Source of the DNA: a bacterium
GTDB taxonomy: Bacteria; Patescibacteriota; Saccharimonadia; CAILAD01; JADZBC01
Reading direction: 5' to 3'
DNA: 33,547 nucleotides
Assembly: GCA_020852295.1 (NCBI GenBank)
Contig: JADZBC010000009.1
Span: forward strand, 71,081-104,627
Below the pieces are notes generated by a model. The model made no database searches. It was not told the origin of the DNA and saw only the letters and a program-made list of their open reading frames with translations. Below, in pieces: positions 1 to 33,547 of this stretch. Every line of letters begins with the position of its first letter. Position 1 is the first letter of the stretch. Position numbers and translations under genes: made by a program.

Positions 1-1025
<1,025 letters not shown>

Positions 1026-1036
1026 TTATCTTCTAT

Positions 1037-1075
1037 ATTATACAGGGTGACGTGAAAGTGTTACACCTGTAGAAT
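1037..1075. promoter_or_regulatory. Overlapping divergent promoters between gmd and the ligase-like gene
   Basis: On the minus strand TATAAT (1042-1037) serves gmd. On the plus strand GTGACG (1047-1052), a 17-base spacer and TAGAAT (1070-1075) precede the ATG at 1082 by exactly six bases, so that mRNA is probably leaderless. The two promoters share sequence and may compete. Confidence 0.55.
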
Positions 1076-1081
1076 GGTCTT

Positions 1082-2428
1082 ATGAAAAAAAATTCTCGCG
1101 CAGCTCGGTTTAGCCAACTTTGGCGGTCAGATCTAGATCTAGCTCTGCTTTGTTTCCTATTCTTCTCACTGCCGTTCGAGCGCATTCCTTCGATCCAGGC
1201 TGGGCCAGTCACGCTTCGGCTCAGTCTTTTTGCGGGAGCAGCGGTGATACTGCGGACAGCCTACCTACTTGCGACACGTAAGTTACAGTTCAAGCTCGAC
1301 TTCCCGTCGGCACTACTCTTGGCATTTAGTATCTGGATAGCAGTTTTGTTACCCTTGAGCCTAAATTTGCAACGCGGTGCCATGGTGCTTATCTTTACAT
1401 TCTTTACCATTGCCGTGGCTTTCTCTATAAGGCAACTATATCGGCCGGAGCACCTGAAGCCTATCCTAAAGTCACTGGCGTTCTCGACTGCGATTGTGCT
1501 CGCTTTTTGCGGATACCAATATATCGGCAACCTTGTCGGATTGCCAAATTGGGCGACCGGACTACGTGAGCGGTACAGCTGGCAGGTGTTTGGTTTTCCG
1601 CGAATTCAGGGAATGTCACTTGAGCCACTGTATCTCGCATCTTTTCTTATCTTGCCATTTTCACTGCTATTTGCCTGGCTGGTCAACAAGCACAAAGCAG
1701 TACGTTCTTGGTACTTTGGCGCAGCCCTATTTGCCATTAGTTGTGCAATATTTATGACGGTGTCTCGCGGTGGCATTGTCGCGGCACTCGCCGCCGTTGG
1801 TGTAATCTCGGCGGTTTCGGTGCTGTGGCGGGTCGTTTCGTGGAAGAGACTTGCTGTTTCGGTTGGGCTAGTTCTGCTCGGATTTGCAGTGGGCTTTCTG
1901 ATTGTGTCGGTATTTAACAAGCTTCCAGAAAACCTGCGACTCACAAATGGCAAACGTGGCTCTGCGGCACTGACTAATCAGTTGACCAAGACGGGTCTTG
2001 AGACGGGCGGCGATGAACGCTCAAAGGTTAGGGGGTTAGCTACGAGCATTATCAAGAAGAGCCCTCGCAATTTCTTGATCGGCATTGGGCCGGGTCAGTT
2101 TGGTCCCTACGTCCAGCCCAACAAGCAGGGCGGAGATGGCTGGTGGATAGTAAATAATGAGCTGCTAGAGCTGTGGGTAGAGTATGGATTAATTGGCCTC
2201 ATGCTCATGGGCGCATTTTTGTTGGCGCTTTGTTTGAAACTACTTACCAGCATCAAGTCCGTGCGGACACAGGGCTTCGTAGCTATTGCATTACTAGCCT
2301 TTGTGGTTGCCGAGGTAATTCAGTATCAAACATTCTCGACTCTGTATATCATTCATATTTGGGCGGGGATTGGGTTGGGCTTAGGGATAGCTAGTCATGC
2401 TCCAGAGCTGCATGCCAAGAGGCAGTAA
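1082..2428 (+). CDS. O-antigen ligase / polymerase-like membrane protein (Wzy_C family)
   Basis: This is a polytopic inner-membrane protein of 448 residues with about ten to twelve hydrophobic segments, the layout of the WaaL/Wzy_C family. That family polymerises or ligates lipid-linked oligosaccharides outside the cytoplasmic membrane. The large soluble loop between the later membrane helices (roughly residues 285-345), with GIGPGQFGPYV followed by NNELLELWVEYGLIGL, matches the conserved periplasmic region of the family, where His or Glu/Asn residues face the active site. No Shine-Dalgarno is present; the -10 box TAGAAT lies six bases before the ATG. The next gene overlaps its 3' end, so the two are likely translated together. 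Whether it acts as ligase or polymerase cannot be told from sequence alone. Confidence 0.8.
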   Translation: MKKNSRAARFSQLWRSDLDLALLCFLFFSLPFERIPSIQAGPVTLRLSLFAGAAVILRTAYLLATRKLQFKLDFPSALLLAFSIWIAVLLPLSLNLQRGAMVLIFTFFTIAVAFSIRQLYRPEHLKPILKSLAFSTAIVLAFCGYQYIGNLVGLPNWATGLRERYSWQVFGFPRIQGMSLEPLYLASFLILPFSLLFAWLVNKHKAVRSWYFGAALFAISCAIFMTVSRGGIVAALAAVGVISAVSVLWRVVSWKRLAVSVGLVLLGFAVGFLIVSVFNKLPENLRLTNGKRGSAALTNQLTKTGLETGGDERSKVRGLATSIIKKSPRNFLIGIGPGQFGPYVQPNKQGGDGWWIVNNELLELWVEYGLIGLMLMGAFLLALCLKLLTSIKSVRTQGFVAIALLAFVVAEVIQYQTFSTLYIIHIWAGIGLGLGIASHAPELHAKRQ

Positions 2429-3875
2429 TTATCCACGAAAAATAAAGCACTCGATTAAGGTGAATACTTTGGCATATCTGCTAGTCTCGGTATTCGGCAT
2501 AGTATATATGATCTTCCTGTATTTCTCGTATCGGAAATTTATGTTTCCGGTACTTGATCTCGGTCTTTTTAACCGACACATGTGGAGCTTAGTTCATTTT
2601 GATTTTGGTCCCAATCCACTCAAGGGGTGGAACCTTTTGGGTGATCATGCCCACTTTTTCTTAGTCCTGTTGGCGCCACTTTATTGGCTCTATCAAAGTC
2701 CGGTGTTTCTTTTGTTTATACAGGCACTGGCAATCGTATTGAGTGCATGGCCAATTTACCTAGTAGCAAAACATTATTTAAAGAACAAAACCGTGGCCGC
2801 TCTCTGGCTAGTACCATACTTTACCTACTTTGGTTTTTGGTCTGCATTGGCATATCCATTTCACGATTCACCCGTGGCCGTACTGCCAATCGCCTGGGCT
2901 TTGTACTTTCTGTTGGTTACAAAAAATGACAAGCACCTATTGATGATCCTAGCGGCGTTGTTATTGGTTCGCGAGGACATGCCGTTGGTTGCTATTATGA
3001 TCGGTCTCTACCTCATCATTATCGATCGAAAGTACAAGCTAGGAAGTCTGGTGGTGGTAGTCGCGAGCCTATATTTCTGGTGGGTTACCCGATACTGGCT
3101 TCCGTTTGCTTCAAGGGGGGTTAGCTATCCTTACGAAGATACGGTTTTCGGAGCGAGCATGCTGGATGCGATCAAGGCAGCCTTTTTACAGCCGAAGGAA
3201 TTTGTCAAAAATATATTCTTACCAATCGACAAGACAAAGAGTATCGTATTTATGCTTGGATCATTTGGTGGATTGGCGATTATCGGAATTGAGATTTTGC
3301 TCCTACTCTCGCCTCTGTGGCTTGGGAGATTCCTGAGCACCCAGCCTTGGCGATGGTCTGTAGTCCAGCACTATTCAGCAAGCCAGGCGCCAATACTAAT
3401 AGTGGCCTCGATCTTGGGTCTTTCCAGGTTGAGTAAATTTATAGCTCAGTCCGTAAAAATAAAGATCAACAAGGTAATTATTGTGTACATTGGCCTCTTG
3501 CTGGCACTCGTGGGGACAGGATTGGTCTATAGCCGGCTGAGAGAACACTATGCTGGACGCTTGCTGAGACCAACTTTTTACGGGTTGGATCAATACGAGA
3601 AAAGCGCCCATGAGGCAATACAGCTTGTTCCAGAAGGCGCATCGGTTGGAGTCCAGTCTGCATTTCCACAATTAACATCACGCGAGAAGGTGTATAATGC
3701 ACCTCTTGATATAAGTAAGCTAAAACCGGATTTTATAATTCTGTCCGACAAGTTCGATCAGTGGCCATTTACAGGAGACCAGATATATAGATTCCGAGAT
3801 AGTGCAATTAGCGACTATGGATATAGATACAAGTACAACAAAAACAATGTTTGGTTACTGGAGAAAAGTGAATAG
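2397..3875 (+). CDS. DUF2079 family membrane protein, possible GT-C glycosyltransferase
   Basis: About 490 residues with many membrane helices. Near the N-terminus it has LDLGLFNRHMWSLVHF, then GDHAHFFLVLLAPLYWLY and FIQALAIVLSAWPIYLVAKH, which is the DUF2079 signature (Asp-Leu-Gly-x-Phe, Asp-His, Pro-Leu-Tyr, Gln-Ala). DUF2079 proteins are predicted GT-C-fold glycosyltransferases using lipid-linked sugar donors, with the first Asp and the Asp-His pair as likely active-site residues. A soluble C-terminal part follows the last helix. The start is uncertain: ATG 2397 overlaps the upstream gene by 32 bases, ATG 2412 by 17, and neither has a clear ribosome site. It forms a unit with the ligase-like gene and probably adds sugars outside the membrane. 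Confidence 0.8.
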   Translation: MLQSCMPRGSNYPRKIKHSIKVNTLAYLLVSVFGIVYMIFLYFSYRKFMFPVLDLGLFNRHMWSLVHFDFGPNPLKGWNLLGDHAHFFLVLLAPLYWLYQSPVFLLFIQALAIVLSAWPIYLVAKHYLKNKTVAALWLVPYFTYFGFWSALAYPFHDSPVAVLPIAWALYFLLVTKNDKHLLMILAALLLVREDMPLVAIMIGLYLIIIDRKYKLGSLVVVVASLYFWWVTRYWLPFASRGVSYPYEDTVFGASMLDAIKAAFLQPKEFVKNIFLPIDKTKSIVFMLGSFGGLAIIGIEILLLLSPLWLGRFLSTQPWRWSVVQHYSASQAPILIVASILGLSRLSKFIAQSVKIKINKVIIVYIGLLLALVGTGLVYSRLREHYAGRLLRPTFYGLDQYEKSAHEAIQLVPEGASVGVQSAFPQLTSREKVYNAPLDISKLKPDFIILSDKFDQWPFTGDQIYRFRDSAISDYGYRYKYNKNNVWLLEKSE

Positions 3876-3898
3876 GGTGGTGACCGTAGCCACCACCC
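3875..3898. terminator. Hairpin between convergent genes
   Basis: GGGTGGTG (3875-3882) pairs with CACCACCC (3891-3898) around an eight-base loop. It lies between convergent genes and could end transcription from both sides. No strong T-run follows on either strand, so it may be a weak or factor-assisted terminator. Confidence 0.5.
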
Positions 3899-3917
3899 AC
3901 ATCACCCTCCAAGATTG

Positions 3918-4964
3918 TTATCGCCCGGGCCAATTGTCGGGTGCGTAGGCCCAGCCCAGGTACGGATTGGTTGCCTGGAGCGCCGTCACGCCGTGTTGCC
4001 AGACGGGCAGCCGTTGACCGAGGAAGCCTTGGGTTGAGACCACTTGGCCGCTTCCGAGGCTGACACCGACATGCCCATAGCCACCGCCCCCGTCGTAGAA
4101 CACGAGCGCGCCAACTGGTGGGTTCGTGTCGGTATGGATCCGGCCGGCGTTGCGCTGCCACCAGTAATGCGCAATTGCACTCGGAAACTGCCCGCTTGTA
4201 CCGAAGGCCACCTCGACAAAGAATTCGCACTGGCCGGACCACGGACTGCCGGATTGATCGCTCCACGTCGGATCGGGGGAGTTCTTCTCAGCTACCGCCC
4301 AGTTGGCCGCGCGCTGGTTGCGCGGCGTTGTGCTCGTGAGTGGCTGCGTGGTAGTGCCGTTCCAGACGAGGCTCCCACCGATGAAGTCCTGGCGACTCAC
4401 GCCATTCCAGTTGTATTCATCGCTGGTGGGTGCACCAAGGCTGCTACTCATGCCACCGACTGTGCGGTAGTAGCGCCAGATGTCACCGCGGATGTTGTGG
4501 GTGCGACCAACCGCATCGCCGTAGATCATGATGTTCCAGCCGTAGTTGCCGCCGTTGAAGTCCTGCACCCAGGCGTTGCCCCAGCGGTGGCTGTCATTCT
4601 GCGGATAGCCATACCAGGAAACAGCTCCACCACCGAATCGTTCGATGAAGTGCTGCCAGGTCTTGCCGACCACCGGATGTGCGATACCGCGGCAGCCAGG
4701 CTGCATGATTGCTGAGCCGCCATAGCGCCCACCGCTGAAATCCTGGTTGCAGCCGGCGCCCCATGGATGAACGTCGTTGATAGCGCCGCCGATGAAGGTG
4801 CTGCCACCAATGCGGTTGTAGGCATCGGTGAAGTAGATGCTGCCACCAACCGTGGCGCCAGATCCGACACTTGCCGCTGAAGCAGGCGTCGTGAAGGTTA
4901 CGACGATGAACGTCACCATCAAAACAAAGAGTGGCCCGAAGGCCACCCTCTTGCGAGTACTCAT
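3918..4964 (-). CDS. Secreted CHAP-domain hydrolase with LGFP-like repeats
   Basis: A 348-residue exported protein. The start at 4964 (MSTRKRV) has AGGGGGTG just upstream and gives a signal peptide ending near residue 30 (PASA). Residues about 35-205 hold roughly three degenerate LGFP-type repeats, the clearest being SLGAPTSDEYNWNG followed by RQDFIGGSLVWN. A C-terminal CHAP domain follows, with likely nucleophile Cys246 (SGQCEFF) and His298 (GYGHVGV). CHAP domains are NlpC/P60-like amidases or endopeptidases that cut peptidoglycan. LGFP repeats are best known from mycolic-acid-containing Actinobacteria, where they bind the envelope. The gene is visibly more GC-rich than the neighbouring polysaccharide genes. 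It may remodel the cell's own wall or act on an actinobacterial host wall; the latter is inference. Confidence 0.82.
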   Translation of the reverse strand: MSTRKRVAFGPLFVLMVTFIVVTFTTPASAASVGSGATVGGSIYFTDAYNRIGGSTFIGGAINDVHPWGAGCNQDFSGGRYGGSAIMQPGCRGIAHPVVGKTWQHFIERFGGGAVSWYGYPQNDSHRWGNAWVQDFNGGNYGWNIMIYGDAVGRTHNIRGDIWRYYRTVGGMSSSLGAPTSDEYNWNGVSRQDFIGGSLVWNGTTTQPLTSTTPRNQRAANWAVAEKNSPDPTWSDQSGSPWSGQCEFFVEVAFGTSGQFPSAIAHYWWQRNAGRIHTDTNPPVGALVFYDGGGGYGHVGVSLGSGQVVSTQGFLGQRLPVWQHGVTALQATNPYLGWAYAPDNWPGR

Positions 4965-5063
4965 TTGCACCCCCTTGGTTGTGAACGGAAACGAGTACAA
5001 TTGCTACATTAGAAAAAAACAAAAATCAGGTCAAGCATGTCCGTGATCAGGAGGGAAGTGCGG

Positions 5064-5069
5064 TATAAT
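5064..5069 (+). promoter_or_regulatory. -10 box of the GT4 glycosyltransferase
   Basis: A perfect TATAAT sits seven bases before the ATG at 5077. It overlaps an upstream in-frame ATG at 5068, which therefore cannot be the start on this transcript. The mRNA is probably leaderless. No clear -35 box is visible. Confidence 0.55.
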
Positions 5070-5076
5070 GAAAGGC

Positions 5077-6201
5077 ATGAAAATAGTTATTGATGGACGA
5101 TGGGTCAAACAAACAGGGATTGGCCGCTATGTCGAACGAACCACTGAAGAGCTACTTAAGCTAGACAAGCAGAACGATTATGTCTTTCTAATTCGTGACA
5201 AAGAGCGCAAGAAATACAGCCTTGATTCGTACAAAAACGTCAAAATGGTAACTGCAAACTACCGTTGGTTTACGTTTGGCGAGCAACTAGGCTTGCTTAA
5301 AATAATCAACAGCCTAAAGCCTGATTTGGTGCACTTCCCAAACTTTGCCTACCCAGTGCTCTATACGAGAAAGTTCGTACTAACTGTTCATGACCTCACT
5401 CTGTTTGAGTACAAGACCATCAATAGTAGCCGTAATACACGGCTCGTTTACGAGATCAAACACTTGGCGATGCGTTTCGCGTTTTGGATGGGGGCACATA
5501 GGGCAAAGTTCGTAATAGTACCGACGGAGTTTGTAAAGAGGCAGATCGTTAAAAAATATCGACTCAATCCCGAGAGGGTGTGCGTCACGCACGAAGCATC
5601 TGATGGTCGACTGGCCGCTACTGGCAAAATTGATCTCAAGAAGTTTTCGATTACCAAGCCATTCCTGCTCTGTGTTGGTAACGCCTACCCACACAAAAAC
5701 CTCGAGCGACTGGTCGAGGCCTTCGCCAAGATCGTCGATGAGCACAAGCTCGATATTCAGCTCGTCATCGCGGGCAAAAAAGATGTGTTTCATGAGCGCG
5801 TCGAAGCTGAAGTCGTCAAAGACAAGCTAGAGGACCGGGTAGTCTTCACTGATTACGTAACTGATGCAGAGCTGGCTGGTCTGTATGAAAAAGCCGAGCT
5901 CTATGTCTTTCCATCGCTCTCCGAGGGTTTTGGTTTGCCTGGCCTTGAGGCTATGGCATATCGCCTACCAGTCGTCAGCTCAAATGCTACTTGTCTACCG
6001 GAAGTCTACGGTAATGCAGCCGAATACTTTGATCCGCTGAGTGTGGATGATATGGCAAGCGTCATTGCAAAGCTCTATAGCGATAAAAAACGTCAAGCCG
6101 AGCTCATCAAGAACGGCAAAGAACAGATCAAGAAGTTTAGCTGGGAAGAAACTGCCCGCAAGACCCTAGCTGTGTACAAAAAAGTACTTGGCCAAGACTA
6201 G
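5077..6201 (+). CDS. GT4 family glycosyltransferase
   Basis: A 374-residue cytoplasmic GT-B enzyme that moves a sugar from a nucleotide-sugar donor to a growing glycan, probably a lipid-linked surface polysaccharide. The N-terminal domain starts MKIVIDGRWVKQTGIGRY. The C-terminal donor domain contains FLLCVGNAYPHKNLERL, VVFTDYVTDAEL and the retaining GT4 motif SEGFGLPGLEAMA with its two glutamates seven residues apart, then PVVSSN. GT4 members in similar clusters are often mannosyl- or rhamnosyltransferases; a mannose-related donor would fit gmd nearby but is not shown. The start 5077 was preferred over 5068 because the latter lies within the -10 box. Its end overlaps the convergent glycoside hydrolase by four bases. 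Confidence 0.9.
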   Translation: MKIVIDGRWVKQTGIGRYVERTTEELLKLDKQNDYVFLIRDKERKKYSLDSYKNVKMVTANYRWFTFGEQLGLLKIINSLKPDLVHFPNFAYPVLYTRKFVLTVHDLTLFEYKTINSSRNTRLVYEIKHLAMRFAFWMGAHRAKFVIVPTEFVKRQIVKKYRLNPERVCVTHEASDGRLAATGKIDLKKFSITKPFLLCVGNAYPHKNLERLVEAFAKIVDEHKLDIQLVIAGKKDVFHERVEAEVVKDKLEDRVVFTDYVTDAELAGLYEKAELYVFPSLSEGFGLPGLEAMAYRLPVVSSNATCLPEVYGNAAEYFDPLSVDDMASVIAKLYSDKKRQAELIKNGKEQIKKFSWEETARKTLAVYKKVLGQD

Positions 6202-7241
6202 ACCCGGCCGTCAACCATGAATTGTTTTACGCGGTCCCACATCTGTGGTTGCTTTTCGCGTGTTTTGAGGAAGTACCACCACTCGGCGCCCCAAAGGTCG
6301 TAGCGTTTTATTTTGGTGTCCCGGACATAGCGGATATTGTCATCAAAAAGGGCGGGCGACATAGTGCGTTCGGTCTCTTCAAAGAAAAGAAACTCATTAC
6401 CAGTGCGTCCCCATGCCTCGGCTTGCAGCTCATGGACCTTGATTTGGTTACCGGTGAAGAGGCTGATCATGGCAGCTTTCCACCAGGCGTGCAGGCCGGG
6501 CTGCGGATAGGTCCAGTAGCCCTTGTGCTCGACATAGACGTGGCGGTACATCGAGAAGCCAAACCAGTCAGCAAACGGCCCCCATATCGGCATGCCGAAC
6601 TGGTCACTTTGCGTGAATACGACAGGGGTTTTTAGATCAGCAGCCCTTACGGTAGCGAGCTCATCGCGCAACATGTCGCGATTGAGGTTCTTGCCTGGGC
6701 AGCGGCCATAGCTACGGAGCAAGAACTCGTTTTCAAGTTGCCACGCTTCAAGGGCGGGGTGTCCTTTGTAGTGCTGTACGATCGCTTGCAGCATGATGGG
6801 CACACGCTCGCGAACCTGACTGTAGTCATTGCGATCGAGCCAGCCAGGGTAGTAGCACTCAGGCCAGCGCGGCACTTTTTGGCCGATCGTCAGCGTAACT
6901 TTTGCGCCCCGTTTGGCAGCTTCGGACATCATCCAGTCGGTTTCGGCAAAATCAAATTGGCCTTTCTGTGGCTCAATACGGTCCCAGTAGGCAATTAGCC
7001 GAAAGTGCCGAAACTTAAGGTCGTCGAGTATGGCTAGATAGTTCTCCTTCCAGTCGAGTCCATAGCGCTCGGACTGTAGCTGCGAGAAGGTGATACCAAC
7101 TACCTCAGGGTCTTTGGCGGTGCGGGCTGCATACCACCACATACAAATAGCGCTAAATAGAAGGAATAATCCGAGTGACCCTAGCGCCATAAATCCCCAG
7201 CGGCGAATCTTTTGCTTTTTGGTTCGCTGCTGTTTTTTCAT
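6198..7241 (-). CDS. Membrane-anchored glycoside hydrolase, clan GH-A-like
   Basis: A 347-residue protein with a lysine/arginine-rich N-terminus, one membrane helix at about residues 17-38 and an extracytoplasmic TIM-barrel-like domain. The probable acid/base is Glu172 in WQLENEF, the Asn-Glu pair typical of clan GH-A at the end of strand 4. The probable nucleophile is Glu275 in ELQAEAWG. The W-D-x-x-E and F-D-F-A-E-T-D segments resemble GH5/GH42-type barrels. The substrate is unknown; with glycan assembly genes around it, it may trim surface polysaccharide. The ATG overlaps the TGA of the small upstream gene (ATGA), so translation is probably coupled. I cannot assign a GH family number with certainty. 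Confidence 0.75.
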   Translation of the reverse strand: MKKQQRTKKQKIRRWGFMALGSLGLFLLFSAICMWWYAARTAKDPEVVGITFSQLQSERYGLDWKENYLAILDDLKFRHFRLIAYWDRIEPQKGQFDFAETDWMMSEAAKRGAKVTLTIGQKVPRWPECYYPGWLDRNDYSQVRERVPIMLQAIVQHYKGHPALEAWQLENEFLLRSYGRCPGKNLNRDMLRDELATVRAADLKTPVVFTQSDQFGMPIWGPFADWFGFSMYRHVYVEHKGYWTYPQPGLHAWWKAAMISLFTGNQIKVHELQAEAWGRTGNEFLFFEETERTMSPALFDDNIRYVRDTKIKRYDLWGAEWWYFLKTREKQPQMWDRVKQFMVDGRV

Positions 7242-7408
7242 CGGCGAATCATTAGGATTATAGCCCCAGCGGCAAGTATTAAGATGGCTAGCAAGATGAG
7301 TCCGAGTCGATTCTTTTTAGTAGTGAGTGCAGCTCCGGCATTTTTGATGCGCGTGCGAGCCGGTGGTAGGGTGCTGGTCTCGTATTTTTTGAGTGGATCT
7401 TGGGCCAT
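7238..7408 (-). CDS. Small single-pass membrane protein, 56 aa
   Basis: This short reading frame begins MAQDPLKKYETSTLPPARTR, then has a basic stretch (TTKKNR) and a single hydrophobic helix from about residue 35 to 54, ending MIRR. No family is recognised. Two things argue that it is real. Its ATG lies exactly six bases after a TACAAT -10 box, as at other leaderless genes here, and its TGA overlaps the ATG of the glycoside hydrolase. It is probably the first gene of a two-gene operon. The charge pattern suggests a cytoplasmic N-terminus. Confidence 0.65.
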   Translation of the reverse strand: MAQDPLKKYETSTLPPARTRIKNAGAALTTKKNRLGLILLAILILAAGAIILMIRR

Positions 7409-7414
7409 GACAAT

Positions 7415-7420
7415 ATTGTA
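7415..7420 (-). promoter_or_regulatory. -10 box of the small membrane protein/hydrolase operon
   Basis: TACAAT on the minus strand lies six bases before the ATG at 7408, implying a leaderless transcript. It sits back to back with the tRNA promoter at 7430-7458. Confidence 0.55.
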
Positions 7421-7429
7421 TCATCCGGA

Positions 7430-7458
7430 TTGATTTTGTACCTGTAAATGCGTATAAT
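7430..7458 (+). promoter_or_regulatory. Promoter of tRNA-Asn
   Basis: TTGATT (7430-7435), a 17-base spacer and a perfect TATAAT (7453-7458) precede the mature tRNA start by 11 bases. This is a near-consensus vegetative promoter. Confidence 0.8.
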
Positions 7459-7469
7459 CATCCAAGTAA

Positions 7470-7544
7470 TCCGGCGTAGCTCAGTGGTAGAGCAGCGCGC
7501 TGTTAACGCGTTGGTCGTCAGTTCGAATCTGACCGCCGGAGCCA
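7470..7544 (+). tRNA. tRNA-Asn (anticodon GTT)
   Basis: The acceptor stem TCCGGCG (7470-7476) pairs with CGCCGGA (7534-7540), followed by G and an encoded CCA (7542-7544). The D-arm TAGCTCAGTGGTAGAGC, the anticodon stem GCGCG/CGCGT around loop CTGTTAA, and the T-arm with GTTCGAATC are all present. Anticodon GTT reads Asn codons. The 3' end forms the left attachment site of the integrated element, and the last codons of the element's recombinase are read from its antisense strand. Confidence 0.96.
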
Positions 7545-9020
7545 AGATTGATTTTGAGAACACTCTGAGATTACATCAAAGGGTGTTTTTAGATTGAAAA
7601 CGAGCTTTTTGTCGTCTAAAACAAGGTTCGAAAGTAAGAACCTCAAAAGTTTGGACTTTAGTGCCGCTTTCGAACTTTTGAATAGCTGTGGTGCCTTTGT
7701 AGCTATCTCTAACAGGTAGGAACTGGTCAAAAGGAAGCTTTTATCATCGTGGGTTAAGCTAACAAGCTGTTCGTCTAATTGTTCCTGTCTGGCCTTAAGG
7801 TCTTTGACGTATTCGTCATAGTTATTGAGAGTAATACGCCCGTCGAGTCGGTCTTCGTAAAGCAGCTGCAACTTAATCTTGATAGAGTCATATTCTTTGC
7901 GTGTTTGAGTTATGGCATTTGTGTAGTAGAGTTGCTGGTTTTCGTGATGGTTGCGAAGCTCATCAATCACAAAATTAACAATATCTTCATTCATTTCCAA
8001 ACTGCTGATTACCTCGGCGACTTGTGGCACCAAGTCTTTTTCTTTAGTGTGCGGTTGGTTACACGAACCCTTGCCCTTGCTACACTGCATATAGACGTTA
8101 CCTTTTGCCGTATAAGACGATATGCTACAACCGCAACTTCCACATTTGAGCAGACCATTGAATGTATAGTCAGTCTTTTGCGTTTTCGACTTATTTACTG
8201 ACCTTTCATCGTTGACGGCTTGAACGTTATCCCACATTTTGCGGCTGATAAGCGGCTCGTATCTATGAGGATAAAGTTTGCCGCTATATCGCATCTTTCC
8301 ATAGTAGAAAGGGTTTTTAATGATTTGCTCAATTGTGCTTTGGCCGATTGGTTTTTGGCTTGCTGTATTATTACGTAAGCCATCTTCTTTAAGTTGAGCT
8401 GCAATTGCTCTAAACGGCTTGCCAAGCAACCGCAGTTCAAAAATCCGCACAATATACTTGAAACGCTCAGGGTCTTTAATGACAGTCGTTTCTTTATCAC
8501 TTATGCGGTGATTTAGGTATCCAATAGGTGCTTTACCTGGCCACTCGCCATCATTTAGCTTTTGCTCGAAACGACGCTTCACATTGTCGCTGATGGCATT
8601 AGAGTAGTAGCCGCCTAGTGCAACGCCAATATCCAGCCTGAATAAGTCAGCCGCAGGTGAGTTTTTATGAATGAACAAGTTGTCGTGAGGGAAGTGCAGT
8701 TCAATCAAATCCTTTTTGCGTTGGCTGTCTAAGAAGCTTTTTTCTTCTGAATTACTGTCACGACTAAATCGGTCAATCTTATCAAAAACAACTATAACTT
8801 TGCCCTCAGCCTTTCGGAGTGGCTCAATTACCTGCGTTCTAAACTTTATCCTCACATCACTTTTAAATGCCGTTTCGTCAAACTCGATATACTTGAAGTC
8901 TCGACCTTCTGTCCATTCTTTACTGTCGGCATAATCAAATAGCCGCTTCTTTTGAGCTGGTAATGCTTTCTTCTGCTCTGGGTCAGATACCCTTGCGATT
9001 AGGAGTGCCTTGATTTTCAT
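7518..9020 (-). CDS. Large serine recombinase (integrase)
   Basis: This 500-residue site-specific recombinase cuts and rejoins DNA through a phosphoserine intermediate and is the likely integrase of the element. The N-terminal resolvase domain has nucleophile Ser12 in LIARVSDPEQ and the FDKIDRFSRD motif. The Recombinase domain (about 160-290) includes GKAPIGY and IIKNPFYYG. A zinc ribbon follows with CGSCGC and CSKGKGSC cysteines, and then a coiled-coil region. I chose ATG 9020 because AAAGGAAA lies about seven bases upstream. The last five residues (RSDSN) come from tRNA-Asn antisense sequence beyond the attachment core. The natural 43-residue tail appears at 15858-15990 and would rejoin in the circular form, giving 538 residues. 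It is the last gene of the leftward operon. Confidence 0.93.
   Translation of the reverse strand: MKIKALLIARVSDPEQKKALPAQKKRLFDYADSKEWTEGRDFKYIEFDETAFKSDVRIKFRTQVIEPLRKAEGKVIVVFDKIDRFSRDSNSEEKSFLDSQRKKDLIELHFPHDNLFIHKNSPAADLFRLDIGVALGGYYSNAISDNVKRRFEQKLNDGEWPGKAPIGYLNHRISDKETTVIKDPERFKYIVRIFELRLLGKPFRAIAAQLKEDGLRNNTASQKPIGQSTIEQIIKNPFYYGKMRYSGKLYPHRYEPLISRKMWDNVQAVNDERSVNKSKTQKTDYTFNGLLKCGSCGCSISSYTAKGNVYMQCSKGKGSCNQPHTKEKDLVPQVAEVISSLEMNEDIVNFVIDELRNHHENQQLYYTNAITQTRKEYDSIKIKLQLLYEDRLDGRITLNNYDEYVKDLKARQEQLDEQLVSLTHDDKSFLLTSSYLLEIATKAPQLFKSSKAALKSKLLRFLLSNLVLDDKKLVFNLKTPFDVISECSQNQSWLRRSDSN
7537..7545 (+). repeat. attL core, 9-base direct repeat
   Basis: CGGAGCCAA covers the last acceptor-stem bases, discriminator and CCA of tRNA-Asn. 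The same nine bases in the same orientation occur at 15991-15999. Together they frame the integrated element. Confidence 0.75.
7559..7591 (+). terminator. Replacement terminator for tRNA-Asn supplied by the element
   Basis: AACACTCT (7559-7566) pairs with AGGGTGTT (7580-7587), one G-T pair included, around a 13-base loop, and T residues follow. It lies inside the recombinase coding region, antisense to it. It could end tRNA transcripts now that the original terminator sits at 16011. Confidence 0.45.
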
Positions 9021-9074
9021 CTTATAGTTTCCTTTCTCTTGAATTATATAACATTTACTAACAATTGATAACAA

Positions 9075-10196
9075 TCAAATATTGTCTTTGATGTCTTCTA
9101 TTTTGGTTGGTTCAAATACTTCTAAACCTTTTTGAATGGCTAAGAGTGTCTTGTATTGGACTTTACTCGGCTGCCTCATCAACGGCTTTAAGCTAGACCA
9201 GGCGTGTGTGCCGAACCTTTCTTCAAACATTGTCCTGACATACCTCTGGTCACTGTCTTTGAGCAAAAGCATCATACCTAGTTGAGCCGCTGTTTTTATC
9301 GGACCTTTTTGTTCTGTCGTTTGCAGAATGTTTGCCAGTAGCTTGTCGGGCTCATCGGTGTCCAGTGGCAGTTTTGGTATGTTGTCGTAGAAGTCTTGCC
9401 ATTGAGCCAACAGCAACCTCCTCGATAAGTCAGCTGAATAAACATTTTCAAACGTAAGTGGCTGCTCAAAGCCAACCTTTGCAAGTGCAGACTTAATCTT
9501 TACTTTGCCGTTAAATCGCAGCTCATATCGCATTGAAGCTATGGGATGCTGACGCTTAATAGTCTCAAGAATATCAAGCTGCACGTAGTTGTCTTTTTCT
9601 TGACTTCGTTTCTCACTTATCTTGGACTGCCTAAGGTCAGCAATCTTGTCATAGAAAGCTATGTCCATTGAATTTGTGTGTATATGCAGCACATAGCCGC
9701 CATTACGAAAGTCTGTATTCTGAACATCGAGCCTCTTGCTGACGTCTGCGGTGCGTAGCATCTGCAACACTGACGAGGTTGAGGTATGGTCTTTGAATAC
9801 AAAGTTTTTGCTAAAGTGGATTGCACGAACCTCTGCTTGCTCAATTTGGTGAGTGAACAACCATAAGCCAATTTCTTGCAAAGAAGTTTGTAGCTGCTTA
9901 ACAAGCTTGGGAAAGTCTTGGTCGGTCAACTCTGTGAAGTTTTCATTGTATAGCAACTTAGGTAACGACAACTCAATGGCAAGTTCGTAACTCGTTGTAA
10001 AACCAGTCTTTGGTCGCTGAACATAGGTAAGCCTTGGAAGATACTTGCCCTGTTTCTTATCAGCAGCAGACGGGTTCGCATAAGCTCGAAACGGACCACG
10101 ATAATCTTCCCTAATCGAGTCAATCCGTGGCTGAAAGTTTGCCTTGCAGCGTAGTGGGCTGTCGAACTTCACAACTAGCTTTATTGTGTCTATCAT
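9075..10196 (-). CDS. Putative rolling-circle replication initiator, phage gene II/CRI-like
   Basis: A 373-residue protein starting MIDTIKLVVKF, the typical opening of filamentous-phage gene II/X-type (CRI, Rep_trans-related) initiators. Such proteins nick one strand of the origin and start rolling-circle replication. Matching landmarks are VRAIHFSKNF (like the gene II RIDATFS block), HIHTNSMDIAFYDKIADL with Tyr182 and Lys184 as candidate catalytic residues, and SMRYELRFNGKVKI (like gene II RFEARIK). The start 10196 has AAGGAAG seven bases upstream; longer starts lack one. It overlaps the SpoVG-like gene by 77 bases. The assignment rests on motif order and not on a search, so another HUH-like initiator is possible. 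It would let the excised circle replicate. Confidence 0.6.
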   Translation of the reverse strand: MIDTIKLVVKFDSPLRCKANFQPRIDSIREDYRGPFRAYANPSAADKKQGKYLPRLTYVQRPKTGFTTSYELAIELSLPKLLYNENFTELTDQDFPKLVKQLQTSLQEIGLWLFTHQIEQAEVRAIHFSKNFVFKDHTSTSSVLQMLRTADVSKRLDVQNTDFRNGGYVLHIHTNSMDIAFYDKIADLRQSKISEKRSQEKDNYVQLDILETIKRQHPIASMRYELRFNGKVKIKSALAKVGFEQPLTFENVYSADLSRRLLLAQWQDFYDNIPKLPLDTDEPDKLLANILQTTEQKGPIKTAAQLGMMLLLKDSDQRYVRTMFEERFGTHAWSSLKPLMRQPSKVQYKTLLAIQKGLEVFEPTKIEDIKDNI

Positions 10197-10464
10197 CTTC
10201 GTCACTTCCTTCAAAAATCTGCTGACACTTTGCAATTACCGCAAGTTCAATTTGCTGGCCAATGTCACGGTTAATCGGGTGATACAGACTTAATTCTTTG
10301 TTGCCTAGTCTCTTGGTGGGGTAGGTTATACGGTATGAGCCGTTAGGTCGGCTGTGAACGCCGATGGAGCCAAGGTAAAGGCTTCTATTAACGACCACGC
10401 TAGCAAACGCTATAAGCCCATCATTGGGCTTAATCGGCACAATGTTTACTTCGCTAACCATCAT
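10120..10464 (-). CDS. SpoVG-like DNA-binding protein
   Basis: The 114-residue product matches the SpoVG family over its first 85 residues: VSEVNIVPIKPNDGLIAFAS, then a VxNRSLYLGSIGV segment, YRITYPTKR (the conserved P-x-K/R block) and LYHPINRDIGQQIELAVI (HPIN-x-x-x-R-x-x-I/L). SpoVG proteins are small site-specific DNA-binding or RNA-binding regulators of Firmicutes and spirochetes. They also occur on plasmids and phages beside replication genes. AAAGGA lies five bases before ATG 10464. The tail is charged and overlaps the replication initiator start by 77 bases, a compact arrangement typical of small replicons. It may regulate replication or excision, which is inference. Confidence 0.75.
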   Translation of the reverse strand: MMVSEVNIVPIKPNDGLIAFASVVVNRSLYLGSIGVHSRPNGSYRITYPTKRLGNKELSLYHPINRDIGQQIELAVIAKCQQIFEGSDEDDRHNKASCEVRQPTTLQGKLSATD

Positions 10465-10765
10465 TACAATCCTTTTCGCATTGCTCGGTTTTACACGGAC
10501 TCCCAAGTAATAGGCTAATAAAAGCCCTTATCGCTCGTAGTTCCCGATGGTCTAGGCCGCTTTGTAGCAACGACCGTATTCTCATTGAGGTTTCTTGACC
10601 GCTTATGTCGGCGGGTGAATAATTCTCTGCTTCTCGTGCAATCAATTCAACCTCGTCTATATCGGCGTTCCAAATTATCAGTTTGGCAGCGTGTAGTCGG
10701 CACTCATTGCACCAAGCCAAAACCGCCTCGGTCACTGCTTGTTTGCTGGTATCGCTCATTTTCAT
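10454..10765 (-). CDS. Hypothetical small cysteine-containing protein
   Basis: A 103-residue protein that I do not recognise. It is helical in character, with an early WCNEC motif and a C-terminal CKTEQCEKDC cluster that could bind metal, and an acidic middle (NADIDEVELIAREAE). AAAGGA lies upstream; ATG 10765 is three bases from it and ATG 10759 nine, so the shorter start may be the real one. It overlaps the SpoVG-like gene by 11 bases and the upstream small gene by about 60, so it belongs to the same leftward operon. A role in replication control is plausible only from position. Confidence 0.5.
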   Translation of the reverse strand: MKMSDTSKQAVTEAVLAWCNECRLHAAKLIIWNADIDEVELIAREAENYSPADISGQETSMRIRSLLQSGLDHRELRAIRAFISLLLGSPCKTEQCEKDCNDG

Positions 10766-10922
10766 CAATCCTTTCTTGTTCTTTTAATTCGAGGTCCATT
10801 TCTATTAGCACGTCAAAGTAGCCAACAAGGTTGGCAGTTGCCAGTTCATCTCGACCTAGCTGTGCAAGGAAGTCTTGCAAAGCGATGAAGCTTTTAGGCT
10901 GCTGGTTAGTTTGCTCGTGCAT
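10704..10922 (-). CDS. Hypothetical small acidic protein
   Basis: A 72-residue helical protein with a long acidic helix (VLIEMDLELKEQERIDENERY). No family is recognised. Its 3' end overlaps the next gene by about 60 bases. The ribosome site is poor. It is placed in the operon mainly because it fills an otherwise empty stretch in frame with good amino-acid composition. It could be spurious. Confidence 0.35.
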   Translation of the reverse strand: MHEQTNQQPKSFIALQDFLAQLGRDELATANLVGYFDVLIEMDLELKEQERIDENERYQQTSSDRGGFGLVQ

Positions 10923-10988
10923 ATAACCATTAAGGCAGCGAGCGTGTTTAACAGAGTTTAAACTTGGGGAAAACTAGCTGTTAACAGG

Positions 10989-12143
10989 TTAGGAAATATA
11001 TTTTGGGTTAATATAAACGGTATAATCGACGAGCATAAAGAAGTCTTTAAATTGACCCTCGGCGTTAGCTGCGAACTTTGTATTGAGTGCATGAACCAAC
11101 CCTTTGATTTGGTTTTTAAACTTTGCTTCGCTACCATCAATGTCTATACGGCGGCCAAATGCGTCTTCCATAAACTCAACAATGTCCCATTTCTTTCGAA
11201 AATTTTCGAGTGATGCAAAGAAGAAAGCACAGAACCTGGCTTGGTCGGAGGACACCGTGATGGGTATCTCATACTCGGCAAGTTTGAGAGTTGAACTTTC
11301 ACGAACCAGCTTAATATCAGCTAGTTCAAGCCTAGTTATACTGCTCTTGCTGCCCGACTCGATAAGGCTTCGTATTGTCCTAACTTCGGCCTCGGTAGAG
11401 GCGAGCTTAGTGAAAACCATTTCCATTGTTCCTTTGCTTACAAGCTCATATTGCTCGATAGACTGAACTTGTGTTGTGTCGCTTTGAGCGGCTATATATC
11501 CTTTTTGTTTACCGACCTTTGTATTGCCAAGAGTGACAATCTCAGTGGCAGATATGTGCGTGAGGCCGATACCAAGCGACGGAATATCAATCTGTAACGC
11601 TTTAATGAACTGCGTATTTATGTCTTCAAAACTGGCGAATATACTGCGTGCAACGCTGGCTGCTTTTGCGGTGTCGAGCAGTGCCTGACTTATTACACTG
11701 TTTGTCATTAAAAGGTTTTGCTGGAATTGAGCTAGCTGTTGAGCAGGAAGTATTAGGCTAGAGTTAACCCTATTCATTGCTACAATAGCGTCACGAGCTT
11801 GTTCAGTAATTTGCTGGATTGGCAACAAACTCACAGTCTTAAACATCGCTGCAAAGTCATATTGCTGTGATGTTGCGTTGAACGTATCCGCAGCAGCCTT
11901 ATTCACATCTTCAAGCTGTTTTCGCTGTGTAGGTGTGAGCTGAGTGTGGTCTAACTGGCTTAGTTCCTGCCACTGGCCCAGTGTTAAGCCTGACTTATGC
12001 TTCTTGGTGTTGAGGTTAATTCGGCGTTGCTCAATAAGCTTGCCCTCGACAACTTCGTGCTTGTCTTTAGGCACGGTGGTATTAGCCTTTTTCTTGGCAG
12101 GCTTCTCTTCTGGCTTATTTGGTTTAGCGTCATCTTTCTTCAT
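10989..12143 (-). CDS. Hypothetical protein with winged-helix-like C-terminal domain
   Basis: A 384-residue protein, the first gene of the element's leftward operon. Residues 1-35 are lysine/proline-rich and probably disordered. The middle (about 50-270) is rich in Gln, Ala and Ser and mainly helical. The C-terminal 95 residues (from about PITVSSDQARFCAFFF through FRKKWDIVEFMEDAFGRRID to LNTKFAAN and YTVYINPKYI) have the helix/wing spacing of an OmpR-type winged helix. That fold similarity is my reading and not a confirmed match. ATG 12143 has AGGAAA six bases upstream; a GTG at 12146 is the alternative. It is divergent from the excisionase-like gene and may control the operon. Confidence 0.7.
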   Translation of the reverse strand: MKKDDAKPNKPEEKPAKKKANTTVPKDKHEVVEGKLIEQRRINLNTKKHKSGLTLGQWQELSQLDHTQLTPTQRKQLEDVNKAAADTFNATSQQYDFAAMFKTVSLLPIQQITEQARDAIVAMNRVNSSLILPAQQLAQFQQNLLMTNSVISQALLDTAKAASVARSIFASFEDINTQFIKALQIDIPSLGIGLTHISATEIVTLGNTKVGKQKGYIAAQSDTTQVQSIEQYELVSKGTMEMVFTKLASTEAEVRTIRSLIESGSKSSITRLELADIKLVRESSTLKLAEYEIPITVSSDQARFCAFFFASLENFRKKWDIVEFMEDAFGRRIDIDGSEAKFKNQIKGLVHALNTKFAANAEGQFKDFFMLVDYTVYINPKYIS

Positions 12144-12217
12144 CACATCTTTCCTAAGCTCAGACTATCGTAAGCAGTCGCACTCTTGTATGATAATAGT
12201 ATCAATTGTGAGGTTAT

Positions 12218-12400
12218 ATGTCACAGAAAGAACAACCAGAATACCTAACGCTTAAACAGGCTTGCGAATTATTGCAGGTTCATCCAAACACACTTAGAAA
12301 TTGGGATAAAAATGGCACACTTAAAGCAATTCGCATCGGCGGCCGTAAAATATACCGATATAAGAAGGCAGATTTAATAAAGTTTATGGAGACAAAATGA
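12218..12400 (+). CDS. Excisionase-like HTH (MerR/HTH_17) protein
   Basis: A 60-residue DNA-binding protein: LTLKQACELLQVHPNTLRNWDKNGTL is a clear MerR-type helix-turn-helix, followed by IRIGGRKIYRYKKADLIKFM as the wing. Proteins of this size and fold serve as recombination directionality factors or small repressors in integrative elements. As the only such gene here, it is the leading candidate for the factor that switches the serine recombinase to excision. GAGG lies five bases before the ATG. It overlaps the next gene by four bases (ATGA) and heads the rightward operon. Confidence 0.85.
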   Translation: MSQKEQPEYLTLKQACELLQVHPNTLRNWDKNGTLKAIRIGGRKIYRYKKADLIKFMETK

Positions 12401-12672
12401 GTAAAGTTATTGAAAAGAAGATACTACCAGAATACTTTGACCTTATTGAGGCGGGGCAGAAAACCTACGAACTACGTCTTGCGGATTGGGACTGTCAGCC
12501 AGGTGACACGCTTGTTCTGAATGAGATTGATACCACAACAAAACAGCCAACAGGTAGAACGATGAGCCGCAAGGTTGGCTTTGTTGGCAAGACTAAAGAG
12601 CTAGACTTTTGGACAGATAAAGAAATTGACAAGTATGGGTATCAAATAATCTCTTTGCTCCACGATGAGTAG
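12397..12672 (+). CDS. ASCH/DUF3850-like (PUA-like) domain protein
   Basis: A 91-residue single-domain protein. The segment KILPEYFDLIEAGQKTYELR, then DWDCQPGDTLVLNE, TGRTMSRKV and a YQIISL end strand match the ASCH/DUF3850 pattern (Y-F-x-x-I-x-x-G-x-K-T-x-E-x-R and P-G-D-x-L). These PUA-like folds bind RNA or modified nucleic acids, and many occur in phages and defence islands. ATGA overlap with the HTH gene implies coupled translation. The substrate is unknown. Confidence 0.75.
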   Translation: MSKVIEKKILPEYFDLIEAGQKTYELRLADWDCQPGDTLVLNEIDTTTKQPTGRTMSRKVGFVGKTKELDFWTDKEIDKYGYQIISLLHDE

Positions 12673-12690
12673 CATGTAGGAGAGTGGCTA

Positions 12691-13194
12691 ATGCCGTCTA
12701 AACAAGAAAAGAGCGAAGCAATCAGGCAGCTTGATGAGCGGACATCAGCTCGTGGCCTACTAAACTATGCTGTAGATTACTATGCTGGCTACGAGCTTAT
12801 TCAGAATAGTGAGCCTGACTTCATAAAGTTATTCGCAGTGAAGTATTACCTCTTATGTCATTCACTTGAGTTAATTATGAAAGCTTGGCTGAAGAAGAAG
12901 GGTGCAACTTATTTCGAGATAAAAAAGCTGGGGCATAATTTAGAAGACATAATGGCTGTGCTTCATAGTAAACACAATTTGATATTTGATGCATCGAGCC
13001 AAGCCATGATTAGGTTGGTTAACCAGCACTACTCTAACAAGGAATTTGAATATTCACTGCGTGGCTCAAAGACTGTTCCAGTGATTTCTGACTTAGCCGA
13101 TACAGTGCGACTACTCATATCAAAGGCGAAATTCGATATCTTACTTGATGGTGACCCACGTAAGCTGCGAGAGGTTACTAGTGCAGGAGATTAG
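12691..13194 (+). CDS. HEPN-like domain protein
   Basis: A 167-residue, mostly helical protein. The core KYYLLCHSLELIMKAWLKKKG followed by LGHNLEDIMAVL is the pattern of HEPN nucleotide-binding/RNase domains (an early helix with S-x-E-x-x-x-K-A, then G-H-N/D-L). An R-x4-H motif, Arg108-LVNQ-His113, could be the catalytic pair, though its position should be checked by modelling. AGGAGAG lies six bases before the ATG. The 3' end overlaps the start of the nuclease-like gene by 14 bases, which suggests the two proteins work together. HEPN proteins are common RNase toxins and antiphage effectors. Confidence 0.7.
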   Translation: MPSKQEKSEAIRQLDERTSARGLLNYAVDYYAGYELIQNSEPDFIKLFAVKYYLLCHSLELIMKAWLKKKGATYFEIKKLGHNLEDIMAVLHSKHNLIFDASSQAMIRLVNQHYSNKEFEYSLRGSKTVPVISDLADTVRLLISKAKFDILLDGDPRKLREVTSAGD

Positions 13195-14131
13195 CCATTC
13201 TACCGTATGGTTCCCAGATGGGAAAGATAAATACTTTGAGCATTATCGACTGTCTAGCTCGGTAACTTCTGTTGACTTGCGTCGATGGGTTGATGAAGCA
13301 TACTTTGACAAGGGTCTATCTGCATATCTCGACAAAGGTTTCGTTAATAAACTTAGAAATGAAGATTTTTATGGTCGACTATGGGAACTTGAGCTAGCTG
13401 AGTGGCTAATGCTTGTGGGTTTAAAAATGATACCCACAAATGGTAGCGGCCCAGATTTTTGCATTGAATTAACCAATGGTTCAAAAGTCTGGATTGAAGC
13501 AACTTTATCAAGACCAGATGTTGAGTTAGAGCAGATTTGGAAAGATGCAATGGCTTCCAATGGTAAGCTTTATAACACACCAAGAGATGAAACTGGACTA
13601 AGGTATGCAACGAGCCTTGTTGCTAAGGCAGAAAAAATAAGCTCTAAGTATAGTGATTTAATCAGCCCTGATGACTACGTTCTTATTGCGGTTTCTGCAT
13701 TCCCACCAGGTGCAATGCGGTCAGATATTGATATGTTTATGCGAGCGGTGTTGCCAATAGATAATCCAGTAGTCTATTTTTCTCTAGACGACATATCTCT
13801 AGACGAAAAAGCAAATCACCCTACACACACGGTTGGGGCAGAATTTACTAAGAAGTCGGGAGTGAAGGTCAAAAAGGAATTTTTATATCCTGGCCAGCAC
13901 TTTTCATTTATCGACGGTGTAATTTTTTCCGAGGCTTCAAATCTACAAGAACTGCTAGGAGTAGGGTCTGGAAGATTTGACGATACAACAAATCGCCCGC
14001 ATGTTTTTGCAAACTATGCGGGCAAAGAGCTGCCAAGAGAGTTTACTGACAACTTCTACTTTCACAAGTTCGTGGATAAAGAAGCCTTGGTGGGTTTAGA
14101 AATGCAGGAACCTATTGCAGATTTACTTTAA
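13181..14131 (+). CDS. PD-(D/E)XK-like nuclease-fold protein
   Basis: A 316-residue protein of no family I can name. Residues about 66-108 read RLWELELAEWL, then SGPDFCIE, then VWIEAT, which is the PD-(D/E)XK layout: helix Glu, Asp92 after Gly-Pro, and Glu106. The usual catalytic Lys after Glu-x is replaced by Thr108, so activity is uncertain or needs another residue. The start was set at GTG 13181 because GAGAGG lies seven bases upstream; a longer frame begins at 13145. The 14-base overlap with the HEPN-like gene indicates coupling. Function as a restriction-like effector or sensor is inferred from fold and context. Confidence 0.65.
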   Translation: MQEISHSTVWFPDGKDKYFEHYRLSSSVTSVDLRRWVDEAYFDKGLSAYLDKGFVNKLRNEDFYGRLWELELAEWLMLVGLKMIPTNGSGPDFCIELTNGSKVWIEATLSRPDVELEQIWKDAMASNGKLYNTPRDETGLRYATSLVAKAEKISSKYSDLISPDDYVLIAVSAFPPGAMRSDIDMFMRAVLPIDNPVVYFSLDDISLDEKANHPTHTVGAEFTKKSGVKVKKEFLYPGQHFSFIDGVIFSEASNLQELLGVGSGRFDDTTNRPHVFANYAGKELPREFTDNFYFHKFVDKEALVGLEMQEPIADLL

Positions 14132-14675
14132 CACCACCAGAGAATGCACTGTCGTGTAGCTCGGCTACCGTTGGTGTTTGGTCTTTAGGAACATCGAAGA
14201 CGATTGCACCAGTTACGCTGTTGCCAGGATTGATGTCGTTATACCAGCTTGTGCCATTTGGCGTGTTATACATAGTTGCAACATCGTCGGCGGAATACTT
14301 TTGACCACTCGCATTAAATAAGTATTGATTGCTTGATATAAGGCTTTGGGCCTGGTCGCCAATGTTCTTAACGGATACATTTAATAGGCAGTATTGCCCT
14401 TGAGCAGTCTTGGTAAGATATTGGTTTGAGCCAACTGATGTCTTACCGCACTGAACACTACTAACAGTAAACTCGAATTTACCATCATTGGCAGTCTGGC
14501 CGATTTTAGCAGTTTCGGCAGCTGTGCTAGTTGATGGCTTAGTTGTGCTATTTGAGTCTGTGCTTGGCTTGCCGCCACCAGCAGCAGAGGCGATAACGCC
14601 GATGACAAAAAGGCCAATAATTACGCTTAATATCTTATGTCTAACGAACCAGTTGGTTGATTTTTCTTTAGCCAT
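14112..14675 (-). CDS. DUF4352-domain membrane-anchored protein
   Basis: A 187-residue protein with a short basic N-terminus, one hydrophobic helix at about 13-32, a Ser/Thr-rich linker and an extracytoplasmic beta-sandwich. The latter shows FTVSSVQCG, YCLLNVSVKNIGDQAQSL and FDVPKDQTPTVAELHDS, the DUF4352 (telokin-like, antigen MPT63/MPB63-related) pattern. Such proteins are widespread in Gram-positive bacteria, with unclear function, often on mobile elements. AAGGAG lies seven bases upstream of the ATG. It converges with the nuclease-like gene and overlaps its 3' end by 20 bases. It may act at the surface of the host cell, for example in exclusion, which is speculation. Confidence 0.8.
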   Translation of the reverse strand: MAKEKSTNWFVRHKILSVIIGLFVIGVIASAAGGGKPSTDSNSTTKPSTSTAAETAKIGQTANDGKFEFTVSSVQCGKTSVGSNQYLTKTAQGQYCLLNVSVKNIGDQAQSLISSNQYLFNASGQKYSADDVATMYNTPNGTSWYNDINPGNSVTGAIVFDVPKDQTPTVAELHDSAFSGGVKVNLQ

Positions 14676-14732
14676 CGAAGTTGCTCCTTATATTTACTTA
14701 TCTCTGTTAAATTATCACATTTAATCACAAAG

Positions 14733-14765
14733 ATAAACAGTTAGTTTATGTTACTACCTGTTTAT
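14733..14765. promoter_or_regulatory. Inverted repeat, candidate XRE operator
   Basis: ATAAACAG (14733-14740) and CTGTTTAT (14758-14765) form a perfect 8-base inverted repeat just upstream of the XRE gene, between divergent genes. A weak TACTCT box (14772-14777) lies six bases before the XRE ATG. Autoregulation is the usual reading. Confidence 0.5.
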
Positions 14766-14783
14766 TATTTCTACTCTTAATGT

Positions 14784-15011
14784 ATGACCAATGCGCAAGA
14801 ACAAAGAATGATGAAAGCCTTTGGGAAAAGGGTTTCCGAAGTGCGTAAAAGTCGTGGTCTTACTCAACAAGAATTAGCCGAACAAGTTAGTATGAGTGTC
14901 GTTGCAATTGCGTATATTGAGACTGGTAAGCGATGGGCTAGGCTCGGAACCTTAAGTAAGATTGCTAAGAGCTTGAGAGTAAACATAAGCGAACTGTTTA
15001 AGGGGTTATAA
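14784..15011 (+). CDS. XRE-family transcriptional regulator
   Basis: A 75-residue single-domain Cro/CI-type helix-turn-helix protein: RVSEVRKSRGLTQQELAEQV followed by SMSVVAIAYIETGKRW and LSKIAKSLRVNISELF is the full HTH_3 pattern. It lies seven bases upstream of the HEPN-like gene, the layout of a type II antitoxin or a phage-type repressor. An inverted repeat upstream suggests autorepression. It could instead keep the element quiescent; the two roles are not exclusive. Confidence 0.9.
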   Translation: MTNAQEQRMMKAFGKRVSEVRKSRGLTQQELAEQVSMSVVAIAYIETGKRWARLGTLSKIAKSLRVNISELFKGL

Positions 15012-15018
15012 TTAAAAT

Positions 15019-15882
15019 GTGGATATATCTCAAGGCATTGAACCAACCGAAGATGAGTTAGCCATAGTTGCACGACAATACGCAATGCGAAAACTCTATT
15101 GGCCAAGCTATACTTGGTCTATCCAGACCACAAGCCTCAATAAGGTTGAAGACAAACGGCAGACCCTTACCGCTAACGGTGTTGATGTTGATACCTTCTT
15201 GAAGAGAAAGTCTGATTTATTTAATAAGATAAATGCTAGCTTCTACCACTTACAAAAACTAAAAGAGAATGAACAATCTATTATTAACTTAGGTAAAGAG
15301 ATTGCCGAGAAGTCAAAAGAGCATACTCCCAAGGGCGTTATGGGAATTGTTGGCACTCCCTATGAGCCGATTGAATACGAATACGAAGCCTTACTGGTTA
15401 CACTCAAGAGTAGCCTAGATATACTTGCTATGATGCTGTCTCAGCCATCGGGGCTAGGTTCTGATAATATTATATCGCTTGTAAACGACGCCGAGCAGGT
15501 AAGACGACCAAGTGAGCTGTTAGTGAAAGTTAAGGCACTCCTAGCGAAAAGCGAGCATAGCATCACGATTGACGAGTTTCGTAATAAAGATGGAATTAGC
15601 TCTAAGAGAAACCACGCTGTTCATAAGGGCTCGCTTCCAACAGGGACTATAAATATTCAGTATACCGCTGAAAGTGCAGACATTAGTGTATTGAAAACAA
15701 GAACGGTGGATGTCGGCGGAGATAAGACTGACTTTCTTAAACAACAAAGTCTTGAAGAATATGCAGAGACATTATTCTATTCAGTTTGTGACCTCATTAT
15801 TGGTGGCCTTGAGCTTTTGGTTGGACAGTCGTTGCCGAAGGGCAAAAAGCTAAGTGTTTATGAGGCCCGAGTGAGTAAGTAA
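15019..15882 (+). CDS. HEPN-like protein with R-x4-H motif, candidate toxin
   Basis: A 287-residue, largely helical protein. A long helix EYEALLVTLKSSLDILAMML is followed about 60 residues later by SSKRNHAVHKGS, giving Arg197-NHAV-His202, the R-N-x-x-x-H motif of catalytic HEPN RNases. No named family is recognised. The start is GTG 15019; an ATG two bases earlier is out of frame. AAGGGG lies about 14 bases upstream. It follows an XRE gene by seven bases, so a toxin-antitoxin or abortive-infection role is plausible. Its 3' end overlaps, on the opposite strand, the displaced integrase tail by 25 bases. Confidence 0.65.
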   Translation: MDISQGIEPTEDELAIVARQYAMRKLYWPSYTWSIQTTSLNKVEDKRQTLTANGVDVDTFLKRKSDLFNKINASFYHLQKLKENEQSIINLGKEIAEKSKEHTPKGVMGIVGTPYEPIEYEYEALLVTLKSSLDILAMMLSQPSGLGSDNIISLVNDAEQVRRPSELLVKVKALLAKSEHSITIDEFRNKDGISSKRNHAVHKGSLPTGTINIQYTAESADISVLKTRTVDVGGDKTDFLKQQSLEEYAETLFYSVCDLIIGGLELLVGQSLPKGKKLSVYEARVSK

Positions 15883-15999
15883 TCTTTTGATGCGACGAGA
15901 CCAGGCTCGTATTGCTCAACTGCATCAAACAGGTCTTTGAACTGGTAAGTTTCATAGTTGCTTGATGAAGTTCGTAATGTTTCAACTAGGCGGAGCCAA
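15858..15999 (-). pseudogene. Displaced 3' end of the serine recombinase gene
   Basis: Reading leftward from the attR core in the recombinase frame, codons stay open for 46 residues: WLRLVETLRT, then a segment with YETYQFKDLFDAVEQYEPG, then LVASKDYLLTRAS and a TAA at 15860-15858. The first three residues (WLR) are encoded by the shared core and duplicate the recombinase at 7537-7545. In the excised circle this piece would be fused in frame to the recombinase, replacing the five tRNA-derived residues. It has no start of its own, so it is a silent fragment in the integrated state. An open run of 46 codons alone is not proof, but the composition looks protein-like. Confidence 0.65.
15991..15999 (+). 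repeat. attR core, 9-base direct repeat
   Basis: CGGAGCCAA, identical and co-oriented with 7537-7545 at the tRNA-Asn 3' end. The sequence directly to its right restores a normal tRNA trailer and terminator when joined to the tRNA. Confidence 0.75.
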
Positions 16000-16010
16000 A
16001 GAAAATTCTC

Positions 16011-16032
16011 AAGACCCACTTGGGTCTTTTTT
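16011..16032 (+). terminator. Displaced original terminator of tRNA-Asn
   Basis: AAGACCC (16011-16017) and GGGTCTT (16022-16028) form a seven-base stem with tetraloop, followed by a T-run. If the element is removed, this terminator begins about a dozen bases after the tRNA CCA. It also overlaps the stop of the repeat protein on the other strand. Confidence 0.8.
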
Positions 16033-17695
16033 ATATTTCTTCAATATCCTCACCAGAAAAATCAGATTCATCTTCCAATAACTCACGACCCCCACCACTA
16101 TTTAAGAATCGTTCAGCTGCCATTTGAATATCTCTTGGGTTTCGATATGCAATTTGAAGTGCAATATGGTGGGGTATGGCAGGGTACGACCCTACAACAA
16201 ACTCCAAGTTATCTATAAATCTCTGGGCAGCAATAATTGGTTCGGTTGGGTTGCCAACTGCTAACGCGACCCTATAGCTTGGCAGAATACTAGGAAAGTT
16301 TTTTTCTATCAAGTGAATTCTTTCTTGTAGTCGCCTTACTGCCATCTCTGGGTGCTGAGGACTTTTTAAAGCCACTTGCATTAAGAGCCCTGGTGTCATA
16401 TCTGTGAAGGTTTGTTTTAGGTGCTCGGTTGCTGCCAGTAGTCTTTCAGCTGCACCGATGGGGTCATTCGGATTAGAGCTGGCCAATCTTCTTCGCATAC
16501 CAATTGGAATGTTCGGAAAGCTGTCATTGAGTAGCTCAAAAGCTCGTATTTGACTTTCTATGGCAGATTCGGGGTCAGTAGGGTTGCGAAAAGCCACGCC
16601 ATAGGCGAACCCTTTGGTTATGTTGGGAAATCTTCCGAGGAGATTTTCTACATTATCGTGGACGCGCTTCGCTGCTACTATCGGATTAGCTGGGTTGCTG
16701 ATACCAATCTGGTTTGCGATCCCGGCTGGCATGTCTGGATATAGCGCTTGTATGGTCTGACCGTTTTTGATTAATTTTTCAGCGGCAGAAATTGGATCAC
16801 TCGGGTTCCTTATTGATATTTCGGTTGCTGTGGCATCACTAAGTCCAGGGAATTTTGCACAGATTTTCTCTATGTTTGCTACTAGGTTTGCAGCTGCTAG
16901 ATCTGCTTTAGTGGGGTTAGATATCGCGACTCTCATTAAATAGCTTTCAGGTATTTTGGGATATACCTCGACTAGGCGCGCAGTATCATCTATTAGTTTT
17001 TGGGCAGCAGAATCTGGTTCGCGAGGATACATGATACAAAGTTGCATGCGAAAACTTTCCGGTATAGCGGGAAATGCTTTTGCTAGCCGATCCGTAGATT
17101 TCTCAAATCTCTCAGCTGCAATCTCGGGATGGACAGGGTTTCTATAGGACATCTGTAGAACTACCCAGTCAGGCAGGTCTGGATGCTGCTCTTTTAGTTT
17201 GTCGAACATCTCTGCTGTATAGTAAAGAACAGGATTTTTTGAAAGCTTCCATTCCGTAAGGTCAAAAGGCTCTCCTGCAAGTACCCCATTAAGCTCTTTA
17301 TAGTCATCCAGTAATTGATCGAAAACTTTTTGTCTATGCTCCGGAGGAAGCTCTGCGAGCTCTGTAGGTATTAAGCCTTTTCTCTCGGCACGCTCGGTTG
17401 CAATCACGAGTGCTTCAATATATCTCCCATAGTATTCAATAAATGGCTCCCTCCATGGATCATCAAACTCTGGGCTTTGAGCGAGGAACTTCGCGATGCT
17501 CTTTACAGCGTCATATTCGGCTTCAAGTTGATGTTTGCCCAGACGTGCTAATGCTTCTGCGGTATCCTTTACATCTACCTTGGCGCTACCACCGCGTCTT
17601 AATTTGTTATCTCGAAACAAGTTACGCGTAACATTAAGATATTCATTTGCGTCAAACTCATCGCTATGTTGATTGGGGCTCTCAGGATGCATCAT
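16031..17695 (-). CDS. Protein of exact 37-residue helical repeats
   Basis: A 554-residue protein, probably cytoplasmic: no signal peptide or membrane helix is seen. Residues 1-150 are charged and helical. From residue 186 to 518 nine tandem units of exactly 37 residues follow, with consensus NPxDPxxAAxRL at the start and a middle FPxIP. A shorter degenerate unit precedes them at 154 and a partial one follows at 519. The end is an acidic tail (EDESDFSGEDIEEI). The pattern suggests a helix-turn-helix solenoid similar in concept to TPR or HEAT arrays, but I know no named family with this consensus. TACAAT lies six bases before the ATG, so the mRNA is likely leaderless. It is the first chromosomal gene past attR. 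A protein- or RNA-binding scaffold is the best guess. Confidence 0.85.
   Translation of the reverse strand: MMHPESPNQHSDEFDANEYLNVTRNLFRDNKLRRGGSAKVDVKDTAEALARLGKHQLEAEYDAVKSIAKFLAQSPEFDDPWREPFIEYYGRYIEALVIATERAERKGLIPTELAELPPEHRQKVFDQLLDDYKELNGVLAGEPFDLTEWKLSKNPVLYYTAEMFDKLKEQHPDLPDWVVLQMSYRNPVHPEIAAERFEKSTDRLAKAFPAIPESFRMQLCIMYPREPDSAAQKLIDDTARLVEVYPKIPESYLMRVAISNPTKADLAAANLVANIEKICAKFPGLSDATATEISIRNPSDPISAAEKLIKNGQTIQALYPDMPAGIANQIGISNPANPIVAAKRVHDNVENLLGRFPNITKGFAYGVAFRNPTDPESAIESQIRAFELLNDSFPNIPIGMRRRLASSNPNDPIGAAERLLAATEHLKQTFTDMTPGLLMQVALKSPQHPEMAVRRLQERIHLIEKNFPSILPSYRVALAVGNPTEPIIAAQRFIDNLEFVVGSYPAIPHHIALQIAYRNPRDIQMAAERFLNSGGGRELLEDESDFSGEDIEEI
16142..17140 (-). repeat. Nine tandem 111-base coding repeats
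   Basis: The nine 37-residue units of the repeat protein map here, each exactly 111 bases. The amino-acid consensus is conserved (Asn-Pro at 1-2, Ala-Ala at 8-9, Phe/Tyr-Pro at 23-24). The DNA copies have diverged, so this is an old and selected array and not a recent expansion. Confidence 0.85.
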
Positions 17696-17701
17696 AGCAA
17701 T

Positions 17702-17707
17702 ATTGTA
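17702..17707 (-). promoter_or_regulatory. -10 box of the repeat-protein gene
   Basis: TACAAT on the minus strand ends six bases before the ATG at 17695. It supports that start and a leaderless mRNA. Confidence 0.55.
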
Positions 17708-17730
17708 TATCTTATGTTGGCATACTTCTA

Positions 17731-17758
17731 ATCATCGAAAGACACTGCTTTCAATGAT
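17731..17758. promoter_or_regulatory. Inverted repeat between divergent genes
   Basis: ATCATCGAAAG (17731-17741) and CTTTCAATGAT (17748-17758) match at 10 of 11 positions around a six-base loop. It lies midway between the repeat-protein gene and the C39-like gene, which point away from each other, so an operator is more likely than a terminator. Confidence 0.45.
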
Positions 17759-17802
17759 TTAATTCATCTTGCATTAATAAATAGAAAAGCTAAGCTGGTC
17801 AC

Positions 17803-18207
17803 ATGAGAAAAAGCATCACTCAAGAAAAGCCAAATGGCTGCGGGATTGCGTGTTTTGCATTTGTCTTCGACATTAGCTACCGCCAGGCTGAAGAGTTTTT
17901 GGGAGCTGAGCAGGCAAATAGCAATCGCTTCATCGTGAAGCGTTTTCGCGAAGAACTGAATCGCTACGGTCAAAAATACGAGTCCAGGCATGTGAGGCCC
18001 GGCGCTCGAATTGAGCCAAAAGAGGGAATGATCGTGCTGCTGCGTCGATCACCTCAATTTCCGGTCGGGCACTACCTTGCGTATCACGAAGGTAAATGGA
18101 TGGACCCTCGCATAAATTTGGCCGACGATCGTGAATTTCAAAAGCCAGTATCGGGTTTTCGCGACGAGCTACCAGGTGAAATTATGTATGCAATCACACC
18201 TGCCTAA
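17803..18207 (+). CDS. C39-like cysteine peptidase domain protein
   Basis: A 134-residue papain-like fold protein. Gln7 and Cys13 in TQEKPNGCGIACFAF match the oxyanion Gln and nucleophile Cys of the peptidase C39-like family. His90 and Asp101 in VGHYLAYHEGKWMDPR complete the triad. Stand-alone C39-like domains without a transporter are common, and their substrates are mostly unknown. No signal peptide is seen. No clear ribosome site precedes the ATG. The TAA overlaps the stop codon of the convergent YdeI-like gene. Confidence 0.8.
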   Translation: MRKSITQEKPNGCGIACFAFVFDISYRQAEEFLGAEQANSNRFIVKRFREELNRYGQKYESRHVRPGARIEPKEGMIVLLRRSPQFPVGHYLAYHEGKWMDPRINLADDREFQKPVSGFRDELPGEIMYAITPA

Positions 18208-18512
18208 GTCGACTTACGCTTACTCAGAATCCCTTGAATCGACGGGCTGATGGCCTTATCGGTTCGGTGGATGCAGCCAATCCAGCAGCAGGGGCGGCGC
18301 TTACCTTCGGTGAGTTCGCTAACCACTCGTCGCACATGTTCGTCACGAGTCTTTTGCTGCTTGACGCTGATCGTCCAGCAGACCCACTCATTGCGTGCGA
18401 GTGGAGTAAGACTTTCCCATTTCTCTAAAGACTTAGGGTTTCTTTCAAGTGCCAGCTTAAGGTCACTTGGTAGTTCATGGATTGTTCCGCCCGAGATTTG
18501 TTTGCTGCTCAT
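18204..18512 (-). CDS. YdeI/OmpD-associated family protein
   Basis: A 102-residue protein with the family pattern: HELPSDLKLALERNPKSLEKWESLTPLARNEW would be one block, followed by TISVKQQKTRDEHVRRVVSEL and GKRRPCC. YdeI-like proteins are small cytoplasmic proteins of unclear biochemical role, linked in some bacteria to bacteriocin or antimicrobial-peptide tolerance. I chose ATG 18512 because TATCAT lies exactly six bases upstream, the leaderless arrangement seen at other genes here. A longer frame to 18554 would run through that promoter. Confidence 0.8.
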   Translation of the reverse strand: MSSKQISGGTIHELPSDLKLALERNPKSLEKWESLTPLARNEWVCWTISVKQQKTRDEHVRRVVSELTEGKRRPCCWIGCIHRTDKAISPSIQGILSKRKST

Positions 18513-18518
18513 AGTCCA

Positions 18519-18524
18519 ATGATA
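18519..18524 (-). promoter_or_regulatory. -10 box of the YdeI-like gene
   Basis: TATCAT on the minus strand is followed by TGGACT and then the ATG at 18512. The spacing of six decides the start choice. Confidence 0.5.
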
Positions 18525-18560
18525 GCAGAATTGCGATGAGTAAAATGAATACAAACAGAA

Positions 18561-18594
18561 ACCCTCGACAGAAGCCGGGGTTTCCGTCGAGGGT
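18561..18594 (-). terminator. Terminator of the GC-rich gene 18616-19314
   Basis: ACCCTCGAC and GTCGAGGGT form a perfect nine-base stem, and on the minus strand a T-rich stretch (TTCTGTTTG) follows. Confidence 0.7.
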
Positions 18595-18615
18595 GATCCT
18601 TTCTCGTGATTGTGA

Positions 18616-19314
18616 CTAGTCCCTCCAGTCGAGCAGCTTGACGAGCTCGGGGTCGAGCAGGCCGATGGCGTAGACCACCGAGATAGCGGTGGCGAAGGCC
18701 AGGCCGGTCTGCAGGTCGTCGGTCAGTTCGTCCCAGCAGTGCGAGCTCGCCATATTGATGTACTGGCGGGTCAGGGCAGTGAGCTTGCAGGCGGCCTCGA
18801 GGTTGAGGGCTTGCTGCTCTTCGCGTGTGCGAATCTCCTGGTGCTCTGCATCGACTTGGTCGAGTGTTGCCGTGCCACGGGCGTCATCATTGGCGGCGTT
18901 GCGCACCATCAGCTCTGACATACCGGCGAGTTGGCCGACCTCGTCCCAGTTGATACTGGCGATTGCCCACTCTGGTACGCCGAGCGTCTCTTCGGCAACC
19001 ACGCGAATGGCCACCTCGAGAGGGATGAAGGGAAGGAGTTCGCGAACAGTCTCGTACCATCCGCTGAAGTAGGCATCGGCCATTGCTTGTCGCTGATCTT
19101 CGGAGAGACCAGTGCTCTGGGCGATGATGTGCTCCATGGCCTTCGCCTCTTGGCTCAGGCACTCGAGCAGGTAGTACATGACCAAACGCTCAGAGAGCGG
19201 CAGGCCGTAGAGGTCACTATCGACCCCGTCATGCTTGCCGGCGACTTCCAGGTCTTCCGCGTCGAGCTCTTCGACCACTGGACCTGTGGTGCGCCAATCA
19301 ACTGATACTTTCAT
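18616..19314 (-). CDS. Hypothetical GC-rich gene, helical acidic protein
   Basis: A 232-residue protein with no family I recognise. It is acidic and mostly helical, with no signal peptide. Segments such as LSERLVMYYLLECLSQEAKAMEHI and WYETVRELLPFIPLEVAIRVV are amphipathic helices, and a hydrophobic patch (GLAFATAISVVYAIGLL) near the C-terminus may be buried or membrane-associated. GGAGGTG lies just before the ATG. It has its own terminator and is single-gene. The gene is clearly more GC-rich than its neighbours, like the CHAP and SGNH genes in this window, which hints at different ancestry. Confidence 0.75.
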   Translation of the reverse strand: MKVSVDWRTTGPVVEELDAEDLEVAGKHDGVDSDLYGLPLSERLVMYYLLECLSQEAKAMEHIIAQSTGLSEDQRQAMADAYFSGWYETVRELLPFIPLEVAIRVVAEETLGVPEWAIASINWDEVGQLAGMSELMVRNAANDDARGTATLDQVDAEHQEIRTREEQQALNLEAACKLTALTRQYINMASSHCWDELTDDLQTGLAFATAISVVYAIGLLDPELVKLLDWRD

Positions 19315-19395
19315 GGCACCTCCAGGTGCTGTCGAGGAACAAATAGAAAGGTGGCGTTATTAAACCATATTAGTTCTAAAAATGCAAGATGGAGT

Positions 19396-20487
19396 TTACT
19401 TTATGGCGCGGATTGAACCAAGAATGATTCGTAAGTCTTCCTTGTAGCTGGTGAGATCATATTTGTCGATCAGTGCTTGAGCAGCTTCACGACTCGTGCT
19501 GGCACTACTGAGGTCAAAATCAAGCAGCGCTACTGCAGCATAGTTCTTGTCGTTTTGGCTAAACTGCATGGCTTGGATAAACGGCTTACCGGAACCGGGC
19601 CATTTGAGCAGAGTACAGAGCTGATTTGCTTTGTTGTTGACTGTGGTCACGATTGTTGTCGAGTCATTGCCACAGTTGAGTGAAGAGTCTTCTTGGCCAA
19701 CACCAACTGCGAGCTGAAGGTCATCTTTGCCATCCGTCTGCACGATATATGAAACATCCTTGCCGCTGCTAGTACTGCTACTGCTGCTCGAACTAGATTT
19801 TGCCATACGAAGTTCGGAGGCTTTGACGACTTTGGCATTCTTGTAAAACTTCATTTCAAACTTGCCGTACGAACCAGAGTCTACCGTGTAGTAGGCAAAC
19901 TTTGGATCAAAAATGATCGCGAGATGATCCCAGTTGAGCCAAACGCCAAGCGCAATCCCGACGAATGTGATCGCACCGACGATTGAGCCAATGATGAGAC
20001 CGACTTTTGGCTTGCGGTGAGTGGACAGGCCGAGCTCGTTGCCCGAAGCACCATAGTATGTGCTGGTCTGGACGGCCGCTGGTGCTGCGGTAGCGACGGC
20101 GGGCATGGCGGCAGTCATTGCGGGCATCGCGGGCATTGGTGCAGGCGATGGAGTAGTAGACACCGGTATGGAAGTGGCTGCACTTGGCACAGGTGTAGGT
20201 GCTGCTGCCGGTGTGGGCGCAGGGGTCGGAGCAGGCGGGGTCGCAGGTTGCGGCATTTGGGGTGCGGCAGTTTGTGCAAAAGTAGGAGGGGTTGGTGCCG
20301 GCGTCACAGACTGTGGTGCGGCAGGTTGGGCAGGCTGGATGTTGTTGAGGTTTGAAGCGGGGGGTGTTGGTGGTGCTACCGTCGGGCTTGGCTGAAATGG
20401 TGGTTGCTGGGGCGGAGTAGGGTTCGCTGGTTGTGGGTTTGGTGTTGGTTGGGCCGATTGGCCAAACGGTTGTTGTGACGGTTGCAC
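19396..20487 (-). CDS. Proline-rich single-pass membrane protein
   Basis: A 363-residue protein. The first 150 residues are a low-complexity Pro/Ala/Gln/Thr-rich cytoplasmic region. A membrane helix follows at about residues 169-190 (VGLIIGSIVGAITFVGIALG), then an extracytoplasmic domain of about 165 residues containing a serine run (KSSSSSSSSTSS). I chose GTG 20487 because GAGG lies eight bases upstream; the longer frame has none. The layout resembles DUF4190- or Pro-rich-tail envelope proteins of Gram-positives and CPR, but the outer domain is not recognised. It is preceded on the same strand by the candidate structured RNA. Confidence 0.75.
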   Translation of the reverse strand: MQPSQQPFGQSAQPTPNPQPANPTPPQQPPFQPSPTVAPPTPPASNLNNIQPAQPAAPQSVTPAPTPPTFAQTAAPQMPQPATPPAPTPAPTPAAAPTPVPSAATSIPVSTTPSPAPMPAMPAMTAAMPAVATAAPAAVQTSTYYGASGNELGLSTHRKPKVGLIIGSIVGAITFVGIALGVWLNWDHLAIIFDPKFAYYTVDSGSYGKFEMKFYKNAKVVKASELRMAKSSSSSSSSTSSGKDVSYIVQTDGKDDLQLAVGVGQEDSSLNCGNDSTTIVTTVNNKANQLCTLLKWPGSGKPFIQAMQFSQNDKNYAAVALLDFDLSSASTSREAAQALIDKYDLTSYKEDLRIILGSIRAIK

Positions 20488-20583
20488 GCTAATTTCCTCG
20501 CAATTTACCAATATTATTGCATGTTGTGACGCGTTGGTAAACGGTTATGGTAAATCTTATTGAGTTGGCTGGCGAGTAGTAAT

Positions 20584-20603
20584 AAAAAACAGGCTGCTGC
20601 CTG
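20584..20603 (-). terminator. Intrinsic terminator of the candidate RNA
   Basis: On the minus strand CAGGC-AGCA-GCCTG is followed directly by six T residues. It defines the 3' end of a leftward transcript from the promoter at 21192-21221. Confidence 0.8.
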
Positions 20604-21185
20604 AGTCTTTCAAAGTATAGTAGCGGCGTGGCAGGAGGGCAGGGCCGAAGCCCCACCCTCCCACACACGTTGTCCTGTGTCCGAACTCGCGCCCGAACAA
20701 CGATTATGTGTCGCCCCAGTCGGCAGGACGGGTGTACCTTTGGAGGGGTACATGGTGACAGTACGTTGTCAGCGATCAAAACGGCTTTCGCCTCCCTGTG
20801 CCTCAGCGCCGAAGCGCCTCCCTGTCTAGGTAGACTGCCCAGAGTGGGCGGGATTTTTCGTGCGAGACTGCACTACCCAGTATTTATGTCAATACGCCTC
20901 GCTGGTCGGCGCTCGGAGGTCCGGCTCGGGGCCGGCGGGGATGATCGTGTCCCTCTTTTGGCTTGGATCGGTATGTTGTCAACGACCCGGTACTACAACC
21001 CCATTGCGTGGGATGCGTGCGCATTGATGTGGCAGCTTCGCACCTCTGCCCTTAGTGTCTGCGGCTTGTCTTGTGCTCGTCTTGTCGGATAGCTCAGCGA
21101 TCCAGACGGTGTCGAGCAAGCTGCAAGTCCTGCGGGAGTTTGTTGCCCCCATGGACACCTCAGAACCCCAACCGGTCCCTAGGTG
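20584..21185 (-). ncRNA. Candidate large structured non-coding RNA, about 600 nt
   Basis: A near-consensus leftward promoter (21192-21221) and an intrinsic terminator (20584-20603) frame about 600 bases with no credible protein in any frame. The transcript would be rich in local helices: GGGCACC/GGTGTCC at the 5' end, GGCGC-TTCG-GCGCT, GGC-GAAA-GCC, GCCCA-CTC-TGGGC, CCGGC-CCCGA-GCCGG, CGTTGTTC/GGACAACG, and a long GC-rich stem closed by TTCG near the 3' end. It is more GC-rich than adjacent genes. I looked for the conserved blocks of RNase P RNA, tmRNA and SRP RNA and found none, so the class is unknown. A frame on the plus strand (20628-21092) has an unconvincing composition. Confidence 0.65.
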
Positions 21186-21191
21186 GTGCCC

Positions 21192-21221
21192 ACTATACTC
21201 TTCGGTAGTGCAAAAAGTCAA
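21192..21221 (-). promoter_or_regulatory. Promoter of the candidate RNA
   Basis: On the minus strand TTGACT (21221-21216), an 18-base spacer and TATAGT (21197-21192). This is among the best promoter matches in the window. Transcription would start near 21185. Confidence 0.7.
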
Positions 21222-21232
21222 GATTTGTTTGC

Positions 21233-21238
21233 TATAAT
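21233..21238 (+). promoter_or_regulatory. Extended -10 box of the DUF2177 gene
   Basis: TGC-TATAAT lies nine bases before the ATG at 21248, leaving almost no leader. It is back to back with the RNA promoter, and the two share their upstream region. Confidence 0.6.
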
Positions 21239-21247
21239 GCAAGCATC

Positions 21248-21652
21248 ATGGAATTTGTAAAACCTTTTCTCGTATCACTTGGTGTCATGGCGGTATTCGA
21301 CGGAATCTGGCTAAGTCTGGCTGCACCACGCTTTTACAAAAAATACATCGGCTTCATTATGGCCGAGAGTCCAGCCTGGTGGGCGGCGATTTTGTTCTAT
21401 CTTATTTATACCGTTGCGGTAACCTACTTGGTTGTCTTACCAGGCTGGCAAGAGGGGAAGAGCCTTGCTCAAGTTGCGGTGACGGGTGCGATCTTTGGGC
21501 TAGCAGCGTACGCCACGTACGATCTTACCAACCAGGCTACTCTAAAAAACTGGCCTATCACGGTGACAGTGGTTGATCTCATCTGGGGTACGTTCTTGAC
21601 GGCCTCGGTATCTGTACTATCAGTAATAATCTTGCGCGCCATCGGGAAGTGA
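21248..21652 (+). CDS. DUF2177 family membrane protein
   Basis: A 134-residue protein with four membrane helices. FDGIWLSLAAPRFYKKYIG near the N-terminus, the central AYATYDLTNQATLKNWP and VVDLIWGTFLTASVS match the DUF2177 pattern (D-x-x-W-L, Y-D-x-T-N-x-A-T-L-x-x-W, D-x-x-W-G). The family has no assigned function. It precedes a DUF1295 gene by one base, a pairing that suggests a shared role in membrane lipid chemistry, as inference. Confidence 0.88.
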   Translation: MEFVKPFLVSLGVMAVFDGIWLSLAAPRFYKKYIGFIMAESPAWWAAILFYLIYTVAVTYLVVLPGWQEGKSLAQVAVTGAIFGLAAYATYDLTNQATLKNWPITVTVVDLIWGTFLTASVSVLSVIILRAIGK

Positions 21653-21653
21653 T

Positions 21654-22433
21654 ATGTCGCCCGAATATCTCCTCGCTTTGCCGATAGTTATTTGGGCGGT
21701 ATGGCTGTATATGACAGCCTGGTTTATTTGGGCGGTCATCATAAAACGTAATGACGTTGCTGATGTTGCCTGGGGGCTTGGCTTTGGGCTGGCGACATTT
21801 GTGGCTCTCACTCAGAGCTCCATGCCCTCTCGATCCGGTCTTTTGGTTCTCTTTATGGTTCTGATCTGGGGAGGACGCCTCAGCTCGCATATTTATAGAC
21901 GCAATCGCCACAAAGATGAGGACTATCGCTATGCGAAGTGGCGCGAGGAGTGGGGCAAGTGGGTCTATGTCCGCAGCTACTTCCAGGTCTTTATGCTACA
22001 AGGCTTACTGATGCTATGCGTGGTTACGCCCGCGCTGGTAGTGGCAAGTTCACGACAGGAAGTTTACGGTGCTAATCTCGCAATCGGCTTTTTTATCTGG
22101 CTGTTTGGCTTCACCTATGAATCGATTGCTGATCGGCAGCTGCGGATTTTTATTAGCAAGCCGCACAATAAGGGCAAGCTCATGACACGAGGCCTCTGGA
22201 AATACAGCCGTCATCCAAACTATTTTGGTGAGATCACTCAATGGTGGGGGCTAGGCGTGATGGCGATTGGGGTAGAAGGAGGAGCGGTCGGTCTGCTCGG
22301 CCCGGCGATGATAACGTATCTGATATGGAAAGTATCCGGAGTGCCGTTACTTGAGAAGAAATACGCCCACGTTAAGGAGTATCAGGAGTACAGTCGGCGA
22401 ACCAGTGTGATCATACCGCTCCCGCCCAAATAA
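21654..22433 (+). CDS. DUF1295 family membrane protein (steroid 5-alpha-reductase-like)
   Basis: A 259-residue polytopic protein. NDVADVAWGLGF near the N-terminus, RLSSHIYRRNRHKDEDYRY in the middle and LWKYSRHPNYFGEITQWWG followed by PLLEKKYAHVKEYQEYSRRT are the DUF1295 signature. The C-terminal R-H-P-N-Y-x-G-E block is shared with ICMT and steroid-reductase-type membrane enzymes that bind NADPH or SAM. The substrate is likely a lipid but is unknown. GGGAAG lies upstream within the end of the DUF2177 gene, so the two are co-transcribed. Confidence 0.9.
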   Translation: MSPEYLLALPIVIWAVWLYMTAWFIWAVIIKRNDVADVAWGLGFGLATFVALTQSSMPSRSGLLVLFMVLIWGGRLSSHIYRRNRHKDEDYRYAKWREEWGKWVYVRSYFQVFMLQGLLMLCVVTPALVVASSRQEVYGANLAIGFFIWLFGFTYESIADRQLRIFISKPHNKGKLMTRGLWKYSRHPNYFGEITQWWGLGVMAIGVEGGAVGLLGPAMITYLIWKVSGVPLLEKKYAHVKEYQEYSRRTSVIIPLPPK

Positions 22434-22440
22434 CATAAAT

Positions 22441-22470
22441 GAGAAACCCCGCCATACGACGAGGGTTCTC
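22441..22470. terminator. Hairpin between convergent genes
   Basis: GAGAAACCCC and GAGGGTTCTC pair over about ten bases with one mismatch. It lies between the DUF1295 gene and the SGNH gene, which converge, and could serve both. A run of nine G follows at 22482-22490. Confidence 0.55.
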
Positions 22471-22499
22471 ATTGGTATAGCGGGGGGGGGTAGTACCTC

Positions 22500-23261
22500 C
22501 TAGATTTTTCCGACCGCGGCAGCTGCTTGCCGAACTGGTGCTTCGAGCTTCTGTGCGAGGATACCGTAGCCAAGGCTGCTCGGATGGAACCGATCAGCAC
22601 TGAAGCAGCCGGGCGTGTTCCGAAACTCGTCACTCACCAGCTTGGCCAGTGGTACGTAGGTTGCACCGTGCTCGCGAGCAAGCCGATCGATCAGTCGGTT
22701 GAGCTCGCGGGCTCGCTTGTCGGCCAGCTGGCGCATCAATCGACCGTAGGTGCGCAAGGATTGAACATCTCCGGCCCCGGTCAGTACAATCTGGGCTTCG
22801 GGCCACATCGATCGTGCGGTCCGAATCAGCTCCTTGTACTCAGTGGCCAGCAACTCGAAATTGCTGCGCATGAACACGAGCTGGGCCACATCATTGGTTC
22901 CGACGCAGATCAGAACGACATCTGGATTATCGTCGGCCGCCGCCGGGATCTGGTCGAAGAGCACGTCTCGTCCGCACGACCCACTGACCGCTCGAATGGT
23001 CAGCTCGACTGCGCGCTGGCTGCTGAGCTTGGTGGCCAATTGCCACGACATACTGTCTTCGAGCTTGCAGCCAACGCCGGCGCCGATACTGTCGCCGAGC
23101 ACCAGCAGTCGGATCGGATCATGGTGCTCACCGAAGCGGTGAGGTTCGGTTGATGGGTGGACAAATGGACGTACGCGAATCTTGGCGTGTGTTACGTACA
23201 GCCAGAATCGCATTGGGTACAGCAGGGCAAGCAAGATAAATGCTCGTCGCCTCGATTTCAT
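22500..23261 (-). CDS. SGNH/GDSL-family hydrolase, membrane-anchored
   Basis: A 253-residue esterase-like protein. A basic start (MKSRRRAF) and a hydrophobic segment to about residue 24 give an N-terminal anchor or signal. Block I is VLGDSIGAGVG with Ser58, block III is VGTNDV, and the C-terminal block V is SADRFHPSSLGYG with Asp and His of the triad. SGNH enzymes remove acyl groups from lipids, glycans or other esters. Here an extracytoplasmic glycan or lipid substrate is likely. ATG 23261 has GAGAG eight bases upstream. It is GC-rich compared with its neighbours. Confidence 0.88.
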   Translation of the reverse strand: MKSRRRAFILLALLYPMRFWLYVTHAKIRVRPFVHPSTEPHRFGEHHDPIRLLVLGDSIGAGVGCKLEDSMSWQLATKLSSQRAVELTIRAVSGSCGRDVLFDQIPAAADDNPDVVLICVGTNDVAQLVFMRSNFELLATEYKELIRTARSMWPEAQIVLTGAGDVQSLRTYGRLMRQLADKRARELNRLIDRLAREHGATYVPLAKLVSDEFRNTPGCFSADRFHPSSLGYGILAQKLEAPVRQAAAAVGKI

Positions 23262-23367
23262 GCAGCACTCTCTTTCGGTCAAGGTACCGGCGCATTATGC
23301 CCTAAAATGGGTATTTTTTCAATAGTGCAATAGGAGGCCAAAAGCTTTAATCATAACTTTTTTGTTG

Positions 23368-23373
23368 TATAAT
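23368..23373 (+). promoter_or_regulatory. -10 box of the subtilase gene
   Basis: A perfect TATAAT, 21 bases before the ATG at 23395. The leader would be about 15 bases, without a ribosome site. It excludes the longer frame that opens at 23362. Confidence 0.55.
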
Positions 23374-23394
23374 ACGACCAAGAAACAAAAACCA

Positions 23395-24879
23395 ATGCTA
23401 CGAAAAACCATCACAGCTGTATTTATTATCGGACTTACCCTGTCAGGGGTAAGTTTTGTTGCTAATAATCGACAAATTTCGTATCAATCACCAGTCAGCA
23501 CTCCTGCAAGCACGCCAGTCGCTTCATTGGACAGGCAGAACAGCCAAGCTACGCAGGCTGATCGGTCGCCAACAAGTAATTATTCCCCAAAACAGGCTGT
23601 TGAATATGCGCCCCAAGCCGAGGGTTCAGCAAAGCCTAAGACAATCAAAATTCGCACAGCCGATGGATACATTGAACGGCCAAATATCCGTTATCAAGCG
23701 CTCTATACGCCAAATGACCTACGCCCAACTCAGTGGTACACCAACAAGATTGGAGCCCCGGCCACCTGGAATAAGACCACTGGTAGCGATAGCACGACGG
23801 TGGCGGTGATTGATACTGGCTTTGCGTTGAGTCATGACGAGCTGAGTTATCGCTGGGCACTCAACACTTCTGAGCAGGGCACTACGAACCAAGAGGGCAC
23901 AGTTCCAAACTGCACGTCGCGCGGACTTACACTCGATAAGAGCTGTAATAATATCGACGATGATGGTAATGGCTACATTGATGATTGGCGCGGTTGGGAC
24001 TTTGATAGTGGCGACAACGACCCCCAGGCCGGAAAAGTCGCTCCAACAGATTCAGCGGTTTCTCATGGCACAATGGTGTCTGGTCTCGTTGGTGCGGCTG
24101 GTAACAACAACATCGGCGCGGCAAGTCTCAACTGGCAGACGAAACTACTACCACTGCAGGCGCTTGATGACACTGGCACCGGCTATACTTCTACGATCGC
24201 ACAGGCAATCCGCTATGCAGTTGATCGAGGGGTTGATGTGATTAGCATGAGCTTGGGCACGGATCAGCCTGACGAGGTGCTCCAAATCGAGCTGCAATAT
24301 GCCGCTGATCACAATGTGACCGTTGTGGCGGCAGCCGGTAATGATGGCTGTGACTGCTTGAGCTACCCGGCCAACTACCCAGAGGTAATTGCTGTAGGCG
24401 CGACAGATTCTACGGACGCAGTATCGAACTTTAGTAGCTATGGTGCAAATCTAGATGTTTCTGCGCCGGGCGCTGGTAGCCTCTACACTACCGCCTGGAC
24501 AGCAACTAACGGCCAGAGTGGCTATACCTCCGGCAGTATTTATGGCACCTCGTTTGCTGCGCCTATCGTGAGCGGCCTCGCCGCCTTACTAAAAGGGGTG
24601 CGACCGGACGCAACCCCGGCAATGATAACGAGCTGGATCAAGACTGGCGCCGATCCAGTCGTGTCCGGTAATGGTGGACAGGGTAGGATCAATGCTTATA
24701 ATTCTCTACTGTTAGCGAGTCCAGAGATTGTCGACTCGCTACCGTCCCGAACTACACCAATCTACAAGATGACCAAGACAAATAAGGATCCGCTTTACAC
24801 GAGTAGCTATGATCGAAAAGAAAACCTTCGATTATTGCAGGGCTATAACTACAGCATCATGCGCTTTGCAGACTACTAG
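23395..24879 (+). CDS. Secreted subtilisin-like serine protease (S8)
   Basis: A 494-residue exported protease. A signal peptide occupies about residues 1-26 (MLRKTITAVFIIGLTLSGVS). A Ser/Gln-rich propeptide-like region follows to about 110. The catalytic domain has Asp140 (VAVIDTGF), His224 (SHGTMVSGLVGA), oxyanion Asn316 (AAAGNDG) and Ser386 (GTSFAAPIVSG). The DDDGNGYIDDWRGWDF segment between Asp and His is common in large secreted subtilases. The tail of about 60 residues lacks a sorting motif. In an epibiont it could process envelope proteins or degrade external protein for amino acids. It sits directly before the two-component genes but has its own promoter. Confidence 0.94.
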   Translation: MLRKTITAVFIIGLTLSGVSFVANNRQISYQSPVSTPASTPVASLDRQNSQATQADRSPTSNYSPKQAVEYAPQAEGSAKPKTIKIRTADGYIERPNIRYQALYTPNDLRPTQWYTNKIGAPATWNKTTGSDSTTVAVIDTGFALSHDELSYRWALNTSEQGTTNQEGTVPNCTSRGLTLDKSCNNIDDDGNGYIDDWRGWDFDSGDNDPQAGKVAPTDSAVSHGTMVSGLVGAAGNNNIGAASLNWQTKLLPLQALDDTGTGYTSTIAQAIRYAVDRGVDVISMSLGTDQPDEVLQIELQYAADHNVTVVAAAGNDGCDCLSYPANYPEVIAVGATDSTDAVSNFSSYGANLDVSAPGAGSLYTTAWTATNGQSGYTSGSIYGTSFAAPIVSGLAALLKGVRPDATPAMITSWIKTGADPVVSGNGGQGRINAYNSLLLASPEIVDSLPSRTTPIYKMTKTNKDPLYTSSYDRKENLRLLQGYNYSIMRFADY

Positions 24880-24882
24880 AAC

Positions 24883-24914
24883 TCAGCCAATTTTCAGCCA
24901 AAATAAGGTACAAT
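24883..24914 (+). promoter_or_regulatory. Promoter with OmpR-type direct repeats upstream of the response regulator
   Basis: TCAGCCAA occurs at 24883-24890 and again at 24894-24901, 11 bases apart, the geometry bound head-to-tail by OmpR/PhoB-type regulators. TACAAT (24909-24914) follows, and six bases later comes the ATG at 24921. A similar pair stands before the operon at 26674. Confidence 0.6.
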
Positions 24915-24920
24915 CACGCT

Positions 24921-25601
24921 ATGCGAATTTTAGTTGTTGAAGACGAGCACAAGATAGCAAACGCCATAAAACGCGGTCTCGAGCAGGAGACTTTTGCGGT
25001 CGATGTTTGTTATGACGCCGACTCTGGACGCGACAGCGCACTTACCGGTGAGTACGACGTTGTGATTCTCGATCGCATGCTGCCAGGTGAGATCGAAGGT
25101 CTTGATATCTGCCGGGCGATGCGCGAGGAGGATATTCACACCCCGGTTCTTATGTTAACAGCCAAGGATAAGATCGGTGATCGGGTGACTGGTCTCAATG
25201 CCGGGGCTGACGATTATCTAGTCAAGCCGTTTGCTTTTGAGGAGTTACTTGCTCGGGTGCGCGCCTTATTGCGCCGGCCAAAAGACACTCAGTCAACTGT
25301 GCTGACTTTTGCCGATTTGTCGCTTGATCCGACCACGTTTGAAGTGCGACGAGCCAACAGACCGATCGAGCTTTCGAGCAAGGAGTTTGCCCTGCTCGAG
25401 TACCTGATGCGAAATCCTGGCAGAATTCTAACCAAGGATGTCATAATCGCGCATGTCTGGGATTACGATGCTGATGTGCTACCAAACACAGTCGAAGTTT
25501 ATATGGGTTATCTGCGCAACAAAATTGATAAGCCGTTCCGTGGCCCGTCGTTGATACAAACCGTACGGGGCTTTGGCTATAAATTGGAGGAAAAGGACTA
25601 G
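24921..25601 (+). CDS. OmpR/PhoB-family response regulator
   Basis: A 226-residue cytoplasmic regulator. The receiver domain has acidic residues in VVEDEH, phospho-acceptor Asp51 (VVILDRMLPG), Thr in LMLTAKD and Lys in YLVKPF. A winged-helix DNA-binding domain (about 128-222) includes SSKEFALLEYLMRNPG, VIIAHVWDYD, VEVYMGYLRNKID and IQTVRGFGYKL. It is followed by the sensor kinase with no gap (TAG-ATG). It probably controls its own promoter and the 26674 operon through the direct repeats described there. Confidence 0.96.
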   Translation: MRILVVEDEHKIANAIKRGLEQETFAVDVCYDADSGRDSALTGEYDVVILDRMLPGEIEGLDICRAMREEDIHTPVLMLTAKDKIGDRVTGLNAGADDYLVKPFAFEELLARVRALLRRPKDTQSTVLTFADLSLDPTTFEVRRANRPIELSSKEFALLEYLMRNPGRILTKDVIIAHVWDYDADVLPNTVEVYMGYLRNKIDKPFRGPSLIQTVRGFGYKLEEKD

Positions 25602-26600
25602 ATGTTTCGATCGGCGACATTACGCCTCACCGTTTGGTACACCATTATCATCATGGCGGTCAGCCTCGTTTTTAGTACGGCACTTTACATTATTTCGCGA
25701 GGACAGCTCGAGTCGAGTTTGCGACGACAGTGGCTACGCCGAATCGATCAGCGTCTCAATATCGTTGTCCAGCCGAATGATATATCGGCCGATCTAACCG
25801 AAGGTTCGGCAAGATTGCTCAACTACCTACTCGAGTTCAATCTCATTATTTTGGCGCTGAGTGTGTTTGCGAGTTACAAACTCGCGCGACATACACTTGA
25901 GCCGATTGAGGAGGCGCACACTGCCCAAGCTCGTTTTACCGCTGATGCTAGTCATGAGTTGCGCACGCCGCTGACTGCGATGAAGGCAGAGATCGAGGTG
26001 GCGCTGCGCGACAAAAAACTCACTATCAAAGAAGCCAGGGAGCTACTCAATAGCAATCTCGAAGAAGTCTCCAAGCTCGAACTACTCTCTAACGCATTGC
26101 TCAAACTCGCTCAGACCAACCGCGATACCATTGCGCTACGTCAGACCAATGCGCTCGAGGTGGTCTCAGGAGCGGTTGAGCGAGTCAAGAAGCAGGCTCA
26201 GCTGCACAGCATCTCGATAAAAAATGATGTCCGCAATATCAAGTTCGTCGGGGATAGTACGAGCCTCACAGAGCTTTTTGTTGTACTTCTGGATAATGCC
26301 ATCAAGTATAGCCCCGAGAAATCAGTTGTGACGGTGACTTGCCGCAAATCTGGAGGTTGTGTTGCGATTTCTGTTGAAGACAAAGGCGCTGGTATCCCCG
26401 CCAAGGATCTGCCAAATATTTTCGATCGCTTTTACCGAGTTGATAACTCACGTTCAAAACTCAAGACCGAGGGCTATGGCCTTGGCTTGTCGATTGCCAA
26501 GAAAGTCGCCGATCTGCACGGCGGCTCGATTGAAGTGACGAGCACGGTTGGCAAAGGCTCCGTCTTTACTGTGAAGCTACCAATCGAGCAAAAAAAGTAG
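25602..26600 (+). CDS. Sensor histidine kinase
   Basis: A 332-residue membrane kinase. Two helices (about 10-32 and 74-94) flank a short external loop of about 40 residues, so the input is probably membrane- or contact-based and not a large ligand domain. No clear HAMP domain is seen. The dimerisation box FTADASHELRTPL carries the phosphorylated His118. The ATP-binding domain has the N box (LLDNAIKYSP), G1 (DKGAGIP), F box (FDRFYRVD) and G2 (GYGLGLSIAKK). It partners the regulator upstream. Confidence 0.95.
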   Translation: MFRSATLRLTVWYTIIIMAVSLVFSTALYIISRGQLESSLRRQWLRRIDQRLNIVVQPNDISADLTEGSARLLNYLLEFNLIILALSVFASYKLARHTLEPIEEAHTAQARFTADASHELRTPLTAMKAEIEVALRDKKLTIKEARELLNSNLEEVSKLELLSNALLKLAQTNRDTIALRQTNALEVVSGAVERVKKQAQLHSISIKNDVRNIKFVGDSTSLTELFVVLLDNAIKYSPEKSVVTVTCRKSGGCVAISVEDKGAGIPAKDLPNIFDRFYRVDNSRSKLKTEGYGLGLSIAKKVADLHGGSIEVTSTVGKGSVFTVKLPIEQKK

Positions 26601-26617
26601 TTTTTGCACACGTGATT

Positions 26618-26659
26618 TAAGCCAATACTCAGTTAACATTCTTATCCTTGAGGTATAAC
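26618..26659 (+). promoter_or_regulatory. Promoter with OmpR-type direct repeats before the small-protein operon
   Basis: TAAGCCAA (26618-26625) and TCAGTTAA (26629-26636) are 11 bases apart and match the repeats at the regulator's own promoter at 7 and 6 of 8 positions. TATAAC (26654-26659) follows. The repeats lie ten bases, about one helical turn, further from the -10 box than at the regulator promoter. Confidence 0.5.
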
Positions 26660-26673
26660 AAAAAGGAGGAAGA

Positions 26674-26904
26674 ATGAAAAAGTATCTTCACCGACAAGGT
26701 CGCCGAGTAACCAACTTACTCAAAGGGCGTGAACAGATTGATGAGCTTTGGGATCGTATGGCTAGTAGCTGGGCAATTCGTGCCGAACGGCTAGCACGCC
26801 AGAACGCTAAGCGTGAACCAGTGATTGGTGCAACCAAATTGAGTGTTGACCGATCTAAGCCATCTCTCAGGTTGAAGCAGTACAATCTCCAAGTAGATAA
26901 ATAG
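26674..26904 (+). CDS. Small basic protein, 76 aa
   Basis: A strongly basic protein (MKKYLHRQGRRVTNLLKG onward) with no family I recognise. No membrane helix or signal is seen. A consensus AGGAGG lies six bases before the ATG, so translation should be strong. It heads a two-gene operon just after the two-component system, and its promoter carries repeats like those at the regulator promoter. It could be an effector of the envelope response or a nucleic-acid-binding peptide. Confidence 0.7.
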   Translation: MKKYLHRQGRRVTNLLKGREQIDELWDRMASSWAIRAERLARQNAKREPVIGATKLSVDRSKPSLRLKQYNLQVDK

Positions 26905-26912
26905 GAGAATAT

Positions 26913-27404
26913 ATGCAAATCAACAAGAAGATACTGCTGCCTATTGGTATCGCAGTAGTAGGAGCAGCCACACTTGGGGGTGTTGCTCTTGCAAACGCAA
27001 CCAATAGTCAGTCGCTTGCTGACACGTTAGCACAGCGGTTCAACCTCAATAAGAGCGATGTTCAGAAGGTAATCGACGAACATCGTGACGACAAGAAAGA
27101 GGCACACCAGCAGCGCTATGAAGACATGCTCCAAAAAGCGGTAGATAGCAATAAGCTAACTGCGGAGCAGCGCGACAAGATCTTGGCGAAGCATGAAGAA
27201 CTTGTGTCGCAAATGGAGGCAAACAAGGATAGCTTCAGGGACAAAACTCCCGACGAGCGAAAGGCCGCCAAGGATAAGCTCAAGGCCGATATCGAGCAAT
27301 GGGAGAAAGATAATAACATCCCCTCTGGATATCTTAAGCCAATGGGTCACGGTGGACCGCGTGGTCATCATGGCATGATGGGTGGAGCGCCAGACGTAAA
27401 TTAG
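26913..27404 (+). CDS. Exported helical protein, Spy-like in style
   Basis: A 163-residue protein with a signal peptide (about 1-28, MQINKKILLPIGIAVVGAA to ALAN). A charged helical body follows with a repeated theme of LxAEQRDKILAKHEELVSQM, and then a Gly/His-rich tail (GHGGPRGHHGMMGG) that could bind metal. The helical body recalls Spy/CpxP-type envelope chaperones and the DUF2680-like proteins of Gram-positives, which are also induced by two-component systems, but family membership is unproven. It lies eight bases after the 76-residue gene and ends at a strong terminator. Confidence 0.75.
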   Translation: MQINKKILLPIGIAVVGAATLGGVALANATNSQSLADTLAQRFNLNKSDVQKVIDEHRDDKKEAHQQRYEDMLQKAVDSNKLTAEQRDKILAKHEELVSQMEANKDSFRDKTPDERKAAKDKLKADIEQWEKDNNIPSGYLKPMGHGGPRGHHGMMGGAPDVN

Positions 27405-27420
27405 CCTACCGTACATAGCT

Positions 27421-27450
27421 TCACAAAAGCGCCGCAGGGCGCTTTTGTGA
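27421..27450. terminator. Strong intrinsic terminator
   Basis: TCACAAAAGCGCC and GGCGCTTTTGTGA form a perfect 13-base stem with a four-base loop. It closes the operon 26674-27404. Confidence 0.8.
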
Positions 27451-27478
27451 TTACAGTGATTTCTCAGCTTTGAGTAGG

Positions 27479-27484
27479 TATACT
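27479..27484 (+). promoter_or_regulatory. -10 box of the cytochrome b5-like gene
   Basis: TATACT lies seven bases before the ATG at 27492; the transcript is probably leaderless. Confidence 0.5.
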
Positions 27485-27491
27485 AATAGTC

Positions 27492-27887
27492 ATGAAGAGA
27501 AATGGTGCCTTTATAGTTGTAGGGATCGTCGTGTTGGCTGCACTTGGGCTTGTGGTATTTGGCGTCAATGGCTTCAACGCCAATAAAAATGCAAGTACTT
27601 CAACCGTATCTAACCAGCCGTCAGGCGGTAATAATACAACCAAATACACTGCAGCAGATGTTGCCAAACACAACAGTCAGGGCGACTGTTGGACGATAGT
27701 CAATGAGAGCGTCTACGACATAACTGACTTTACATCCAAGCATCCGGGCGGCCAGGAAATCCTGCAAGCTTGCGGCAAGGATGCCACAGAGATTTTTAAT
27801 GGCATGAGCTCGTCTGTTCGCAGCCGTGCCCATAGTGCAGAGGCTGCCAATATATTGAACCAATACAAGATCGGCGTGTTAGAGTAG
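27492..27887 (+). CDS. Cytochrome b5-like heme-binding protein, membrane-anchored
   Basis: A 131-residue protein. A hydrophobic N-terminal helix (about 6-27) anchors it, and an Asn/Ser/Thr-rich linker leads to a cytochrome b5 fold (about 51-130). His84 in DFTSKHPGGQEIL is the first heme ligand and His114 (SRAHSAEA) the probable second. CWTIVNESVYDIT is the typical b5 core strand. Small exported b5 domains are common in CPR bacteria, where an electron-transfer partner is usually not evident. No redox partner is encoded nearby. Confidence 0.92.
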   Translation: MKRNGAFIVVGIVVLAALGLVVFGVNGFNANKNASTSTVSNQPSGGNNTTKYTAADVAKHNSQGDCWTIVNESVYDITDFTSKHPGGQEILQACGKDATEIFNGMSSSVRSRAHSAEAANILNQYKIGVLE

Positions 27888-27947
27888 CGCTTCAATCTGG
27901 CGTTTGCTATCATTGGTATCGACGTTCAAAAAAATAGGGGGTGAAGG

Positions 27948-29669
27948 GTGAGACAAATAAAAGCAGTACAGCGGACTTTTCGCAGCCTCAAAAAAAAGTG
28001 GCAGAAACAAAGTAAAAAACATTTAATTCAGGATATTTTTGTAGCCGCTGCGTTTGCGGGTGCGCTACCACTCCTGGCGTTTACAAAGGCAGACGCTATT
28101 AATATCCGGCCGATTGAAGCAGCGCCAATCGTTGCCCTTTATGCATTGACTGCCGTTGCGGTCTTTATCATCCTTTGGCCTATCGAATCGAATCGCGGGG
28201 TTCGGCTTACAAGCTCAATAGTAGTAAGTTATATTTTTTTGGTGAATTTTGCGGAGCGCTTTGATTTGGTCAAGCAATTTGCAGCCGTCTTTCTACCAGA
28301 GGGAGGTATTGGTGCGCTAATTGCCCCATTGGCCTTTGTGGTTGCTGTGCTTGTAGGGGTGCTACTGCTGGTTCGATTGGCCGACAAAATTTTAACGAAT
28401 ATGACTCACAACACGGATTGGCTTCGAGGGGTTTTGACGGTAATGGCCCTATTTGTTTCGGGTTACTTACTACTCGGGTTTATTAATAGTGTTCGCAAAT
28501 ACAGCCAGTATTATTCGTACAAGAATACTCCTTCTTTGACTGCCGATGGAGCCAAACAGGGGGATCGCGACATCTACTATATCGTGTTTGATCGATACCC
28601 CAGTCAAGCATCTCTGGCAAATTACTATAACTTCGACAACAGTGGTTTTATTGAGAAGCTCAGGGGCCAAGGTTTTACGATTCGGGATAACGCCTATTCT
28701 AATTTTCAGTTTACGTCACCGTCAGTATCATCGACTCTCAATATGGATTTCCATACCGACCTACTCAAGAACTTTGCAGGGAAACCATACTATAGTGAGC
28801 TGCCCTATCAAGCTGAAATGCAAAATTCGAACGCAGTAAATCTTCTCAAAAAAAGTGGCTACGAGATATATAACGTCGGCAGTTGGTGGGGCTCGACCAA
28901 GGTACTTGATGGATCTAAGCCGCTGTATGTCTCGCCAGAGTTGACGCTGCTTGGCAAAAAATACATCCCAACGGAGTATCAGGGCAATATGATAAAGCGC
29001 AGCGTATGGGGTCCGTTACTCAGCCTTAACCTGTCATTTGGTGGCCTTGTTTTGGCTGGTGTTCAAGAGCAGGGCTTGCGAGACAATTTCCTCCGTCAGC
29101 TCGAGGCCCTCAAGACGATTTCGGCGACAAAGTCAGATAAGCCTCGCTTTATTTTTGCCCATATCCTCAACCCGCACCCGGACTACGTATTTACGGCGGA
29201 TGGCAACAAGCCAAGCTATGATACTACCGATTCTGACAATGATTTGCCGCGAGCCATCAAGCTTACCAACCAACTGCAGTTTACAAACAGAATGATTGAA
29301 GATCTGGTGACAAGTCTCAAGAAGAGTGAGAAGCAGCCAGTTATTGCAATTCAGGCCGACGAGGGCCCGTATCCGCAAAAAACTGACTTTACGGCGTTCA
29401 CGAAGGCAACCGACGATGCACTACGTGAAAAAACTGGGATATTGGCCGCTTACTATCTGCCCGACATGCCCGAAGAAAAAAAGACTGAGCTCAGTTCCTC
29501 GGTTAATTTATTCCGTTTCCTCCTCAATAATTACATGGGCTCAACCCTACCGTATCTACCGGACTGTCACTTTGTCTTTGATAATGCTACACCCTACTCC
29601 TACAAGGATCTCGGTGAGCGCATCACTGGTCAGCCGACTGATCCGAAATGCGCGGAGCTCGTGAAGTAG
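27948..29669 (+). CDS. Sulfatase-like (alkaline phosphatase superfamily) membrane protein
   Basis: A 573-residue protein. About four or five membrane helices occupy residues 25-185, and a large external sulfatase-like domain follows. Motifs include YYIVFDRYPS (metal Asp), FTSPSVSSTLN (the region of the Ser/Thr nucleophile), HILNPHPDYVF (His ligand) and IQADEGPYP (Asp, in place of the more usual D-H/D-N pair). The layout is that of LtaS/EptA-like phosphoglycerol or phosphoethanolamine transferases, but the exact reaction is unknown. The start is GTG 27948 after AGGGGGTGA. It is followed by a YLDPGSGS small protein and a methyltransferase, which suggests a conserved surface-glycan modification module. 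Confidence 0.82.
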   Translation: MRQIKAVQRTFRSLKKKWQKQSKKHLIQDIFVAAAFAGALPLLAFTKADAINIRPIEAAPIVALYALTAVAVFIILWPIESNRGVRLTSSIVVSYIFLVNFAERFDLVKQFAAVFLPEGGIGALIAPLAFVVAVLVGVLLLVRLADKILTNMTHNTDWLRGVLTVMALFVSGYLLLGFINSVRKYSQYYSYKNTPSLTADGAKQGDRDIYYIVFDRYPSQASLANYYNFDNSGFIEKLRGQGFTIRDNAYSNFQFTSPSVSSTLNMDFHTDLLKNFAGKPYYSELPYQAEMQNSNAVNLLKKSGYEIYNVGSWWGSTKVLDGSKPLYVSPELTLLGKKYIPTEYQGNMIKRSVWGPLLSLNLSFGGLVLAGVQEQGLRDNFLRQLEALKTISATKSDKPRFIFAHILNPHPDYVFTADGNKPSYDTTDSDNDLPRAIKLTNQLQFTNRMIEDLVTSLKKSEKQPVIAIQADEGPYPQKTDFTAFTKATDDALREKTGILAAYYLPDMPEEKKTELSSSVNLFRFLLNNYMGSTLPYLPDCHFVFDNATPYSYKDLGERITGQPTDPKCAELVK

Positions 29670-29690
29670 AGTGGCGGTCTCGAGAAGTGA

Positions 29691-29696
29691 TATAAT
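29691..29696 (+). promoter_or_regulatory. -10 box upstream of the YLDPGSGS protein
   Basis: A perfect TATAAT in the 51-base gap after the sulfatase-like gene. An AGGAGG ribosome site at 29711-29716 then precedes the ATG at 29721. The downstream genes may thus have a promoter of their own. Confidence 0.5.
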
Positions 29697-29720
29697 TAAC
29701 AGAGAAACAAAGGAGGGTAG

Positions 29721-29897
29721 ATGCGACATTTTCTGGCATACCTAGACCCGGGTAGCGGTAGCATTATAATTCAGGTGATTATGGGCGGAGTACTCGGCAT
29801 GGGTTACATGGCGCGCAAAAGCATTGCAGCGGTACTTGGTCGGTTTCGACGTAAAGACAAAACTAAGGGCGGCGAGAAAAAAGAAGCGAAGGAGTAG
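29721..29897 (+). CDS. Small membrane protein with YLDPGSGS motif, 58 aa
   Basis: The frame reads MRHFLAYLDPGSGSIII, then a hydrophobic glycine-rich helix (VIMGGVLGMGYMA), and then a basic lysine-rich tail (FRRKDKTKGGEKKEAKE). Small proteins with an N-terminal YLDPGxGS motif and one or two helices are common in bacteria beside sulfatase-like and glycan genes, with no known function. An AGGAGG site four bases upstream and tight spacing to the methyltransferase (two bases) make it a real gene despite its size. It probably acts in the membrane with the flanking proteins. Confidence 0.8.
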   Translation: MRHFLAYLDPGSGSIIIQVIMGGVLGMGYMARKSIAAVLGRFRRKDKTKGGEKKEAKE

Positions 29898-29899
29898 AT

Positions 29900-31312
29900 A
29901 TGCCGCGCAATAGTAAGCAAACTCAGTTTCTGCCTGCTTCTTTTCGTGATCCTGCCGGGCATATATTTCGTCAAGACGGTAAGATCTATCGTCAAATCAA
30001 TCAGTCCGGTAAGGACGATTATGAACTCATGATGAGCTCTGGTCTTTATGATGTACTGGTTAAGCGAGGTTTTTTGATTCCTCACAAAGAAACTTCACTC
30101 ACAAAGCTAGGCATCAAAGATTCGCGGGCGTATAAGGCAATTATGCCCGAGCAGATTGACTTTATTTCGTATCCATATGAGTGGAGTTTTGGCATGCTCA
30201 AAGACGCGGCCTTACTTACTATTGAGATTCAAAAAATATGCCTCGAACATGGCATGGTGCTCAAAGATGCGTCGGCCTACAATGTGCAATTTATCGCTGG
30301 ACGGCCAGTTTTTATCGACACACTGTCGTTTGCGAAGCTTTCGCGTCAATACTGGCATGGTTATCGACAGTTTTGCCAGCACTTTTTAGCACCCCTTGCT
30401 CTAGCCAGCAGGGTCGACGTTCGGTTTATTAGTATGTTGCGTGATCACATTGATGGTTTCCCGCTAGACCTCACCAAGCGGGCCCTGGGTACTCGCGCAA
30501 AGTTACTACCGGGGCTCTTCATGCATATTGTTTTGCATGCTCGGTCGCAGCAGCAGTACCAAAAAAAGCGCCCTGCACCAAAAAACTTCAATCTTGAGCG
30601 GGCGAAGATCTCACAAATTGCGTTGGCGAATCACCTTGAGAAAACGGTACGAAAAATTGCTGCACCAAAGCAAATCACTACCTGGGGTGATTATTATAAA
30701 AACGCCGATCACTACAACCAGTCTAGCTTCAAGAAGAAGGGCGTGATCATCAAAGACTATATTGGTCGGGTGAAGCCGAAGACGGTGTGGGACATTGGTG
30801 GCAACGACGGAACATTTAGCCGTATTGTGCTCGCCGCTGGCGCAAAATCAGCAGTCTGTTTTGACTTTGACTATGCTGCCGTTGAATCAAATTACCAACA
30901 GTTACAAAAAGATAAAAACAAAAATCTTCTGCCACTCTATCTCGATCTGTCGAGCCCGAGCGTCAATACTGGTTGGGCGCAGCAGGAGCGTGATGGTCTG
31001 GCTGAACGCGCCGAGGACACGAAGAGCGTCGTGATGGCACTGGCACTCATGCATCATCTTGCTATTCAGAACAACATACCATTTGCCAGTATGCGTGATT
31101 ATTTCGCGCGACTTGGAGAGTATCTTATCATCGAATTTGTACCGAAGGATGACGAGAAGGTCAAAGAGCTGCTCATTGCCCGAGAGGATATCTTTACCGA
31201 GTATTCTATAGAAAACTTTGAGAAAGTCTTCCTGGCAAAATACAATCTTGTTAGCAAGGACGAGGTGAAGGGGACGAAACGCACAATGTACTTGTTGCGG
31301 AGAAAGAAATGA
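29900..31312 (+). CDS. Class I SAM-dependent methyltransferase
   Basis: A 470-residue cytoplasmic protein. The C-terminal half holds the Rossmann methyltransferase fold: motif I VWDIGGNDGTFSRI (SAM binding), acidic motif II VCFDFDYAAVE, a later ALALMHHL and YLIIEFVPKDD. The N-terminal half (about 1-250) is an extra domain with KDASAYNVQFIAGRPVFIDTLSF, which resembles the kinase-like lobe (D-x-x-x-x-N and I-D motifs) that some glycan methyltransferases carry. It may cap or modify a surface polysaccharide. GGAG lies upstream, and its TGA overlaps the ATG of the ABC gene (ATGA). Confidence 0.88.
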   Translation: MPRNSKQTQFLPASFRDPAGHIFRQDGKIYRQINQSGKDDYELMMSSGLYDVLVKRGFLIPHKETSLTKLGIKDSRAYKAIMPEQIDFISYPYEWSFGMLKDAALLTIEIQKICLEHGMVLKDASAYNVQFIAGRPVFIDTLSFAKLSRQYWHGYRQFCQHFLAPLALASRVDVRFISMLRDHIDGFPLDLTKRALGTRAKLLPGLFMHIVLHARSQQQYQKKRPAPKNFNLERAKISQIALANHLEKTVRKIAAPKQITTWGDYYKNADHYNQSSFKKKGVIIKDYIGRVKPKTVWDIGGNDGTFSRIVLAAGAKSAVCFDFDYAAVESNYQQLQKDKNKNLLPLYLDLSSPSVNTGWAQQERDGLAERAEDTKSVVMALALMHHLAIQNNIPFASMRDYFARLGEYLIIEFVPKDDEKVKELLIAREDIFTEYSIENFEKVFLAKYNLVSKDEVKGTKRTMYLLRRKK

Positions 31313-31986
31313 CCAATGTCATAGAGCTGACCAATATACGAAAAGACTACAAGACTGGCGACGAAGTAACTTCAGCACTAAAAAAAGTGAATCTTACGAT
31401 AGAGGCCGGAGAGTTTGTGGCGATCATGGGACCATCGGGTTCTGGTAAATCTACCACGATGCATATTATCGGACTTCTTGATCAGCCGTCGGCTGGCCAC
31501 TACAAGCTCGACGGACAAGACGTGAGCCGATTAACCAAGAAGCAACAAGCCACTATACGTAATCAAAAAATCGGCTTCGTTTTTCAGCAGTTTAACCTAT
31601 TGCCACGCACAACAGTAACGGACAATGTCTTATTGCCAACGATCTACGGCAAGGTTGAGCATCCAACGCGGCATGCCAAGAAACTAATCGAACGGGTTGG
31701 TCTGGCTGATCGTGCTAAACACTTGTCCAATCAGCTTTCGGGTGGTCAGATCCAGCGCGTAGCAATCGCACGGGCGCTCGTCATGAACCCATCGATCCTC
31801 TTAGCCGATGAGCCGACCGGCAATCTCGACACCAAGCGCTCAGATGAAATCATGAAATTGTTTCGCGAGATCAACAAAGAGGGCGCCACAATCGTTCTAA
31901 TTACTCACGAAGAAGAGGTGGCTCAGTATGCTGACCGCATCATTCGCTTGCGCGATGGCGAAATAGTGCGAGGGACAAAGAAGTGA
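31309..31986 (+). CDS. ABC transporter ATP-binding protein, MacB/LolD type
   Basis: A 225-residue ATPase. Walker A is MGPSGSGKST, the Q-loop is FVFQQFNLLP, the signature is LSGGQIQRVAIARAL, Walker B is ILLADEPTGNLD and the switch His is in ITHEEE. The length and the insertion LLDQPSAGHYKLDGQDV fit the MacB/LolD/FtsE subgroup. Four-base overlaps join it to the methyltransferase before and the permease after, so all are co-translated. It powers the permease next to it. Confidence 0.95.
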   Translation: MTNVIELTNIRKDYKTGDEVTSALKKVNLTIEAGEFVAIMGPSGSGKSTTMHIIGLLDQPSAGHYKLDGQDVSRLTKKQQATIRNQKIGFVFQQFNLLPRTTVTDNVLLPTIYGKVEHPTRHAKKLIERVGLADRAKHLSNQLSGGQIQRVAIARALVMNPSILLADEPTGNLDTKRSDEIMKLFREINKEGATIVLITHEEEVAQYADRIIRLRDGEIVRGTKK

Positions 31987-33284
31987 AAACAGTACAGATA
32001 TTTCGACAAAGTCTTCGCGCTATTACACACAACAAGGGTCGTAGTTTCTTAACGAGCCTGGGTGTTATTATTGGCATCGCCTCGGTCATCACTTTGCTTG
32101 CGCTTGGACAGGGTGCCCAAAACAGCATTACGGGCCGTCTGGCGCAACTCGGTACCACTACAATTACTATTCGCTCTGGGCAGGTTAATTTTGCGCTACC
32201 AAACACTCAGTCTCGTGCTGGTCAACAACAAATCCAGCAGCAGCGCAGCAATTTTGGTCAAGTAACTCGCCCTACCCTTACGCAGGCTGACTTGGATGAT
32301 CTCAAGAAAAATATAGATAAGTACAATTTGCGGAGAGTGGCTGGCTACATAAGTGACGCCCAGGCCCTTACGGTCAAAGAAAAGGATGCGGAGGGCAAAG
32401 ATCAGCAGGTTGACTTTACCATTGTAGGTACTGAGCCTGATTACTTTGATATACAGCGGTTTGAGGTCGACAAGGGTCGTCGCTTTACCGAAGGTGAAGT
32501 AGTGAATAAGGCAAAAGTGGTGGTGGTCGGTTCGGCAGCTGCGAAAGATATCTTTGGTGAGGCCGCACAGGCAATTGGTAAGACGCTGCTGTTTGGTACC
32601 GAAACGTATGAGGTGATTGGAGTAATGCAGCCGAAGGATGAAAGTGGCTTTATCAATCCCAACAACCAAATATACGGACCTGTTTCTGCGCTGTCGCAGA
32701 CGTTAAACTATCAGAATTACAGCACGATTTATGCAGCTGCCAAAAATGAAGCAAGTGTCGATTCGGCAAAAAAAGCTATTGAGGACCGTCTGCAAGAGCT
32801 TCACAAGAAAACCCCAAAAACTCGAAACTTCACAGTTATTAGTCAAAAAGATTTACTCTCTACGATCACCAGTGCAGTTGATACATTTAAAGTTCTGCTG
32901 ACTGGCATAGCGGGTATTAGTTTGGTTGTTGGTGGTATTGGCATTATGAATATTATGCTTGTTGCCGTAACCGAACGAACACGCGAGATCGGTCTTCGTA
33001 AGGCTGTCGGTGCACGTACACAAGATATTCTGCTGCAGTTTATGATTGAGGCAACGCTACTTTGTTTGGTCGGTGGTATAGCCGGAGTCGGGCTTGGTAC
33101 AGGCTTATCGAGCGTACTTGGTCGCTTACTCTCATCAACGACTGGCGGATTCGCGCCAGAAGTATCACTTGCTTCGGTAGTCTTGGCGGTGAGCGTTGCG
33201 GTAGTCGTGGGATTAGTTTTTGGGATATACCCAGCAGCCAAGGCAGCCCGCCTCAATCCGATCGATGCCTTACGCTACGAATAG
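31983..33284 (+). CDS. ABC transporter permease, MacB type
   Basis: A 433-residue permease. One helix near residue 20-42 (FLTSLGVIIGIASVITLLALG) is followed by a large extracytoplasmic MacB_PCD domain (about 45-285) and three C-terminal FtsX-type helices (VLLTGIAGISLVVGGIGIMN, LCLVGGIAGVGLGTGL, VVLAVSVAVVVGLVFGIYP). TERTREIGLRKAVGAR is the family's coupling motif. The MacB type is mechanotransmissive: it moves substrates outside the membrane, such as lipoproteins, peptides or antibiotics. The start is GTG 31983 overlapping the ATPase stop. No MFP partner gene is seen. Confidence 0.93.
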   Translation: MKTVQIFRQSLRAITHNKGRSFLTSLGVIIGIASVITLLALGQGAQNSITGRLAQLGTTTITIRSGQVNFALPNTQSRAGQQQIQQQRSNFGQVTRPTLTQADLDDLKKNIDKYNLRRVAGYISDAQALTVKEKDAEGKDQQVDFTIVGTEPDYFDIQRFEVDKGRRFTEGEVVNKAKVVVVGSAAAKDIFGEAAQAIGKTLLFGTETYEVIGVMQPKDESGFINPNNQIYGPVSALSQTLNYQNYSTIYAAAKNEASVDSAKKAIEDRLQELHKKTPKTRNFTVISQKDLLSTITSAVDTFKVLLTGIAGISLVVGGIGIMNIMLVAVTERTREIGLRKAVGARTQDILLQFMIEATLLCLVGGIAGVGLGTGLSSVLGRLLSSTTGGFAPEVSLASVVLAVSVAVVVGLVFGIYPAAKAARLNPIDALRYE

Positions 33285-33307
33285 TCGGCGAAATACGTGA
33301 TATTTGT

Positions 33308-33313
33308 TATGAT
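33308..33313 (+). promoter_or_regulatory. -10 box of the last gene
   Basis: TATGAT lies six bases before the ATG at 33320, again the leaderless arrangement. Confidence 0.5.
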
Positions 33314-33319
33314 TAGTGC

Positions 33320-33547
33320 ATGAAAGAGACGAAGCTGCGCTACGGATTTGTTGGTGCTGGCGCGATCGGTGGCGCGATCGGTGGCGCATTACAGCATGCC
33401 GGTTGTGAAGTTAAATACTATGATCGCGATAAAAAGCTGAGTACGGTTGGCTCGCTTGACCAGCTAGCAAAAAATTCGGATGTAATTTTTCTTTGCGTAC
33501 CGTCGTGGGTGGTTAGCGACGTAACTACTGACCTGTCTCAAGTGCTC
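33320..33547 (+). CDS. Rossmann-fold NAD(P)-binding dehydrogenase, N-terminal part
   Basis: The frame is open to the window edge, 76 residues. It starts MKETKLRYGFVGAGAIGGAIGG, the G-x-G-x-x-G dinucleotide-binding loop, then EVKYYDRD (acidic end of strand 2) and DVIFLCVPSWVV. This matches glycerol-3-phosphate dehydrogenase (GpsA), UDP-glucose dehydrogenase or similar NAD(P)-dependent 2-hydroxyacid-type enzymes. The visible part cannot separate them. The repeated GCGATCGGTGGC at 33361-33384 encodes the duplicated AIGG. Confidence 0.75.
   Translation, partial: MKETKLRYGFVGAGAIGGAIGGALQHAGCEVKYYDRDKKLSTVGSLDQLAKNSDVIFLCVPSWVVSDVTTDLSQVL

Follow-up and report, generated by a model that had tools for sequence, protein, structure and literature searches.

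A stretch of about 600 nt on the minus strand of a genome that is probably from the Saccharibacteria is best read as an orphan, lineage-restricted noncoding RNA gene that contains stem-loop modules and has size alone in common with the large RNAs OLE, ROOL and GOLLD. It occupies positions 20584-21185 of the window, by which we mean the whole 33,547-nt stretch of DNA analysed. The window belongs to contig C9; the genome measures 822 kb and is 99.6% complete. We consider it fairly probable that this is a free-standing gene, and that its product would be a stable, constitutively made structured RNA built of stem-loop modules. The argument is one of sequence statistics, namely promoter and terminator signals, the lack of a coding signal, strand-specific UUCG hairpins and the lack of any known family; from these we infer that it is expressed, where its transcript starts and stops, that this RNA is stable, how it folds outside the strong hairpins and that it has a function. 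For a genome this small to set aside 600 nt for a noncoding gene under housekeeping-type signals would point to a real function that repays its cost.

The features of the unit are listed here with the evidence for each.

21216-21221, minus strand: -35 hexamer TTGACT (sequence, promoter scan)
21192-21197, minus strand: -10 hexamer TATAGT, spacer of 18 (promoter scan)
20584-21185, minus strand: predicted noncoding transcript of ~602 nt (promoter and terminator, codon statistics, no Pfam or Rfam match)
20979-21152, minus strand: ATG reading frame of 57 codons with SD-like GAGGTG, probably not coding (codon log-odds -0.15 per codon)
21059-21126, minus strand: predicted 5' domain, a long stem-loop with TTGC/GCAG, TGCTCG/CGAGCA and GGAT/ATCC (single-sequence fold, pair probabilities 0.6-0.96)
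20965-20988, minus strand: predicted hairpin GGGTCG/CGATCC with loop TTGACAACATAC (fold, probability 0.90)
20801-20919, minus strand: predicted domain closed by CCTC+AGCGCCGA / TCGGCGCT+GAGG and containing GCGAGGC/GTCTCGC (fold, local z -2.2)
20783-20792, minus strand: hairpin GGCGAAAGCC with a GAAA (GNRA) tetraloop (hairpin scan, not above chance)
20631-20664, minus strand: 15-bp hairpin with a UUCG loop near the 3' end (fold and hairpin scan)
20584-20603, minus strand: intrinsic terminator CAGGC-AGCA-GCCTG followed by T6, 5-bp stem (sequence scan)

Transcription signals and genomic setting

The unit lies in a noncoding gap of 736 nt, one of the seven longest in the genome, between a minus-strand gene (19396-20511) on one side and a divergent plus-strand DUF2177/DUF1295 pair on the other. 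The promoter named in the initial annotation, TTGACT-18-TATAGT, is present on the minus strand at 21221-21192 and agrees with the consensus at 10 of 12 bases. Promoters of the 5/6+5/6 class occur genome-wide at 0.095 per kb and strand, and the TATAGT -10 box is common to the unit and to the tmRNA and RNase P genes of the same genome. The start of the transcript was inferred to lie 7 nt past the -10 box. At the other end, the CAGGC/GCCTG hairpin with six T residues that had been described as a terminator is found at 20603-20584. Because the downstream gene has a separate promoter-like site of its own (20541-20513), the unit stands alone; as far as sequence by itself can tell, it has both the promoter and the terminator of a free-standing bacterial noncoding RNA gene. 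An 8-nt inverted repeat at the ends of the unit (AGTATAGT/ACTATACT) was considered as a closing helix and rejected, as its 5' arm coincides with the -10 box and so falls outside the predicted transcript. The unit is also GC-rich, as had been stated, at 59% G+C versus 44% in intergenic DNA of 100-300 nt.

Elsewhere in the window, an AT-richer segment (7470-18200) starts at a tRNA-Asn, contains a serine-recombinase-like gene (7518-9074) and is likely an integrative element.

Coding potential

A codon model trained on long ORFs of the same genome, in which genes score +0.14 log-odds per codon, gave negative log-odds for all ORFs that start within the unit. No Pfam domain was found in its six-frame translations, where the best look-alike (E=0.07) fell below its cut-off and spanned a stop-containing frame. 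Both results bear out the earlier view that the stretch encodes no believable protein. A noncoding RNA gene should hold no translated frame, and none was recognised in the unit, with some doubt left by the SD-led frame of 57 codons (21152-20979), the only one with a plausible ribosome site. The ATG of this frame lies ~33 nt past the inferred transcript start and GAGGTG stands 3 nt before it, an arrangement that would suit a short minus-strand mRNA for a 57-residue peptide, with ribosomes loading at GAGGTG and a long 3' untranslated part. Yet at -0.15 per codon the log-odds of the frame are typical of false frames, and only 0.1% of true gene segments score so low; a Pfam match is absent, our searches returned no DNA-level homologue, and ~400 nt of downstream transcript would be left without explanation. 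We judge the frame probably not to be coding, and a peptide message to be quite improbable.

Folding energy and hairpin modules

The initial annotation had spoken of an undescribed, hairpin-dense structured RNA of about 600 nt. A large structured RNA would be expected to fold more stably than its composition predicts; for the 602 nt, z was -1.9 when the minus strand was folded and -0.3 for the plus strand. This lies within the genomic background, where random windows of that length average -1.0 (sd 1.7); RNase P RNA reaches -3.4 and tmRNA -3.0. Ranked with the other long gaps of the genome, its fold comes in the lower half, weaker than many others, and on the minus strand local z is near zero except at the 3' hairpin and in one domain near 20800-20919. 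Because the fold z is near background and the rank is in the lower half, the hairpin-dense look can be put down mostly to G+C content. What stands of the earlier description is a transcription unit that is noncoding and belongs to no Rfam family; folding beyond chance does not.

The tetraloops that had been pointed out fared unevenly. The minus strand carries two cUUCGg hairpins, one with a 5-pair and one with a 15-pair stem, and the plus strand carries none; with 0.022 UUCG hairpins expected per strand, two correspond to ~100 times the rate in the genome, and not one of 300 shuffles reached that number. GAAA hairpins number one on the minus strand and zero on the plus strand, and the GNRA count was not above chance in shuffles.

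In the single-sequence fold, the domain at 20801-20919 has a closing helix of probability ~0.55 and an inside of 0.94, and the closing helix competes with a local UUCG hairpin, GGCGCTTCGGCGCT. The hairpin at 20965-20988 resembles the segment at 20761-20784. Internal repeats around GATCGCTGA/GACAACGTAC were discarded, as a three-copy test did not rise above shuffles, except weakly via the UUCG hairpins.

Long UUCG-capped hairpins occur at 17 places in the genome, often without a T tract, and are possibly a 3'-end signal of the lineage. Because they lie mostly outside genes, and often just 3' of one on the same strand, the 15-bp UUCG hairpin of the unit is most readily interpreted as a 3'-end hairpin, and leftward transcription is therefore indicated once more.

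Known RNA families

A scan of the window against Rfam 15 at gathering scores, the cmsearch check that had been proposed, gave zero matches, and up to E=10 it gave nothing relevant, only sub-threshold hairpin look-alikes; BASRCII26 and aspS, both below cut-off, were dismissed as such. The RNase P RNA of the genome is found at C15:58265-58629 (237 bits) and its tmRNA at C15:39149-39536, whereas in the window the RNase P model has no match and ARAGORN detects no tmRNA, in agreement with the reported absence of RNase P RNA and tmRNA blocks. The predicted tag of the tmRNA on C15 is unusually long, VKSLASKVRAAFAMPTFAPAFA.

Exact-word matches in IMG/VR numbered 0-9, and one extends to 23 identical nt, window 20757-20779 being equal to L174:12017-12039, part of a viral permuted tmRNA. 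The identity sits just upstream of the tag (ANNLAMAA) of this phage RNA and covers no tRNA-like part; with no further similarity, we judged it probably chance. A divergent member of a known family, be it RNase P, tmRNA, OLE, ROOL, GOLLD or another, would share the size of the unit only, but no Rfam family reaches its cut-off, the RNase P RNA and tmRNA of the genome sit elsewhere, and the phage identity leaves out the tRNA-like part, so that we regard this explanation as extremely improbable.

Search for homologues

Neither BLAST nor single-sequence covariance models recovered a homologue from 17 order-mates or from sampled genomes of the class (393) and the phylum (352), so that the suggested collection of relatives from other Saccharibacteria came back empty; a DNA search of phage and plasmid records gave no match. 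The block covariance models matched elsewhere only through the GC/UUCG hairpin. DNA matches of 17-42 nt in the class and phylum were set aside as chance, and the ones examined together with their complete flanks (L084, L106, L185 and L186) lie inside long open frames. Synteny gave no further lead: no relative of the downstream gene turned up in the order, and nothing similar to the unit is present at the loci of the best DUF2177 relatives. To date the unit is known from one genome only. Because the sample contained no congener (the host family is represented in the searched collection by only this genome, the class by hundreds), the covariance-model search of the class ran under strict filters and models were built for two blocks only (5' and 3'), the absence of homologues would point to a lineage-restricted or fast-evolving unit at the present sensitivity, and does not prove it unique. 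The literature searches made on large noncoding RNAs in Saccharibacteria found no study.

Conservation that is not seen, an unremarkable folding energy and a G+C content of 59%, unlike that of the surrounding spacer, would all fit a decaying remnant, for instance of an RNA or protein gene that has died or of a foreign insert, functionless and with transcription signals still usable. However, the promoter and terminator are near consensus and in the right order, no trace of a protein is left in any frame, and the UUCG hairpins are undamaged and sit on the strand that would be transcribed. We hold a remnant to be unlikely.

A long antisense regulator acting in trans by base-pairing with mRNAs would also be a free-standing noncoding transcript, as many regulatory RNAs are, but complementarity to gene-start regions, assessed as perfect matches of 9-13 nt only and with gene starts called crudely, was not above shuffles, and only for the GC hairpin is there a similar stretch at other places in the genome. 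Such a role appears very improbable.

Proposed nature of the unit

Our preferred reading, a free-standing noncoding RNA gene, predicts that a sigma-70-type promoter starts minus-strand transcription near 21185 and that the intrinsic terminator stops it near 20584. The product would be a ~600-nt RNA of several stem-loop modules, two of them UUCG-capped, and the strong 15-bp hairpin close to its 3' end would probably protect the RNA end. Such an RNA would be made constitutively, be stable and act as itself, protein-bound or alone, and would work neither as a message nor by long base-pairing with gene starts. In favour of a noncoding gene we counted the promoter and terminator at the two ends on the same strand, the -10 hexamer shared with tmRNA and RNase P, the negative codon scores and lack of a protein domain, the length and high G+C of the gap, the strand bias of the UUCG hairpins, the placement of RNase P RNA and tmRNA at other loci and the lack of surplus antisense matches to gene starts; against it we counted the background-level fold, the failure to find a homologue, the SD-led 57-codon frame and the fact that one UUCG hairpin is of the kind found after genes. 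A bolder proposal, which we think rather unlikely, is that the unit represents a class of large structured RNA that is new and limited to a single Saccharibacteria lineage, perhaps as one member of a set in the reduced genome, and that it works as a ribonucleoprotein or RNA-only particle.

Other noncoding candidates in the genome

Outside the window, C9:373890-374450 is a GC-rich, noncoding stretch of 561 nt with a TTGACA/TAAAAT promoter and a strong terminator. It matches no Rfam family, and 393 class genomes yielded no convincing homologue. It resembles the unit in being a GC-rich noncoding gap with its own promoter and terminator and no Rfam family, but has zero sequence similarity to it and folds extremely strongly (plus strand z -13, minus strand z -10). 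Judged by predicted folding, it is a far stronger candidate for a large structured RNA and deserves more attention than 20584-21185. An AT-rich gap of 704 nt (C15:15807-16510) has a fold z of -12 and no Rfam match. AT-richer spacers of the genome also hold GC-rich genes, on C15 (L002:1481-2359, 690-752, 2880-2950), at C14:4250-5200 and at C3:9400-10250. One of these genes lies between inverted repeats GACAGTTGTAGGAC / GTCCTACAACTGTC, hairpin modules ccctggatatccaggg and CCCCGCCTCTT recur, and these genes may be cassette-like mobile units.

Comparison with known systems

Among the nearest points of reference are the RNase P RNA and tmRNA of the genome itself, which, like the unit, are free-standing genes with a TATAGT -10 box; the tmRNA also ends in a hairpin and T tract, as the unit does. 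They differ in their clear family matches, in their stronger folds and in their separate loci on C15.

The initial annotation had looked further, to OLE, ROOL and GOLLD. Lengths of 659 nt for one ROOL and above 800 nt for GOLLD are on record, and all three RNAs form homo-oligomeric complexes with conserved structure (PMC12286853). The unit matches neither their covariance models nor any other Rfam model, its folding energy is near background, and it is neither near a tRNA island nor in a recognised prophage. Membership in these families was therefore rejected, and the likeness comes down to size: a similar length, in an RNA that codes for no protein.
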